Source of the DNA: Lentzea guizhouensis
GTDB taxonomy: Bacteria > Actinomycetota > Actinomycetes > Mycobacteriales > Pseudonocardiaceae
DNA: 64,000 bases
NCBI RefSeq assembly: GCF_001701025.1
Contig: NZ_CP016793.1
Coordinates: forward strand, 3,534,001 to 3,598,000
Direction: 5' to 3'
Under the pieces are notes generated by a model. The model saw only the letters and a list, made by a program, of their open reading frames with translations. It was not told the origin of the DNA and made no database searches. Positions 1 through 64,000 of the stretch are shown one piece after another. Position 1 is the first letter of the stretch; each line of letters opens with the position of its first letter. A program made the position numbers and the translations under genes.

Positions 1-1
1 G

Positions 2-1903
2 GAGCTGGCCGCGCTGGCCACGGCCGGCGGGATCACCGTGCTGCACGGCGTCGGTGGCGTCGGCAAGACCGCGCTGGCTCTGCGATGGGCGCGTGCGGCG
101 CGGGACGACTTCCCGGACGGCGATCTCTACCTGAACCTGCGCGGCTTCGACCCCGAGGCAAAGCCCGTCGAGCCCGCGGCGGCGGCCGAGCACCTGCTGG
201 TCGGCCTCGGCGTGACCGACGTCCCGGCCGCCGCCGACGCCCGGTACGCCCTGCTGCGCACGGAACTGGCCGATCGCCGCCTGCTCCTGGTGCTCGACAA
301 CGCCGCCTCGGCCCGCCAGGTCCTGCCCCTGCTGCCCGGCGCGCCCGGCGTCCGCGTGGTGATCACCAGCCGCAACCAGCTCCGCGCGTTGGTCTCGCAG
401 CACGATGCCACCGCGATCGGGTTGCACCAGCTCGACTTCACCGCCGCACACGCCTTGCTCGGCGCGGTGCTGGGCGTCGGTCGGGTCGCCGCGGAACCCG
501 AGGCCGCCGGCGAGATCGTCGAACGTTGCGCGGGTCTTCCGCTGGCGTTGCGGGTGTTCGCGGAACGGGTGGCCCGGTTCCCGGACACCTCGCTGCGGGA
601 GTTCGTGGCCGAGTTGGACAGTGCGCGGCTGGACGCGTTGAGCGACTACGAGGAAATCGACGTCCGAGCGGTGTTCTCCTGGTCGTACCGCGCCTTGGAC
701 GACGAGTCGGCGCGGATGTTCCGGCTGCTGTCCGTCCACCCCGGCCCGGACTTCGACGTGAGCGCGGCGGCCGCGTTGGCCGATGTCAGCGTGGCGCAGG
801 CGCGGCGGCTGCTGGAACGGCTGGTCGCCGACCACCTCGTGCAGTCGCGGACGCCGGGCCGGTACGAGCTGCACGACCTCCTACGCGCCTATGCGGCCGA
901 GTTGAGCGGTGACGACAGGGCAGCGGCGCTGCGGTTGACCGAGTGGTACGTCCACACACTGGAGAACGCCGCCGTGCACGAGGGCGCCAAGATCGCCATG
1001 CGTGCCGGCGAGGTCACGACCGGCGTGACACCGCAGGAGTTCTCGTCGCGGTCGGACGCGCTGGCGTGGGTCCGGCAGGAGTGGGACAACCTGAAGGCGA
1101 CGATGTTCGGTGCGATCGTGCGCGGCTGGCATCGGCTGGCGACTTCGACCGCCGCGAACCTGAAGTGGGTGCTGGTCTTCCACCCTGGCCGCCGCCTCGA
1201 CCACATCGAGATGCTGGAGGCGGTGCGCGAGTTCGGCACGGCTCGTGAACAGGGACTCGTGCAGCTCAAGCTCGCCGACGCGTACTCCGACCTCGGACGG
1301 CACGCGGAGGCGTTGCGCCTCTACGAGGACGGGTTGGAGTTGGTGCACACGGCCGGCGAGCGGTCCGCGGAAGCGGCCGGAGTGCTCAACATGGCGGCCA
1401 CCTTGACCCGGCTCGGCAGGAGTGAGGAGGCGCTCGCCAGCCGGCGACGTGGCCTCGCGATCGGTCTCAAGCTCGGCGACGTCTACGTGGAGAGCCTCGC
1501 TCGTGCCAACATCAGCCTGAACCTGCACTCCCTCGGCCGGTACGCGGAGGCTGTCGAGGAGAGCGGACTGGCCGTTGTGACGGCGGCGAAACTCGACGAC
1601 AAGTACATGAGGGCACGGGTGCGCGCGCTGCACGGCAGAGCGCTGGGCAGTGTCGGCGAGCTCGCGGAGGCGGTGAGCGAACTGGAGCACGCTCGCGAGG
1701 TGATGGTCGAGTTCGGTGATGCCGAGAACGAGGCCGAGGTGCTGAACCAGCTGGGAATGGTCCTGCTGGACATGGGCCGGCGCGAAGAAGCTGTCGAGGC
1801 GTGGCAACGCGCGGTGCGTCTGTGGCGTGACATCGCCGAGGACGAGCGAGCGGACGAGCTGACCGAACGGCTCACCGAGCTGGACGGGCGGCCGGCGGGC
1901 TGA
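2..1903 (+). CDS. AfsR/SARP-type STAND regulator, 5' end outside window
   Basis: The reading frame is open from the first bases, so the start and any N-terminal DNA-binding domain lie upstream; about 633 residues are visible. They begin just before an NB-ARC P-loop (GVGGVGKT, about visible residue 16), followed by the STAND ATPase region with the hydrophobic LLLVLDN strand (Walker B type), a winged-helix stretch ending in ELHDLLRAYA, and C-terminal TPR-like helices from about residue 390. The layout matches the C-terminal two thirds of the two neighbouring 900-residue regulators. By family knowledge, such proteins are signal-integrating transcription activators, often of secondary metabolism or development; the target here is unknown. 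A hairpin lies 78 bp downstream. Confidence 0.85.
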   Translation, partial: ELAALATAGGITVLHGVGGVGKTALALRWARAARDDFPDGDLYLNLRGFDPEAKPVEPAAAAEHLLVGLGVTDVPAAADARYALLRTELADRRLLLVLDNAASARQVLPLLPGAPGVRVVITSRNQLRALVSQHDATAIGLHQLDFTAAHALLGAVLGVGRVAAEPEAAGEIVERCAGLPLALRVFAERVARFPDTSLREFVAELDSARLDALSDYEEIDVRAVFSWSYRALDDESARMFRLLSVHPGPDFDVSAAAALADVSVAQARRLLERLVADHLVQSRTPGRYELHDLLRAYAAELSGDDRAAALRLTEWYVHTLENAAVHEGAKIAMRAGEVTTGVTPQEFSSRSDALAWVRQEWDNLKATMFGAIVRGWHRLATSTAANLKWVLVFHPGRRLDHIEMLEAVREFGTAREQGLVQLKLADAYSDLGRHAEALRLYEDGLELVHTAGERSAEAAGVLNMAATLTRLGRSEEALASRRRGLAIGLKLGDVYVESLARANISLNLHSLGRYAEAVEESGLAVVTAAKLDDKYMRARVRALHGRALGSVGELAEAVSELEHAREVMVEFGDAENEAEVLNQLGMVLLDMGRREEAVEAWQRAVRLWRDIAEDERADELTERLTELDGRPAG

Positions 1904-1980
1904 GCCGGCCGCACCTTCCTGAAGGGGCCGGGTGGCACGTCGCGGTGGAAGAGGTGTGTGGTCCGCGACGGGCACCGGGC

Positions 1981-2018
1981 GGCAGCGACGAGCCCCCAGG
2001 TGCTTCCTCGTCGCTGCC
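1981..2018 (+). terminator. 12-bp perfect hairpin after the first regulator gene
   Basis: Arms GGCAGCGACGAG (1981-1992) and CTCGTCGCTGCC (2007-2018) pair perfectly around a 14-nt loop. It sits between the stop at 1903 and the start at 2095. There is no T-run, so it is a probable actinobacterial-type terminator or leader hairpin of the next gene. Confidence 0.5.
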
Positions 2019-2094
2019 GTTCCCGGCCACCGACTACGTTGCCGGACGGCGCTCACACATCGGTCACACGAGGTCCGAAGAGGACAGGAGCAGC

Positions 2095-4785
2095 ATGAAC
2101 GTCGAGTACCGCGTCCTCGGGCCGGTGGAGGTGGTGCGCGACGGCGTGCCGGTGGCGCTGCCGGCGGGGCGGGGGCGGGTGTTGCTCGCCACACTCCTGT
2201 TGCGGCCGAACCGGTTCGTGCCGGTGGACGAGCTGGTGGACCGGCTCTGGGACGGGGAGCCGCCCACGCCGGACCGGGCGCACAAGACGTTGCAGATGGT
2301 CGTGCGGCGGTTGCGGGTGGCGCTCGGGGACGCGGACTGCGTGCGGACGGCGACCGGCGGGTACCTGGCCGAGGTCGATCCCGAGCAGCTGGACCTGACC
2401 CGGTTCCGGCGGCTCGCGGCCGACGGTGAGTTCGCGACGGCGCTGGCCCACTGGCGCGGGCCGGTGGCCTCCGACGTCGACTCGGCGCATCTGCACCGCG
2501 AGGACGTGCCGCCGCTCGTCGAGGAACGGCTGGTGGTGCTGGGCCGCAGGATCGACGTGGACCTGGCGCGGGGCCGGGGTGGCGAGCTGGTGGACGAGCT
2601 GCGCGGGCTGACCGGCGAGCACCCGTTGCGCGAGGGGTTCTGGGCGCAGCTCGTGCAGGCGTTGCACCAGGCGGGACGGCCGCAGGACGCGCTGGCGGCG
2701 TACGAGCAGATCCGCGACCAGCTCGCCGACGAGCTCGGGGTGGAGCCCGGTCAGCCGTTGCGGGACCTGCACGAACGGCTGCTGGACCCGGCGGCGCGCG
2801 GTGACGTGCCGCGGCAGCTGCCCGCGCTGGCCACCTACTTCGCCGGGCGGGAGGAGGAGCTCGCGAAGCTCACCAGGCTCACCGAGGCGGGTGCGGCGGT
2901 GGTGATCACCGCGATCGACGGCGCCGCGGGCGTCGGCAAGACCGCGCTCGCCGTGCACTGGGCGCACTCGGTGGCTGACCGGTTCCCCGACGGCCAGCTC
3001 TACGTCGACCTGCGCGGCTTCGACCCGTCCGCGCAGCCGCTCGAACCGTCCGACGTGCTGGCGTCGTTCCTGGCCGCGTTCGGCGTGCCCGGCGGCAAGG
3101 TGCCCGCCGACCTGCCGGAACGCGCGGCGCTCTACCGCAGCGTGATCGCCGACCGCAGGGTGCTGGTGCTGCTCGACAACGCCCGCGACGTCGAGCAGGT
3201 CCGCCCGCTGCTGCCGGCCGGGCGGGGGTGCTTGGTGGTGCTGACCAGCCGCAACCGGTTCACCGGGCTGGTCGTGCGGGAGGGCGCGCTGCCGGTGACG
3301 CTGGACGTGCTGACCGAGCCCGACGCCGTCGCGCTGCTCACCGCGCGGCTCGGCGCCGACCGGGTGCGGGCCGAACCGGACGCGGTCGCGGACCTGGTGG
3401 CGTTCTGCGGTGGTCTCCCGCTCGCACTGGCCGTGCTCGCCTCCCGGACCGCGAGCTCACCGGAGCTGACCCTGCGCGCGCTCGTCGACGAGCTGAAGGA
3501 CGCGAGCAGCGGGCTGATGGGCGGCGTCGACACGGTCTTCTCGACCTCCTACCGCAGGCTCGACGCCGCCGCGGCCAGGCTCTTCCGCCTGCTCGGGCTC
3601 GCCACCGGCCCGGACATCTCGCTGGACGCCGCCGCCGCGCTCGACGGCCGGTCCCGCACCGAGGTCCGCAGGTCGTTGCACCTGCTGATCCGCATGCACC
3701 TCGCGGTCGAACGCACACCGGGCCGCTACACGTGCCACGAACTGCTGCGCGCGTACTCGCTGACCCGGTCCGTCGCCGAGGACACCGACGCCGACCGGCA
3801 CGCGGCCGTGCGCCGGCTGCTCGACTTCTACCTGCGCACGGCCGACAACGCCGACCGCCTGCTGCGCCACAGCCGGGTCGCGCTGACGTTGCCGCCGATG
3901 GCCGACGACGTGCACCCCACACCGCTGCCCGACCGGACCGCCGCGCTCACGTGGTGCGAGACCGAGCACCAGAACCTGATGGCGGCCGCGCGCCTGGCCG
4001 GTGAGCACGGCCTGCACCAGCACGCGTGGCAGCTGCCCACCACGATGTTCGGCTACCTCAACGTCCACCAGCTCCCCGCCGAGCGCGTCGAGCTGTGCCG
4101 GGTGGCGCTCGCGGCCGCCAGAGCCGCCGAGAACCCGTTCGCCGTGGGCAACACGCTGCACTCGCTGGGCAACGCGCTCAGCACGCTCAGCCTGTTCGAG
4201 GAGGCCGACGCCGCCTACGCCGAGGCGTTGCAGGTGCGGGAGGGCATCGGCCACCTGCACGGCATCGCGGTCACCCTCGACCAGTGGGCGGTCAACCAGG
4301 CCAAGCAGGGCCTCCTGGAGCCCGCCCGCGTCCTGCACGAACGAGCCGTGGACCGCCGCCGGGAAGAGGGCGAACCGGCCGGCCTCGCGATCGCGTTGAA
4401 CAACCAGGCCATGACCCTGGTGGCGCTCAAGGACTTCGAGGCCGCACTGGCCGCCAACGACGAGGCGCACGCCACGATCGTCGCCGCCGGCATCGACTAC
4501 CTGCTTCCGTCCACTTTGGACACCAGAGGCATGCTCCAGCTGGAGCTCGGCCGTCTCGACGACGCCGTCGAGACGTTCCACGACGTGCTCGCACTGCCCG
4601 ACGACGACATGCCCAACGCCATCCGCGCCGTCACGCACGAGAACCTGGCCGAGGCGCTCGCACGGCAGGGCCGGGTCGCCGAAGCCGTTGCGGCACTGGG
4701 GGAAGCGCTGCTGATGCGGGAGGAGCAGGGCAACACCCGCGCGGCCGCCGTGCTGCGGGACCGCATCGCCGAGCTGGAGTCTTAG
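2095..4785 (+). CDS. SARP/AfsR-family regulator (wHTH-BTAD-NB-ARC-TPR), 896 aa
   Basis: Predicted cytoplasmic transcription activator with a built-in STAND ATPase switch. Order of parts: OmpR-type winged helix (about 1-95, beginning VEYRVLGPVEVVRDG), bacterial transcriptional activator domain (about 96-240), NB-ARC with P-loop AAGVGKT near residue 280 and VLVLLDN strand, winged-helix region ending ELLRAYS near 565, then TPR-type helices to the end. ATG 2095 is chosen because GGACAGGAG lies just upstream and the protein then starts at the conserved VEYRVLG. An in-frame GTG at 1945 would add 50 low-quality residues. The stop overlaps the stop of the convergent remnant. The regulated genes cannot be read from the sequence. 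Confidence 0.93.
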   Translation: MNVEYRVLGPVEVVRDGVPVALPAGRGRVLLATLLLRPNRFVPVDELVDRLWDGEPPTPDRAHKTLQMVVRRLRVALGDADCVRTATGGYLAEVDPEQLDLTRFRRLAADGEFATALAHWRGPVASDVDSAHLHREDVPPLVEERLVVLGRRIDVDLARGRGGELVDELRGLTGEHPLREGFWAQLVQALHQAGRPQDALAAYEQIRDQLADELGVEPGQPLRDLHERLLDPAARGDVPRQLPALATYFAGREEELAKLTRLTEAGAAVVITAIDGAAGVGKTALAVHWAHSVADRFPDGQLYVDLRGFDPSAQPLEPSDVLASFLAAFGVPGGKVPADLPERAALYRSVIADRRVLVLLDNARDVEQVRPLLPAGRGCLVVLTSRNRFTGLVVREGALPVTLDVLTEPDAVALLTARLGADRVRAEPDAVADLVAFCGGLPLALAVLASRTASSPELTLRALVDELKDASSGLMGGVDTVFSTSYRRLDAAAARLFRLLGLATGPDISLDAAAALDGRSRTEVRRSLHLLIRMHLAVERTPGRYTCHELLRAYSLTRSVAEDTDADRHAAVRRLLDFYLRTADNADRLLRHSRVALTLPPMADDVHPTPLPDRTAALTWCETEHQNLMAAARLAGEHGLHQHAWQLPTTMFGYLNVHQLPAERVELCRVALAAARAAENPFAVGNTLHSLGNALSTLSLFEEADAAYAEALQVREGIGHLHGIAVTLDQWAVNQAKQGLLEPARVLHERAVDRRREEGEPAGLAIALNNQAMTLVALKDFEAALAANDEAHATIVAAGIDYLLPSTLDTRGMLQLELGRLDDAVETFHDVLALPDDDMPNAIRAVTHENLAEALARQGRVAEAVAALGEALLMREEQGNTRAAAVLRDRIAELES

Positions 4786-5374
4786 CGTTCCAGCTTGCGG
4801 ATCCTGTCGGCTCCGGGGAGCCTGCTGCGCTCGGTGATGATCAGCGCTTCCCGGGCGCATCGCAGGGCCGTCGCGCGGTCGCCTGCAGCGGTGAACACCT
4901 CCACGCCGTTGAGCAGCACCGCGATGCGTGGTGCGTTGGCCAGGTGTTCGAGCGAACCGGCGAAGATGTCGCGGTACAACCGAACGTGCCCGAGACGACG
5001 TTGCCCAGCACAGATCCGCGCCACAGCGCCAGAGCGGCGTGCGGCTCGTGGTTGGCCAACGCCCGGAACCGCAACAGGTCCAGGTTGTCGACCTCGGCCA
5101 GATAGCCGTTCGTGGTGGTGGACACGCAGTTCGCCGGGCCGAGCGCTTGCCGCAACCGCACGACGACCATCTGCAGGGTCTTCGCCGCTCGGTCGATCAA
5201 CGGCGGCGAGCCGTCCCAGAGCCGTTCGACGAGCTCGTCCACGGACACGGACCTGTTGGGGCGCAACAACAACGTCGCCAGCAGCACTCGACCCTTGCCG
5301 GCCGGCACAGTGACCGGAACCCCGTCGAAGCGCACCTCCAACGGCCCCAGCACCCGGTACTCAGCGTCCGGCAC
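4782..5374 (-). pseudogene. SARP-type regulator remnant with large internal deletion and frameshift
   Basis: The first about 128 codons (from 5374) encode a normal winged helix plus the start of a BTAD domain, closely similar to the adjacent gene at 5361-8105 up to its WRGPLLSN motif. Near 4980-4995 the homology jumps, in another frame, to the last about 80 residues of the same neighbour (VRLYRDIFAG against VRIYRDLFAG), running to TAA at 4782. Relative to the neighbour, about residues 130-833 (roughly 2.1 kb, all of NB-ARC and most TPRs) are missing. The start overlaps the neighbour's stop by 14 bp. This points to a tandem duplicate that later lost its middle. An intact 177-residue frame remains from 5374 and could still make an isolated DNA-binding domain with a scrambled tail. 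Confidence 0.85.
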
Positions 5375-8105
5375 GCCGGACCTCCAGCTCGCGGACCAGT
5401 TCGCGGACCAGCTCGCGGATCTCGTCCACCCGGCGCAGCCCGCTGCGCTCGGCGATCTCCAACGCCTCGCGGGCGCAGGTCAGCGCCGCCTCCCGGTCAC
5501 CGGCCGCGCGGAACACCTCGGCGCCGCTGACGAGCGCCGAGGTGCGGGAGAAGCTGCTCTCCTGGTCGAGCAAGGGCCCGGCGAAGAGGTCGCGGTAGAT
5601 CCGCACGGCGCCCTCCAGGTCACCCATCCGGAACTTGGCCAGCGCGCGCGTGTCCTCCAGCGCGCCGTCCACGATGCCGAGCGAGGCGTACACCTCGGCC
5701 GCCTCGTCGGCGGCCTGCACGGCTCCCGCGAAGTCACCCAGCTCCACGAGCGTCATGGCGACGGCGTTCAGGGACCGGGCCCACCCGCGGGTGTTGCCCG
5801 CCTGCCGCCAGTGCGCGCCCGCCGCCCGGTCGTGGCGCAGCGCCTCCGCGTAGTCCTCCTGCTCGAACCAGACGTTGGCCAGCTCGACCTCGGTGGCGGC
5901 GAGCGTCCACGGGTCGCCGTGCTCCTCCCGCAGGGCGAGTGCCCGTTGCAGCAGGCCCAGCGCTTCCTCGAAGTGACCCGCCCTGCGGTGCGCCACGCCC
6001 AGGCTGTGCAGCGCCACCGCCTGTCCGTACCGGTTCCGCGACCGCTCGGCGGCTTCGAGCGCGACCGCGTAGAGCCGGAGGAAGTCACCGGTCGACGCGT
6101 GCACCTGCAGGTGGCCCCACAGGCAGCCGGGCAGCATCCACGCGTGGTCGAGGTGTCCCTCCGCCAGGGCGAACTCGCAGAGCTCGATGAGCAGGTCGTG
6201 CTCCTGCCGGCACCAGGCGAGCGCGCTGTCCCGGTCGGTGAACGTGGCGGCCTCCACCACCGGGTCGCGTCCGGTGAGCGGTTTCGCACGGCGGTCGGCG
6301 CGGATGGCGCGTTCGGCGTTGTCGACCGAGTGCAGGTGGTGGTCGAGGAACCGCACCACGGCGGCCCGGCGTTCCTCGGCGGTCTCCTCGGCGACCGCGC
6401 ACTCGCGGGCGTGCAGGAAGAGCAGGTCGTGCAGCGAGAACCGCTGGGACGCGTGCTCGTCGGTGAGGTGGGCGCGGGTCAGCGTGCGCAGCAGCTTCAG
6501 CGCCTGCTCGCCCGGGACGCCCAGCAGCGCACCCGCCGACATCGGCGTGAAGTCGGCGCGCGGTGCCAGGCCGAGCAGCCGGAACATCCGGCGCTCGTCC
6601 GGGGTGAGTGCGCTGTAGGAGAGGTCGAACGCGGCGCGCACCGCGGCCTCCCGGTCGTCGCCGATCTCCAGCGACGTCAGCCGGTTCCCGTTCTGCAGCT
6701 CGTCGACCAGGCTGCGCACCGACCGCAGCGGCTCCACGGCGAGCATCGACGCGGCGATCCGCAGCGCGAGCGGCAGGTGGACGCACAACCGCGCGAGCTC
6801 GGCCGTGGCCTCCTGCTCGGCCCGCACCCGGTCGGCGCCGATCATCTTCTCCAGCAGCCGCACCGCGTCGGCCGGCGGCAGCACGCCGAGCTGCAGCACC
6901 TTGGCGTCGTTCAACGCCACCAGCCCGCGCAGGTCGGACCGGCTGGTGATGACCGCGACCGACCGGCCGCCGGTGGGCAGCAGCGGCCGCACCTGCTCGG
7001 CCGTGCGCGCGTTGTCGAGCAGCACCAGCACCCGCCGGTCGGCCGTCAGCGACCGGTACGCGCCGACCCGCTGGCCGGTGTCGGCGGGGATCTCCTTCGA
7101 CGCCAGCCCGAGCCCGCGCAGCAGCTGGTCGAGGGCGTCGTGCGGGCTCAGCGGCTCGTCCCGGTCGTACCCGCGCAGGTTGATCGCCAGCTGCCCGTCC
7201 GGGAACCGCTCGCGCACCCGGTGCGCCCAGTGCACAGCCAGCGCCGTCTTGCCCACGCCCGCGCTGCCCGCGATCGCGGAGATCACCACCGGCTGGCCGC
7301 CGGACAGCAGCCGGTCGAGCTGGGCCAGGTCGTCCGCGCGACCGGTGAACCGGGGCAGGTCCGGCGGCAGCTGCCGGGGCACCGCGACCGCCCGCCGGGC
7401 ACCCGGATCGGGTTCGGCGCGCAGGATCGACTGGTGCAGCTCCCGCAGCGTCGGCCCGGGATCGATGCCGAGCTCGTCCGCCAGGATGTGGCTGACCTGC
7501 GTGAACGCCGTGAGTGCCTCGGCCTGGCGGTCCGCGCGGTACAGCGCGGTCATCAGCTGCGCCCAGAACCGTTCGCGCAGCGGGTGTTCCAGGGTCAGCG
7601 CGCGCAGCTCGGCCACCAGCTCGCCCGCCCGCCCGGCCTCCAGGTCCAGCTCGATCCGCCGCTCCAGCACCGTGAGCCGTTCCTCGGCGACCCGCGGCAC
7701 GTCCTCGCCGTGCAGGGCGTCCGACGTGACGTTGGAGAGCAGCGGCCCGCGCCACAGGGCGAGAGCGGCGTGCGGGTCGACTTCGCTCAACGACCGGAAC
7801 CGCAGCAGGTCCAGGTTGTCGACTTCGGCCAGATAGCCGTTCGTGGTGGTGGTGACGCAGTTCGCGCGACCAAGCGCCTGCCGGAGCCGTGCGACTGTCA
7901 TGTGCAACGTCTTCACGGCCCGGTCGATGGACGGCGGCGACCCGTCCCACAGCCGTTCGACGAGCTCGTCGACGGACATGAACTGGTTCGGGCGCAGCAG
8001 CAGCGTCGCGAGCAGCACGCGACCCTTGCCGGCGGGCACGACCACGCGCTCACCGTCGAAGAGGACGTCCAACGGTCCCAGCACGCGGTACTCGGCCCCC
8101 AGCAC
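5361..8105 (-). CDS. SARP/AfsR-family regulator (wHTH-BTAD-NB-ARC-TPR), 914 aa
   Basis: Full-length paralogue of the gene at 2095-4785, on the opposite strand. Winged helix about 5-95 (AEYRVLGPLDVLFDG), BTAD about 97-245, NB-ARC P-loop GSAGVGKT near residue 285 and VLVLLDN strand near 360, HDLLFLHARE winged-helix end near 565, then TPR helices to the C-terminus. The last residues carry a short tandem repeat (LVRELVREL) from a 12-bp direct repeat around 5390-5415. It is transcribed toward its deleted copy and diverges from the ESX-associated gene at 8288, with a 182-bp shared upstream region. A role controlling that secretion region is possible but is inference only. Confidence 0.92.
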   Translation of the reverse strand: MLGAEYRVLGPLDVLFDGERVVVPAGKGRVLLATLLLRPNQFMSVDELVERLWDGSPPSIDRAVKTLHMTVARLRQALGRANCVTTTTNGYLAEVDNLDLLRFRSLSEVDPHAALALWRGPLLSNVTSDALHGEDVPRVAEERLTVLERRIELDLEAGRAGELVAELRALTLEHPLRERFWAQLMTALYRADRQAEALTAFTQVSHILADELGIDPGPTLRELHQSILRAEPDPGARRAVAVPRQLPPDLPRFTGRADDLAQLDRLLSGGQPVVISAIAGSAGVGKTALAVHWAHRVRERFPDGQLAINLRGYDRDEPLSPHDALDQLLRGLGLASKEIPADTGQRVGAYRSLTADRRVLVLLDNARTAEQVRPLLPTGGRSVAVITSRSDLRGLVALNDAKVLQLGVLPPADAVRLLEKMIGADRVRAEQEATAELARLCVHLPLALRIAASMLAVEPLRSVRSLVDELQNGNRLTSLEIGDDREAAVRAAFDLSYSALTPDERRMFRLLGLAPRADFTPMSAGALLGVPGEQALKLLRTLTRAHLTDEHASQRFSLHDLLFLHARECAVAEETAEERRAAVVRFLDHHLHSVDNAERAIRADRRAKPLTGRDPVVEAATFTDRDSALAWCRQEHDLLIELCEFALAEGHLDHAWMLPGCLWGHLQVHASTGDFLRLYAVALEAAERSRNRYGQAVALHSLGVAHRRAGHFEEALGLLQRALALREEHGDPWTLAATEVELANVWFEQEDYAEALRHDRAAGAHWRQAGNTRGWARSLNAVAMTLVELGDFAGAVQAADEAAEVYASLGIVDGALEDTRALAKFRMGDLEGAVRIYRDLFAGPLLDQESSFSRTSALVSGAEVFRAAGDREAALTCAREALEIAERSGLRRVDEIRELVRELVRELEVRRAGR

Positions 8106-8287
8106 AGGCGGAGCTTAGTGCCGCCGCCCGGTCCGGCCCACGCGGCAGCCGGGCCGGGAACCCCACAGCGTGACCGGTGGGTCGCGGTCCGTGGTCGCAG
8201 GTTGAACTCTCGGCGGCGACCTGAGCCGTCCGTGTCGTCCGGCCGTGCCGCATCGGGTAAGCATGTGCGCGGAAGAGGGGAAGGTGG

Positions 8288-10102
8288 ATGAGTCTGCGAG
8301 TCGCGGTGGACTTCGGCACGTCGAGCACCTGCGTCGCGGTCTCGGTGCACGGCAGGGAGCCCCAGGTGGTCGTCTTCGACGGCCAGCCGCTGGTGCCGTC
8401 CGCCGTGTTCGCCGCCGCGGACGGGACGTTGTTCGTCGGGCACGAGGCCGAGCGCCAGGCCGCGGTCGACCCCGCCCGCTACGAGCCGCACCCCAAGCGC
8501 CGCGTCGACGAGGGTGAGCTGCTGCTGGGCAGCAGCGTGCTCCCCGTCGCGGACGTCGTGCGCGCGGTGCTCACGCGTGCGGTCGGCGAGGCCCGGCGCG
8601 TCGGCGGTGGTGCGCCCGTCGACCTGCTCGTGCTCACCCACCCCGCCGACTGGGGCACGGTCCGCACCCGCGTGCTGATCCAGGCCGCGCGTGGCCTCGG
8701 GCGGGAGCTGGTGCTCGTGCCGGAACCCGTGGCGGCCGCCGTCTTCCACTCCGCGAGCCACTCGGTGCCGGACGGGGGCACGCTGGCCGTGCTCGACCTC
8801 GGTGGCGGCACGGTCGACGCGAGCGTGGTGACGCGGGCCGGCGGGAGCTTCCGGGTGCTCGCCGCGAAAGGTGATCCGAGCTTCGGCGGTGCCGACGTCG
8901 ACCAGGCGTTGCTGGAGCACGTCGGCGCGCTGGTGTCGGCGAAGGACCCGCAGGCGTGGCGGCAGCTCGTCGAAGGCCGGGAGATGGCGGACCGGCGCAA
9001 GCGGCGGGTGCTGCGCCAGGACGTGCGCGGTGCCAAGGAGACGCTGTCCCGGCACGCGTACACGGACGTGCCGATGCCGCCGCCGTTCCCCGACGCGCAC
9101 GTCACCAGGTCCGACCTGGAGCAGCTGATCACCGCGCCGGTGGGCCGGGCGGCCGCGCTGGTCGGTTCGGCCGTGCGCGAGGCGGGCCTGGTGCCGCAGC
9201 AGCTCGCCGCGGTGTTCCTGGTCGGCGGGTCGAGCCGGATCCCGCTCGTCGCGCGGATGGTGCACGAGCACACCGGCGTGGTGCCCACGAGCATCGACCA
9301 GCCGGAGACCGTGGTGGCCCGCGGTGCGCTGCGGGCGGTGAGCCTCGACCCGGAACGCACGGGTGGCGTGGCTCCCCAGGGCTTGGCGCAGAAGCCGCAG
9401 CCGTCGGGTGAGGTGACCCACAACCTGCGGGTGTCCGACGAGACCACCCGCAAGATCACCCGCCGGATCACACCGCCGCCGGCCGCCCGGTTCCCGGCCT
9501 CGTTCCCGCCGATGACACCGCCGAAGAAGAGCAAGGTGCCGCTGTTCGTCGCGATCGGCCTGGTCGTCGTGCTCGCGGCCGCGGGTGCCGGCGGCTACCT
9601 CTGGTGGCAGAACCGGGAGAAGACCGGGACCGACGTCCCGCCGCCGTCGGACCAGATCGCGCAGTACGACTACAGCTTCACCCGGCCGGACGGCTGGGAG
9701 CAGACCGGCGGGGCGCCGGCCTCCCGGCAGGTGCTTTTGCAACCGGTCGACCGCGAAAAGTCCGCGGACGATTCACCGGACGACCGGATCGCTGTGCAAG
9801 AGCAAAAGCTGGAGTACAACAGCGACAAGGACCGCCCTCGGGCACTCGCGGAATTGCAGAAGCAATACGGCGACCGTTTGGACAACGGCGACAAGGTCGC
9901 CGCGTTCAGCGATCGCCACACATTCGCGGGCAAGTCCGTTGTTCACTATCGCGAAGAGGTCGGCGGAGCAGGGGTCGACTGGTACATCCAGTTCGTCGGT
10001 ACCTCTCAGGTGAGCGTGGGCTGCCAGGCGACCCGGGCCGGGCAGGACCGCGTCCGCGCCGCCTGCGAGCAGATCATCCGCTCGCTGACCATCAAGCCGT
10101 GA
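8288..10102 (+). CDS. Type VII secretion-associated protein: Hsp70-like ATPase domain, TM helix, Rv3446c-type C-terminus
   Basis: 604 residues. The N-terminal about 355 residues are an Hsp70/actin-fold nucleotide-binding domain: phosphate 1 (VDFGTSST, 7-14), phosphate 2 (LDLGGGTVD, near 178) and adenosine motif (LVGGSSRIP, near 313). There is no Hsp70 peptide-binding domain. Instead, a basic linker leads to one membrane helix (about 417-437) and an outside domain with VVHYRE, VDWY and VSVGCQ motifs, typical of the type VII secretion-associated Rv3446c family. Position, two genes before the WXG100 pair and rplM, equals Rv3446c in the mycobacterial ESX-4 locus. Likely role: membrane accessory factor of ESX-4-like secretion with an ATP-binding cytoplasmic face. 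The C-terminal segment around 9720-9960 is noticeably less GC-rich. RBS: GGGGAAGGTGG just before ATG. Confidence 0.85.
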   Translation: MSLRVAVDFGTSSTCVAVSVHGREPQVVVFDGQPLVPSAVFAAADGTLFVGHEAERQAAVDPARYEPHPKRRVDEGELLLGSSVLPVADVVRAVLTRAVGEARRVGGGAPVDLLVLTHPADWGTVRTRVLIQAARGLGRELVLVPEPVAAAVFHSASHSVPDGGTLAVLDLGGGTVDASVVTRAGGSFRVLAAKGDPSFGGADVDQALLEHVGALVSAKDPQAWRQLVEGREMADRRKRRVLRQDVRGAKETLSRHAYTDVPMPPPFPDAHVTRSDLEQLITAPVGRAAALVGSAVREAGLVPQQLAAVFLVGGSSRIPLVARMVHEHTGVVPTSIDQPETVVARGALRAVSLDPERTGGVAPQGLAQKPQPSGEVTHNLRVSDETTRKITRRITPPPAARFPASFPPMTPPKKSKVPLFVAIGLVVVLAAAGAGGYLWWQNREKTGTDVPPPSDQIAQYDYSFTRPDGWEQTGGAPASRQVLLQPVDREKSADDSPDDRIAVQEQKLEYNSDKDRPRALAELQKQYGDRLDNGDKVAAFSDRHTFAGKSVVHYREEVGGAGVDWYIQFVGTSQVSVGCQATRAGQDRVRAACEQIIRSLTIKP

Positions 10103-10123
10103 GCAGCACCAGGGGAGTCGCCG

Positions 10124-10522
10124 ATGTCCGCCAGCGAGGTACTGGCCCAGTTCCGCGCCGAGGTCGGGAACGCCGTCACGCGCGCCCGCCGCGCCGCCGG
10201 TGAGGTCGGGGCGCGCAACGCCGAACTGCGCGAACGCACCGCACACCTGGCCAGGCAGGCGCGTGAGCGCCGCACGGAACCGACGGCTGCCGCCACTCCC
10301 GGAGACGTCCGCGAGGCCGCCGTCGGGTTCCGCACCGAGCGCGGACTGCCCGTCGAGCAGACGCCGGAGGCCGCCGAACTGACCGCTCCAGCGTCTCAAC
10401 CGGCTCCGGAACGCGTGGTTCCGGCCACTCTCGGTTCGACCGCCGTCGCCGGTCCGAGTGGTCAACTTCCCCGTGTGGGTGACGATGACGAGGACTTTTC
10501 GCAGTCGCGAATCCTCTACTGA
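10124..10522 (+). CDS. Small coiled-coil protein with acidic tail, ESX-linked
   Basis: 132 residues, unknown function. Residues 1-50 are an Arg/Ala/Glu-rich amphipathic, probably coiled-coil helix. Residues 55-115 are Pro/Ala-rich and probably disordered. The protein ends in GDDDEDFSQSRILY. The tail closely resembles that of the protein at 17568-18029 (DDDDDDLSGQTWLR), which has the same helix-disorder-acid-tail layout at the other end of the ESX region. It starts 21 bp after the Hsp70-like gene with AGGGGAG before the ATG, so it is probably cotranscribed. No signal peptide or membrane segment. It could be a cytoplasmic partner of the secretion system; the shared tail is the only hint. Confidence 0.75.
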   Translation: MSASEVLAQFRAEVGNAVTRARRAAGEVGARNAELRERTAHLARQARERRTEPTAAATPGDVREAAVGFRTERGLPVEQTPEAAELTAPASQPAPERVVPATLGSTAVAGPSGQLPRVGDDDEDFSQSRILY

Positions 10523-10544
10523 CACCGGGCGTTCACCTGGCGCC

Positions 10545-10559
10545 GTTTACTAGCGCAAC
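10545..10559 (+). promoter_or_regulatory. Motif GTTTACTANNGCAAC upstream of the WXG100 pair
   Basis: Reads GTTTACTAGCGCAAC, 111 nt before the ATG at 10671. The same pattern, GTTTACTAAGGCAAC, occurs at 14392-14406, 103 nt before the EspC-like gene. The TTTACTA core looks like a -10 region, and a GGCGGAACC string also recurs downstream of both. This is a candidate shared promoter for the ESX substrate genes. Confidence 0.5.
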
Positions 10560-10670
10560 TACTTCGAAAGAAGTCGCGACAGGGCGGAACCGACATGGCA
10601 GGGTTCCCGTCGGAAGAGGCGTACGAACCAAGAAGTACGGCCTGAAGTTCTCTGAAGGGGGAATCTCCCA

Positions 10671-10979
10671 ATGTCTGGATTCGGTACCACGACTGCGGAA
10701 CTCGACACTCTGGCGAAGCGCATCATCGAGGCCGACGAGACCGCGCAGGCGAAGATCCGTCAGGTCCGCGACGCCGCCGAGACCGTCGCCGCGACCTGGA
10801 AGGGTGCGGCGTTCACCGCCTTCCAGAACCTGATCTCCCGCTTCGACGCGGACGCCGCGAAGGTCCAGGAGGCCCTCCGCGCGATCGCCGAGCAGATCTC
10901 CGACACCTCGAAGGTGTACGCCCAGAACGAGGCGGCCCAGGAGGCCGAGATCAGCAACGTCACCGCCCGCCTCGGCTGA
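10671..10979 (+). CDS. WXG100 family type VII secretion target (EsxU-like position)
   Basis: 102 residues, the usual WXG100 size. Helix-turn-helix hairpin protein with the W-x-G turn at Trp43-Lys-Gly45 and the type VII export motif Tyr-x3-Glu (YAQNE, 83-87) near the C-terminus. RBS GAAGGGGGAAT precedes the ATG. The next gene is a second WXG100 protein 74 bp downstream, and the pair sits directly before rplM, as esxU-esxT do in mycobacteria. The two probably form a secreted heterodimer. Which member equals EsxU or EsxT is inferred from order only. Confidence 0.88.
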   Translation: MSGFGTTTAELDTLAKRIIEADETAQAKIRQVRDAAETVAATWKGAAFTAFQNLISRFDADAAKVQEALRAIAEQISDTSKVYAQNEAAQEAEISNVTARLG

Positions 10980-11053
10980 GCTGGTTCACGTCTTCGCTTC
11001 ACGTCTTCGTTCCACATTCCTGCACGTCAGAAACTTTCAAGGGGAGAATCACA

Positions 11054-11344
11054 ATGAGTGGTGACCAGATCGCAGTCTCGTTCGGCGAGATCGCCAACGC
11101 TGCGCAGACCATCACGACCCAGTCCAAGGAGATCGACACGGTCCTGGACGACATCCGCCAGGAGGTCGTGCGCGTGCTCGGCACCTGGGAGGGTGAGGGC
11201 TCCGAGACCTACAAGCAGTCCCAGGACAGGTGGGACAGGGCTGCCGCCGACCTGAACTCGGTGCTCGCCGCCATCGGTACCGCCGTGCAGCAGGCCGGCG
11301 ACGCGTACCAGCAGGCTGAGAAGCAGAACGTCTCGCGCTGGTAA
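11054..11344 (+). CDS. WXG100 family type VII secretion target (EsxT-like position)
   Basis: 96 residues with the turn motif Trp45-Glu-Gly47 and Tyr-x3-Glu (YQQAE, 85-89) in the second helix, as expected for an ESX substrate. AAGGGGAGAA lies before the ATG. It is the probable dimer partner of the preceding WXG100 protein and is followed at once by a strong hairpin, so the pair forms its own transcription unit separate from rplM-rpsI. Confidence 0.9.
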   Translation: MSGDQIAVSFGEIANAAQTITTQSKEIDTVLDDIRQEVVRVLGTWEGEGSETYKQSQDRWDRAAADLNSVLAAIGTAVQQAGDAYQQAEKQNVSRW

Positions 11345-11367
11345 GACCGCTCGGTAGCAAGACCCTC

Positions 11368-11400
11368 GTGAGCCCCGGAACCACGTGGTCCGGGGCTCAC
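11368..11400 (+). terminator. 12-bp perfect hairpin after the WXG100 pair
   Basis: GTGAGCCCCGGA (11368-11379) pairs with TCCGGGGCTCAC (11389-11400); the 9-nt loop contains the palindrome CCACGTGG. It lies 24 bp after the WXG100 stop and separates it from the ribosomal protein operon. No T-run. Confidence 0.75.
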
Positions 11401-11597
11401 GTACGTCCGGAGGAAGGTCGGTCGGAGGGGCCGTTTTGGTCCCCGCACCACCCATCCGGTATCTTCTTACGTTGTTGTGCGGTAGCTGGCGCCTGTGTGT
11501 GCCGCGCCTGTCTCGGAACCACCGCTTGGCAAGTCCAAGATCGGTCTGGGGCAACCGCCGCAGTGACCCCAGACGCAAGTGACGACGAGGTAATTCC

Positions 11598-12041
11598 GTG
11601 CGCACGTACAGCCCGAAGCCCGGTGAGGTGACCCGCACCTGGCACGTGATCGACGCCCAGGACGTGGTGCTCGGCCGGCTCGCCACCCAGGCCGCGACGC
11701 TGCTGCGCGGCAAGCACAAGCCGACCTACGCGCCTCACGTTGACACCGGTGACTTCGTGGTCATCATCAACGCTGACAAGGTCGCACTGACCGGCTCGAA
11801 GCGCGACCAGGAGTTCCAGTACCGCCACTCCGGCTTCCCCGGTGGTCTGCGCAAGCAGTCCTTCGGCGAGGTTCTGGACACGCGTCCGGACCGCCTGGTG
11901 GAGAAGGCGATCAAGGGCATGCTGCCCAAGAACCGCCTGGGCCGCCAGATCGCGAACAAGCTGAAGGTCTACAGCGGACCGAACCACCCGCACGCGGCGC
12001 AGCAGCCGCAGGCCTTCGAGATCAAGAAGATCGCCCAGTGA
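11598..12041 (+). CDS. rplM: 50S ribosomal protein L13
   Basis: 147 residues, the normal size for L13, a 23S rRNA-binding protein of the large subunit. Conserved features visible: [15 protein letters not shown] near the N-terminus, [18 protein letters not shown], and [11 protein letters not shown] in the second half. GTG start 11598 with GAGG eight bases upstream. The stop overlaps the rpsI start (GTGA), so the two genes are translationally coupled. Upstream, 11401-11597 is a probable promoter and leader region with no other feature I can support. Confidence 0.98.
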
Positions 12042-12625
12042 GCGACGAGTACACCGAGGAAGTTCCTGTGACCACCCCTGAGAACGAGACCCCCGAGGTC
12101 GAGACCCCCGAGGTCGACGCCGAGGTTGTCGAGGCCGAGGTCGTCGAGGCTGCTCCCGAGGCCGAGGCTGCAGAGGCTGAGGTCGTCGAGGAAGAAGCCT
12201 CCGCACCGGTGGTCGTCGCTCCCTCGCTGAACGGCGCGCCGCACCTGGCGCAGACCGTCGGTCGCCGCAAGGAGGCCGTCGTCCGCGTCCGCCTCGTGCC
12301 CGGCACCGGCAAGTTCACCCTGAACGGCAAGACCCTCGAGGACTACTTCCCGAACAAGGTGCACCAGCAGCTCATCAAGGAGCCGCTCGTCACCACGGAG
12401 AAGCCCGAGACCTTCGACGTGATCGCCAACCTGCGTGGCGGCGGCATCACCGGCCAGGCCGGTGCGCTGCGTCTCGCCATCGCGCGTGCGCTGATCGCCG
12501 TCGACTCCGAGGACCGCCCGGTGCTCAAGAAGGCCGGCTTCCTCACCCGTGACCCGAGGGTCAAGGAGCGCAAGAAGTACGGTCTGAAGAAGGCCCGCAA
12601 GGCGCCTCAGTACTCCAAGCGCTGA
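12038..12625 (+). CDS. rpsI: 30S ribosomal protein S9 with acidic N-terminal extension
   Basis: 195 residues. The last about 128 are a standard S9 ([16 protein letters not shown] ... [19 protein letters not shown] ... QYSKR), whose basic C-terminal tail reaches the ribosomal P site. The first about 65 are almost only Glu, Val, Ala, Pro and Thr, a low-complexity acidic extension. Two starts are possible: GTG 12038, overlapping the rplM stop, or GTG 12068, which has a better ribosome site (GAGGAAG, 5-nt spacing) and removes 10 residues. Either way the extension is unusually long compared with mycobacterial S9 (about 150 residues). Confidence 0.96.
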
Positions 12626-12643
12626 TCTGGATTTCGGCTGTAC

Positions 12644-12690
12644 CCGCGGGAGCAGCAGTTCACCTCGAACTGCTGCTCCCGTGGTGTTTT
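12644..12690 (+). terminator. Strong intrinsic terminator of rplM-rpsI
   Basis: An 18-bp stem (12644-12661 with 12667-12684, one G-T wobble, loop ACCTC), core GGGAGCAGCAGTTC / GAACTGCTGCTCCC, is followed by TGTTTT at 12685-12690. It is the most classical Rho-independent terminator in the window. Confidence 0.92.
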
Positions 12691-12734
12691 CCGGGTTTCT
12701 CCCCGCCGCCTCGCAGTGTCCATTCGGAGGATTC

Positions 12735-14069
12735 ATGGCCCGCCTGTTCGGCACCGACGGTGTGCGCGGTCTCGCCAACGCCGACCTCACCCCCGAACTT
12801 GCGATGTCCGTCGCCGCCGCGGCGGCGCGTGTGCTCGCCGAGCACGATCGTTCCCACCGCCCGGTCGCGGTCGTCGGCCGTGACCCCAGGGCGAGCAGCG
12901 AGATGCTGGACGCCGCCGTCACCGCGGGCCTCACCTCGGCCGGTGCCGACGTGCTGCGGGTGGGCGCGCTGCCCACACCCGCCGTCGCGCACCTGGTCTC
13001 CGCGCTCGGCGCCGACATCGGCGTGATGATCTCCGCCTCGCACAACGCCATGCCGGACAACGGGATCAAGCTCTTCGCCGCGGGTGGCCACAAGCTGCCC
13101 GACCAGGTCGAGGACGAGATCGAGCAGCGCATGGGCGCGGGCTTCGACCGCCCGACCGGTGCCGCGATCGGCCGGGTCCGCGACGTCGCCGACGCCGAGA
13201 CCCAGTACGTCGAGCACCTCATCAAGGTCACCCCGCACCGCCTCGACGGCCTCAAGGTCGTGGTGGACTGCGCGAACGGCGCCGCGTCGGTGGCCGCGCC
13301 GGACGCCTACCGCCGCGCGGGCGCCGAGGTCATCGCGATCAACGCGAACCCGGACGGCCTGAACATCAACGACGGCTGCGGCTCCACGCACATCGATGTG
13401 ATCTCCGCCGCAGTTCGTGAGCACGGCGCCGACCTCGGCATCGCCCACGACGGCGACGCCGACCGCTGCCTGGCCGTGGACGCCGAGGGCAACGCGGTCG
13501 ACGGCGACCAGATCATGGCCGTCCTGGCGCTCGCGATGCGCGACGCCGGCGAGCTGTACGAGAACACCCTCGTCGCCACCGTGATGAGCAACCTCGGTCT
13601 GCACATCGCCATGCGCGAGGCGGGCATCCGGCTGCGCACCACCGCTGTCGGCGACCGCTACGTGCTGCAGGACCTCAAGGCGGGCGGCTACTCGCTCGGC
13701 GGCGAGCAGTCCGGCCACGTCGTGCTGCCCGCGCACGCCACCACCGGCGACGGCCTGCTCACCGCCCTGCGCCTGATGGCCCGCATGGCCGAGACGGGCA
13801 AGCCGCTGGCCGAGCTGGCCGCCGTGATGCGCCGCCTGCCGCAGGTCCTGATCAACGTCAAGGTCGGGGACAAGGCCGCCGTCGCCAAGGCCACGTCGGT
13901 CAGCGAGGCCGTCGCCGCCGTGGAGGCCGAGCTGGGCGACACCGGCCGCGTGCTGCTGCGCCCGTCCGGCACCGAGCAGCTCGTGCGGGTGATGGTCGAG
14001 GCGACGAGCCACGAACAGGCCGAATCCGCGGCACAGCGACTCGCGGGTGTGGTTTCCTCGGTGCACTGA
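12735..14069 (+). CDS. glmM: Phosphoglucosamine mutase
   Basis: 444 residues. Converts glucosamine-6-phosphate to glucosamine-1-phosphate on the way to UDP-GlcNAc and peptidoglycan. The active-site serine loop ISASHN places the phosphoserine at Ser102, as in characterised GlmM. The metal loop DGDADRC and the phosphate-binding [12 protein letters not shown] near the C-terminus are present, and the N-terminus LFGTDGVRG is typical. ATG 12735 has GGAGG four bases upstream; an upstream in-frame GTG lies inside the terminator and is rejected. It works with glmS, about 5.4 kb downstream, the same spacing theme as in mycobacteria. Confidence 0.97.
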
Positions 14070-14089
14070 CGGACGGACGGGGGCCGGTC

Positions 14090-14362
14090 ATGAGCGTGAT
14101 GATGCTGCTGATCCTCCTGGTGTCGCTGGGAGGTGTGGCCGCGGTGGTGATCGCCGTGGTCTCGGCGTCGAAGAAGAAGACACGGCCCCCGTACCCGCCG
14201 CAGCACCACGGGCAGTACCCGCAGCAGGGTTACCCACAGCAAGGTCAGCCGCAGCCGGGCCAGCCCCAGTCCGGTCACCCGCAGCACCCGCCACACCCCG
14301 GCTACCCGCAGCAGGGCCGGCCCCCGCAACCTCCACCTCACCAGCAGCCACCCGATCAGTGA
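14090..14362 (+). CDS. Small membrane-anchored Pro/Gln-rich protein
   Basis: 90 residues: an N-terminal membrane helix (about 3-26, MMLLILLVSLGGVAAVVIAV) followed by a basic patch (SKKKTRPP) and a tail made almost wholly of Pro, Gln, Gly, Tyr and His in degenerate YPQQGQPQ-type repeats. The positive-inside rule puts the tail in the cytoplasm. It lies 20 bp after glmM. Similar proline-rich anchored proteins are common near actinobacterial secretion and cell-wall genes, but no function can be assigned. Confidence 0.7.
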   Translation: MSVMMLLILLVSLGGVAAVVIAVVSASKKKTRPPYPPQHHGQYPQQGYPQQGQPQPGQPQSGHPQHPPHPGYPQQGRPPQPPPHQQPPDQ

Positions 14363-14391
14363 TGATCATCGGCACTTTGCGCCGAATGGCT

Positions 14392-14406
14392 GTTTACTAA
14401 GGCAAC
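14392..14406 (+). promoter_or_regulatory. Second copy of the GTTTACTANNGCAAC motif
   Basis: Reads GTTTACTAAGGCAAC, 103 nt before the ATG of the EspC-like gene. It matches 13 of 15 positions of the site at 10545-10559, at nearly the same distance from a secretion substrate gene. Candidate promoter element. Confidence 0.5.
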
Positions 14407-14509
14407 CGACATCGCCGAGCTCCGGTCGGCACGTGACCGGAGCTGGCACTGTATGGCGGAACCCGATGAGGCCGAACTGCGTCAGATCGGGGACTAGGGG
14501 AGGCGAGGA

Positions 14510-14803
14510 ATGGCTGGTTTCGGCGTACAGTCCGGCGATCTCACGAAGACCGCGGGGACTTACGAGTCCGAGGGATCGCAACTGATCTCGTTGAAGCCGA
14601 CGATCGTCCCGGTTGTGGGGGCCGGGCAGGTCGGGCGGAAGTTCCAGGCAGTCCACGCCACCTACAAGAGCTTCTTCGACCGGCTGGGTGTCAGCTGCGA
14701 CACGTTCGGCAAGGAAGCCAACAACATCGCCACCCGGCTCAAGGACGTGGCGAAGTCGTACGAGTCGAACGAGTCCCAGACTTCGCAGCAGTTCAAGGGG
14801 TAG
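14510..14803 (+). CDS. EspC/WXG-like ESX secretion-associated protein
   Basis: 97 residues, all helical, with no Trp at the turn (VGRKF replaces WxG), as in the EspC/ESX-1 secretion-associated family. A C-terminal Tyr-x3-Glu export motif (YESNE, 84-88) is visible. GGGGAGGCGAGG precedes the ATG. It is followed after 6 bp by the large WXG protein, which it may accompany through the secretion channel. Family assignment rests on size, helical pattern, export motif and neighbours. Confidence 0.78.
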   Translation: MAGFGVQSGDLTKTAGTYESEGSQLISLKPTIVPVVGAGQVGRKFQAVHATYKSFFDRLGVSCDTFGKEANNIATRLKDVAKSYESNESQTSQQFKG

Positions 14804-14809
14804 TGCGTC

Positions 14810-17564
14810 GTGGCCGATCAGAACGAGATCAAGAAGCTCCTCGACGACCCCAACGTGACGCCGGAGACCAAGAAGCAGCTCGTCCCCGCGCTCGCCGGTG
14901 CCGGCGCGTCGGAGGAGGAGGTCGAGCGCTACGCCAAGGCGAACGGTGTCGACGTCCCCAGCGACCCCGGGCTCGGCAGCCACATCCTCGGCGCCGCGCT
15001 CGCCGCGCCCACGGCCGGCCTCAGCACTCTCTTCGTGGGGGCCAAGGAGGTCAACCGCTCGCAGTGGGAGAAGAAGGGCGGCGAGGCCGACAAGCTCGTC
15101 AGCAAGGCCAAGGAGGAGCGCGAGCTCGGCGCCACCCAGAAGGTCCTGAACGAGCAGGGTGACGTCCCGAGCAGCAACACGCTGCTCGACGCCGGCGCAC
15201 CCGGCCTGCGGTTCTTCGAGAAGTTCATCCCGGTCTACCAGAAGGCCGCACCGGCCTGCGGTCACCAGGGCGCCGCGCCGAACCTCCAGAACGACATCTA
15301 CCGGAACTACGACTGGGTCCGCGACATCGAGTTCGCGAAGTTCCGCGAGGACGCGAACAAGTTCCAGACCGTCACCGCGAAGCTGCAGGAGCACGACAAC
15401 GCGCTCGGCAGTGCGTGGAACGGCCTCGGTTCGTGGGAGGGCAAGGCGGCCGAGGCCGCCCGCGGCTACCACGACAAGTTCGCCGGCACCGCGAAGACGT
15501 TCATCCAGCAGACCGGTCAGGCCCAGGGCGCGATCACCGCCGGCGTGACGAACATGCAGAAGCACGTCAAGGAGTTCGCGCAGCAGATCCACGACCAGTA
15601 CTCCGAGAAGTGCGGCGGCATGACCGTCGAGGAGGCTGAGCAGGCGATCCGGCACGCGAACGGCGACATCTTCCCGAACGACGGCGGCATCCTCGACTGG
15701 CTCTCCAGCGTCCCCGGCCCGATCTTCGGCGCCATCTCCGGCGCGGTGTTCGGCGGCGGTCTGCCCGGCGCGCTCATCGGTCTCGGCTGGGGCAGCTGGG
15801 TCAAGAACACCCGCGAGGGCATCATCAACGATGCCAAGGAGAAGCTGAAGGCGCTCTGCCAGGAGTTCGACGCCAAGAAGAAGGCGTTCGACGGCTACTG
15901 CCAGGCCGTGCAGACCGGTGTCCAGACCGACTACGACACCATGTTCACCGCGCTCGGCACCGCGATCCCGGAGAACCCGTTCGGCAAGATCGGCGACCCG
16001 CCCGCGTTCACCGAGCAGGGCGGCGGCCGCCAGCAGGTGCCCGGCACCGGCGGCGGTGGTGGCGGTTCCACGGGTGGCGGCGGCGGTGGCAGCCCGAGCG
16101 GTGGGGGCGGCGGCGGTGGCACGCCGGAGATCCCGAAGCCGGAGAACCCGCTCGACAAGGACGGCGACGGCAAGCCGGACGTCCCCGGCGACACCGACGG
16201 CGACGGCAAGCCGGACGACCTCGACGGCGACGGCAAGCCGGACAACCAGCCGAAGCCCGAGGAAGAGCTCGAGAGCGTCACTGTCAAGGCGGGCGACAAC
16301 ACGATCAAGATCACGGAGCCCGACTCGAACGGGCACGTGAAGATGACGATCGACACGCCGAAGGGCGAGCCGAAGACCTACGACCTGGACTTCAGCAAGA
16401 ACCCGGAGGCCGCCAAGGCGCTGATGGGCCAGAACGGCGCGCAGGCCGTGACCGCGCTGGCCAACCAGCTCACCGCCCAGGGCACCCCCACGGCCGGCGG
16501 TACTCCCGCTGCGGGCGGTACTCCCACGGCGGGCGGCACCCGCCCCCGGTGGCGGCGCGGCGCCCGGCGCCACGGGCCCCCTGGGCTCGGAGTCGAACCC
16601 GATCCCGGTCGAGGTCGGTGCCGACGGCAAGATCCACATCGAGCAGGACGGCGTGAACTTCACCGCCGAGGTCGACCCGGCGACCGGCGAGATCAACCTG
16701 ACCGCGGACAACGGCGACGGCACGCCCGACCAGGTCGGCGTGGCGTTCGGCGAGGACGAGAACCCCGCCGCTGCCGGCTCCGGTTCGGACGGCTCCGGTT
16801 CGGGTGGCGCTGGTTCGGGTGGCGCCGGCGGCGTGACCGACGGGGCACGCCTCGAGGACCCGCTGCAGATCCCGGAGCAGGACTTCCCGCGTCCGGTCGA
16901 GGGCGAGTTCCAGACGATGCCCGCGCCGGCCGAGTTCGAGACGGTCCCGGCGCAGGGCGAGTTCCAGGCCATGCCGGCTCCCGCCGGCGAGCAGGTGTGG
17001 AGCCCGCCCGGCCAGGAGAGCGTGGGCGAGCGCTTCCAGGACGCGATGGCCCGCAGCTACGTCGAGGACAACGGCATCATGCCGAGCGTCGGCGAGCCCA
17101 GGATCCAGCCCGACAGCCCGCAGATCTACACCACCCAGGCCTCCGACAGCACGTCGACCTCGGGCGTCTCCTTCACCGGCGGCGCATCGGGCGGCAGCGA
17201 GTCCGTCCTCGGCGGCTCGACCCCGGAAAGCGCCTGGAACACCCCGTCCGCGAGCGACAACGGCACCGGCTTCACCACCAACACCTCCGAAGCGGGCCAG
17301 CCGGGCTCCGCGAACCTCCCGTCCATGCAGGACGGCGCCCACGGCCAAGGCACCGCGGGCGCCGCGTCCGGAGGCATGATGGGCGGCGGGATGATGGGCG
17401 GCGGCATGGCCGGCGGCGGCGCGGGCGGCCAACAGGGCGGTGACACCGAACGGGGCGCCAGCCAGTGGCGCACCACCGGCACGCTGTTCGACGACGACCG
17501 CGAGAACAACAACCCGCTGAGCGCGATGCACACCGTTCTGGGCGACGACCGAGGAGGCCGCTGA
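14810..17564 (+). CDS. Large WXG-type ESX substrate with Gly-rich and calcium-binding-like repeats; frame interrupted near 16541
   Basis: About 917 residues if one small frame change is allowed. N-terminal helices, then a WXG-like hairpin (Trp-Glu-Gly near residue 208), a glycine-rich hydrophobic segment (about 305-330), poly-Gly linker (413-440), three DGDGKPD repeats (about 447-480) resembling thrombospondin-3/EF-hand calcium loops, a low-complexity middle and a Gly/Met-rich tail (GGGMMGGGM) ending in GDDRGGR. The coding frame is clear to 16540 and again from 16542 in the +1 frame, inside tandem repeats encoding GGTPTAGGTPAAGGTP. A CCC codon there probably lost two bases, or one C was added. 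Likely a secreted or surface protein exported with its small upstream partner. GTG start at 14810. Confidence 0.8.
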
Positions 17565-17567
17565 CCC

Positions 17568-18029
17568 ATGTCGATCGCCGGGGACGTGGACCCCAAGATC
17601 CAGGCGCTGTTCGACGAGAACATCGCCAAGACCCGCCGCGCCACCGCGGAGGTCACCGCCACCCTCCAAGCCGACCAGGACCGCCTGGCCGCGGAAGCCA
17701 GGGCCCGCGAGGAAAAGCACCAGCGCGACCTCGCCACGGCCCGCGAGTCGGCGGAGAACCTCGCCAAGCAGGGCGACAAGCCCCAGCGCAAACCGCAGTG
17801 GGAGCAACGCGACCGCTCGGCAGGCGAACTGGCCTTCGGCCCGGAGGACGACGAAGGCTATGCGCAGCCTGCTTCCACGCAGGCACCACCGCCGGCGCAG
17901 TTCACGCCGCCGCCCCCACCGCAGCAGTTCACGCCGCCTCCACCACCTCCACCGCCGGCGCGGTCGCGTCGTCCGGCTCGGGTGGACGACGACGATGACG
18001 ACTTGAGCGGCCAGACCTGGCTTCGCTGA
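17568..18029 (+). CDS. Coiled-coil, proline-rich protein with acidic tail, ESX-linked
   Basis: 153 residues, unknown function. Residues 10-75 form a charged coiled coil (Glu/Arg/Ala-rich), 90-135 are proline-rich with QFTPPPPPQQFTPPPP repeats, and the end is DDDDDDLSGQTWLR, matching the tail of the protein at 10124-10522. It starts 3 bp after the large WXG gene, so it is translationally linked, and is the last gene before a strong terminator. It may be a cytoplasmic partner or targeting factor for the large substrate, as inferred from position only. Confidence 0.75.
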   Translation: MSIAGDVDPKIQALFDENIAKTRRATAEVTATLQADQDRLAAEARAREEKHQRDLATARESAENLAKQGDKPQRKPQWEQRDRSAGELAFGPEDDEGYAQPASTQAPPPAQFTPPPPPQQFTPPPPPPPPARSRRPARVDDDDDDLSGQTWLR

Positions 18030-18044
18030 ACCGTTCTGCGCGCG

Positions 18045-18079
18045 AACGCGCCCGGCACCTGCCCGGTGCCGGGCGCGTT
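18045..18079 (+). terminator. 15-bp perfect hairpin ending the ESX substrate unit
   Basis: AACGCGCCCGGCACC (18045-18059) pairs perfectly with GGTGCCGGGCGCGTT (18065-18079) around TGCCC. It lies 15 bp after the stop at 18029; T-run is short. Confidence 0.88.
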
Positions 18080-18490
18080 TCGCTGCAACGGACGGGAGCT
18101 GAGTGGGCTGGCGAGAGGGCGTGAGGCTGCTGCTGGAGCGCTGCAGGGAGCCGTTCCAAGGCCGCGCCTGCCGTGGACTCGCTGTGGATTCGCAGGCAGG
18201 CTCGCGCAGGGGTCGCCTTCGAACTTGGCTCCCCCGCGACCCAACGTACTCAGCGGGTCTGACAATTTTCGGAAGGCCGAGCCAGAACGGGGAGGACCAG
18301 GCCGGGCAAGCCTTGTCGAGCCGAAGGCGAGGCTTTTCAAGCCTTCAGCGATAGGTAGCGGTCAAGCCCCAATCGCTATCTTCGCGAAGCGGCGATGAAC
18401 TCCGAAATCTCAGCCAGTGCCTGCTCAACCCCGGCGCCAAGGCGATCGACCACGGTCTGAATGCGCCGTCCAGGCGCCCCCACCACCGCC
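18080..18490 (+). other. 411-bp stretch without a convincing gene
   Basis: GC content falls below that of the flanks between about 18240 and 18430. No frame on either strand has the usual GC3-rich codon pattern with a start and ribosome site. On the minus strand a short frame ending at TAG 18378-18376 reads sensibly for about 35 codons (VVDRLGAGVEQALAEISEF) and may be the tail of a lost gene. A small stem AGGCTT-TTC-AAGCCT lies near 18330. Otherwise nothing recognisable. Confidence 0.5.
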
Positions 18491-19321
18491 CTACGCCGGC
18501 CTCTTCAACGCCTCCCGCTGAAACACCAGCTCAGCATTCTTCACATCACTGCCCAGCAGCTCGTCATATCCGCGCTCCCCACCCAGCACCCGCAACAGGA
18601 ACGCGGTCACAAAAGCCCTCCCCAGCTTCTGCGCCCCCCGCTCCCCGTGCCCGTCCAGCATGAGCTCGCTCCAGTGCCGACCCTCGGTGAACCCGAGATG
18701 TGACGCCTTGGGCAGCAACCGCAGCTGCACCGGCCCACCCCACGCGGACGCGATCGCCTCCGCGTGCCCCACGGGCGGTGCGATCCGGTCTTCCCCAGCC
18801 GCCAGGTGCAGTCCGGGCGCGACAACGTCCCGCGCCGCGTCCAACGCCGACGGCCGCGTCTCGGTTGCGGCCAACGTCACAACCGCGCGCACCCGTGAGG
18901 CCGAGGCAGCGGCCAGCACGGCCGCGCCGCCGCCCATCGAGTGCCCGGCCAGTGCCACGCGTGCCGGGTCGACGCTGATCTCGCCGGAGCCCAGCCGGAC
19001 GCCGCAGCAGATGTCCAAAGTGGTCAGGAGGTTGGCGGACAGCACGCGCGCGGAGAGCAGGGGGCCGCGTTCGACGGCCGGGGCCGCTGCGACGATGCCC
19101 CACGAGGCGAGGTGGCGCAAAAGGCCGTGGTAGCGGCGAACCGGCTGCATCCAGCCGTGTCCGAACGCGACCGCGGGCAGGCCGAGGCCCGCGGCGGGGG
19201 CGAAGACGACGCCGGGCAGGCCGACGAGTGCGAGGTCGCCGCGCAGCACCGGGTGGGGACCTGGCCTGCTGAGCTGCTCGAGGGCCTGTTTCGCGGTCAG
19301 CGTGATCACGCGGCGAGCCAT
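18491..19321 (-). CDS. Alpha/beta hydrolase, Rv3438-like
   Basis: 276 residues. Serine hydrolase fold: nucleophile elbow GHSMGGG (about residue 128), later Asp (GEDRIAPP) and His (KASHLGF) complete the triad. The oxyanion region (FGHGW) suggests a dienelactone hydrolase or lipase-like relative; the substrate is unknown. No signal peptide, so cytoplasmic. The start is placed at ATG 19321 (MARRVITLTAK), which gives the size of mycobacterial Rv3438 in the same location beside glmS. The longer frame from 19357 adds 12 unconvincing residues. Divergent from glmS across about 130 bp. Confidence 0.87.
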   Translation of the reverse strand: MARRVITLTAKQALEQLSRPGPHPVLRGDLALVGLPGVVFAPAAGLGLPAVAFGHGWMQPVRRYHGLLRHLASWGIVAAAPAVERGPLLSARVLSANLLTTLDICCGVRLGSGEISVDPARVALAGHSMGGGAAVLAAASASRVRAVVTLAATETRPSALDAARDVVAPGLHLAAGEDRIAPPVGHAEAIASAWGGPVQLRLLPKASHLGFTEGRHWSELMLDGHGERGAQKLGRAFVTAFLLRVLGGERGYDELLGSDVKNAELVFQREALKRPA

Positions 19322-19455
19322 GTGCTGAACCGTAGTCGATGGTGTCGGCAACGCCACACCCGGAATTGGTCTACACCAAAGTCGGGCCTGACCTGCGGAA
19401 ACACACCCACCTCACTCTTTAGGGTTAGCGCCGTGGTCTAGCTACTCTGTGCCCT

Positions 19456-21315
19456 GTGTGCGGAATCGTGGGATACGTGGGTCACCGGTCGGCGCTCGAC
19501 GTCGTCCTGGACGGGCTGAGGCGCCTCGAGTACCGGGGGTACGACTCGGCCGGGGTCGCTGTCGTCGCGGACGCTGAGCTGGCTGTCGAGCGCAAGGCCG
19601 GCCGGCTGCAGAACCTGGAGACGAGGCTGGACGAGGTGGGCCGCGACAACTTCGCGGGCACCGTCGGCATGGGGCACACGCGGTGGGCGACGCACGGGGC
19701 GCCGATCGACCGCAACTCGCACCCGCACCGGGACGCGACGAACCGCGTCGCCGTGGTGCACAACGGCATCATCGAGAACTTCGCGGCGCTGCGGGCCGAG
19801 CTCGAAGGCCTCGGCGTCGAGATGGCGTCCGACACGGACACCGAGACGGTCGCGCACCTCGTCGGGTTCGCTTACGGCGACGGCGACACGAAGGGTGACC
19901 TGCCTGCCAGCGTGCGCAAGGTCGTGCGCCGCCTGGAGGGTGCCTTCACGCTCGTGTTCACGCACGCCGACGAGCCGGACCAGGTCGTCGCCGCGCGCCG
20001 CAACTCGCCGCTCGTCGTCGGTGTCGGCGAGGGCGAGCACTTCGTGGCCAGCGACGTCTCCGCGTTCATCGCGCACACCCGCGAGGCCGTCGAGCTGGGC
20101 CAGGACCAGATGGTCGTGATCACCCGCGAGGGGTACCAGGTCACCGACTTCGACGGCGAGCCGGCCGAGGCCACGCCGTTCACGGTCAACTGGGACCTCA
20201 GCGCCGCCGAGAAGGGCGGCCACGAGTACTTCATGCTCAAGGAGATCGAGGAGCAGCCGGAGGCGCTGGCGAACACGCTGCGCGGCCACTTCTCGAACGG
20301 CCGGATCGTCCTCGACGAGCAGCGGCTGTCCGACCAGGACCTGCGCGACGTCGACAAGGTCTTCGTCGTCGCCTGCGGTTCGGCCTACCACTCCGGCCTG
20401 GTCGCGAAGTACGCGATCGAGCACTGGACCCGCCTGCCCGTCGAGGTCGAGCTCGCCTCCGAGTTCCGCTACCGCGACCCGGTGCTCGACCGCGACACCC
20501 TCGTCGTCGCCGTGTCGCAGTCCGGCGAGACCGCGGACACGCTCGAGGCCGTCCGCCACGCCCGCGCGCAGAAGGCCCGCGTCCTGGCCGTCTGCAACAC
20601 CAACGGCGCGCAGATCCCGCGCGAGTCCGACGCCGTGCTCTACACGCACGCGGGCCCGGAGATCGGGGTCGCGTCGACGAAGGCGTTCCTCGCCCAGATC
20701 GCGGCGAACTACCTGGTCGGCCTGGCCCTCGCGCAGGCCCGCGGCACGAAGTACCCGGACGAGGTCGCCCGCGAGTTCCACGAGCTGGAGGCCATGCCCG
20801 ACGCGGTGCAGCGGGTCCTCGGCACGGTCGAGCAGGTCAAGGCACTGGGCCGTGAGCTCGCCGACTCGAAGGCGGTGCTGTTCCTCGGCCGCCACGTCGG
20901 CTACCCGGTGGCCCTGGAGGGCGCGCTCAAGCTCAAGGAGCTCGCCTACATGCACGCCGAGGGCTTCGCGGCCGGTGAGCTCAAGCACGGCCCGATCGCG
21001 CTGATCGAGGAGAACCTCCCGGTCGTCGTGGTCATGCCGTCACCGAAGGGCCGTGCCGTCCTGCACTCGAAGCTGGTGTCGAACATCAGCGAGATCCAGG
21101 CCCGCGGCGCCCGCACGATCGTGATCGCCGAGGAGGGCGACGAGACCGTGCGCCCGTTCGCCGACCACCTGATCGAGATCCCGGCCGTCCCGACGCTGCT
21201 GCAGCCGCTCATCTCGACCGTGCCGCTGCAGGTGCTCGCGGCCGAGATCGCGCGCAGCCGCGGCTACGACGTGGACAAGCCTCGCAACCTCGCGAAGTCC
21301 GTTACCGTCGAGTGA
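19456..21315 (+). CDS. glmS: Glutamine--fructose-6-phosphate aminotransferase (isomerizing)
   Basis: 619 residues. First step of the hexosamine pathway: makes glucosamine-6-phosphate from fructose-6-phosphate and glutamine. The protein begins MCGIVGYVG, so Cys2 is the N-terminal glutaminase nucleophile after Met removal. The glutaminase domain covers about 1-225 (GHTRWATHG, HNGIIENF), then two SIS sugar-binding domains (SQSGETADT near 355; ELKHGPIAL near 510) and the C-terminal KSVTVE signature. GTG start fixed by Cys2. No glmS ribozyme-like leader is present, in line with its restriction to Firmicutes. The next gene starts directly after the stop. Confidence 0.98.
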   Translation: MCGIVGYVGHRSALDVVLDGLRRLEYRGYDSAGVAVVADAELAVERKAGRLQNLETRLDEVGRDNFAGTVGMGHTRWATHGAPIDRNSHPHRDATNRVAVVHNGIIENFAALRAELEGLGVEMASDTDTETVAHLVGFAYGDGDTKGDLPASVRKVVRRLEGAFTLVFTHADEPDQVVAARRNSPLVVGVGEGEHFVASDVSAFIAHTREAVELGQDQMVVITREGYQVTDFDGEPAEATPFTVNWDLSAAEKGGHEYFMLKEIEEQPEALANTLRGHFSNGRIVLDEQRLSDQDLRDVDKVFVVACGSAYHSGLVAKYAIEHWTRLPVEVELASEFRYRDPVLDRDTLVVAVSQSGETADTLEAVRHARAQKARVLAVCNTNGAQIPRESDAVLYTHAGPEIGVASTKAFLAQIAANYLVGLALAQARGTKYPDEVAREFHELEAMPDAVQRVLGTVEQVKALGRELADSKAVLFLGRHVGYPVALEGALKLKELAYMHAEGFAAGELKHGPIALIEENLPVVVVMPSPKGRAVLHSKLVSNISEIQARGARTIVIAEEGDETVRPFADHLIEIPAVPTLLQPLISTVPLQVLAAEIARSRGYDVDKPRNLAKSVTVE

Positions 21316-22698
21316 GTGAGGGGCGTCTGGCACACCGAACGGGTCAAGTCGGCTGAAGAAGAGCTCATGGCGGTCGTCCCGCCGGGCTCGCTGATGCGCA
21401 AGGCCGCGTTCGGTGTGGCCACCCACGCCCTCCGGCTCCTGTCCGGACGTCGCCGCGTGACGTTGCTGGTGGGTGCCGGCAACAACGGCGGCGACGCCCT
21501 GTGGGCCGGGTACTTCCTGCGCCGCCGCGGGGTCGCCGTGTCCGCGGTCCTGCTCAACGCGGCCAAGGCCCACCCGGAGGGCCTCGCCGCGTTCCGCAAG
21601 GCCGGCGGCCGGATCGTTGACGAGGTCGGCACCCCCGACCTGGTGGTCGACGGCATCGTCGGCCTCTCCGCCCGCGGCCCGCTGCGCCCGGACGCGGCCG
21701 CGCTCGTCGAGTCCGTCACCGCCCCGGTGCTCGCCGTCGACCTGCCCAGCGGCATCGACCCGGACACCGGCGAGATCTCCGGCCCGCACGTCCACGCGCA
21801 CACCACCGTCACGTTCGGCTGCCTCAAGCCGGTCCACGCACTGGCGGACTGCGGCGAGGTCCACCTCGTCGACATCGGCCTGCGCCCGACCGATCCCGAC
21901 TTCGTGCTGCTGGACCGCTCCGACATCACCTGGCCGGTCCCCGGCCCGAAGGACGACAAGTACACCCAGGGCGTCACGGGCGTGGCCGCCGGCAGCGCCA
22001 CCTATCCCGGCGCCGCGGTGCTTTCGACCGGCGCCGCCGTGCTCGCCACCTCCGGCATGGTCCGCTACGCCGGTCCCGCCGCCGACGCGATCCGCGCCCG
22101 CTGGCCCGAGACGATCTGCACCGGCTCGATCACCGACGCGGGCCGCGTGCAGGCCTGGGTCGTCGGCCCCGGCACGGGCACCGGCAGCTCGTCGGCCGAG
22201 GTGCTGCGGTTCGTGCTCGACGCAGGCGTGCCGGTCATCGCCGACGCGGACGCGATCACGTTGCTGGCCCAGAACCCGCAACTCTGGGACGCCCGCGACC
22301 CGGACTCCCCGCTGGTGCTGACCCCGCACGACCGCGAGTTCGAACGCCTGGCCGGCCCGGTCGGCGCGGACCGGGTCGCCGCCGCTCGCAAGGCCGCCCA
22401 GCGCTTCAACGCCGTGGTGCTGCTCAAGGGACACCGGACCGTGGTGGCCGCTCCGGACGGCCGGGCGCTGGTCAACTCGGCGACGTCGTCGTGGCCCGCC
22501 ACGGCCGGGTCCGGTGACGTGCTGTCGGGCATCATCGGCGCACTGCTGGCGAGCGGCCTGGACCCGTTCCTGGCGGCGGGGTACGCGGCGTACGCACACG
22601 TGCTGGCGGCGGAACTGGCGGCGGAGGGTGCGCCGGTGCCGTCGTCGGGCCTGATGGAGGCGATCCCGGCGGCGATCCGCGCCATCAGGACCCGCTAG
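21316..22698 (+). CDS. nnrD: Bifunctional NAD(P)H-hydrate epimerase / ADP-dependent dehydratase
   Basis: 460 residues. Repairs hydrated NADH and NADPH. The YjeF_N epimerase domain occupies about 1-205 (VGAGNNGGDALWAG near 50; VDLPSGIDPDTGE near 140). The ribokinase-like dehydratase domain occupies about 220-455 (KYTQGVTGVAAGSATYPGAA; LTPHDREFERL; ATAGSGDVLSGIIGALL). GTG 21316 begins right after the glmS stop, so it is coupled to it. The same glmS-nnr-alr order is common in actinobacteria. Some annotators call such fusions nnrE or nnrD/nnrE. Confidence 0.95.
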   Translation: MRGVWHTERVKSAEEELMAVVPPGSLMRKAAFGVATHALRLLSGRRRVTLLVGAGNNGGDALWAGYFLRRRGVAVSAVLLNAAKAHPEGLAAFRKAGGRIVDEVGTPDLVVDGIVGLSARGPLRPDAAALVESVTAPVLAVDLPSGIDPDTGEISGPHVHAHTTVTFGCLKPVHALADCGEVHLVDIGLRPTDPDFVLLDRSDITWPVPGPKDDKYTQGVTGVAAGSATYPGAAVLSTGAAVLATSGMVRYAGPAADAIRARWPETICTGSITDAGRVQAWVVGPGTGTGSSSAEVLRFVLDAGVPVIADADAITLLAQNPQLWDARDPDSPLVLTPHDREFERLAGPVGADRVAAARKAAQRFNAVVLLKGHRTVVAAPDGRALVNSATSSWPATAGSGDVLSGIIGALLASGLDPFLAAGYAAYAHVLAAELAAEGAPVPSSGLMEAIPAAIRAIRTR

Positions 22699-22720
22699 CC
22701 CGCACAGGAGCCTGCGGCCG

Positions 22721-22769
22721 GCGGGACCGAGTCGGCGGCGGGCCGAGTTGGTGGCGGGCCGAGTTGGCG
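22721..22769 (+). repeat. Three imperfect about 16-bp tandem repeats
   Basis: Units near 22721, 22738 and 22754 follow GCGGGCCGAGTTGGCG with a few changes. They lie in the 277-bp gap between nnrD and alr, outside any gene. Function unknown; they could be a slippage product. Confidence 0.6.
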
Positions 22770-22920
22770 GCGGAAACCGTTGCGACCGCGGAACGGGCGG
22801 CCGGACGGCGTGACCGGCGCAATCCCCGCACGCCTCCGGTCACCGAAGCGCGATGCGGCTGATCTTGTCGGTGCCACCTGGGAGAATTGAACCGGGGGAC
22901 CCCCTGGAGGGGACCCCTGC

Positions 22921-22936
22921 GTGAGCGCTCGCTCAC
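22921..22936 (+). promoter_or_regulatory. Palindrome upstream of alr, TetR-type operator candidate
   Basis: GTGAGCGCTCGCTCAC: 7-bp perfect arms around CT, ending 39 bp before the alr ATG. The TGAGCG...CGCTCA form is typical of operators of TetR-family repressors. No TetR gene lies nearby, so the binder would be encoded elsewhere. Confidence 0.55.
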
Positions 22937-22975
22937 ACCTGATGAGCTGCGGACTCATGGCACGATGAACAGGTT

Positions 22976-24061
22976 ATGGCCCGTTCAGAAGTTGTCGTTG
23001 ACCTAGGCGCGTTGCGGCACAACGTCGCCCTGCTCGCCGGCCTCGCCCCCGCCGCGGACACCATGGCCGTCGTCAAGGCTGACGGGTACGGCCACGGCGC
23101 CGTGGAGGTCGCACGAGCCGCCCTCGAAGCCGGGGCGACCTGGCTCGGGTCGTGCTCGACGGCCGAAGCCCTCGCGTTGAGGACCGCCGGCATCCAGGCG
23201 CCGGTCCTGGCCTGGCTGGACGCGCCGGACGAGGACCTGGCCGCCGGCATCGCCGCGGACGTCGACATGTCCGTGTCCTCGCTGTCGGACCTGCGCCGGG
23301 TCGAGAAGGCCGCCGAGGAAGCCGATGCCAGGCCCCGCATCCACCTCAAGATCGACACGGGGCTGAGCCGCAACGGGTGCCAGCCCGCCGACTGGCCGGA
23401 GCTGGTGGAGCAGGCGCGCCAGCACGAGGTCGTCGCCATCTGGTCGCACCTCGCGTCCGCCGACGTGATCGGCGACCCGTCCATCGACCTGCAGGCCAAG
23501 CGGTTCGACGACGCCTACGAGGTGGCGAAGGCGCACGGCCTCGACCCGAGGCGGCACATCGCGAACTCCGCGGCCCTGCTGACCAGGCCCGACCTGCACT
23601 TCGACCTCGTCAGGCCCGGTATCGCGATCTACGGGCTGAACCCGGTGCCGACCGACCACGACCTGCGGCCGGTGATGTCCTTCCGGTCCAGGGTGGCGCT
23701 CACGAAACGTATCCCCGCCGGCGAGTCGGTCTCCTACGGGATGACATGGACAGCGCCGGAGGACACGACGCTGGCACTGGTGCCGGCGGGTTATGCGGAC
23801 GGTGTTCCCAGGGCGCTCTCCGGCCGGATGGAGGTGCTGCTCCACGGGAAGCGCCGCCCGGTGGTCGGGCGTGTCTGCATGGACCAGGTCGTCGTGGACT
23901 GCGGGGACGACGAGATCGCGGAGGGCGCGGAGGTCGTCCTGTTCGGCGACGGGAGCCGGGGGGAGCCGACCGCGACGGAGTGGGCGGAGCTGACCGGGAC
24001 GATCGACTACGAGATCGTCTGCGGGATGTACCGGCCGCGGGTGCGGAGGATCTACACGTGA
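22976..24061 (+). CDS. alr: Alanine racemase
   Basis: 361 residues. PLP enzyme that makes D-alanine for peptidoglycan. The PLP lysine is Lys34 in AVVKADGYGHG; the catalytic tyrosine is in SVSYGMTW near residue 250, and GRVCMDQVVVD is the conserved C-terminal-domain motif. The ATG at 22976 gives the expected family length. The stop overlaps the GTG of the next gene (GTGA), starting a coupled series alr-hydrolase-tsaE. The palindrome at 22921 may regulate it. Confidence 0.97.
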   Translation: MARSEVVVDLGALRHNVALLAGLAPAADTMAVVKADGYGHGAVEVARAALEAGATWLGSCSTAEALALRTAGIQAPVLAWLDAPDEDLAAGIAADVDMSVSSLSDLRRVEKAAEEADARPRIHLKIDTGLSRNGCQPADWPELVEQARQHEVVAIWSHLASADVIGDPSIDLQAKRFDDAYEVAKAHGLDPRRHIANSAALLTRPDLHFDLVRPGIAIYGLNPVPTDHDLRPVMSFRSRVALTKRIPAGESVSYGMTWTAPEDTTLALVPAGYADGVPRALSGRMEVLLHGKRRPVVGRVCMDQVVVDCGDDEIAEGAEVVLFGDGSRGEPTATEWAELTGTIDYEIVCGMYRPRVRRIYT

Positions 24062-25155
24062 AGCCGGTGTGGAAGGTCGTCGGGTGGGTCGGTGGTGCGC
24101 TGGGTGCCGTGGCCGCCGGTGCCGCCGTCGCGCAGACCGCGAAGGTGTCGCACGAGCGCAAGACGGCCACCGACAGCCTGGCCGACGAGCCGCTGGGGTT
24201 GCTGCGGCCCGACCGCGAGTCGACGGTGGCCGCTGACGACGGCACGCCGATCTCGGTCGAGGAGGTCGACCCCGCCGACGGTGGCGAGCCGGACATCACC
24301 GTGGTGCTGGTGCACGGGTTCGCGCTCGACCGCCGCTGCTGGCACTTCCAGCGCCGCGACCTCGCCGAGCTGATCGACCCGCGCGTCCACCAGGTGCTCT
24401 ACGACCAGCGCAGCCACGGCCGTTCGGGACGGTCGTCCGCGGAGCACAGCACCATCGAGCAGCTCGCGCTCGACCTCGACTCGGTGGTCCGCTCGGTCGT
24501 GCCGGAGGGGCCGCTGGTGCTCGTCGGGCACTCGATGGGCGGCATGACGATCATGGCGCTGGCCGAGAAGCACCCGGAGCTCTTCGAGGACCGGGTGCGC
24601 GGCGTCGCGTTCATCGGCACGGCCGCCGGTGCGGTCGGTGGCGCGGGCCTGTCCAAGTCGGTGCTGTCGCGGTACAACCCGGTCACGCTCGGCGTCGGCC
24701 GGCTCGCCGGACTGCAGCCAGGCCTGGTCGAGTGGGTGCGCAAGAGTGCGAAGAGCCTGACCTGGAGCGGTATCCGCTTGGGGGCGTTCGGCGACCGCAA
24801 GGTGGCCCCGTCCCTCGTGGACCTCATGGAGCAGATGATCGGCGGGACCTCGGTGAAGGTGCTCACCGAGTTCCTGGAGACCCTCGGCACGCACGACCGC
24901 TACAAGGCGCTGGCGGGTCTGCGGCACTGCGAGGTGCTGATCCTGAGCGGTGACGCGGACAAGCTGACGCCGTTCTCGCACGCCGAGCGGATGGCCGAGG
25001 AGATGCCGCACGCCACCCTCGTCAGGGCCCCCGGTGCCGGGCACATGGTGATGATGGAGCAGGCTGACCTCGTCAACGACCATCTGGTCGCGCTCGTCGA
25101 ACGCTGCGCGGCCGATCGCGGAGAGAGCCGGAAGAAGTGGTGGCGGCGAGCGTGA
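24058..25155 (+). CDS. Alpha/beta fold hydrolase with N-terminal membrane anchor
   Basis: 365 residues. Starts at GTG 24058, overlapping the alr stop. A short N-terminal hydrophobic helix (about 5-25, VVGWVGGALGAVAAGAAVAQ) probably tethers it to the membrane. Then follows an alpha/beta hydrolase: oxyanion region VLVHGFALD, DQRSHGRSG, nucleophile elbow GHSMGGM near residue 158, acid in SGDADKLTP and final His in GAGHMVMME. The nearest known types are epoxide hydrolase or lipase/esterase-like; the substrate is not evident. The same hydrolase lies between alr and tsaE in many actinobacteria, suggesting an envelope-linked task. Confidence 0.88.
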   Translation: MKPVWKVVGWVGGALGAVAAGAAVAQTAKVSHERKTATDSLADEPLGLLRPDRESTVAADDGTPISVEEVDPADGGEPDITVVLVHGFALDRRCWHFQRRDLAELIDPRVHQVLYDQRSHGRSGRSSAEHSTIEQLALDLDSVVRSVVPEGPLVLVGHSMGGMTIMALAEKHPELFEDRVRGVAFIGTAAGAVGGAGLSKSVLSRYNPVTLGVGRLAGLQPGLVEWVRKSAKSLTWSGIRLGAFGDRKVAPSLVDLMEQMIGGTSVKVLTEFLETLGTHDRYKALAGLRHCEVLILSGDADKLTPFSHAERMAEEMPHATLVRAPGAGHMVMMEQADLVNDHLVALVERCAADRGESRKKWWRRA

Positions 25156-25613
25156 AGACCGTCGAACTGCCCCTGGTGGAGGACACCGAGGAGTTCGGCC
25201 GCAAGCTGGGTGAAGTCGTGCGGGCCGGCGACCTGTTGCTGCTCGCGGGACCGTTGGGTGCCGGGAAGACGGCCTTCGTGCGCGGTCTCGCGCGCGGGCT
25301 CGGGGTGCAGGGCCGGGTGTCCTCGCCGACGTTCGTCGTCGCCCGCGTGCACGAGCCCGCCGAGGACGGCAGGGGCGTGCGGCTGGTGCACGTCGACGCG
25401 TACCGGCTCGGTGGGCACCTGGACGAGCTGGACGACCTCGACCTGGACACCGAGCTGGTCGACGCGGTCGTCGCGGTCGAGTGGGGCGAGGGCGTCGCGG
25501 AACGCCTGAACGAAGATCATCTGCTGATCCGCCTCGAACGCGGAACCGACGACGTTCGCACAGCTCAGCTCGTTCCGCACGGCGAATGGACCACCCGTAC
25601 CCTGCCGGTGTGA
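25137..25613 (+). CDS. tsaE: tRNA threonylcarbamoyladenosine biosynthesis ATPase TsaE
   Basis: 158 residues. ATPase of the TsaBDE complex that makes t6A37 in ANN-decoding tRNAs. P-loop GPLGAGKT near residues 39-46, SSPTFVV switch and the VEWGEG motif near 117 are diagnostic. The start is uncertain: GTG 25137 has GGAGAG upstream, while GTG 25152 (VKTVELPL) overlaps the hydrolase stop as GTGA and gives 153 residues. The partners tsaB and tsaD lie 1.8-2.9 kb downstream, separated by two inserted genes. Confidence 0.94.
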   Translation: MVAASVKTVELPLVEDTEEFGRKLGEVVRAGDLLLLAGPLGAGKTAFVRGLARGLGVQGRVSSPTFVVARVHEPAEDGRGVRLVHVDAYRLGGHLDELDDLDLDTELVDAVVAVEWGEGVAERLNEDHLLIRLERGTDDVRTAQLVPHGEWTTRTLPV

Positions 25614-25676
25614 GGCGGTTCGGCTGATGGTGTGCGGTTGATCAAGGACGGGTTCGGGCCGGTCGATGGGATCCGC

Positions 25677-25991
25677 ATGATCAAGAAGACGCTCGCCGCC
25701 ACCGCGGCCGTCGGGGGTGTCCTGCTCGCGATCACGCCCGCCTCCGCCGGAGAGCACGACCGTTCCGCCGCCGACAGCCTGTGCGCTGCCCCGTGGCAGT
25801 GGAACGGCCCGCTCTCGCTGCTGCACGAGAGCTCCACGCCCGGCTACGTCGCGTGCCACGACGACCACGCCGGCCGCCGCTCCGACCTCAGCGTGGCCGA
25901 CGACGCCTGCCTGCAGCCGTGGCGGTGGAACGGCCCGCTGGAGATCTTCACGGTCGGCCCGTCGCCGTTCCACGCCGCCTGCGCCGGCTGA
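25677..25991 (+). CDS. Small secreted four-cysteine protein with internal duplication
   Basis: 104 residues. Signal peptide 1-24 (MIKKTLAATA...), cleavage likely after PASA. The mature part is two copies of one module: C36-x2-PWQWNGPL...C60 and C78-x2-PWRWNGPL...C102. The Cys-Cys spacing is exactly 24 in both, and the repeat period is 42. Each module could hold one disulfide. I recognise no family; a small extracellular or wall-associated protein is likely. ATG 25677 is chosen because the signal peptide starts there; a frame from 25632 would add 15 residues before it. It is inserted between tsaE and the convergent CoA ligase gene. Confidence 0.8.
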   Translation: MIKKTLAATAAVGGVLLAITPASAGEHDRSAADSLCAAPWQWNGPLSLLHESSTPGYVACHDDHAGRRSDLSVADDACLQPWRWNGPLEIFTVGPSPFHAACAG

Positions 25992-25999
25992 CCGTCCTC

Positions 26000-27349
26000 T
26001 CAGGACAGCTCGCGCTTGAGGACCTTGCCCATCTCGTTGCGCGGCAACGCGTCCAGGAACCGCACCACCCGCGGCCTCTTGTGCGGCGCCAGCAGGCGCG
26101 CCACGTGGTCGCTCAACGCCTCCGGTGCCGGTGCGACGCCGGCCGGCACCACCCAGGCCACGATCCGCTCGCCCAGGTCGTCGTCCGGCTCCCCGGTCAC
26201 CGCCACCTCGGCCACCGCGGGGTGCTCCAGCAGGGCGTTCTCGATCTCCCCTGCGCCGATCTTGTAGCCGCCGCTCTTGATGAGGTCGGTGGCCCGCCGC
26301 CCGACGATGCGGAGGTAGCCGTCGGGATCGCGCACCGCCATGTCGCCGGTCCGGAACCACCCGTCGCGCAACGCCGCCGCGGTCGCGTCCGGCCGGTTCA
26401 GGTACTCCAGGAACAGGTTCGGCCCGCGCACCTCGATCTCGCCGATCGCGCCGGCACCGACGTCCTCGCCCTGCTCGTCCACGACCCGCACGTCCACGCC
26501 GTCCACCGGCAGCCCGACCGCGCCCGGCCTGCGGTCGCCGTCGAAGCGCACGCTGACGTTCATCAGCGTCTCGCTCATCCCGTACCGCTCGACGATGCCC
26601 TGCCCGGTCGCCTTGGCGATCCGTTCGTGGTCGCTCGCCGGCAACGCCGCCGAGCCCGACACGAGCAGCCGCGCTCCCCGGAACCGGTCGGCGAGAGCTT
26701 GGTCCTGCTCCACGGCCTCCGCGATCCGGTGGTACATCGTCGGGACGCCGAACATCATCGTGGCGCCGGTCGCGAGCTCGGCACCGATGGCCTGCGGGGA
26801 GAACCTCACGTGCCGCACCGAGCCGCCCAGCCGCAGCGGGCCGAGGATCCCGATGCCCAGGCCGTGGACGTGGAACAACGGCAGCCCGTGCACCAGGACG
26901 TCGTCGCCGGTCCACTGCCACGCCCTGGCGAGCGCGTCGATGTTGGACGTCAGCGCGCGGCGGGGGAGCACCACACCTTTGGGTGGTCCGGTGGTCCCGG
27001 ACGTGTAGATGACCAGCGCGGGCGTCTCCGGTCCGGGCTCGGTGAACGCCCCGGGCTCGCCGAGCACGAGCGGTTCGTCGCGGAGCACCAGGTCAGGCCG
27101 GCTGTCGGAGAGGATGTGCTCGAGTTCGCGCTCACCGAGCTTGGGGTTGAGCGGCACGATCGCCACGCCCGCTTTGAGTCCCGCGACCACGGACACGCAG
27201 GTTTCCAGTGTTGACGTCGCCCAGACGGCGACCCGTGTGTGTCCGCGCAGCCGTTCGGCCAGAGTGCCCGCGGCCTGGTGCAGTTCGGCGTAGGTCAGGG
27301 ACTTCTCACCGAAGCGCAGGGCCTCGCGGTCACTCGGTTCAGCGAACAT
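26000..27349 (-). CDS. Acyl-CoA synthetase, FadD36/malonyl-CoA-synthetase-like
   Basis: About 449 residues from ATG 27349 (473 if a start at 27421 is used, which would leave only 2 bp to tsaB). ANL-superfamily adenylating enzyme: P-loop-like motif YTSGTTGPPKG, FGVPTMYH, YGMSETL (A5), GWFRTGDM and the C-terminal lysine in PRNEMGKVLKREL. Activates a carboxylic acid to an acyl-AMP and then the CoA thioester. The compact size suits FadD36/MatB-type short or dicarboxylic acyl substrates, but that is inference. Divergent from tsaB. Confidence 0.88.
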   Translation of the reverse strand: MFAEPSDREALRFGEKSLTYAELHQAAGTLAERLRGHTRVAVWATSTLETCVSVVAGLKAGVAIVPLNPKLGERELEHILSDSRPDLVLRDEPLVLGEPGAFTEPGPETPALVIYTSGTTGPPKGVVLPRRALTSNIDALARAWQWTGDDVLVHGLPLFHVHGLGIGILGPLRLGGSVRHVRFSPQAIGAELATGATMMFGVPTMYHRIAEAVEQDQALADRFRGARLLVSGSAALPASDHERIAKATGQGIVERYGMSETLMNVSVRFDGDRRPGAVGLPVDGVDVRVVDEQGEDVGAGAIGEIEVRGPNLFLEYLNRPDATAAALRDGWFRTGDMAVRDPDGYLRIVGRRATDLIKSGGYKIGAGEIENALLEHPAVAEVAVTGEPDDDLGERIVAWVVPAGVAPAPEALSDHVARLLAPHKRPRVVRFLDALPRNEMGKVLKRELS

Positions 27350-27423
27350 CCCTCCAGCGTGGACCCAGCCGCTGGAGGACGCATCGGAAGTGTGGGCTGC
27401 CGCACGTACTACTCTGGACAATC

Positions 27424-28104
27424 GTGCTAGTGCTCGCCGTCGACACGGCCACCCCCGCAGTCACCGCCGGTGTGGTCGACCTCGCGCCAGACTCCCCGCC
27501 GCGCCTGCTCGCGAAGCGGGTGACGCTCAACGCCAAGGCGCACGGCGAGCTGCTCACCCCGCACATCAGCGACGCCCTCGAAGAGGCCGGCAAGACCTTC
27601 GCCGACCTCGACGCGATCGTCGTCGGCGCCGGCCCCGGCCCGTTCACCGGCCTGCGGGTCGGTCTCGCCACCGCCGCCGCGCTCGGCCAGGCGCTCAACC
27701 GGCCGGTCTACCCGGTGGCCACCACGGACGCGATCGCCAAGGACGCCGCCAGCGGCCACCCGTTGCTGGTCGCGACGGACGCGCGCCGCAAGGAGGTCTA
27801 CTGGGCCGCCTACGACGCCGCCGGTCGCCGCACCGACGGGCCGCACGTCGAGCGCCCGCAGGAGCTCGCCGAGAAGCTGCCGGCGCTGGGCGTGCACCAG
27901 GCGACCGGTGAGGGTGCGGAGATCTACGCCGACGTCCTCGGCTTGGAGCTGCTCCAAGCCAAGCACCCGTCGCCGGAGGGCCTGGTCGCCGCCGCGGCCG
28001 CCGAGGTGCTCGCGAAGGCGCGGCCCGCCGCGTTGACCCCGCTCTACCTGCGCCGGCCGGACGCGGTCGAACCCACCGGGCGCAAGCGGGTGACCAGGCC
28101 ATGA
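27424..28104 (+). CDS. tsaB: tRNA t6A biosynthesis protein TsaB
   Basis: 226 residues. Non-catalytic ASKHA-fold partner that dimerises with TsaD. N-terminal VLAVDTATPAVTAGV, AGPGPFTGLRVGL near residue 65, and YWAAYD typify TsaB. GTG 27424 begins the protein at the conserved LVLAVDT; longer frames to 27208 run inside the divergent CoA ligase gene and are rejected. The stop overlaps the rimI start (ATGA). Confidence 0.95.
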   Translation: MLVLAVDTATPAVTAGVVDLAPDSPPRLLAKRVTLNAKAHGELLTPHISDALEEAGKTFADLDAIVVGAGPGPFTGLRVGLATAAALGQALNRPVYPVATTDAIAKDAASGHPLLVATDARRKEVYWAAYDAAGRRTDGPHVERPQELAEKLPALGVHQATGEGAEIYADVLGLELLQAKHPSPEGLVAAAAAEVLAKARPAALTPLYLRRPDAVEPTGRKRVTRP

Positions 28105-28559
28105 CCACCGGCACCGTCACGCTCGCGCCGTTGCAGCACGCCGACGTGCCCAAGTGCCACGAGATCGAGCTCGACCTGTTCCCCGGTGAGGACCCGTGGA
28201 GCGAGACCGCGTTCCACAGCGAGCTCGACCGCGGCAACTACTACAAGGGCGCGTACTGCGACGGCGAGCTCATCGGATACGCAGGGCTCGCCGCGTCCGC
28301 CTACGAGGCGAGTGTGCACACCATCGCCGTGGCGAGGCCGTGGCAGGGCAAGGGCGTCGGCAAGCTGTTGCTGCGCGACCTGCTCGCCCGCGTCGACGAG
28401 ATCAACGTGCCGGTGTTCCTCGAGGTCCGCACGGACAACGAGCCCGCGATCGCGATGTACCTGGCGCACGGCTTCGAACGCCTCGGCCTGCGCCGCCGCT
28501 ACTACCAGCCGTCGGGTGCCGACGCGTACACGATGGGAAGGCCTGCTCACAGTGTCTGA
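28101..28559 (+). CDS. rimI: Ribosomal-protein-alanine N-acetyltransferase (GNAT)
   Basis: 152 residues. GNAT fold: [14 protein letters not shown] is the acetyl-CoA pyrophosphate loop (Q/R-x-x-G-x-G/A), [18 protein letters not shown] is motif B. RimI proteins acetylate N-terminal alanine of S18 and often other proteins. ATGA overlap with tsaB and an 8-bp overlap with tsaD make the three genes one coupled unit. The same arrangement occurs in other actinobacteria, where RimI may act broadly. Confidence 0.93.
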
Positions 28560-29607
28560 TCGTCTGATTCTGGGCATCGAGAGCTCGTGCGACGAGACGG
28601 GCTTCGGCATCGTCCGCCTCGGTCCGGACGGCTCGCTCGAACTGCTCGCCGACGAGGTCGCCTCCAGCGTCGAGGAGCACGCCCGCTTCGGCGGCGTCGT
28701 GCCGGAGGTCGCCTCGCGCGCCCACCTCGAGGCCCTGGTCCCGACCCTGCGCCGGGCGCTCGACACCGCGGCGGTGGAGCTCTCCCAGATCCACTCCATC
28801 GCCGTCACCGCCGGTCCCGGTCTCGCCGGCGCGCTGCTCGTCGGCGTCTCCGCGGCGAAGGCCTACGCGGCCGCGCTCGGCAAGCCGCTCTACGGCGTGA
28901 ACCACCTCGCCGGCCACGTCGCCGCGGACACGTTGCAGCACGGCCCGTTGCCGCAGCGCTGTCTCGCGCTGCTGGTCTCCGGCGGCCACTCGCAGCTGCT
29001 GCTGGTCGAGGGCGGCCTGGCGAACTCGATCACCGAGATCGGCTCGACCGTGGACGACGCCGCCGGCGAGGCCTACGACAAGGTGGCGCGGCTGCTCGAC
29101 CTGCCCTACCCCGGCGGCCCGCCGATCGACAAGCTCGCCAAGACCGGCAACGGCTGTGCGATCGCGTTCCCGCGCGGTCTCACCGGCCCGCGCGACGCCA
29201 AGTACGACTTCTCGTTCTCCGGCCTGAAGACCTCGGTCGCCCGCTGGGTCGAACGCGCGGAGCGGGCCGGCGAGGAGATCCCGCTGGCCGACGTCGCCGC
29301 GTCGTTCCAGGAGGCCGTCGCGGACGTGCTGACCGCCAAGGCCATCCGCGCGGCGAAGGACCTGGACGTCGACACGCTGGTGATCTCCGGTGGTGTCGCG
29401 GCGAACTCGCGGCTGAGCGGCCTGGCCGCCGAGCGCTGTGCCGAGGCCGGCATCGAGCTCCGCGTGCCCCGCCCCCGCCTGTGCACCGACAACGGCGCGA
29501 TGATCGCGGCGCTCGGCGCCCACCTCGTCGCGGCGGGCGCCAAGCCGTCCCCGATGGACATCTCCACGGTCCCCGGCCTGCCGGTCGGGACCGTGCAAAT
29601 CTTCTAG
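28552..29607 (+). CDS. tsaD: tRNA N6-adenosine threonylcarbamoyltransferase TsaD
   Basis: 351 residues. Catalytic subunit transferring the threonylcarbamoyl group to A37 of tRNA. N-terminal [11 protein letters not shown], metal-binding His118 and His122 (NHLAGH), LVSGGHSQL, the [11 protein letters not shown] segment, [11 protein letters not shown] and [12 protein letters not shown] with the metal-binding Asp are all present. GTG 28552 overlaps the rimI stop by 8 bp. The gene ends the unit at a large hairpin shared with the convergent phoD-like gene. Confidence 0.97.
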
Positions 29608-29633
29608 CCCCGCCCCTCCCGTTTCCCCTTGAG

Positions 29634-29686
29634 GTCACGCGGGAGCCCTACGTTCCCCTGTGGGGAACGCGGGGGCCCCGCGTGAC
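29634..29686. terminator. Composite hairpin between tsaD and the convergent phosphatase
   Basis: Outer arms GTCACGCGGG (29634-29643) and CCCGCGTGAC (29677-29686); inner perfect arms CGTTCCCC (29651-29658) and GGGGAACG (29662-29669) around TGT. It lies 27 bp after the tsaD stop and can fold on either strand. Confidence 0.75.
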
Positions 29687-29710
29687 TTCCGGGATGCGGA
29701 ATGTGGGGAG

Positions 29711-29763
29711 CGCACGCGGGGAGCTTTCGTACGCTCCTGGCGCACGGAAGGGCCCCGCGTGCG
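29711..29763 (-). terminator. 23-bp imperfect hairpin at the end of the second phoD-like gene
   Basis: Arms 29711-29733 and 29741-29763 pair at 19 of 23 positions, loop CTCCTGG. It ends one base before the complementary stop of the phosphatase gene. The arm ACGCGGGGAGCTTTCGTACG resembles the hairpin at 53596-53646. Confidence 0.65.
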
Positions 29764-29764
29764 G

Positions 29765-31291
29765 TCAGCTGAGGCGGTGGAGGCCGGGGTTGCGGTCCTC
29801 GATGGCGAAGGAGGCCTTCGTGGTGACGGGGGCGCCGGGGGCGGAGACGTAGTCGACGGCGCGGAAGTCGGCGCGCACCTCACGGGCGGTGAAGCGGGTC
29901 CGCACGTACCCGCGCCGGTTGTTGAAGTACTTCACGTGCGGGTTCTCCGCGAGCATCGCCGGGGTCTCGGCACGGGTCTCCGAACCGTCACCGCCGGACG
30001 TGATCGACGTCGACACCAGCTCCGTGGCGACCGTGCGCGAGGTCGGGTCGTTCCAGCGTTCCTTCACCTCGGCCGCCCACGCCGCGTGCACGTCACCGGT
30101 GAGCACGACGGTGTTGCGCGCGCGAGAGAACCCAGCGGCCACCCGGTCGCGGTTCGCCGCGTAGCCGTCCCACGCGTCCATGTTGTTGGTCTCGCCCGCA
30201 CCCGGCGTGAAGTCCAGCTGCGAGAAGAACACCTGCTGGCCCAAGACATCCCAACGCGCGTGCGACCGGCGCAGGCCGTCCAGCAGCCACTTCTCTTGTT
30301 CCGCGCCAGTGATCGTGCGCGTCGGTTCCAACCGCTCCGGGCACGCCTTCACGCCGTCACCGCAGAGCTGGTCATCGCGGTACTGCCGGGTGTCGAGCAT
30401 GTGGAAGTTGGCGAGGCCACCCCACTGGATCCGCCGGTAGAGCTGCAGGTCGATGCCGTTCGGCTTGTTCCTGATCGGCATGTTCTCGTAGTAGGCCTGG
30501 AACGCCGCCGCCCGCCGCGCCAGGAAGTTCGGTTGCGGGGTCTGAGGCTTCTCGTAGACCTCGTCCGCCCAGTTGTTGTCGACCTCGTGGTCGTCCCAGA
30601 CCACCGACCACGGCGCCACGGCGTGCGCCTCCTGCAGGTCCGGGTCGGACTTGTACTGGGCGTGCCGCTGCCGGTAGTTGGCCAGCGTCTCGGTCTCCGG
30701 GCCCTCGTGGTCACGCGGGTTGCCGCCGGGCGCCACGTACGAGCCCGCCTTGTACTCGTACTGGTAGTCGCCGAGGTGCAGGACCAGGTCCGGCTGGTCC
30801 TCGGCCATCCGCCGGTACGCGGTGAAGTAGCCGTGCTCGAACTGCGAGCAGGACGCGAACGCCATGGTGAGCCCGCTGCCGATGGTCCACGGCGCCAATG
30901 CGGTCCGTGTGCGGCCAACGCGCGAGAGGTGGCCCTCGGCCGAGAAGCGGTAGAAGTACTCGCGACCAGGCAGAAGGCCGCGCACGTCGACGTGGACGCT
31001 GTGACCTTCCTCGGGCCGTGCGTGGGCCGTGCCGCGGCGGACGACCAGCCGGAACCGCTCGTCCAGGGCGATCTCCCACTTCACCGGAACGACGCGGGAC
31101 GGCATGCCGCCCATGCCGTCCTCGGCCAGCGGGGCCGGGGCGAGGCGGGTCCACAGGACCACGCCGTCGTAGGTCGGGTCGCCGGATGCGACCCCGAGGG
31201 TGAACGGGTCGGTGAGCTTGGCCGACCCCGCGCCGACGGTGGTGAGCGCCAGTCCCCCGATGAGGAGAGCGCGTCGCGTCACTCGAGTCAT
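29765..31291 (-). CDS. PhoD-like alkaline phosphatase/phosphodiesterase, Tat-exported
   Basis: 508 residues. A twin-arginine signal (TRVTRRALLIGG) leads to export. Then comes a PhoD N-terminal domain (FTLGVASGDP...GVVLWTRLAP) and a metallophosphatase core: FASCSQFEHGYFTAYRR, LHLGDYQYEY, VVWDDHEVDNNW and LTGDVHAAW carry the expected metal ligands. Start ATG 31291 has GAGGG seven bases upstream; GTG 31309 is an alternative. Likely scavenges phosphate from extracellular phosphodiesters or phospholipids. It lies 46 bp downstream of a paralogue in the same orientation, so the two are probably cotranscribed. Confidence 0.93.
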   Translation of the reverse strand: MTRVTRRALLIGGLALTTVGAGSAKLTDPFTLGVASGDPTYDGVVLWTRLAPAPLAEDGMGGMPSRVVPVKWEIALDERFRLVVRRGTAHARPEEGHSVHVDVRGLLPGREYFYRFSAEGHLSRVGRTRTALAPWTIGSGLTMAFASCSQFEHGYFTAYRRMAEDQPDLVLHLGDYQYEYKAGSYVAPGGNPRDHEGPETETLANYRQRHAQYKSDPDLQEAHAVAPWSVVWDDHEVDNNWADEVYEKPQTPQPNFLARRAAAFQAYYENMPIRNKPNGIDLQLYRRIQWGGLANFHMLDTRQYRDDQLCGDGVKACPERLEPTRTITGAEQEKWLLDGLRRSHARWDVLGQQVFFSQLDFTPGAGETNNMDAWDGYAANRDRVAAGFSRARNTVVLTGDVHAAWAAEVKERWNDPTSRTVATELVSTSITSGGDGSETRAETPAMLAENPHVKYFNNRRGYVRTRFTAREVRADFRAVDYVSAPGAPVTTKASFAIEDRNPGLHRLS

Positions 31292-31337
31292 GGTGAGACC
31301 CTCACGCACCAGGATGGATACCAGGTGAACGCTTCGC

Positions 31338-32843
31338 CTAGAGCCTGTGAAGCCCTGGAACTCGGTCCTCCACCGCGAACGACGCCTTGGTGCGCACGGG
31401 AGAGCCGGGCCTGGTCACGAAGTCGAGCCCGCGGAAGTCCGTCCGCAGCTCGTCGGGCGTGAACCGGGTCAGGGCGTAGCCGCGCCGGTTGTTGAAGTAC
31501 TTCACGTGCGGGTTCTCCCGCAGCCACGACGACGTCTCCGCATACTCCTCCGAGCCGTCGCCGCCGGCCGTGATCGACGTGGTCACCAGCTCGGTCGCGA
31601 GCGTCGGCGACGACGGGTCGTCCCAGCGCTGCTTCACCTCCGCGCCCCACGCCGCGTGCACGTCGCCGGTGAGCACGACCGGGTTGCGCACGTCCGCGAA
31701 CCCCGCCACCACCCGGTCGCGGCCGGCCACATAGCCGTCCCACGCGTCGAGGAGGAACTTGTCGACGTCACCCGGGATGTAGTCGTACTGCGAGAAGAAC
31801 ACCTGCTGGCCCAAGACGTCCCATCGGGCCGTGGAGTCGCGGAAGCCGTTGAACAGCCACTCCTCCTGCTGCGCGCCGAGCATCGTGCGGGACGGCTCCA
31901 GCCGTTCGGGGCAGAGCTGCAGACCGTCCCCGCAGGCCTGGTCGGTGCGGTACCGCCGGGTGTCGAGCAGGTGGAACGTGGCGAGCTCGCCCCACCGGAT
32001 CCGCCGGTACAGCCGCGGTGACCTGCGGATCGGCATGTTCTCGTAGTAGGCCTGGATCGCCGCGGCCCGGCGGGCGGGGAAGTCCGGCTGCGGCTTGTCC
32101 GGCAGCAGCCCGGCCCAGTTGTTGTCGACCTCGTGGTCGTCCCAGACCACCGACCACGGCGCGGCGGCGTGCGCGGCCTGCAGGTCCGGGTCGGCCTTGT
32201 ACTGCGCCTGGCGGCGGCGGTAGTCGGCGAGCGTGACGGTGGTCGGTCCCTCGACGTGGCGGACGTTGCCCTGCGGTGCGACGTGGATGCCGCTCTCGTA
32301 CTCGTAGGTGTAGTCGCCCAGGTGCAGCACGAGGTCCGGTTCGTCCTCGGCGAGCCGTCGATAGGCCGTGAAGTAGCCGTGCTCGAACTGCGCGCACGAC
32401 GCGAACGCCATCGTCAGCGGCACGTGCAGCGCCCCCGGCTCGGGTGCCGTGCGGGTGCGGCCGGTGCGGGAGAGGTGGCCGAGGGCCTTGAACCGGTAGA
32501 AGTACTCGCGGCCCGGCCGCAGTCCGGTGAGCTCCACGTGGACGCTGTGCCCGTCCTCCGGTCGAGCCGCGGTGGAGCCCTGCTGCACGATCCGGGTGAA
32601 CCGGTCGTCGTCGGCGAGCTGCCAGAACACCTCGGACGGCCGGTTCGGCATGCCGCCCAGCCCGTCGCCGGCGAGTGGGTCGCGGGCCAGCCGGGTCCAC
32701 AACACCACTCCGTCGGGTGTCGGGTCACCCGAGGCCACACCCAGTGTGAAAGGGTCAGTGCGGGTGGCGGACGCGGCGGCCGAGAACGCTGTGACACCGG
32801 CCACTCCGGCGAGCAGCAGCGTTCGGCGCGTCAACGTGGACAT
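31338..32843 (-). CDS. PhoD-like alkaline phosphatase/phosphodiesterase, Tat-exported (paralogue)
   Basis: 501 residues, strongly similar along its whole length to the next gene (TDPFTLGVASGDPT, VVWDDHEVDNNWA, VLTGDVHAAWGAEVK, NPHVKYFNNRRGY). The Tat signal is TLTRRTLLLAGVAG. The main differences are a shorter region near LLPDKPQPDF and a different lid segment (IPGDVDKFLL against TPGAGETNNM), so substrate preference may differ. Start ATG 32843; upstream in-frame starts to 33047 run into the groES promoter and are rejected. It diverges from groES, with the CIRCE operator 53 bp from its start. Confidence 0.93.
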   Translation of the reverse strand: MSTLTRRTLLLAGVAGVTAFSAAASATRTDPFTLGVASGDPTPDGVVLWTRLARDPLAGDGLGGMPNRPSEVFWQLADDDRFTRIVQQGSTAARPEDGHSVHVELTGLRPGREYFYRFKALGHLSRTGRTRTAPEPGALHVPLTMAFASCAQFEHGYFTAYRRLAEDEPDLVLHLGDYTYEYESGIHVAPQGNVRHVEGPTTVTLADYRRRQAQYKADPDLQAAHAAAPWSVVWDDHEVDNNWAGLLPDKPQPDFPARRAAAIQAYYENMPIRRSPRLYRRIRWGELATFHLLDTRRYRTDQACGDGLQLCPERLEPSRTMLGAQQEEWLFNGFRDSTARWDVLGQQVFFSQYDYIPGDVDKFLLDAWDGYVAGRDRVVAGFADVRNPVVLTGDVHAAWGAEVKQRWDDPSSPTLATELVTTSITAGGDGSEEYAETSSWLRENPHVKYFNNRRGYALTRFTPDELRTDFRGLDFVTRPGSPVRTKASFAVEDRVPGLHRL

Positions 32844-32895
32844 GCACTGAATACGGCTCCCGGTGGGTGAGTGGTTCGGGACCCTCGTTGAAGCG

Positions 32896-32922
32896 TTGGC
32901 ACTCTCATGGGTAGAGTGCCAA
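32896..32922 (+). promoter_or_regulatory. CIRCE operator (HrcA site) of groES-groEL1
   Basis: TTGGCACTC-N9-GAGTGCCAA: perfect 9-bp arms with the exact 9-nt spacer of the CIRCE consensus (TTAGCACTC-N9-GAGTGCTAA), one compensated change in each arm. It lies 94 bp before the groES start. HrcA repression with heat induction is the established function. hrcA is not in the window. Confidence 0.93.
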
Positions 32923-33015
32923 TTGCACGGCACCAGCACCGCCCCGACCCCCGCGACGGCGGGGTGGCAGGAGCCGTTTATTCGAACCTGCCAACGACCC
33001 GTGGAGGTCATCCCG

Positions 33016-33309
33016 GTGAGCGTGAACATCAAGCCGCTCGAGGACAAGATCGTCGTTCAGGCCTCCGAGGCCGAGACGACCACTGCCTCCGGCCTCGTGA
33101 TCCCGGACACCGCGAAGGAGAAGCCCCAGGAGGGCAAGGTCCTCGCGGTGGGCCCCGGCCGCATCGACGACAAGGGCAACCGCGTCCCGCTGGACGTCGC
33201 TGTCGGCGACGTCGTCATCTACTCGAAGTACGGCGGCACCGAGGTCAAGTACAACGGCGAGGAGTACCTGATCCTCTCCGCTCGCGACGTGCTGGCCGTC
33301 GTCAACTAG
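33016..33309 (+). CDS. groES: Co-chaperonin GroES
   Basis: 97 residues, normal size. Heptameric lid of the GroEL chaperonin. [12 protein letters not shown] at the start, the mobile loop [17 protein letters not shown] near residues 18-34 and the [19 protein letters not shown] end are typical. GTG 33016 with GGAGG upstream is chosen; longer frames to 32863 cover the CIRCE site. Followed by groEL after 86 bp containing a hairpin. Confidence 0.97.
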
Positions 33310-33331
33310 TCGACTGCGGCTGTCTCGCATG

Positions 33332-33368
33332 ACGCCCCGGCGGCCCCGTCCCGGGGCTTCCGGGGCGT
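33332..33368 (+). terminator. Nested hairpin between groES and groEL
   Basis: Outer ACGCCCCGG (33332-33340) / CCGGGGCGT (33360-33368), inner GCCCCG (33343-33348) / CGGGGC (33352-33357), then TTTCG. It may act as a partial terminator or mRNA processing site giving more groES than groEL message; inference. Confidence 0.55.
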
Positions 33369-33380
33369 TTCGCTACTTAG

Positions 33381-35018
<1,638 letters not shown>

Positions 35019-35025
35019 GTTCCTG

Positions 35026-35044
35026 GTCCCGCCTCCGGCGGGAC
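35026..35044 (+). terminator. Short hairpin right after groEL1
   Basis: GTCCCGCC / GGCGGGAC, 8-bp perfect stem with loop TCC, 7 bp past the groEL1 stop. Confidence 0.6.
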
Positions 35045-35069
35045 AGGTGACTCGCGAGATGTGAGCTCG

Positions 35070-35117
35070 AACAGAATCGGGTCGGCACCGTTCGTGTGGT
35101 GCCGACCCGATTCTGTT
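35070..35117. terminator. 20-bp perfect hairpin between groEL1 and whiB (bidirectional)
   Basis: AACAGAATCGGGTCGGCACC (35070-35089) pairs perfectly with 35098-35117, loop GTTCGTGT. AT-richer ends give T-rich flanks on both strands. It ends 2 bp before the whiB stop and serves both convergent genes. Confidence 0.92.
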
Positions 35118-35119
35118 GT

Positions 35120-35416
35120 CTAGACGATCGCCAGTTGGCGCTTGCGGGCCTTGATGATGTGGTCGCGCTCCGATTCCGAGAGCCCGCCCCAGATCCCATA
35201 GGGTTCCTGCACGGCCAGCGCGTGCCTGCGGCACATCTCCAGCACCGGGCAGGCCAGGCAGACTGCCTTGGCGCGAGCTTCCCGCCGGGCTCTCGCCGGA
35301 CCCCGCTCACCGTCGGGGTGGAAGAAGAACGCGCTGTCCATGCCCCGGCATGAACCTCGCATCTGCCAGTCCCACAGATCTGCGTTGGGACCGGGGAGCC
35401 TTCGGGTGTCCGCCAT
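35120..35416 (-). CDS. whiB3: WhiB-family iron-sulfur regulator, WhiB3/WhiD type
   Basis: 98 residues. Four Cys (23, 53, 56, 62; pattern C-x29-C-x2-C-x5-C) bind a 4Fe-4S cluster; GIWGG at 74-78 and the basic C-terminal AT-hook-like part (KARKRQ) follow. The sequence LPGPNADLWDWQ...CRGMDS and the position beside groEL1 and upstream of sigD match mycobacterial WhiB3 and streptomycete WhiD. By family knowledge, it binds region 4 of the principal sigma factor and acts in redox response and late sporulation. GGAGG eight bases before ATG. Divergent from the MerR-type gene across 168 bp. Confidence 0.92.
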   Translation of the reverse strand: MADTRRLPGPNADLWDWQMRGSCRGMDSAFFFHPDGERGPARARREARAKAVCLACPVLEMCRRHALAVQEPYGIWGGLSESERDHIIKARKRQLAIV

Positions 35417-35584
35417 CGAGACCGCCTCCGTGACGACTGCTCCATTCGGCTTAACGATGATCCACCGTAGAACCGCGTCAAAACTTGTTCAAGAGGCTGA
35501 AGACCCAAATCAACTGATGGGTGACGGCACGCGTGGTCGATCACTCACCGCCCGGAGTTGCCGCCCGGATGAGGTGAACGGAAC

Positions 35585-36534
35585 ATGGCTCCCGTGATGA
35601 CCCAGCCGGAGCGCAGACCTGCCGGTAGTCACACGGGTGAGCCCCTCCTGTCCGTGGCGGCGGTGGCCAGGCGGCTCGGTGTGGCGCCGGCGACGTTGCG
35701 CACCTGGGACCGGCGCTACGGACTCGGGCCGAGCGGCCACACGGTCGGGCGGCACCGCAAGTACGGGCCTCGGGACGTGGCCCGGCTGGAGCTGATGCAG
35801 CGCGCTCTTCTTCGTGGCGCCTCATCGGCTGAAGCGGCTCGTTTCGCGCTCGACTCGAAGGCCTCGATGACGCGCGGCGAGGTTCCCGCCGCACCGGCGG
35901 GTGGCCGCGGGCTGAAGATGCCGGGCGCCTCCCGGCTCGCCCGCGGACTCGGCCGGGCGGCGCTCGCGATGGACTCCATCGCCGTGCAGGGGATGCTCGC
36001 CGACTCGCTCGCCGCCGACGGCGTGATCTTCACCTGGAACGAGGTCGTGCGGCCGGTGCTGACCGCCGTGTTGGCGCGGTGGGAGCTGTCGGGTGCCGGG
36101 GTGGAGGTCGAGCACCTGTTGAACGAGTGCGTGGTCGCGTCGTTCGTGCGTGCGACCCCGCTCGTCACCCTCGGGCGCAACCACCGGCCCGTGTTGCTCG
36201 CGTGCATGCCGGAGGAGAGGCACAACCTTCCGCTCTACCCGTTGGCGGCGGAGCTGGCGCAACGCGGGATCGTCGTTCGCCAGCTCGGGGCGGCCCTGCC
36301 CGTGGACGCGCTGGCGGCCGCGGTGCGCAGGACCGCGCCGTCGGCGGTGGTGCTGTGGGCGCAGCTGCCGAGGTACGCCGATCCGGGGGTGCGGCCGCGG
36401 TGCCGAGGACCCGGCAGCAGGTCCGGCTGTTCGTCGGCGGGCCGGGATGGCGGCGCGGGATGGTGCCGGCGCCGGCCGAGCGGGTCGAGGACCTCGCTGA
36501 CGCGGTGGCCGCGGTGGAGGCCGCCGTCACCTGA
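35585..36534 (+). CDS. MerR-family regulator with cobalamin-binding-like domains; frame interrupted in a G-run at 36385-36389
   Basis: About 316 residues if one G is restored. MerR winged helix 20-90 (LLSVAAVARRLGVAPATLRTWDRRYG). Residues 115-185 form a B12-binding helical cap with W166-x9-E176-H177, the signature of CarH/LitR photoreceptors. A Rossmann-like domain follows with E-x-H213-x-x-P (usual E/D-x-H-x-x-G). From the G5 run the original frame degenerates, while the -1 frame continues well (VPRTRQQVRLFVGGPGW ... ERVEDLADAVAAVEAAV) to TGA 36534. So either a base is missing in the data or the last about 50 residues are lost. Possible light- or B12-responsive repressor; function inferred. 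Confidence 0.8.
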
Positions 36535-36551
36535 CGGCAGACTCCGTCCTC

Positions 36552-37457
36552 GTGGAAGCTGGGGAAGACGAGCTGCGCCGGGCCGCTTTCGGCGACTCAC
36601 CCGATCTCGACGTGTGGGGAGCGCTCGCTTCCTCTTCTTCGCGCGTGCGGTGGCTCGCCGCCGTCGTGCTCGGCGGGCAGGGCCATTACGCCGCGGCGGC
36701 GACCGTGTTGGACGCGCTCCGTCACGACCCGGACCCGGTGATCGCCTCTCTCGCGCTGTCGACGCGCGCGTCGCACCACCGTCAGCTCGGTGCGCACCAC
36801 CTCGCGCGCGGACTGGACGGCTTGGCAATTGCCCGTGTGAGTGACACGGATGCGGGGGACCCTGATGGAGCCGACGCACTGGGCGCCCGGATCGACGCCC
36901 TGCTCGGGCTCGCCGCCGATGCGATCGGAGCGGGGCGGCCGCACGAGTCCCGCCGGCTGCTGGCCCAGGTCGGGGAGACCCGGTCCTGGCGGAGTTCCGT
37001 CCGGCTCGGCTGGGTGACCGCGGAGGTCGAGCTCGCCTCCGGCCGCGCGCACGACGCGGTGGCTCCCGCCGAGGAGGCGTACGGGGTGGCGACGGGGGCC
37101 GGTGCGGTGCGGCACGCCATCAAGTCGGCACTCGTGCTGGGCACCTCGTTGGTGGTGTGGGGGACACCCGACGGCCTGAAAAGAGGGGTTGATCTGGTTG
37201 GGTGTGACCTAAATCACAGTGCGATGAAGGGGCTTCATCCGTTGATCTGGCCGAGCGCTCTCGTCCTGGCGGGCCATGCCCCCACGGTGGACGCACGCGC
37301 CACCGACCGGGCTATCGAGGCTCTGAGCTGCGTGTTGCGGAGAGCGGCCCCCGTGAGCCGACAGGTCGCCTTCGAGTCCCCCTGGATCCCGACCGGGCTG
37401 CTCCGTTCCGGGGAACCCCCGAACGCAGACCCTCAGGCGAACTTCTTGACGGATTAA
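36552..37457 (+). CDS. Rv3415c-like helical-repeat protein
   Basis: 301 residues, mostly alpha-helical with TPR-like pairs (AAATVLDALRHDPDPVIASLALSTRASHHRQLG; ESRRLLAQVGETRSWRSSVRLGW). No membrane segment or catalytic motif. It sits where M. tuberculosis has Rv3415c, between the whiB3 and sigD genes, 17 bp after the MerR-type gene, so it may share its transcript. GTG start 36552. Role unknown; the helical repeats suggest protein binding. Around 37180-37220 a lower-GC segment (DLVGCDLNHSAMKG) stands out. Confidence 0.75.
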   Translation: MEAGEDELRRAAFGDSPDLDVWGALASSSSRVRWLAAVVLGGQGHYAAAATVLDALRHDPDPVIASLALSTRASHHRQLGAHHLARGLDGLAIARVSDTDAGDPDGADALGARIDALLGLAADAIGAGRPHESRRLLAQVGETRSWRSSVRLGWVTAEVELASGRAHDAVAPAEEAYGVATGAGAVRHAIKSALVLGTSLVVWGTPDGLKRGVDLVGCDLNHSAMKGLHPLIWPSALVLAGHAPTVDARATDRAIEALSCVLRRAAPVSRQVAFESPWIPTGLLRSGEPPNADPQANFLTD

Positions 37458-37538
37458 GCACCGGATCGTGTCAAGGTCGGGCCACCAGCGTCCGATAGGG
37501 GATATGGAACGTCACTCGGCTGCAGGAAAGGAGTCCCC

Positions 37539-38135
37539 GTGACCACGGTCCTTATTTGCGACGACCGGCGCAGTGTGCGTGAGGGTCTCACCCGCGTGAT
37601 GTCGGCTGTCCCCGGGGTCAGCCGCATCGACTGCGTAGCGCACGGTGACGAGTTGTTGGCTCGCTTTTCCAGGCAGCCGGTCGACGTCGTACTGGTGGGA
37701 ACCCAGCGCGCCGTCCCGACCGGGGTGGAAGCAACCCGCCGGCTCGTCTCCGCGAACCCGCAGGCAAACGTCATCGTGTTCGGAGCCCCCGACGACGCGG
37801 GCAGCATCGCCGCCGCGATCGCCGGTGGCGCCCGCGGCTACCTGAGGTGGGACGCGTCGCGCCCCGAGCTTGTGGCAGCCCTCGCGCACACGCTCGCCAG
37901 CACCTCGGTGCCCGCACCGCGCCAGCCCTCCGACCCCGGTGTGCAGCTCACGGAGCGCGAGCTCCAGGTGCTGCGCGGCATGAGCCAGGGCAAGAGCAAC
38001 GGTCAGATCGGCCGCGAGCTCTACCTCTCGGAGGACACGGTCAAGACGCACGCCCGCCGCTTGTTCCGCAAGCTGGGTGTTCGTGACCGCGCTCAGGCGG
38101 TCGCGCACGGTTTCCGGCGCGGTCTCGTGCAGTAA
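37539..38135 (+). CDS. bldM: BldM-type atypical response regulator
   Basis: 198 residues. Degenerate receiver domain (1-120) plus LuxR/NarL helix-turn-helix (about 135-198: LTERELQVLRGMSQGKSN, LYLSEDTVKTHARRLFRKLGV). The acidic pocket Asp8-Asp9 remains, but the phosphoacceptor position is Gly54 (VLVGTQ) and the conserved Lys is Arg, so phosphorylation is not possible. The DNA-binding part closely resembles streptomycete BldM, which lies beside whiD and upstream of a sigma factor gene and guaB, as here. BldM controls aerial growth and sporulation genes as a homodimer or with WhiI. AAGGAG before GTG 37539. Confidence 0.88.
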   Translation: MTTVLICDDRRSVREGLTRVMSAVPGVSRIDCVAHGDELLARFSRQPVDVVLVGTQRAVPTGVEATRRLVSANPQANVIVFGAPDDAGSIAAAIAGGARGYLRWDASRPELVAALAHTLASTSVPAPRQPSDPGVQLTERELQVLRGMSQGKSNGQIGRELYLSEDTVKTHARRLFRKLGVRDRAQAVAHGFRRGLVQ

Positions 38136-38172
38136 CCCGCATCACGTGTTCGTGCAGTAAGCCGCAATCCCC

Positions 38173-38199
38173 CAGCCCGGTGACTCCGTCGCCGGGCTG
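38173..38199 (+). terminator. 12-bp hairpin after bldM
   Basis: CAGCCCGGTGAC / GTCGCCGGGCTG with loop TCC and one T-G wobble, 38 bp past the bldM stop. No T-run. Confidence 0.8.
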
Positions 38200-38364
38200 C
38201 GGCCGTTCGGCGCGTCAGCCGGTCACGCGGGGTGTCCATACCCCACTGATGAACAATCGGCGCTCTGACCGGTACGGTGAGACCTGCTGCTCCGAGTCGC
38301 TGCGGGTGACTCGTGTTGTTCCATGTCGGTACGCCAACGAGTAACACCAGGGCTGTTGTCTGCG

Positions 38365-38937
38365 ATGACCAACTTGGGGGACGGACTGGACGCCGAAGTG
38401 GGCGCGGCCGTCGACGGCGACCGCCAGGCGATCGAACGCCTGCTGGCCTCCATTCGTCCTCTTGTGGTGCGGTACTGCCGCGCCAGAGTTGGCAGGCAGG
38501 AGCGGAGCTTCGCTTCGGCGGACGATGTGGCCCAGGAGGTGTGTCTCGCGGTGCTCACGGCATTGCCCAGCTACCGCGATCAGGGTCGGCCCTTCCTCGC
38601 GTTCGTCTACGGGATCGCGGCGCACAAGGTTGCCGATGCACATCGGTCTGCCGCCAGGAACCGCTCCGAACCCGTTCCTGAGGTTCCCGACGCGCCGGAG
38701 ACCGAAGCCGGTCCTGAGCAGCGGGCCATGCAGGGCGAACTCTCCGACCGGATGGCCGTCCTGCTGCGGGTCCTGCCGGAGAAGCAGCGGGAGATCCTGC
38801 TGTTGAGGGTGGTGGTCGGACTCTCCGCCGAGGAAACTGCCGAGGCGGTCGGTTCGACGCCGGGTGCGGTCCGGGTGGCGCAACACCGTGCGCTGGCTCG
38901 GCTTCGCAAGTCGCTGGCAGCGGAGGAGGTGGTCTGA
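38365..38937 (+). CDS. sigD: ECF-type RNA polymerase sigma factor SigD
   Basis: 190 residues. Region 2 (IRPLVVRYCRARVG ... SADDVAQEVCLAVLTALPSYRD ... FVYGIAAHKVADAHR) and region 4 (LPEKQREILLLRVVVGLSAEETAEAVGSTPGAVRVAQHRAL) closely match mycobacterial SigD, which has the same neighbours. ATG 38365 is chosen because family members begin around GDGLDAEV; ATG 38323 adds 14 residues. No clear Shine-Dalgarno. The gene for its membrane anti-sigma partner starts at the very next base, so the two are made together. Confidence 0.93.
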   Translation: MTNLGDGLDAEVGAAVDGDRQAIERLLASIRPLVVRYCRARVGRQERSFASADDVAQEVCLAVLTALPSYRDQGRPFLAFVYGIAAHKVADAHRSAARNRSEPVPEVPDAPETEAGPEQRAMQGELSDRMAVLLRVLPEKQREILLLRVVVGLSAEETAEAVGSTPGAVRVAQHRALARLRKSLAAEEVV

Positions 38938-39828
38938 GTGGCCGACGAACACGGGAAGGACGACGAGGAAGTGCGCGGACAGGACGATAGAGCCCCGCAC
39001 GAACCCGTCGCAGATGATCTTTCGGCTGTACAGGCCGATGACCGGCTGCTGGACGCACTGGGGTCCGCGACACCGGGTGCGGCCGGCGCACTGGTCGACG
39101 ACGAGCTGAACGCGTTGCTGCTCGCGTGGCGGCATGAGGTGGAGACCGAGCCCTTCGGCGAGCTCGTCGACACCGACACCGCCATCGCCACGATCCAGGC
39201 TGCCCGCCCGCAGCCGGTGAACAGGCACCGCTTCCTGATCCCACTGGCGAGCGCCGCCGCGGTGCTGGCCATCGCGTTCACCGGCGTGAGCCTCGTGGCC
39301 CGCGACGCCCAGCCGGGCGACGCGCTCTGGGGCCTCACCCGAGTGCTCTACTCCGAGCACGCGAAGTCCATCGAGGCAGCGGCCATCATCAACACCGACC
39401 TCGAGTCGGCCCGCCTGGCGCTGCGCGAGGGCAAGGTCAGCGAAGCCCGCGAGAAGCTGAACAAGATCGAGGCCAGCCTGGGCTCCGTCAACACCGACGA
39501 CGGCAAGGCCCAGCTGGAGGAGAAGCACAAGGAGCTCGAGAAGGAGCTCGACACGAACACCTCGGTGACGTCCCCCACGACGCCACCGCCGGTCGCGACC
39601 CAGCCGACGCAGCCGAGCACGAACCCCACGACGCCGTCGTCGACGCCGACCACGGAAACCTCCGTGTCGCAGCCGCCGACCACCACGTCGTCGGAGACGC
39701 CCCCGCCCCCGGACCCGACCTCGAACGGCGAAGAGCCCCCGCCTCCGCCGCCCGCGCCGGAACCCGGCACCGGGGAGACGATCGGGTCGACCGGGACCAA
39801 CGAGGGCGACTCCTCGGGCACGAACTGA
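38938..39828 (+). CDS. rsdA: Anti-sigma-D factor RsdA, membrane-anchored
   Basis: 296 residues. Cytoplasmic N-terminal part (1-95) with the sigma-binding segment DDELNALLLAWRHEVETEP, one membrane helix (about 99-121), a helical juxtamembrane region (ESARLALREGKVSEAREKLNKIEASLG) and a long Thr/Pro/Ser-rich outside tail. The size and layout match Rv3413c (RsdA), whose regulated proteolysis frees SigD. GTG start directly abuts the sigD stop. A strong terminator follows. Confidence 0.9.
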   Translation: MADEHGKDDEEVRGQDDRAPHEPVADDLSAVQADDRLLDALGSATPGAAGALVDDELNALLLAWRHEVETEPFGELVDTDTAIATIQAARPQPVNRHRFLIPLASAAAVLAIAFTGVSLVARDAQPGDALWGLTRVLYSEHAKSIEAAAIINTDLESARLALREGKVSEAREKLNKIEASLGSVNTDDGKAQLEEKHKELEKELDTNTSVTSPTTPPPVATQPTQPSTNPTTPSSTPTTETSVSQPPTTTSSETPPPPDPTSNGEEPPPPPPAPEPGTGETIGSTGTNEGDSSGTN

Positions 39829-39855
39829 TCGTCCGGCCGACCATGTGAGACACGG

Positions 39856-39898
39856 TGTGAACGCCCCCTGACTTCGCCGAGGTCAGGGGGCGTTCACA
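39856..39898 (+). terminator. 17-bp perfect hairpin after sigD-rsdA
   Basis: TGTGAACGCCCCCTGAC (39856-39872) pairs perfectly with GTCAGGGGGCGTTCACA (39882-39898), 9-nt loop, 28 bp past the stop. Confidence 0.9.
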
Positions 39899-39984
39899 GC
39901 TCGCGTGGAATGACTTCCGGGTGACCCGGATGGACCGTTCGGCGGCAGGCCGGCCCTGTCGTACCCGCCTTCTACGCTCCACCG

Positions 39985-40935
39985 ATGTTCTTCGTGTACC
40001 GGTCCCACTACGAGGGCCCGCTGAGCAAACTGGTCCGCCGCCTGCCCGACGACTCCGTGCTGGCCTGGTTCCAGCGCAACTGGCGGGACCCGGACCCGGA
40101 CACGGTGGTGGAGCGCGAGCTGGGCGTGGACGTGTACGGCCTGGCCACCATCTTCGACGCCGCCGCCAAGCACGACCTCCCTGTACCCACGTCCACGGAC
40201 GAGCTGCGCGCGGCGCTGCACGAGCACCTGTACGTCGAAGGCGGGGACGACTACATCCGGCTCGACGACCACTCATTGCGCGTGCGAACGGACGACGACG
40301 AGGTCGAGCTGGCCTACTACTTCTTCGACGACACCGCGGTCGCTGAATCGCCCGATCGCCTCGCCTACCTGCTGCACGAGGACTGGCCCCTCCCGGCCAC
40401 CGCGGGCACGGCGACCGAGTTCACGCCGTCCGTGCCCGTGGCCCGCGCCGGTGAGCCGGGAACGGACGACACGTCGACGTACGCCGTGATCATGACCTTC
40501 TACGACGGTGAGTCACTCGCCATCACGACGCCGTGGGAGTTCCCCGGCGTCGCACTGGGCAACCTGCCCGCGCACCTGCGCGCCGTCGAACCGGACCCGG
40601 ACTGGGACCCGGAACTGCAGGTGCTCAGGGCACTGACCGAGCCGGGCGACACCACCGTCGGCCCCGCGCTGGACCGCTGCAACCGGTGGCCGGGGTTCAA
40701 CCTCGACGGGGACCCGTGGCCGGGCCCTCCTCGCGACGCCCCGCTGACCGACGGCCGCGACCCCGGACTGTCCAAGCTGCACGTCGCCGACCACGTCGCC
40801 CAGCTGGCGATGCACATCGACGACACGTTCGGCCACCAGCAGTGGTACCTGTTCGACAGCACCTGGGCGGCGGCGCATCCGGACCTCGCCCGGTCCCTGC
40901 TGCGCTACGCCGGGCACTGGGACCCGCTGGGGTGA
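39985..40935 (+). CDS. Hypothetical acidic cytoplasmic protein, 316 aa
   Basis: Not recognised. 316 residues, acidic, rich in Asp and Trp, without membrane segments or signal peptide. N-terminal MFFVYRSHYEGPLSKLVRRLPDD; the middle has DDDEVELAYYFFDD. Codon use is ordinary for the window. It forms a single-gene unit between the rsdA terminator and the convergent DUF5319 gene; no counterpart occurs at this place in the mycobacterial order, so it may be a lineage-specific insertion. The ATG at 39985 lacks a clear ribosome site. Confidence 0.7.
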   Translation: MFFVYRSHYEGPLSKLVRRLPDDSVLAWFQRNWRDPDPDTVVERELGVDVYGLATIFDAAAKHDLPVPTSTDELRAALHEHLYVEGGDDYIRLDDHSLRVRTDDDEVELAYYFFDDTAVAESPDRLAYLLHEDWPLPATAGTATEFTPSVPVARAGEPGTDDTSTYAVIMTFYDGESLAITTPWEFPGVALGNLPAHLRAVEPDPDWDPELQVLRALTEPGDTTVGPALDRCNRWPGFNLDGDPWPGPPRDAPLTDGRDPGLSKLHVADHVAQLAMHIDDTFGHQQWYLFDSTWAAAHPDLARSLLRYAGHWDPLG

Positions 40936-41018
40936 ACCGCTCGGACGAGCGCGACCAACGTCACCCCGCGACCTCGGTCACCTCGTCCGGGTGAAAACCC
41001 GCCCATTCCGGACAGACC

Positions 41019-43042
<2,024 letters not shown>

Positions 43043-43076
43043 TAAGACCGCCAAGAGCTTGGGAGAGGAACCACAG

Positions 43077-44210
43077 GTGCGCGATCTGGTCGAGATCGGC
43101 ATGGGCCGGACCGCGAGGCGGGCCTACGAGCTGGACGACATCGAGATCATCCCGTCACGCCGGACGAGGTCGTCGAAGGACGTCTCCACGACGTGGCAGA
43201 TCGATGCCTACCGCTTCGACATCCCGCTGATCACCCACCCGACGGACGCCATCGTGTCGCCGGGCACGGCGGTCGCGATCGGCGAGCTGGGCGGGCTCGG
43301 CGTGCTGAACGCCGAGGGCCTCTGGGCCCGGCACGGTGACGTGGAGGAGGCGCTGTTCCGCCTCGTGCAGGCCACCGAGGACAACGAGGACCCGGCCGCC
43401 GCGGTCAAGGTGCTGCAGGAGCTGCACGCGGCCCCGCTGCGGATGGACCTCGTCGCCGAGGCGATCAAGCAGATCCGCGAGTCGGGTGTCACGGTCGCGG
43501 CGCGGGTCAGCCCGCAGCGCGCCGCCGAGCTCACGCCGGACCTGCTGGCCGCGGGCGTGGAGATCCTGGTCGTGCAGGGCACGATCATCTCGGCCGAGCA
43601 CGTGTCGCGCGGTGGCGAGCCGCTGAACCTGAAGTCGTTCATCGCGGACCTCGACGTCCCGGTGATCGCGGGCGGTGTCGGTGACTACCGCACGGCCATG
43701 CACCTCATGCGCACCGGCGCGGCGGGCGTGATCGTCGGCTACGGCTACTCGCCCGGCGTCACGACCACGGACTCGGTGCTCGGCATCGGCGTGCCGATGG
43801 CCACGGCCATCGCGGACGCGGCGGCCGCCCGGCGCGACTACCTCGACGAGACCGGCGGCCGGTACGTGCACGTCATCGCCGACGGTGGCATGCAGACCTC
43901 CGGCGAGGTGGCCAAGGCCATCGCCTGCGGTGCCGACGCCGTCATGCTCGGCGAGCCCCTCGCGGCCGCGACCGAGGCACCCGGCCAGGGCCTGTACTGG
44001 ACCGCGTCGTCGGCACACCCGTCAGTGCCGCGCAGCCTCGTCGCCGAGGCCGTCGACCAGGAGCTCGACCTGCGCACGCTGCTCTTCGGGCCGTCGTCCG
44101 ACCCGCGTGGCGTGACGAACCTGTTCGGCGCGCTGAAGAGGGCCATGGCGAAGACCGGCTACTCGGACCTCAAGGAGTTCCAGAAGGTCGGGTTGACCAT
44201 CCGCGGCTGA
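43077..44210 (+). CDS. guaB3: GuaB3 family IMP dehydrogenase-related protein
   Basis: 377 residues, starting at GTG 43077 with GGAGAGGAA upstream. IMPDH/GMPR barrel without CBS domains, typical of actinobacterial GuaB3 (Rv3410c type). The stretch equivalent to the catalytic cysteine loop reads QGTIISAEHVSR with no Cys, while phosphate-binding (IADGGMQTSGEVAKAIACGADAVMLG) is kept. It may therefore bind purine nucleotide without normal IMPDH chemistry; its physiological reaction is unsettled. Cotranscribed with guaB. Confidence 0.94.
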   Translation: MRDLVEIGMGRTARRAYELDDIEIIPSRRTRSSKDVSTTWQIDAYRFDIPLITHPTDAIVSPGTAVAIGELGGLGVLNAEGLWARHGDVEEALFRLVQATEDNEDPAAAVKVLQELHAAPLRMDLVAEAIKQIRESGVTVAARVSPQRAAELTPDLLAAGVEILVVQGTIISAEHVSRGGEPLNLKSFIADLDVPVIAGGVGDYRTAMHLMRTGAAGVIVGYGYSPGVTTTDSVLGIGVPMATAIADAAAARRDYLDETGGRYVHVIADGGMQTSGEVAKAIACGADAVMLGEPLAAATEAPGQGLYWTASSAHPSVPRSLVAEAVDQELDLRTLLFGPSSDPRGVTNLFGALKRAMAKTGYSDLKEFQKVGLTIRG

Positions 44211-44235
44211 CGATTCGCGGCTGAACGGATTGCTG

Positions 44236-44271
44236 CGGAAGGGCGCGTTCCGGTTGGGACGCGCCCTTCTG
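44236..44271 (+). terminator. 14-16 bp hairpin after guaB3
   Basis: GAAGGGCGCGTTCC (44238-44251) pairs with GGGACGCGCCCTTC (44256-44269), one G-T wobble, loop GGTT, extendable by two pairs. It ends only about 15 bp before the next start codon. Confidence 0.8.
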
Positions 44272-44285
44272 GTTTGCTGATCTGC

Positions 44286-44633
44286 GTGCCGCTCGTCGAG
44301 ATCACGTACGCCCCCCACATCTCCCACGCCCTGCTGAAGGACCTGGCCGCGACCCTGCCGCACGCCGTCTCACTGGCGGTCGAGTGCCCGGAGGAGCCCT
44401 ATGACGGCAACCTCCAGCCCGGCGACGTGGAGCTGCGGTTCCGGCCACGCGGACCGTTCGACTCGAACGGCGTGGACATCGTTGTCGAGGTCAGGTCCAA
44501 GTACTTCGAGAGTCGCGCGGCCAACCGGCAGGAGCGCGTCGACGGTCTGTGCGAGGCGGTCACCAACGCCACCGGGCTGCTCGACGTGGGCGTTTACCTC
44601 AGCCTGCCGATCGCGGCCTGGGCACAGAGCTGA
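44286..44633 (+). CDS. Putative tautomerase-superfamily protein
   Basis: 115 residues. With GTG 44286 as start the protein begins Met-Pro-Leu-Val-Glu-Ile-Thr, so Met removal would expose an N-terminal proline on a beta strand, the hallmark of 4-oxalocrotonate tautomerase/CHMI/MIF-type enzymes. The rest fits a two-unit beta-alpha-beta fold (HISHALLKDLAATLPHAVSLAVEC; VDIVVEVRSKYFESRAANRQERVDGLCEAVTNATG). An upstream TTG at 44274 would hide the proline and lies in the terminator region. Assignment is by pattern only; the substrate is unknown. Confidence 0.62.
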   Translation: MPLVEITYAPHISHALLKDLAATLPHAVSLAVECPEEPYDGNLQPGDVELRFRPRGPFDSNGVDIVVEVRSKYFESRAANRQERVDGLCEAVTNATGLLDVGVYLSLPIAAWAQS

Positions 44634-44672
44634 TCTTGCAACCGAACCGGTGTCCCGTGCGTCCATCTCTGC

Positions 44673-44921
44673 GTGGATTTGGATGCCTTGTTCGGTAGCG
44701 ACCGCAGTGCGGGCACGGCCGGTGGACCGGAGCTCGACGACCACACGTCGGACGAACCCCCCGCGGAGGAGCTCGAGGACGAACCCGCGGAGGAACCCGC
44801 CGAGGACGACGACACCGGCATCGGCTGGAAGGCGTTGGTCCTGTTCATCTGCGGTGGGCTCGTGATCACCGCGCTGGTCGTCGCGTTCATGGTCTGGGTC
44901 ATCGAGGGCCTGGTCCTCTGA
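44673..44921 (+). CDS. Small acidic single-pass membrane protein
   Basis: 82 residues. Residues 1-50 are strongly acidic and probably disordered (PPAEELEDEPAEEPAEDDD); 53-80 is one long membrane helix (ALVLFICGGLVITALVVAFMVWVI). The acidic part should face the outside or inside depending on the single Lys; cytoplasmic is likely because of the GWK flank. GTG start. No family recognised; it lies 55 bp upstream of the choD-like gene. Confidence 0.65.
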   Translation: MDLDALFGSDRSAGTAGGPELDDHTSDEPPAEELEDEPAEEPAEDDDTGIGWKALVLFICGGLVITALVVAFMVWVIEGLVL

Positions 44922-44976
44922 CTCTGAACCGATGAGGGACTAGGCGTTACCGGAAGTAACGCCTACTCTCCGGTAC

Positions 44977-46653
44977 ATGGGTGAACTCGCCGGTAACTTC
45001 GATGTGGTCATCGTCGGCTCCGGGTTCGGCGGGAGCGTGGCCGCGCTCCGGCTGACCGAGAAGGGCTATCGCGTCGCCGTGCTCGAGGCAGGCCGCCGCT
45101 TCGCCGACGACGAGTTCGCCAGGACGAGCTGGGACCTCAAGAAGTACCTGTGGGCGCCGCAGCTCAAGTGCTTCGGCATCCAGCGCATCCACCTGCTGCG
45201 CAACGTGATGGTGCTGGCCGGCTCGGGTGTCGGCGGCGGCAGCCTGGTGTACGCGAACACGCTGTACCGTCCGCTCAAGCCGTTCTACGAGGACCGCCAG
45301 TGGGCGCACATCACCGACTGGCAGGCCGAGCTCGACCCGTTCTACGACCAGGCGAGCCGGATGCTGGGCGTGGTCACGAACCCGAGCACCACCCCGAGCG
45401 ACCTCGTCATGCAGAAGGTCGCGAAGGACATGGGCGTCGAGGACAGCTACCACCCCACGCCCGTCGGCGTCTTCTTCGGCGAACCCGGCCAGCCGGCCGA
45501 GGACCCCTACTTCGGCGGTGCCGGACCAGCCAGGACCGGCTGCACCGAGTGCGGCAGCTGCATGTCCGGCTGCCGGGTCGGCGCCAAGAACACGCTGGTC
45601 AAGAACTACCTCTACCTCGCGGAGAAGCTGGGTGCGAAGGTCTTCCCGCTGACCACGGTCACCGAGCTGACCGAGTCCGGCGGCCGGTGGACGATCGGGG
45701 CGAAGCAGACCGGCGGTCGCGCCAAGGCCACGTTCACCGCCGACCAGGTCGTGCTCGCGGCGGGCACCTGGGGCACGCAGCAGCTGCTGCACAAGGCGAA
45801 GGCCACCACGTTGCCGAAGATCTCGGCCAAGCTCGGCGAGCTCACCCGCACCAACTCGGAGTCGATCATCGGGGCCGCGCGCTACACCGTCGACCCCGAG
45901 CACGACTTCACCAGGGGCGTCGCGATCACGAGCTCGATCCACCCGGACGAGATCACGCACATCGAGCCGGTGCGCTACGGCAAGGGCAGCAACGCCATGG
46001 GGTTGCTGCAGACCCTCGCGACCGACGGCGCCGCGAGCACCCCGCGCTGGCTGCAGTTCCTCAAGGAGGCGGTCAAGCACCCGCTGAAGCTGCTGCGGCT
46101 GCTGAGCGTGCACAAGTGGAGCGAGCGCACCGTCATCCTGCTGGTGATGCAGAGCCTCGACAACTCCATCACCACGTTCCTCAAGCGCGGCAAGCTCACC
46201 AGCAAGCAGGGCCACGGCGAGCCGAACCCGGCGTTCATCCCGGCGGGCCACGAGGCGAACCTGCTGGCGGCCAAGCACATCGACGGCATCCCGGGCGGTA
46301 CCTGGGGCGAGCTGTTCAACATCCCGCTGACCGCGCACTTCATCGGCGGTTGCGCGATCTCGTCGACCGCGGCCGACGGCGTGATCGACCCGTACCACCG
46401 CGTGCACGGCTACCCCGGACTGTCCGTTGTGGACGGTGCGGCGATCAGCGCGAACCTCGGGGTGAACCCGTCGCTCACCATCACCGCGCAGGCCGAGCGG
46501 GCGTTCTCGCTGTGGCCGAACAAGGGTGAGCAGGACCAGCGGCCGGCCCAGGGCGAGGCCTACCGCAGGATCAACCCGACGAAGCCGGCGAACCCGGCGG
46601 TTCCCGAGCACGCTCCGGCCGCCCTGCGGTTGCCGATCGTGAAGGTGTCCTGA
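44977..46653 (+). CDS. choD: GMC-type FAD oxidoreductase, ChoD-like
   Basis: 558 residues. N-terminal FAD-binding GSGFGGS (14-20) and AGSGVGGGS near 82. A cysteine cluster CTECGSCMSGC near 190 resembles a ferredoxin-type motif; no signal peptide. C-terminal GGCAISSTAADGVIDPYHRVHGYPGLSVVDGAAI is the GMC hallmark, and NPSLTITAQAER ends the active-site region. Orthologous by position and sequence to Rv3409c (ChoD), next to guaB3. Annotated cholesterol oxidases of this type have weak or uncertain sterol activity, so the true substrate is open. Confidence 0.9.
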   Translation: MGELAGNFDVVIVGSGFGGSVAALRLTEKGYRVAVLEAGRRFADDEFARTSWDLKKYLWAPQLKCFGIQRIHLLRNVMVLAGSGVGGGSLVYANTLYRPLKPFYEDRQWAHITDWQAELDPFYDQASRMLGVVTNPSTTPSDLVMQKVAKDMGVEDSYHPTPVGVFFGEPGQPAEDPYFGGAGPARTGCTECGSCMSGCRVGAKNTLVKNYLYLAEKLGAKVFPLTTVTELTESGGRWTIGAKQTGGRAKATFTADQVVLAAGTWGTQQLLHKAKATTLPKISAKLGELTRTNSESIIGAARYTVDPEHDFTRGVAITSSIHPDEITHIEPVRYGKGSNAMGLLQTLATDGAASTPRWLQFLKEAVKHPLKLLRLLSVHKWSERTVILLVMQSLDNSITTFLKRGKLTSKQGHGEPNPAFIPAGHEANLLAAKHIDGIPGGTWGELFNIPLTAHFIGGCAISSTAADGVIDPYHRVHGYPGLSVVDGAAISANLGVNPSLTITAQAERAFSLWPNKGEQDQRPAQGEAYRRINPTKPANPAVPEHAPAALRLPIVKVS

Positions 46654-46680
46654 GCTGGATCATCTGGCTACCGTGGAGGT

Positions 46681-47640
46681 ATGGCCACCAAGCCGTTTGC
46701 CTCCAGCGCCGACCTCGCCCCCAAGGACGAGGTCTTCGTCGAGCTCGCCGAGGGCGTCTACACCCTGACCGCCGAAGGCGACCCCAACGTCGGGGCGGTC
46801 GAAGCCGAGGACTTCCTGATCTGCTTCGAAGCGCGCGCCACACCCGCGGCCGCGCGCCGCTGGCTCACGACCCTGCGCAAGCACACCAAGAAGCCGGTCC
46901 GCTACCTCGTGCTGAGCCACTACCACGCCGTCCGCACGCTGGGCGCCAGCGCGTTCGACGCGCAGGAGGTCGTAGCGCACGAGATGACACGGGTGCTGAT
47001 CGCCGAACGCGGTCAGCAGGACTGGGAGAGCGAGTACGGCCGCATGCCGCGGCTGTTCGAGCAGCCGGCGGAGATCCCAGGGCTGACCTGGCCGACGCTC
47101 ACGTTCTCCGACCGGATGACGATCCCGCTCGGCGGCGAACGCGGTGACCTGGTGCTGCAGCACCTCGGCCGCGGCCACACCGCCGGTGACATCGTGGCGT
47201 GGCTGCCGCAGCAGCGGATCCTCTTCGCGGGCGACCTGGTCGAGTCGCAGGCCGCGCTCTACACCGGCGACGCGTTCCACGACGAGTGGGCGACGTCCAC
47301 TTTGGACAACGTGGCGGACCTCGGCGCCGAGGTGCTGGTCGGTGGGCGCGGCAAGGTGGCGCGCGACCGGATCGAGGTCGAGGCCGCGATCGCCCAGAGC
47401 AGGCACTTCCTGAACGAGCTGCGCCGCACGGTCGGCGGTGTGCACGCGGCGGGCGGCACGCTCAAGGAGGCCTTCGAGCAGGCGCACCAGGCGCTGGTGC
47501 ACCGGTACGGGCGCTGGCCGATCTTCGAGCACTGCCTGCCGTTCGACGTGAAGCGCTACTGGGACGAGTGCGACGGCAAGGACTGGCCGGAGATCTGGAC
47601 GGCCGGACGCGACCGCGCGGTCTGGGACGCCCTGCAATGA
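46681..47640 (+). CDS. Metallo-beta-lactamase-fold hydrolase with incomplete second metal site
   Basis: 319 residues. MBL fold with His80 and His82 of the H-x-H-x-D-H motif, but Asp is Val84 and the last His is Arg85. His166 (GHTAGD) and Asp185 (FAGD) remain. Site 1 ligands are thus kept while site 2 lacks two ligands, suggesting a single-metal enzyme or altered chemistry. A C-terminal helical domain (about 240-319) is extra. The stop overlaps the start of the flavin monooxygenase gene (ATGA), so the two probably act on one pathway. ATG 46681 is close to the choD-like stop. Confidence 0.85.
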   Translation: MATKPFASSADLAPKDEVFVELAEGVYTLTAEGDPNVGAVEAEDFLICFEARATPAAARRWLTTLRKHTKKPVRYLVLSHYHAVRTLGASAFDAQEVVAHEMTRVLIAERGQQDWESEYGRMPRLFEQPAEIPGLTWPTLTFSDRMTIPLGGERGDLVLQHLGRGHTAGDIVAWLPQQRILFAGDLVESQAALYTGDAFHDEWATSTLDNVADLGAEVLVGGRGKVARDRIEVEAAIAQSRHFLNELRRTVGGVHAAGGTLKEAFEQAHQALVHRYGRWPIFEHCLPFDVKRYWDECDGKDWPEIWTAGRDRAVWDALQ

Positions 47641-48890
47641 CCGTCCTGGTCGTCGGTGCCGGACCGGTCGGGCTGACGGCGGCGCTGCTGCTGGCCCGCT
47701 CCGGCGTGCCCAGCGCGGTGCTGGAGAAGGCGGCCGGGCGCACCCTGGCCGGCAGCCGGTCGATCTGCGTGCAGCGCGACGTGCTGGAGATCCTCGAACG
47801 GGTCGGCGTCGGGCAGGCCGTGGCCGACGCCGGCGTCACCTGGTACACCGGCCGCACCTACCACCGCGACCGCGAGGTGGCGACGCTGACGTTCCCGGAG
47901 GCCGAGGGGTTTCCGCCGTTCGTGAACACCCCGCAGACCGTCGTCGAGCGGCTGCTGGAGGAACGGGTCCGCGCCGAGCCGTTGATCGAGCTGCGCCACG
48001 GCCACGAGGTCATCGGTTTGCGGCAGGACGACAACGGTGTGTCCACATCGGACGGAATCGGCGGAACCCACTGCATCGCAGCGGATGGCGCGCATTCGAC
48101 CGTGCGGCGCCTGCTGGGGATCCCGTTCGAGGGCTTCTCGTTCGACGACCGGTTCATCATCGCCGACGTGCGCGTCGACCTGGACTTCCCGGCGCCCGAA
48201 CGCCGGTTCTACTTCGACCCGCCGTGGAATCGGGGCCGGCAGGTGTTGCTGCACCCGCAACCGGACGGCGTGTGGCGGATCGACTGGCAGGTCGCCGAGG
48301 ACGTCACGCTCACCGATGAGCACGTCCGCGCGATCGTCGGCGACAAGCCGTTCGAGGTCGTCTGGCAGTCCACGTACCGCTTCCACCAGCGCCGGGCGGC
48401 GAGGTTCCGGGTCGGCAGGGTTCTGCTGGCGGGCGATGCGGCGCACGTCATGAGCCCGTTCGGCGCGCGCGGCTTGAACTCGGGGATCTGCGACGCGGAC
48501 AACGCGGCGTGGAAGATCGCGGCCGACCGCAACGGTGAGGCGGGTCCCGGGTTGCTGGAGTCCTACAACGTCGAACGCGGTGCCGCCGCCGACGAGAACC
48601 TCCGCATCACCGGCGCGACCATGCGGTTTCTGGTGCCGGGCAACGACGACGAGCGCGCGCACCGGCAACGTGCGCTGGAATCGGGCGAGGGCATCGACTC
48701 GGGCAAGCTGTTCACCCCGTTCGCCTACACCGGCTCGCCGCTGACCACGGACGGCGGCGAGCTGATCGTGGGTTCACGCGTCGCCGGACCGGGGTTCCTG
48801 GTGCGCGGCGGCCGTCTGGTCAGGCCTGACGGTCACGTGGCCGGAACAGCTGGCGACGATCGGGTGACGCGCCGGGCGCTCGGCTGGTGA
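47637..48890 (+). CDS. FAD-dependent aromatic monooxygenase (PHBH family)
   Basis: 417 residues. GAGPVGLTAALLLARSG dinucleotide-binding motif at 7-23, the central DG motif (IAADGAHSTVRRLLG) and GD motif (VLLAGDAAHVMSPFGARGLNSG) near 265 define the class A flavoprotein hydroxylases, which use NAD(P)H and O2 on aromatic substrates. It is shorter than the resorcinol-type members: the C-terminal thioredoxin-like domain is reduced. ATG overlaps the MBL stop. Followed after 10 bp by a BBE-type oxidase. Confidence 0.9.
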   Translation: MTVLVVGAGPVGLTAALLLARSGVPSAVLEKAAGRTLAGSRSICVQRDVLEILERVGVGQAVADAGVTWYTGRTYHRDREVATLTFPEAEGFPPFVNTPQTVVERLLEERVRAEPLIELRHGHEVIGLRQDDNGVSTSDGIGGTHCIAADGAHSTVRRLLGIPFEGFSFDDRFIIADVRVDLDFPAPERRFYFDPPWNRGRQVLLHPQPDGVWRIDWQVAEDVTLTDEHVRAIVGDKPFEVVWQSTYRFHQRRAARFRVGRVLLAGDAAHVMSPFGARGLNSGICDADNAAWKIAADRNGEAGPGLLESYNVERGAAADENLRITGATMRFLVPGNDDERAHRQRALESGEGIDSGKLFTPFAYTGSPLTTDGGELIVGSRVAGPGFLVRGGRLVRPDGHVAGTAGDDRVTRRALGW

Positions 48891-48900
48891 ACTGGACCAC

Positions 48901-50280
48901 ATGGGGATGACGAGAAGGACTTTCTTACGGGGGACCGGGCTTGCCGTCGCGGGAACGGGGGTAGGTACCCCCGCGATGGCGGAGACCAACTGGGAGAGGC
49001 TGCGGCGCAGGCTGGGCGACCGCCTCGTCCTGCCGCAGGACAGCGGCTACGACACGCTGCGGTTGCCGTTCAACACGGTCTACGCGCACCGCAGGCCGGC
49101 CGCGATCGCCCGCTGCGTGCGGGCGGAGGACGTGCAGGCGTGCCTCGACTTCGCCTCGCACGAACGGATCCCGGTCGCCGCCCGCAGCGGCAAGCACAGC
49201 TACGCGGCCTACTCGGTGCCGGAGAACGGCCTGGTCGTGGACGTGAGCGCCTTGACCAACGTGCGTTTCCACGGCACGGACGTCCAGGTCGGCGCGGGTG
49301 TGCGGCTCGGCGACTTCTACGAGACGATCGGCGCGCAGGGCCGGGCGGTACCGGGCGGGACGTGCAAGTCGGTCGGCATCAGCGGGCTCACGCTCGGTGG
49401 CGGCATCGGCGTGATCGGCCGCAAGTACGGCCTGACCTGCGACAACCTGCTCAGCGCGCGGATCGTCACGCCGGACGGCTGCCTGCGCACGGTGTCCGAG
49501 CGGCAGGAGCCTGACCTGTTCTGGGCGCTGCGCGGCGGTGGTGGTGGCAACTTCGGCATCGTCACGTCGTTCACGTTCCGCAGCGTGCCCGCGCCGGACG
49601 TCACCCGCTTCCTGCTGCTGTACCCGGCCGGGGCGACCGCCGACGTGGTCGACGCGTGGCAGGAGTGGTTCTCCGACGCTCCCGACGAGCTGTGGGCGAT
49701 CTGCGAGACGTTGTCCGGCACGCCGACGAGCACCGCGGTCGGCGGCACGTACCTCGGACCGGCGAAGGACCTGCACCCGTTGCTGGACCGGATGCCCGCC
49801 GGTACCCAGCGGGTGGTCGAGGAGATGACCTACCTGGAGGCCATGCGTTTTTACGCGGGTGGCGACGAGACCGGTGCGGCGTTCGTGGCGTCGTCGCGGA
49901 TGGCGTACGAGCACGTGCCGGGTTCCCGGGTGGACGAGCTGCTGCAGGGCGGCAGCGGGTACCGGATCCAGTTCGACTCGTTCGGCGGGGCGTTGGGCCG
50001 GGTCGCGCCGGACGCCACGGCGTTCCCGCACCGGCGCGCTCTGGCGAGCGCGCAGTGCTACGTGAACGTCGTCGACGGGCGCACCGAGGCGGAGGGCAGG
50101 CGGATCCTGGCGTCGTTGCGCGACGGGCTCGGCACCGGCACCACCGGGTACGTCAACTACATCGACCCGGAGATGCCGGACTGGGCCGTTGCCTACTACG
50201 GCGGCAACCTCCCGCGGTTGCGGAAGGTGCGCCGCCGTTACGACCCGGACCGCGTCTTGGCGTTCGCCCAGGGGCTATAG
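48901..50280 (+). CDS. Tat-exported BBE-type FAD-linked oxidase
   Basis: 459 residues. Tat signal MTRRTFLRGTG...TPAMAE; cleavage near 28. FAD-binding PCMH domain with His99 (SGKHSY) and Cys155 (GGTCKSVG) in the two positions that hold bicovalent 6-S-cysteinyl, 8-alpha-N1-histidyl FAD in berberine-bridge-type oxidases. GLTLGGGIGVIGRKYGLTCDNLL and the BBE C-terminal motif YYGGNLPRLRKVRRRYDPD are present. Probably oxidises a secreted sugar or aromatic metabolite. The last codons overlap the convergent aldehyde dehydrogenase gene: CTATAG holds both stops. Confidence 0.9.
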   Translation: MGMTRRTFLRGTGLAVAGTGVGTPAMAETNWERLRRRLGDRLVLPQDSGYDTLRLPFNTVYAHRRPAAIARCVRAEDVQACLDFASHERIPVAARSGKHSYAAYSVPENGLVVDVSALTNVRFHGTDVQVGAGVRLGDFYETIGAQGRAVPGGTCKSVGISGLTLGGGIGVIGRKYGLTCDNLLSARIVTPDGCLRTVSERQEPDLFWALRGGGGGNFGIVTSFTFRSVPAPDVTRFLLLYPAGATADVVDAWQEWFSDAPDELWAICETLSGTPTSTAVGGTYLGPAKDLHPLLDRMPAGTQRVVEEMTYLEAMRFYAGGDETGAAFVASSRMAYEHVPGSRVDELLQGGSGYRIQFDSFGGALGRVAPDATAFPHRRALASAQCYVNVVDGRTEAEGRRILASLRDGLGTGTTGYVNYIDPEMPDWAVAYYGGNLPRLRKVRRRYDPDRVLAFAQGL

Positions 50281-51720
50281 GGCGACGTTGGTCAGGACGG
50301 TCACCCGTTCCTCGGTGAAGTCCTCCATCGCCGACCGGACGCCCTCGCGCCCGGTGCCCGAGCCCTTCACACCGCCGTAGGGCATCTGGTCGGCGCGGTA
50401 GGACGGCACGTCACCGATGATCACGCCACCGACCTCCAGCTCGGCCGCCGCCTCGAACGCGACCTGCACGTCCCGCGTGAAAACGCCGGCCTGCAGCCCG
50501 TACCTGGTGTCGTTGGCCTGCGCGAACGCGTCCTCCACACCGTCCGCCACGCTGACGACGAGCACCGGCCCGAATACCTCCTCGCGCCACACCTTCGCGT
50601 CCGCCGGCACGTCGGTGAGCACGGTCGGCTCGACCGTCGTCCCGGTCCGCTTGCCGCCGGTGAGCACCTTGGCGCCCGCGTCGGTGGCCATCAGCACCCA
50701 CTCCTCGACCCGGCGCGCGTTGTCCTCGTCGATCAACGGCCCGACCTCGACCTCGGGGTCGTGCGGGTCGCCGGTCTTGAGCGCGCTGACCTTCTCGACC
50801 AGCTTGGGCACGAACTGCTCGACGTGCGAACGGTCCACGATCACCCGCTGCACCGCGATGCACGACTGCCCGGCCTGGTAGTTGCCGAACGTCGCGATCC
50901 GCTGCGCCGCGAAGTCCAAGTCCGTCCAATCAGGACAGACGATGGCGGCCGCGTTGCTGCCGAGCTCCATCACGACGTGCTTGCGCGGCGCGGCTTCCAT
51001 CAGCGACCAGCCGACCTTCGTGGACCCGGTGAAGGAGATGACCGGCAGCCGTTCGTCGGTGACGAGCTTCTCCATGTCCTTGCCCCGCACGGGAAGGATG
51101 GAGAACGCGCCCTCCGGCAGCTCGGTCTCGGCGAGGATCTCACCCAGCAGCAACGCACTCAACGGCGTCGCCGACGCGGGCTTCACGACCACGGGCGCCC
51201 CCACCGCGAGCGCCGGCGCGACCTTGTGCGCCACCAGGTTCAGCGGGAAGTTGAACGGGGCCACCGCCAGCACCGGCCCCCGCGGCACGTGCCGCACGAC
51301 CGCCATCCGGTTCTCACCGTTCGCATCGGTGTCGAGCCGCTGCAGCCCACCGCTGAACCGCCGCGCCTCCTCGGCCGCGAAGCGGAACGTGTTCACCGCC
51401 CGCTGCACCTCGATCTCGGCCCACCGCAGCGGCTTGCCGTTCTCCGCGGTGATCGTCTCGGCGATCTCCTCCGCCCGCCCGGCCAGCACCTCGGACACCT
51501 GCGCCAACGCCTTCGCCCGCACGTGCGCAGGCGTTCTGCGGAACTCGCGGGCCACGTCGTGAGCAGCGGCGACGGCGCGTTCCACCTGGTCGGCGCTCGG
51601 CACGGCGACCGAGGCCACCTCGGTGCCGTCGAACGGGTGGAACACCGCCAACGCCTGCTCGCCCTGCTCGGGACGGCCGGCGATCCAGCACGGCCTCGGT
51701 TGTGGCGTGAACGCGTCCAT
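50275..51720 (-). CDS. NAD(P)-dependent aldehyde dehydrogenase
   Basis: 481 residues. Conserved N-x-x-F-P-L-N (APFNFPLNL), VVVKPAS cofactor lysine, GSTKVG, general base Glu in MELGSNAAAIV, catalytic Cys near 285 in YQAGQSCIAVQRV, and EEVFGPVLVV. The G-S-N-A after the glutamate and the PYGGVKGSGTGREG end place it among succinate-semialdehyde/lactaldehyde-type relatives. Convergent with the BBE oxidase gene, so it may complete the oxidation of the same compound; inference. Confidence 0.93.
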   Translation of the reverse strand: MDAFTPQPRPCWIAGRPEQGEQALAVFHPFDGTEVASVAVPSADQVERAVAAAHDVAREFRRTPAHVRAKALAQVSEVLAGRAEEIAETITAENGKPLRWAEIEVQRAVNTFRFAAEEARRFSGGLQRLDTDANGENRMAVVRHVPRGPVLAVAPFNFPLNLVAHKVAPALAVGAPVVVKPASATPLSALLLGEILAETELPEGAFSILPVRGKDMEKLVTDERLPVISFTGSTKVGWSLMEAAPRKHVVMELGSNAAAIVCPDWTDLDFAAQRIATFGNYQAGQSCIAVQRVIVDRSHVEQFVPKLVEKVSALKTGDPHDPEVEVGPLIDEDNARRVEEWVLMATDAGAKVLTGGKRTGTTVEPTVLTDVPADAKVWREEVFGPVLVVSVADGVEDAFAQANDTRYGLQAGVFTRDVQVAFEAAAELEVGGVIIGDVPSYRADQMPYGGVKGSGTGREGVRSAMEDFTEERVTVLTNVAL

Positions 51721-51759
51721 GGGCTCACGTTAAGCCCTGACCGCCAATTGGTACGCGCT

Positions 51760-51810
51760 GAGACACCGTCTGCCTTCGGGACGGCGCCACCCAGAAGCAG
51801 ACGGCGTCTC
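51760..51810. other. Inverted repeat upstream of the aldehyde dehydrogenase gene
   Basis: GAGACACCGTCTGC (51760-51773) and GCAGACGGCGTCTC (51797-51810) pair at 13 of 14 positions with a 23-nt loop. It lies 40 bp upstream of the aldehyde dehydrogenase start, in the 299-bp gap to guaA that otherwise shows only C-rich sequence. Possible operator or leader hairpin. Confidence 0.45.
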
Positions 51811-52019
51811 AACGCAGGCCCACCCGTGCCGCCCCACTGTCCGCAGCCACGCCTCGCCGCACCCGCCCGGCGCCACCCCCCACCTCCTCCCCGCACCCCC
51901 GCGTGGCCAACCTCACCGCTGCCCGCAACCCGTTCCCACACCAGGCCCTCCGCCCCGGTTCGCCTCCCCACCCGGCGACCGGTAGGCGCCCGACCTGCGG
52001 CGCATGACATCCTTAGCCC

Positions 52020-53579
52020 GTGTCCGACACCAGCAACCGCCCTGTTCTCGTCGTCGACTTCGGCGCCCAGTACGCGCAGCTGATCGCCCGCCGCGTGCGT
52101 GAGGCCCAGGTCTACTCCGAGGTGGTCCCGCACACCGCGACGGTGAGCGAGATCCTCGACAAGAACCCGCTGGCCATCGTTCTGTCCGGTGGCCCGTCGA
52201 GCGTCTACGCCGACGGCGCGCCGCAGGTCGACCCGAAGCTGTTCGAGACCGGCGTCCCGGTCTTCGGCATCTGCTACGGCTTCCAGGCGATGGCCCGCGC
52301 GCTCGGCGGCGAGGTCGCACAGACCGGCACCCGCGAGTACGGCCGCACCGACCTCGGCGTCACCGCGGAGGCGGGCGCGCTGCACACCGAGCTGCCCGCG
52401 AGCCACCCGGTGTGGATGAGCCACGGCGACGCCGTCACCAAGGCTCCCGAGGGCTTCACGGTCACCGCGACCAGCGAGGGCGCGCCGGTCGCCGCGTTCG
52501 AGGACACCGAGCGCCGCTTCGCCGGCGTGCAGTACCACCCGGAGGTGCACCACTCGCCGCACGGCCAGGAGGTGCTGCGCCGGTTCCTGCACGACATCGC
52601 GGGCCTGCGTCCGCAGTGGACGACCTCGTCCATCGTGGACGAGCAGGTCGCCCGCATCCGCGAGCAGATCGGTGACGGCAAGGCCATCTGCGGCCTGTCC
52701 GGCGGCGTCGACTCCGCCGTGGCCGCCGCCCTGGTCCAGCGCGCGATCGGCGACCGGCTCACCTGCGTCTTCGTCGACCACGGCCTGCTGCGCGCCGGCG
52801 AGCGCGCCCAGGTCGAACGCGACTACGTGGCCGCCACGGGCATCCGCCTGGTGACCGTCGACGCGCGCGAGCGGTTCCTCGACGCGCTGGCCGGCGTCAC
52901 GGACCCGGAGGAAAAGCGCAAGATCATCGGCCGCGAGTTCATCCGCGTGTTCGAGCAGGCCGAGCGCGACCTCAAGGCCGAGGGCGACTACAAGTTCCTC
53001 GTCCAGGGCACGCTCTACCCGGACGTCGTCGAGTCCGGCGGCGGCACCGGCACCGCGAACATCAAGTCGCACCACAACGTCGGCGGCCTGCCGGACGACC
53101 TGCAGTTCGAGCTCGTCGAACCGCTGCGCGCACTCTTCAAGGACGAGGTCCGCCGCGTCGGCACCGAGCTCGGCCTGCCGGAGACCATCGTGCAGCGCCA
53201 GCCGTTCCCCGGCCCCGGCCTCGGCATCCGCATCATCGGCGAGGTCACCCACGACCGCCTCGAGACCCTCCGCCAGGCCGACGCGATCACCCGCGAGGAA
53301 CTCACCCTCGCCGGCCTCGACCGCACCATCTGGCAGTGCCCGGTCGTGCTGCTCGCGGACGTCCGCAGCGTCGGCGTCCAGGGCGACGGCCGCACCTACG
53401 GCCACCCGGTCGTGCTGCGCCCCGTCTCGTCCGAGGACGCGATGACCGCCGACTGGACCCGCCTGCCGTACGAGGTGCTGGAGCGCATCTCGACCCGCAT
53501 CACCAACGAGGTGGCCGAGGTCAACCGCGTCGTCCTCGACGTGACGTCGAAGCCCCCGGGCACCATCGAGTGGGAGTGA
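52020..53579 (+). CDS. guaA: GMP synthase (glutamine-hydrolysing)
   Basis: 519 residues. Aminates XMP to GMP. Class I glutaminase domain 1-195 with the nucleophile in [10 protein letters not shown] near 83 and YHPEVHHS (His-Glu). The ATP pyrophosphatase domain has the P-loop [10 protein letters not shown] near 225. The C-terminal dimerisation domain ends [13 protein letters not shown]. One difference from many homologues is GICYGFQ instead of GICYGMQ, a common variant. GTG start. Completes the guanine pathway with guaB. Ends at a strong hairpin shared with the convergent membrane-protein genes. Confidence 0.97.
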
Positions 53580-53595
53580 CCCCTCCTGCTGAACG

Positions 53596-53646
53596 CCACG
53601 CGGGGCGCTTCCGTACGAGTCGATCGTACGAAAGCGCCCCGCGTGG
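53596..53646. terminator. 23-bp hairpin between guaA and convergent genes
   Basis: Arms 53596-53618 and 53624-53646 pair at 22 of 23 positions, loop GTCGA; the core is CCACGCGGGGCGCTT. It lies 16 bp past guaA and 8 bp from the opposite stop, so it is probably bidirectional. Arm sequence resembles the hairpins at 29634 and 29711. Confidence 0.9.
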
Positions 53647-53654
53647 CATCTGGG

Positions 53655-53846
53655 TCAGCGCTGCCGTCGCCTCAGCGAGTTGGTCAGCAGGACCACACCC
53701 ACCAGGATCGCCGTCCCTCCCAGCGCCCACCGCAGGTCGAACCAGAACAGCCCGTCACTCAGCACGTAGGCCGCCGTCAGCAGCCCGCCGATCCCGAAGA
53801 CCAGGCCCACCACGTCGATCCGCCTGCGCACGCCCTGCTCAGTCAC
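53655..53846 (-). CDS. Small two-helix membrane protein
   Basis: 63 residues with two membrane helices (about 12-30 and 39-56), basic ends (RRR, SLRRRQR). GTG start overlapping the end of the PspC-type gene by 8 bp, so it is coupled to it. No family recognised beyond its place in the PspC operon. Confidence 0.7.
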   Translation of the reverse strand: MTEQGVRRRIDVVGLVFGIGGLLTAAYVLSDGLFWFDLRWALGGTAILVGVVLLTNSLRRRQR

Positions 53847-55009
53847 GGAGCACCTTCACCTCTCCGACGTTCGTCAGAACGTCCAGGTCGATCTTCAAGC
53901 CACCTTCGCCGTCGGCGCCGAGGTCCTCACCGTCGACCTGCACGTCGCCGCCCTCCGCCTGGCGGCCCAGGCAGTTGAGCTCGCCGATGGACGTGGCGTT
54001 GCAGGTGAACGTGATGTCGGCGTTCGGCGGGACGTGCACGATCAGCTCGCCCAGGTCGGACTCGACGGCCGTCTTCACCTCGCCGGAGCTGGGCATCTGC
54101 CGCAGGTCCAGCATCACGCTGCCGACCCCGATCTCGTACCTGTCCTGCACCTCCTCCACGGTTTTCGGCGTGTAGGAGACGCTGCTGACCGTCGCGGGGC
54201 CGTCGAAGTCCACGGCGGTCACGGCGAAGCCGGTCAGCGACAGCGGGAGCAGCAGCCAGATCAGGCCGCGGCCACCTCCGGCGAACGAACCGACCAGCAG
54301 GCCCGCCGCCAGCACGGCGATGGCCAGGCCGATGACGTGCGGTGCGGTGAACCACGGCACGAACGGCGCCGCGATGGCCGAACCGGCTACCACCAGCATC
54401 GTCACGCCCAGCGTGGCCAGGCCGATGCGCGGCTTGCGCGGGCGGGGGCGGAGGTGCCGGGGCGGGTGCCGGTTCCGGCAGGTCCCAGGCGAACGGGGCG
54501 GCACCCAGCGGGTCCCAGGCCGGTGCGCCCGGCACCGGTGGCACCGGCGGTGGCTCGGGCAGCGTCGTCGCCGGCTGCAGGTGCCCGCGGTTCTTCTGCA
54601 GCAGGTAGACGCCGCCCACCGCCGCCGCGAGTGTCACGACGACCTGGAATCCGCCGCTGCCGAACGTGAAGGCGAGCGCGGGGAACATGAGGAACCCGAG
54701 CAGCACCGTCTTGCCCGGCGTCGTCGCGCTCTGTCCCTTGTGGACCAGCGACTCGAGCGGCGACACCTCGTCGCCCTCGTCCGGCAGCACCAGCCAGCCC
54801 GCGAGGTACAGCGGCAGACCGACGCCACCGGACAACGCGAGCGCGACGAAAGCGATCCGCACGATCACCGGGTCGATCTGGTAGCGCATGGCGATCCCGG
54901 TGGCGACGCCGCCGAGCTTGCGCCCTGCACGGGGCCGCACCGGCCGGTGGGCCCAGAACTCCCTGAGCGTGTCCGCCACGCCCTGCATTGCCTTCTCAGT
55001 CCCGCTCAC
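53839..55009 (-). CDS. PspC-domain multi-pass membrane protein; frame interrupted near 54437-54455
   Basis: About 389 residues if the frame is corrected. N-terminal PspC domain (GRKLGGVATGIAMRYQIDPVIVRIAFV...YLAGWLVLPDEGDE), two more helices, a Pro/Ala-rich linker, then further membrane helices (IGLATLGVTMLVVAGSAI...) and a C-terminal outside domain with a beta-rich, DUF2154-like look (IGVGSVMLDLRQMPSSGEVKTAVESDLGELIVHVP). The two good halves are in different frames and meet in a G/C-rich tract (GCGCGGGCGGGGGCGG), so one base is probably extra or two missing. Divergent from a PspC-histidine kinase: a typical actinobacterial envelope-stress module in which this protein may sense or damp the kinase. 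Confidence 0.83.
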
Positions 55010-55043
55010 GATGACAAGGTTGCGCCGTCACGCCGGGAACCAC

Positions 55044-55062
55044 ATCAGGGACCAGCCCTGAT
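55044..55062. promoter_or_regulatory. Inverted repeat ATCAGGG-N5-CCCTGAT, operator candidate
   Basis: Perfect 7-bp arms with 5-nt spacer, in the 111-bp region between the divergent PspC-type gene and the histidine kinase gene; a further CCCTGAT lies at 55081-55087 and ATCAGG near 55113. It is a likely site for autoregulation by the LuxR-type regulator at 56317. Confidence 0.6.
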
Positions 55063-55120
55063 TCGCGGAACCGGGGTCATCCCTGATGAACGACGAGCCG
55101 GGACGTGTGACGATCAGGTG

Positions 55121-56320
55121 GTGAGTGCACGCATTGAGCCGATGCGCCGTCGACGCACCGGCCGGGTGATCGCGGGCGTCGCGAGCGGACTGGCCAACCA
55201 CGTCGGCGCACCCGTCTTCTGGACGCGTGCGGTCTTCGCCGTGTTCGCCGCGCTCAGCGGCGTCGGGATCATCGCCTACGCGCTGCTCTGGATGTTCGTC
55301 CCGCAGTCCGCGGAGACGGAGCCGGAGACCGAGGAGGACCGCAAGGAGTGGCAGCAGGCCGTCGGCCTCGCCGCGGTCGGCATCGGGGTCGCGGTCTTCA
55401 CCGGGTTGATCGGTGGTGGCGCGAGCGGCTGGAGCGGCTGGATCACCGGTCCCATCGCCGTGGCGCTCGTGGGTGCCGCTGTCGTGTGGCGGGAGGCGGA
55501 CGAGGCCCAGCGGCGCCGGTGGCGTGACGGGGCGATGGCGCAGGGGAAGACGGGGATCGTGCGGACGGTGGCGGGTGGTGCTCTGGTCGTGGCGGGGGTC
55601 GCCGCGTTCCTGATCGCCAACGACTCCATCCAGAACCTGCCGACCGTCGTGCTCTCGGTGCTCGCGACGCTGGTCGGCGTCGCCGTGCTGACCGTGCCGC
55701 TGTGGGTGCGGCTGGTGCGCGACCTCGACTCCGAACGCCGGGCGCGCATCCGCACCGAGGAACGTGCCGAGATCGCCGCCCACCTGCACGACTCCGTGCT
55801 GCAAACGCTTGCGCTGATCCAGAAGCAGGCCGAGTCGTCGCGCGAGGTCAAGCGGCTGGCCCGCAGCCAGGAACGCGAGCTGCGCAGCTGGCTCTACGGC
55901 CGTGAGATCGGCGAACAGCCGCAGACGGTGAGCGTGGCCATCGCGCAGGCGTGCGCGGAGGTGGAGGACGACTTCGCGATCGCCGTGTCCCAGGTGGTGG
56001 TCGGCGACTGCGAGCTGGAGGACGGGCTGATCCCGCTGGTCCAGGCGGCCAGGGAGGCGATCGTCAACGCGGCCAAGCACGCGGGGGTGGCCGAGGTCAG
56101 CGTCTACGCGGAGGTGGAGCCGGAGAAGGTCACGGTGTTCGTGCGCGACCGGGGCAAGGGGTTCGACCCCGACACCGTGCCGGAGGACCGGCATGGCCTC
56201 GCGGGCAGCATCCGGGGGAGGATGACCCGGCACGGTGGTGAGGTGCGGTTGCGCACCGCGCCGAGCGAGGGGACCGAGGTGCAGCTCGAGATGCCGAGGA
56301 AGACGGAGGCCAGGACATGA
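55121..56320 (+). CDS. PspC-domain sensor histidine kinase
   Basis: 399 residues. PspC domain at the N-terminus (RRTGRVIAGVASGLANHVGAPVFW...ALLWMFVPQ), several more membrane helices (to about 195), then a DesK/NarX-type HisKA_3 domain with the phosphoacceptor His223 in HLHDSVLQTLALIQ and a HATPase domain (AAREAIVNAAKHAG; VRDRGKGFDPD; GLAGSIRGRM). GTG 55121 is preferred; ATG 55142 is an alternative. The regulator gene overlaps by ATGA. By family, responds to envelope or cell-wall stress. Confidence 0.92.
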   Translation: MSARIEPMRRRRTGRVIAGVASGLANHVGAPVFWTRAVFAVFAALSGVGIIAYALLWMFVPQSAETEPETEEDRKEWQQAVGLAAVGIGVAVFTGLIGGGASGWSGWITGPIAVALVGAAVVWREADEAQRRRWRDGAMAQGKTGIVRTVAGGALVVAGVAAFLIANDSIQNLPTVVLSVLATLVGVAVLTVPLWVRLVRDLDSERRARIRTEERAEIAAHLHDSVLQTLALIQKQAESSREVKRLARSQERELRSWLYGREIGEQPQTVSVAIAQACAEVEDDFAIAVSQVVVGDCELEDGLIPLVQAAREAIVNAAKHAGVAEVSVYAEVEPEKVTVFVRDRGKGFDPDTVPEDRHGLAGSIRGRMTRHGGEVRLRTAPSEGTEVQLEMPRKTEART

Positions 56321-56967
56321 GCGTCAGGGTGTTCCTGGTGGACGACCACGCGTTGTTCCGCGCAGGGGTGCGGGCGGAGCTCGACACGATCACCGACGAG
56401 GTCGAGGTGGTCGGTGAGGCCGGCGGCGTCGGCGAGGCGGTGGCGGGCATCGCCCATCACAAGCCGGACGTCGTGCTGCTCGACGTGCACATGCCCGACG
56501 GGGGCGGTGCCGAGGTGCTGCGGCAGATCCGGACCAAGATCCCCGAGGTCACGTTCCTCGCGCTGTCGGTCTCCGACGCGGCCGAGGACGTCATCAACGT
56601 CATCCGCGCCGGTGCGCGCGGGTACGTGACCAAGACGATCTCCAGCCAGGAGCTGGTCAAGGCGGTCGTGCGGGTCAGCGAGGGCGACGCGGTGTTCTCG
56701 CCGCGGCTCGCCGGGTTCGTGCTGGACGCGTTCGCCGACCGGCCGGGTGCCGCGCCGATCAGCGACCCCGAGCTCGACCTGCTGACCCCGAGGGAACGCG
56801 ACGTCCTGCGGCTGCTGGCCCGCGGTTACGCTTACAAGGAGATCGCGTCCGAGCTGTTCATCAGCGTGAAGACGGTGGAGACGCACGTGTCGAGCGTCCT
56901 GCGGAAGACCCAGCTCTCCAACCGGTACGAGCTCTCCCGCTGGGCCACCGACCGCAGGCTGGTCTGA
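56317..56967 (+). CDS. NarL/LuxR-family response regulator
   Basis: 216 residues. Receiver domain with Asp9-Asp10, phosphoacceptor Asp56 (LLDVHMPDGG) and Lys106 intact, so it is phosphorylatable. LuxR helix-turn-helix about 150-212 (LTPRERDVLRLLARGYAYKEIASELFISVKTVETHV). Translationally coupled to the PspC kinase, its cognate partner. Likely binds the ATCAGGG-N5-CCCTGAT repeat upstream of the divergent genes; inference. Confidence 0.94.
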   Translation: MSVRVFLVDDHALFRAGVRAELDTITDEVEVVGEAGGVGEAVAGIAHHKPDVVLLDVHMPDGGGAEVLRQIRTKIPEVTFLALSVSDAAEDVINVIRAGARGYVTKTISSQELVKAVVRVSEGDAVFSPRLAGFVLDAFADRPGAAPISDPELDLLTPRERDVLRLLARGYAYKEIASELFISVKTVETHVSSVLRKTQLSNRYELSRWATDRRLV

Positions 56968-56982
56968 AAGGTTCCTGGGGGC

Positions 56983-57576
56983 TTGGTCAAGAAGGTCGCC
57001 CGCGCTGCCACCGAGGTGCTGGCGCCGTGGGTCTGGGTCGTCCTGCTGCCGTTCGCCGTGGCGGCGACGTCCGAGAACGTGTGGGAGACGCTGCTGTGGG
57101 GCCTCGTCGTGGCCGTCACGGCCTCGGTCATCCCCATGGCCGTCATCGTGCGCGGCGCGCGCAAGGGCAAGTGGGACGGCCACCACGTCACGAACCGCGA
57201 GGGCAGGCTGGTCCCGCTGCTCACGGCGGGTGCGTCGCTCACGGCCGGCACGGTGGTCATGGTGCTGGGCGGCGCGCCGGTCAGCATGCTGGCGCTGGCC
57301 GGGAGCATGTTCGCGTCGCTCGTCGTGAGCATGGCGATCACGTTCGGGCTGAAGTGGAAGATCTCGCTGCACGCCGGGGTGGCGTGGGCCGCGGTGGTGA
57401 CGCTGGCGATCGTCTTCGGCCCGTTGTTGCTGCTGGTCGCACTGCCCGCCGCGCTGGTGTCGTGGTCACGCGTGGAGCTCGGCGACCACACCGCCGGTCA
57501 GGTGCTGGGCGGCACGGCGATGGGCCTGGTCGTCGGCGGTGGCACGTTCTGGGCGCTGCTCACCGCGTTTGCATGA
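56983..57576 (+). CDS. PAP2-like integral membrane protein
   Basis: 197 residues, six membrane helices. Motifs resemble the PAP2 lipid phosphatase signature: ISLHAG in place of PSGH, and SRVELGDHTAGQVLGG as the S-R-x5-H-x3-D motif, with Gln where Asp is usual. It may be a divergent phosphatidate or undecaprenyl-pyrophosphate phosphatase, or an inactive relative. Start TTG 56983 is weakly supported. The end overlaps the convergent kinase gene by 17 bp. Confidence 0.7.
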   Translation: MVKKVARAATEVLAPWVWVVLLPFAVAATSENVWETLLWGLVVAVTASVIPMAVIVRGARKGKWDGHHVTNREGRLVPLLTAGASLTAGTVVMVLGGAPVSMLALAGSMFASLVVSMAITFGLKWKISLHAGVAWAAVVTLAIVFGPLLLLVALPAALVSWSRVELGDHTAGQVLGGTAMGLVVGGGTFWALLTAFA

Positions 57577-58846
57577 TGCTGACGATCTTCATCTCGTTGC
57601 TGACGGCGGCCACCACGGCCTCGTAGGTGCCGGTCTGCTGCTCGCCCTTGGTGGTCTGGAGCATCAGGTCGACCGTGACCACCCAGTTCGGGCCTTCCGA
57701 GCGGACCGGCACGCTGGACGGCGAGCACTTGACCGACTGGTAGGTCGCCCAGCGGGCCACGTACTTCTCCTGCGGCTCGCTCGCCTTGCCGTGCAGGTTG
57801 CGCCACGCCACGTCGGCCGCGCTGGGCAGCATGGCGTAGTGGTTCTCGACGAAGTAGGCCGCCTCCGCCGCGGAGAAGTAGCGGGCGCCGGGGTCGCTGG
57901 GGAAGCTGCCCTGGTTGACCGGGACGTCGGTGCCGGTGCCGTTCCAGTACGCGGCCGCGGCCCCACCCCCGACCGCCAGCAGCCCGATGAGCGACAACAC
58001 GACGAGGATCCGCCGGTTCGGCAGCTTGCGCTTGGGCAGCTGGGGCGGCAGGACCAGCGGCTGGGACGGCTGCGGTGAGGCGGCCAGCAGGTCGGCGGCC
58101 TCCTGCGCGGTCGGCCGTTCCTCCTGGTCGACGGCCAGCAGCCGGGTGAGCAACGGGGTCAGCTCACCGGCGTTCTTGGCGTCCCTGAGCTGCCCGCTGG
58201 CGGCCCGGTAGAGCAGGCCGAAGCTGTTGTCGCTCGGCCCGTAGACGGACTCGCCCTCGATCGCCGTGTAGATCATGGCGCCGAGCGAGAAGACGTCCGA
58301 CGCCTCACCCGGCTGCTCACCGCGCGCCACCTCGGGCGCCAGGTAGGCGGGCGTGCCGGAGATCATGCCGGTGTCGGTCAGCGTGCCGTCGCCACTGGAC
58401 TTGGAGATGCCGAAGTCGGTGATCTTGACGGTGCCGTCGTGCCCGATCAGGACGTTGCCGGGCTTGATGTCCCGGTGCACGAGCCCCGCGCTGTGCGCCG
58501 CGGCCAGCGCCGAGGCGACGAACCCGCCGACCCGCGCCGCCTGGGCCGGCTTGAGCGTCCCCTTCTCGGCGATGAGCGCGGAGAGGCTCTGCGACGGCAG
58601 GTACTCCATGACGATCCAGGGCTCTTCTTCGTCGTTCCCCACGACGTCGAACACCGCGATCGCGTGCGGGTGGTGCAGTCTCGCCGCGTTGCGTGCTTCC
58701 CGCATCGCCCGCTGGTGGTCTCCGGTGACGAGCTGCTTGACGGCGACCTCACGTGCCAGGACCTCGTCCCGCGCCCGCCAGACCACCCCCATCGCTCCGC
58801 TGCCGACGCGCTCCAGCAGCGTGTAGCGGCCCCCGATGGTTGTCAC
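57560..58846 (-). CDS. Ser/Thr protein kinase, single-pass membrane (PknB-like fold)
   Basis: 428 residues. Hanks-type kinase: glycine loop GSGAMG (15-20), Lys37, HRDIKPGN with catalytic Asp126, DFG at 144-146, SGTPAYLAPEV activation segment. Membrane helix about 280-300; outside domain of about 125 residues with no PASTA repeats (RYFSAAEAAYFVENHY ... TGTYEAVVAAVSNEM). The unusual sensor may bind a ligand not known for PknB. Close in layout to the kinase at the window's right end. Confidence 0.92.
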   Translation of the reverse strand: MTTIGGRYTLLERVGSGAMGVVWRARDEVLAREVAVKQLVTGDHQRAMREARNAARLHHPHAIAVFDVVGNDEEEPWIVMEYLPSQSLSALIAEKGTLKPAQAARVGGFVASALAAAHSAGLVHRDIKPGNVLIGHDGTVKITDFGISKSSGDGTLTDTGMISGTPAYLAPEVARGEQPGEASDVFSLGAMIYTAIEGESVYGPSDNSFGLLYRAASGQLRDAKNAGELTPLLTRLLAVDQEERPTAQEAADLLAASPQPSQPLVLPPQLPKRKLPNRRILVVLSLIGLLAVGGGAAAAYWNGTGTDVPVNQGSFPSDPGARYFSAAEAAYFVENHYAMLPSAADVAWRNLHGKASEPQEKYVARWATYQSVKCSPSSVPVRSEGPNWVVTVDLMLQTTKGEQQTGTYEAVVAAVSNEMKIVSIMQTR

Positions 58847-58951
58847 ACCGCCAGAGTAGTCATGGCCGGGTGCGGGCTTGCGGGGGTTCGGTCGAAGCGG
58901 CCGACAGGGTGCCTGGTGGCGTCAAGTCGAGTTTTAAAGTACCTTGCAACT

Positions 58952-59443
58952 ATGGCCATCACAGCCTCTGGGATCAACTTCAGCGAGTTGTCCAACAAGC
59001 CGGCGGACTCTGTGCGCAAGCTGCAGGAGTCGCCGAACCAGACGCTGCTCGTCCACCGTCGCGGTGACGAGGAGGACCTGGTGCTGACGACGGCTGGGCG
59101 AGCGGAGGAGGTGCGGGAGGTCATCTCGACCACGACCACGCTCTTCGTCGCGTTGATGCAGCACAGCTCCGAGGTTCGCCGGCTGGTCACCGAGGTGGTG
59201 CCTCGGGCGTTCCCGTGGGTGAGGTTCCTGCCGCGCGAGGACGTGCAGGCGTTCGTCGTGGAACTGGTCGACACGCTGGAAGCTGCGAACTCGCTCGGCA
59301 CTCCGGCGCCGGTCGTGTCCCTCATCGGCCAATGGCGGCGCACTGCCGAGGTGCACGCCGATCCCCGGTTGGTGGAAATCTTGAGCCGAGACCACGACGA
59401 GGACTTCGGCGAGGTTCCCGAGCCGGGGGCAACCACCGCGTGA
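58952..59443 (+). CDS. Putative antitoxin, Phd/YefM-like N-terminus
   Basis: 163 residues. N-terminal part (INFSELSNKPADSVRKLQES...LLVHRRGDEEDLVLTTAGRA) resembles Phd/YefM antitoxins that bind DNA and toxin; the C-terminal part is a long helical extension. Start ATG 58952, preceded by AT-rich GTTTTAAAGTACC, suitable for an autoregulated promoter. Its stop overlaps the start of the next gene (GTGA), the usual antitoxin-toxin order. Confidence 0.75.
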   Translation: MAITASGINFSELSNKPADSVRKLQESPNQTLLVHRRGDEEDLVLTTAGRAEEVREVISTTTTLFVALMQHSSEVRRLVTEVVPRAFPWVRFLPREDVQAFVVELVDTLEAANSLGTPAPVVSLIGQWRRTAEVHADPRLVEILSRDHDEDFGEVPEPGATTA

Positions 59444-59790
59444 GTCCGAAGAAGAACGATCTGGTCGCTCCGCCCGCAGTCGGCGGGGAGTGGCACATCC
59501 GCTTCGGCACCAGTGAGGCGGCGAAGGGCTGGCAGGAACTGGAGAACCGCGCGGCGAACAACTTGCGCCGCGCCTGGGACCTCATGCGCGTCGATCCGTG
59601 CCCCGTCCGGCAGACCAGTCGGCACGAGCAGCTCAAAGGCAGCCTGTCGACCGGTGTCCGTGGTGAACAGGTCATGCCGCGCTGGCAGCTCGAAGTCACG
59701 GGTGGGGACCGCGTCTGGTACCTCATCGATGTGGAGAAGCACACCGTGTGGATCGACTACGCCGGTGCACATCCCAAGGCGACCGAGTAG
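59440..59790 (+). CDS. Putative RelE/ParE-type toxin
   Basis: 116 residues. Pattern WHIRFGTSEAAKGWQELENRAANNLRRAWDLMR...RQTSRHEQLKGSL...WQLEVTGGDRVWYLIDVEKHTVWIDYAG fits the RelE/ParE fold: helical pair, Arg/Lys-rich sheet, and the final strand with YLID. Translationally coupled to the antitoxin-like gene. After its TAG at 59788-59790, the same frame continues with sensible codons (SLPSTANVVLVTPGDELVG) to TAG 59911-59913, so a longer ancestor or a second remnant is possible. Confidence 0.78.
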   Translation: MSPKKNDLVAPPAVGGEWHIRFGTSEAAKGWQELENRAANNLRRAWDLMRVDPCPVRQTSRHEQLKGSLSTGVRGEQVMPRWQLEVTGGDRVWYLIDVEKHTVWIDYAGAHPKATE

Positions 59791-59909
59791 TCCGGTCGTT
59801 CGTCGTCGCTGCCCTCGACGGCGAACGTCGTGCTGGTGACTCCGGGTGACGAGCTGGTCGGCGTGCTCCGCCGGCACCTCGTCCCGCGCCCGTTCAGCCA
59901 CCAGGCGGA

Positions 59910-60329
59910 CTAGTCCAGCGTCGAGACCAGCTTCTGCAGCTCGCGGTCGAAGTCGATCCACAGGTCCTCCTCGCCGGGCTGCACCACGTCGTAGGAGCTG
60001 TCCAGGAACGACGCCACGTCCTCGGCGACGGCGCTCAGGATGGCGAACCCGGTCGGCGCGTTCAGCTCGACCAGCACGCGTTCCGGGTCGTCAGAGGCCG
60101 GGCGGACCAGGATGTCGCCCTCGCCGCACGGCGTCAGCAGGCCGTCGGCCAGCAGGTCGCGGGCGAACATCCACTCCACCCGGCCGGAGCCCGTGTGGAA
60201 CACGACGGCGACCGCGTAGGGGTCTTCGGGGTCGTAGACCAGCTCCGCCTCCACCGGTGCGGGAGCCGCGCCGGGGGCCAGCAGCTGGAAAGTGGTGCGG
60301 GCGACGACCTTCAGGTCTTCGTTGTTCAT
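59910..60329 (-). CDS. SsgA-like sporulation and cell division protein (SALP)
   Basis: 139 residues. SsgA/SsgB-family core: VEAELVYDPEDPYAVAVVFHTG, VEWMFARDLLADGL, GDILVRP, DVASFLDSSYDVVQPGEE. By family knowledge, these small cytoplasmic proteins position FtsZ or control septum and spore maturation in filamentous actinomycetes; this one cannot be matched to a specific member. It is a single gene ahead of a DMT exporter in the same orientation; the 120-bp gap carries GAGACG palindromes. Confidence 0.86.
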   Translation of the reverse strand: MNNEDLKVVARTTFQLLAPGAAPAPVEAELVYDPEDPYAVAVVFHTGSGRVEWMFARDLLADGLLTPCGEGDILVRPASDDPERVLVELNAPTGFAILSAVAEDVASFLDSSYDVVQPGEEDLWIDFDRELQKLVSTLD

Positions 60330-60430
60330 GTCGATGTCCTTTGCAGGCTGGTGTCATCTCCTTCAACAATGAGGAGACGGCTGAGCAGCCCGATACGGAC
60401 GCGATTCGTCTCGGAACCATCCTATTGGGG

Positions 60431-60444
60431 GAGACGCACGTCTC
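60431..60444. promoter_or_regulatory. GAGACG-CA-CGTCTC palindrome upstream of the SsgA-like gene
   Basis: 6-bp perfect arms around CA, 102 bp before the SsgA-like start; further GTCTC/GAGAC pairs lie at about 60474-60490, and GGAGACGG near 60372. Candidate operator cluster. Confidence 0.4.
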
Positions 60445-60449
60445 ACCCT

Positions 60450-61376
60450 TCAGCGTTTGACCAGGTCGCGTGTCTCGTTTGGTGAGACGTTCTGACCTGC
60501 CGCGACGGGCCGACGGCGGGTCAGCGCGACGCCCAGGAGCACCACCAGCATGCCAGCGACGACCCTTGCGTTCAGTTGCTCTCCGAGGAAGATCGCTCCA
60601 AGGAGCACGGAGACCACCGGCAGCAGGTAACCGACAGTAGTCGCGGTGGTGGCGCCCTCGTCCGCGATGACGCGGTAGTTGAGGATGAACGCGACACCGG
60701 TGCCGGCGACGCCGAGGATGACGACGGCGACCACGCCGATCCAGTGCAGGTGCAGCGGCTGCAGGCCGCCGAACGGCAGCGCCAGCACGAGCATCCCCAT
60801 CGCGGTGGTCAGCTGCATCGCGGCCAGCTGCGTCGAGGTCGCACCCGTGTTGACCAGGTACCGGCCCGCGTAGGAGTAGCCGATCGCGTAGCTCGCGGCG
60901 CCCAGCAGGCACAGGACCGCGCCCCAGCTCGCGATGCTGTTGGCCGCCTGCCACGGCGCGAAGATCAGCAGCACGCCCGCGAAGCCCATCCCCAGGCCGA
61001 GCATGCGGACCAGGTTGCTGACCTTCTCCGTGCCCAGCACGAGCCCGATGGCCAAGGCGAACAGCGGCGTCGTCGAGTTGAGCACCCCGGACACGCCGGA
61101 GTCGACCGTCTGGCCGCCGATCGCGAACAACGTGAACGGGATCGCGCTGCCGAACAGCGCGACGAACGTCATGTGGGCCCAGACCCGCCGGTTGCGCGGC
61201 AGCGTCATCCGCGCCAGCCCCAGCACGACGACGAGCACGAGCGCTCCGAAGAACGTCCGCACGAGCGCGATCTGCAGGGGTCCGAGACTCCCCAGTGCGA
61301 GCTTCATCCACAGGAAGCTGGATCCCCACAGCAGGGCGAGCACGCCCATCCTGATCAACGTTCCGCGTTGGTTCAC
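60450..61376 (-). CDS. EamA/DMT-family exporter
   Basis: 308 residues, ten membrane helices in two EamA repeats (about 5-140 and 150-290; second repeat begins IASWGAVLCLLGAASYAIGYSYAGRYL). Drug/metabolite exporter of the RhaT/YdcZ type; substrate unknown. Divergent from a LysR gene, with an AT-rich palindrome between them, so it is probably the LysR target. Confidence 0.92.
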   Translation of the reverse strand: MNQRGTLIRMGVLALLWGSSFLWMKLALGSLGPLQIALVRTFFGALVLVVVLGLARMTLPRNRRVWAHMTFVALFGSAIPFTLFAIGGQTVDSGVSGVLNSTTPLFALAIGLVLGTEKVSNLVRMLGLGMGFAGVLLIFAPWQAANSIASWGAVLCLLGAASYAIGYSYAGRYLVNTGATSTQLAAMQLTTAMGMLVLALPFGGLQPLHLHWIGVVAVVILGVAGTGVAFILNYRVIADEGATTATTVGYLLPVVSVLLGAIFLGEQLNARVVAGMLVVLLGVALTRRRPVAAGQNVSPNETRDLVKR

Positions 61377-61407
61377 GGGTCAACCATGCGCCCGGCAACC
61401 CGTAAAG

Positions 61408-61420
61408 ACAATTTAATTGT
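61408..61420. promoter_or_regulatory. ACAATT-T-AATTGT palindrome, LysR operator candidate
   Basis: A perfect 6-bp arm palindrome in an AT-rich island between the divergent exporter and LysR genes, 38 bp before the LysR start. The T-N11-A layout suits LysR-type binding. Confidence 0.7.
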
Positions 61421-61457
61421 TGTGCATAACCTTTAAGCACTGCTGTACGGTCGAGGC

Positions 61458-62358
61458 ATGCTCGACGTGCGCCGCATGCAGGTCCTCAGAGCCGTCGTGA
61501 CCACGGGTTCCATCACCGCGGCCGCGACCAACCTCGGCTACACCCCGTCCGCGATCTCCCAGCAGGTCGCGAGCCTCGAGAAGCAGGCGGGCCTGCCCCT
61601 GCTGGAACGCGTCGGCCGCGGCGTCCGTCCCACGGCCGCCGGCCGCCTGCTCACCGAGCACGCCGCCCGCCTGACCGAGCAGCTGGCCGAGGCCGAGAGC
61701 GCTGACGGCCCTGCGCAACGGCTGCGCGGGCACCCTGCGCGTCCGCTACTTCGCCACCGCCGGCGCCGCCCTCGTGCCGCCCGCCGTGGCCCAGTTCCGC
61801 GCCGAACGCGCCGGTGTCGAGCTCGACCTGAAGCTCGCCGAGCCCGTCGACTCCTTCGAGGAGCTCACCGCGGGCCGCGCGGACGTCGTCATCACGATCC
61901 TGGAACCCGGCCAGCCGACGCCGGACGGCGTGGTCACGCGCCACCTGCTCGCCGACCCGTTCTACGCCGTCCTGCCACGCGGCCACGCCCTGGCCCGCAA
62001 ACGCGTCCTGGACCTCGGCGAACTGGCCGACGAGTCGTGGGTCTCCGCTGACTGCGGCACCACCGCGCCGTGCAAGGACCTGGTGCCGAACGCGTGCGCG
62101 GGTGCGGGCTTCGCGCCCAAGTTCGTGGTGGAGAGCGACGACTACGCGACCGCACAGGGGTTCGTGGCCGCCGGGCTCGGCGTCACGCTCATCCCGCGGC
62201 TCGGGCTGGAGTACGCGCATCCGGGCGTGGTGCTGCGCAAGGTCCGCAATCCCGAGCCGGTGCGGCACATCCACGTCGTCTACCGCGAGGACGCCGCGTG
62301 GAACCCCGCGGTGCTCTCGCTGGCGGAGGCGCTGGAGAAGGCCGCACGGGCCTCCTGA
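61458..62358 (+). CDS. LysR-family transcriptional regulator; frame interrupted near 61698
   Basis: About 299 residues after correction. N-terminal winged helix 1-60 (MLDVRRMQVLRAVVTTGSITAAATNLGYTPSAISQQVASLEK), then the substrate-binding domain (LRVRYFATAGAALVPPAVAQFR ... GRADVVITILEPG ... VAAGLGVTLIPRLGLEY). The N-terminal frame ends usefully at GAG 61695-61697, and the next good codon is GCG 61699: one extra base (A61698) or two missing. The exact 901-nt span fits a one-base insertion. Likely controls the divergent exporter gene. Confidence 0.83.
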
Positions 62359-62399
62359 CCTGCGCTCCAGGTGCCCGCCCCTCGAGGTCGCTGACCTCG

Positions 62400-64000
62400 T
62401 CACCCCGACCGTGCGGCGCCGAGCGACGACTCCGTCTCGATCAGCATCGTCGGGCTCGACCACTTGATCGAGAAGCCCTTCGGCTCGATCGAGGTGGTGC
62501 CGTCCTTCTTCGTGTACTTCACCTCGGTGCGCCAGAAGAAGTTGCCGTCGTACTGGGCGCTGACCAACTCGGCCTTCTGGATGCTCTTCCAGAACTGCTC
62601 GTAGCCCGCGTACCCGCCTTGGGAGTTGCCCTGGAACTTCGGGTTCGTCATCTGCCATGCATCTGACGGCGACTTGGGGGCGGTGGCGAAGTAGTCGCGC
62701 AGCAGCGCCTCCTGGTCGGGCGCCTCCGGTGCCGCGGTCCACGTGCCTGCCTTGCCGGCCGCCCGGGGTGCCGACGACGTGGCCTGCGGGTCCGAGGTCT
62801 GCTGCGACGACGTGTTGGCGCCCGCGTTGTTGTTCCCGTTGCCGTTCCCGCCGCCGCTCTTGTCCGAGATCATGCTCGCGAACATGATCCCGACCACCGC
62901 GGCCGCGACGATCGCGAGCGCGGTGTAGACGGTCGTGCGCTTGCTCTTCATCGGCGCGGCGGCCGGACGGGACGGCTTGGGGCGCTGCGAGTACTGCGGC
63001 GCCGCGGCCGGGCGGTGCTGTTGCGGTGGCGGCTGGTGCTGTGGTGGCGGCTGGTGCTGCGGCTGCGCGGGGATCGCGCGCGGCGGCGTGCTGGTGTGGA
63101 GGTCGACCCTCGTCGCTTTGGGGGGCGGCGGAGGCGGGAGTGCACGGGTCGCGGCCGGTTGCGGCTGCTTCTGGATCGGGGCGCCGCCACGACGGCGGGT
63201 GCGTCGGGCGACCACGGCGGGGTGAAGGCGGGGCGGCCTGGCCGTTGGCGACGGCGGCGAGCGCGTCGCGGGCCTCGACCATGGTGGGGCGGTCCTCCGG
63301 CTCCGAGCGCAGCAGGCGCATGAGCAGGGCGGTCAGCGGGCCCGCGTTGCGCGGCGGGTTGACCTTGCCGGAGGCGACCTTGTGCAGCAGCGCGATGGTG
63401 TTCTCGCTCAGGCCGAACGGCGGCTCGCCCTCGATCGCGGCGTACAGCGTGGAGCCGAGGGAGAACACGTCGGACGGGCTGCCGGGGTCGTAGCCCTTGG
63501 CGACCTCGGGGGCGAGGTAGGCGGGGGTGCCGGCGAGCATGCCCGTGGCGGTGACGGTGACGTCACCGGTCGCGCGGGAGATGCCGAAGTCGGTGATCTT
63601 GACGGTGCCGTCGTCGCCGAGCAGGACGTTGCCGGGCTTGATGTCGCGGTGCACGATGCCGGCGTTGTGCGCGGCGGCCAGTGCGGAGGCGACCTGCATG
63701 CCGATCGAGGCCACGTCGCGCGGCGGGAGCGTGCCCCGTTCGGACAGGACGGCCGACAGGCTCTTCGACGGCAGGTACTCCATCACGAGCCACGGCTGGC
63801 CGTCGTCCTCGGCCACGTCGTACACGGCCACGGCGTGCGGGTGCTGCAGGCGCGCGGCGATGCGGCCCTCGCGCATGGCACGTCTCTTGGCCTCGTCCAC
63901 GTCGCCGTCGGCTAGCCCCGGCTGCAGGAGCAGCTGCTTGACCGCGACGGTCCGGTGCAGGCGTTCGTCGTGTGCGGTCCAGACGACGCCCATGGCACCG
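62400..64000 (-). CDS. Ser/Thr protein kinase, membrane-anchored; 5' end outside window, frame interrupted near 63210-63235
   Basis: The glycine loop (GAMGVVW) is at the window edge, so the start lies outside. Visible: Lys in VAVKQL, HRDIKPGN, DFG, GTPAYLAPEV. About 260 residues in, the kinase frame ends in the GC-rich stretch CCGCCTTCACCCCGCCG, and a +1 frame continues: a Gln/Pro-rich linker (PQHQPPPQHQPPPQ), membrane helix (VYTALAIVAAAVVGIMFASMI) and outside domain (YFATAPKSPSDAWQMTNPKF...). The two halves match the standard layout, so a single indel is probably the only damage. Third, different ligand domain compared with the kinase at 57560. Confidence 0.8.

Follow-up and report, generated by a model that had tools for sequence, protein, structure and literature searches.

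A CarH-derived MerR-type gene beside whiB in Lentzea guizhouensis and a conserved element in the divergent whiB promoter

In Lentzea guizhouensis, a gene for a MerR-type protein resembling the B12 photoreceptor CarH lies among developmental genes, which raises the question of what the protein senses and which promoter it controls. The window analyzed here is a stretch of 64,000 nucleotides (contig NZ_CP016793.1, positions 3,534,001 to 3,598,000 of the forward strand) from a genome assembled as a single contig of 9,997,872 bases; positions below are those of the window unless a genome position is given. The whiB3/whiD genes of actinobacteria connect development with redox state and starvation, and this whiB promoter is not known to have an assigned regulator in Pseudonocardiaceae. 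A literature search, with most subscription journals outside its scope, found no paper on the MerR/CarH-like gene or its operator. A preliminary description of this DNA had read the protein as CarH/LitR-like, with the cobalamin-binding pattern of the photoreceptors, and had proposed that light or B12 is fed into development or stress control. The genes concerned are as follows.

35120 to 35416, minus strand: WhiB-family gene in the WhiB3/WhiD position, divergent, predicted target (Pfam Whib, E 4e-25; synteny)
35585 to 36391, plus strand: MerR/CarH-like regulator, opening-frame part, residues 1-269, with the helix-turn-helix (HTH, 23-86), the helical bundle and the first part of the Rossmann domain (Pfam and PDB matches; alignment of 24 Lentzea species)
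36392 to 36534, plus strand: C-terminal end of the same gene, frameshifted in this genome, with the GGPGW motif (tail comparison with congeners)
36552 to 37457, plus strand: Rv3415c-like gene just downstream of the MerR gene
37539 to 38135, plus strand: bldM-like LuxR-type response regulator (Pfam GerE and Response_reg; named from place and similarity)
38323 to 38937, plus strand: ECF sigma factor, SigD/ShbA type (NCBIfam ShbA score 295 bits, cut-off 209)
38938 to 39828, plus strand: RsdA-like anti-sigma factor (Pfam RsdA_SigD_bd, E 1.4e-13)

The MerR/CarH-like gene, which starts with ATG at 35585, is real. Pfam MerR_1 covers residues 23-86 (E 7e-14), and PDB 5c8d (Thermus CarH) is matched across the HTH and the C-terminal domain (E 3.6e-14), with 31% identity to T. 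thermophilus CarH over the cobalamin domain. In a structure model, built for the intact ortholog L009 and not for the frameshifted window protein, a CarH-type cobalamin-domain fold is fused to the MerR HTH. These results bear out the CarH/LitR ancestry and fold. The score against the NCBIfam CarH equivalog was 64 bits (cut-off 400), and the genome holds no match above that cut-off; this was dropped as evidence against membership, because none of 14 control genomes, Thermus composti included, passed it.

The reading frame raises a second question. The opening frame follows the family as far as about 36385, with the change lying between about 36380 and 36400, and then runs on to 36844 (419 aa); the family C-terminus follows in another frame and ends at the stop at 36534. 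About 46 C-terminal residues are thus out of frame in this genome, and with them the strands and the helix that complete the Rossmann domain. The frameshift suspected earlier is therefore present in the sequence, but it is not shared by all relatives, as all 23 other Lentzea species read through this stretch. Compared with 22 congeners (L013 left out), the shifted tail has 82-93% amino acid identity, 324 of 490 tail differences fall at third codon positions, and no stop precedes the family's own. Since the congeners read through and the tail is still coding-like, the frameshift is either recent or a sequencing error. The two frames were read separately, and the family comparisons used orthologs with an intact frame. 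It is possible, though doubtful, that the gene of this strain is a recent pseudogene and that nothing works here, which would be compatible with any reading of the family as a whole. The lost frame over the last strands and helix speaks for this; a sequencing error fits equally well with the coding-like changes and the lack of an early stop, and the DNA-binding domain is intact. Other frame changes between the window and G007, the nearest relative (residues 1-269 are 95% identical), were considered as a sign of sequencing error; the seven candidates in 40 frames decide nothing, as the listing mixed genes with stop-to-stop frames and the MerR gene itself was absent from it. A second Lentzea ortholog, L013, is also frameshifted, by a separate change within its last few codons, and its open frame is 455 aa long; its genome, G012, is a draft of 630 contigs. 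Two labels of relatives are also of note: G007, named 'Nocardia sp. NRRL S-836', falls within Lentzea, and P0113, a protein labelled Streptomyces, is 93% Lentzea-like.

The neighbors are those described earlier, with whiB (35120-35416) divergent and the bldM-like gene downstream. The order groEL, whiB (divergent), MerR, Rv3415c-like, bldM-like, sigD, rsdA is kept wholly or partly in 29 of 40 fetched loci, which include the window's own copy; the other 11 are relatives located elsewhere in their genomes. Among the matches listed, whiB is divergent upstream in 76 of the best 80 named loci, and the syntenic range takes in Nanopelagicales MAGs, Motilibacter, Pseudonocardia, Kutzneria, Kibdelosporangium, Amycolatopsis and Saccharopolyspora. 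The bldM-like protein is 96-100% identical across the Pseudonocardiaceae loci compared for synteny. By eye, it reads VDVVLVGTQ where a DVVLMD-like stretch is usual, and it seems from this to be an orphan pseudo-receiver without the phosphorylatable Asp. The gene at 36552-37457, which gave no family match above curated cut-offs and which we take to be Rv3415c-like from its place, is perhaps co-transcribed with the MerR gene. The titles of L215 (Clavibacter) and L224 (Bifidobacterium breve) misfit their positions on the tree, where both group with Nanopelagicales-like MAGs.

What the protein senses was approached through the B12-motif positions, counted over 24 aligned Lentzea species including the window's own gene. 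W166, E176, H177, E211, H213 and P216 lie where the preliminary description had placed them. The first three form Wx9EH in the window gene; W166, H177, E211 and H213 are kept in 24/24 species and E176 in 23/24, and some orthologs lack the motif. The claimed cobalamin-binding pattern holds for Wx9EH and ExH, but two other defining CarH positions are changed: ExHxxG reads ExHxxP (Pro in 23/24, Ser in 1/24), P216 being aligned with the Gly of T. thermophilus CarH, and the SxV/T motif, 41 residues after that Gly, reads WxQ in 24/24, with Trp258 in place of the Ser and Gln in place of Val/Thr. The replacement of the motif Ser by W258 had not been noticed before. The closing GG is present at 285-286 in 23/23 congeners; in the window gene it occurs in the shifted frame only, and the GG in the window's own aligned row, a chance out-of-frame stretch, was left out of the count. 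Within the signature GxxW, EH, GxxH, GxxxP, as given in PMC11796333, Lentzea as a whole has GxxxP (24/24) and EH (23/24) and lacks GxxW and GxxH (0/24 each). According to PMC8156234, the His adjoining the Trp of Wx9EH ligates cobalt in TtCarH after light; the adjoining residue is Q or E in Lentzea. Two paralogs in the same genome, L002 (6856761-6857447) and L003 (8609244-8609879), both on the minus strand, have E-H and E-x-H, the same Trp for Ser, and Val at the position of the Wx9EH Trp.

The same positions were followed across the family. In the 76 named syntenic loci among the matches listed, position 258 is Trp in 74 and Arg in 2 and never Ser, and position 216 is Pro in 57 and never Gly; W166 is kept in 67, E176 in 56, H177 in 45 and H213 in 44. 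The 11 non-syntenic relatives all have E176, H177, H213, P216 and W258. As the tail-pocket substitutions are found in non-syntenic relatives as well as syntenic loci, they are old and general, and the cobalt-ligand His has been dropped in whole branches. Among the matches listed, this residue, His213, is absent from 32 of the 76 named loci, including all 17 Amycolatopsis and 7 Saccharopolyspora rows. A tree of 107 rows, made by a quick method, places losses of the His residues in Amycolatopsis/Prauserella/Haloechinothrix, in Saccharopolyspora and in a few others. In the 26 rows from outside Pseudonocardiaceae, H177 is kept in 25/26, position 211 is E or D, and W166, E176 and H213 are each invariant (26/26).

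That the protein is a true CarH/LitR photoreceptor, which binds AdoCbl in the dark, releases DNA in light and so brings a light/B12 input to whiB and development, is therefore very unlikely. The fold, the Wx9EH (23/24) and ExH (24/24) of the Lentzea species and the 26-row clade are in its favor; however, neither Gly216 nor Ser258 occurs in any of the 24 Lentzea species or of the 76 named syntenic rows among the matches listed, the light-state cobalt-ligand His of TtCarH is replaced in Lentzea, GxxW and GxxH are missing there, and many same-locus orthologs without the cobalt-ligand His have the whiB promoter element all the same. The Gly-to-Pro and Ser-to-Trp changes, together with the Amycolatopsis and Saccharopolyspora rows, leave the proposed light or B12 input weak. 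A MerR protein with Wx9EH and ExH is thus not automatically a B12 light sensor, a caution that applies to annotation, as some family members already carry the name 'light-induced transcriptional regulator' in one source. By the motif alignment, the nucleotide-tail pocket would be filled by Pro216 and Trp258, and the protein therefore probably does not bind AdoCbl base-off as CarH does.

The His pair may bear on the input. Among the matches listed, 42 of the 76 loci retain both H177 and H213, 29 have neither, and 5 have just one of the two. One tentative reading, a sub-case of the explanation favored below, is that the E-H/E-x-H residues form a rebuilt sensor site for something other than base-off cobalamin, such as heme, a corrinoid whose tail is not inserted, or a metal ion, which would control binding to the whiB operator. 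The joint loss of His177 and His213 was rejected as proof of a shared ligand: each residue changed at least 6 times on the 107-row tree, too few changes for the independent-pairs test to attain the 0.05 level, and the co-loss is a hint only. Direct packing of the two His residues could equally link them. In addition, the SCHIC domain has its heme His displaced by two residues and a loop occupying the pocket (PMC9144470).

The second part of the question concerns the target. A conserved element lies in the whiB promoter between whiB and the MerR gene, as follows; it is the other feature new beyond the preliminary description.

35464 to 35492, minus strand: whiB promoter with the conserved element, candidate operator of the MerR protein (footprint, pattern search, co-occurrence)
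35487 to 35492, minus strand: whiB -35 box, TTGAAC
35464 to 35469, minus strand: whiB -10 box, TACGGT, after a 17-bp spacer

The plus strand of 35464-35492 is ACCGTAGAACCGCGTCAAAACTTGTTCAA, and in the whiB direction it reads as a promoter-like TTGAAC-17 bp-TACGGT. In 27 non-Lentzea loci with the gene, bases are invariant in both boxes and in the spacer (-13, -11, -10, -6), and the exact core TTGTTCAA was found in 24/24 Lentzea and 26/28 other loci. By the score of a 30-bp weight matrix, for which 26 loci served as the training set, the element is present, among the matches listed, at 76/76 whiB loci with the gene, including all 32 without the cobalt-ligand His, and at 2/11 without it. The exact core occurs in 57 of these 76 loci, part of which are kin of, or from the same genomes as, the training loci; the 19 loci without it each beat 100/100 shuffles, L178 and L219 narrowly. 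The controls were 12 bldM loci in genomes without the MerR gene there, 11 of which have whiB; of these 11, three have the exact core, two the scored element, and nine score at chance level. The region between whiB and the MerR gene contains a second TTGTTCAA core in L072, L084, L086 and L088, at a distance of 25-27 bp from the other. Four loci without a MerR gene (L130-L133, genera g43 and g37) keep whiB and parts of the -35 and -10 boxes with a diverged spacer; by eye, these are a possible series of element decay.

Gene and site also occur together across genomes. In a hand tally of 200 Pseudonocardiaceae genomes from the same draw (gene at E<=1e-70, site as exact CGNNYCANNNSTTGTTCAA), which counts presence per genome wherever the match lies, 146 have both, 2 the gene only (G029, G432), 3 the site only and 49 neither. 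The three with the site only are G033, a fragmented genome, G430 and G441, where the match looks like background. The agreement of 195/200 overstates the independent evidence because the genomes are related. Within genus g5, G027, G397 and G385 have gene and site, G432 has the gene alone, and G277, G371, G409, G421, G442 and G451 have neither. The genome of L. guizhouensis was searched with three patterns: a 25-bp pattern with up to 3 mismatches matched only at the whiB promoter and a 19-bp pattern with one mismatch matched twice. The regulon may be very small.

It is distinctly unlikely that the element is no more than the promoter of whiB, or that it serves another regulator such as BldM or WhiB itself, with the MerR protein acting elsewhere. 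The element does include the -35 and -10 boxes, and L132 and L133 keep it without a MerR gene. However, conservation includes the spacer, a stretch not constrained in a core promoter; nine MerR-less loci reach only chance-level scores despite having whiB and bldM; and genus g5 divides into genomes with gene and site, one with the gene alone, and those with neither. Together, the fixed place across deep actinobacterial lineages and the element that accompanies the gene uphold the link to development and stress genes suggested earlier.

The MerR/CarH-like protein would bind this element. MerR-type activators have operators in stretched spacers of 19-20 bp, which they untwist for activation; the whiB spacer is 17 bp in 49/50 loci. 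Because the element covers the -35 box and the constant spacer is already optimal, with no untwisting needed, the bound protein would probably block the whiB promoter as a repressor, as CarH does. A CAA word is repeated 11 bp apart in 19/26 loci, and CarH operators consist of 11-bp repeats (PMC8156234). A LitR/CarH box was considered as well: judged by eye, the likeness to the half-site nAnnTnnACAn is partial, and it breaks down in the TTGGTCAA variant, so that the 11-bp period alone was kept, with caution.

In sum, we consider it on balance probable that the gene encodes an ancient, vertically inherited, CarH-derived MerR regulator, located between groEL-whiB and bldM-sigD, with the divergent whiB promoter under its control. 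What the computation itself shows is the CarH-like fold, the constant genomic position, the conserved element and the co-occurrence of gene and element. Amycolatopsis lost the His pair and kept the element, which suggests that the switch can work without a ligand; Lentzea keeps the pair and is therefore the place to look for one. The input may be another ligand held by His177/His213 in the lineages that keep them, and none in Amycolatopsis and Saccharopolyspora. Against this explanation, the whiB core promoter lies inside the element and would be partly conserved anyway, two MerR-less g37 loci keeping most of it; and W166, H177, E211 and H213 are kept throughout Lentzea, which a pure relic need not do. 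A bolder and rather unlikely version is an actinobacterial sister family of CarH with a rebuilt cofactor site, in which the facing His/Glu are kept while Trp and Pro close the pocket for the B12 tail; it would sense a different tetrapyrrole (heme or a tail-less corrinoid) or a metal and signal to the iron-sulphur regulator WhiB3/WhiD through the promoter operator, with whole genera having later dropped the ligand and kept the switch. A single candidate regulator and a precisely defined site emerge from the analysis, both common to Nanopelagicales MAGs and to the antibiotic producers Amycolatopsis and Saccharopolyspora.

Among known systems, CarH/LitR (T. thermophilus CarH, PDB 5c8a/5c8d) is similar in its MerR HTH, helical bundle, Rossmann domain, Wx9EH and ExH, and in a candidate operator that covers the -35 box and repeats a short word at 11 bp. 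The Lentzea protein differs in having Pro for the ExHxxG Gly, Trp/Gln for SxV/T and no His beside the Trp, and its predicted target is whiB, not carotenoid genes. Short MerR developmental regulators such as BldC share a MerR-type HTH in actinobacterial development, and PDB 6ama, presumably BldC, is a weak match (E 0.011); BldC is, however, a small single-domain protein (PMC4255298). In a fold comparison, the C-terminal domain (model of L009) is similar to the SCHIC domain of AppA. That domain holds heme, in a protein without a MerR HTH. It differs (PDB 4heh) in the two-residue shift of the heme His (PMC9144470). Photocobilins (PDB 8j2w, Saccharothrix syringae; 22-23% identity) differ in carrying a biliverdin domain after the cobalamin domain, as PMC11796333 describes. 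Myxococcus CarA is CarH-type and works without B12, according to PMC8156234, similar to the Amycolatopsis and Saccharopolyspora orthologs without ligand residues; it differs in that a B12 motif is retained and Wx9EH is missing.
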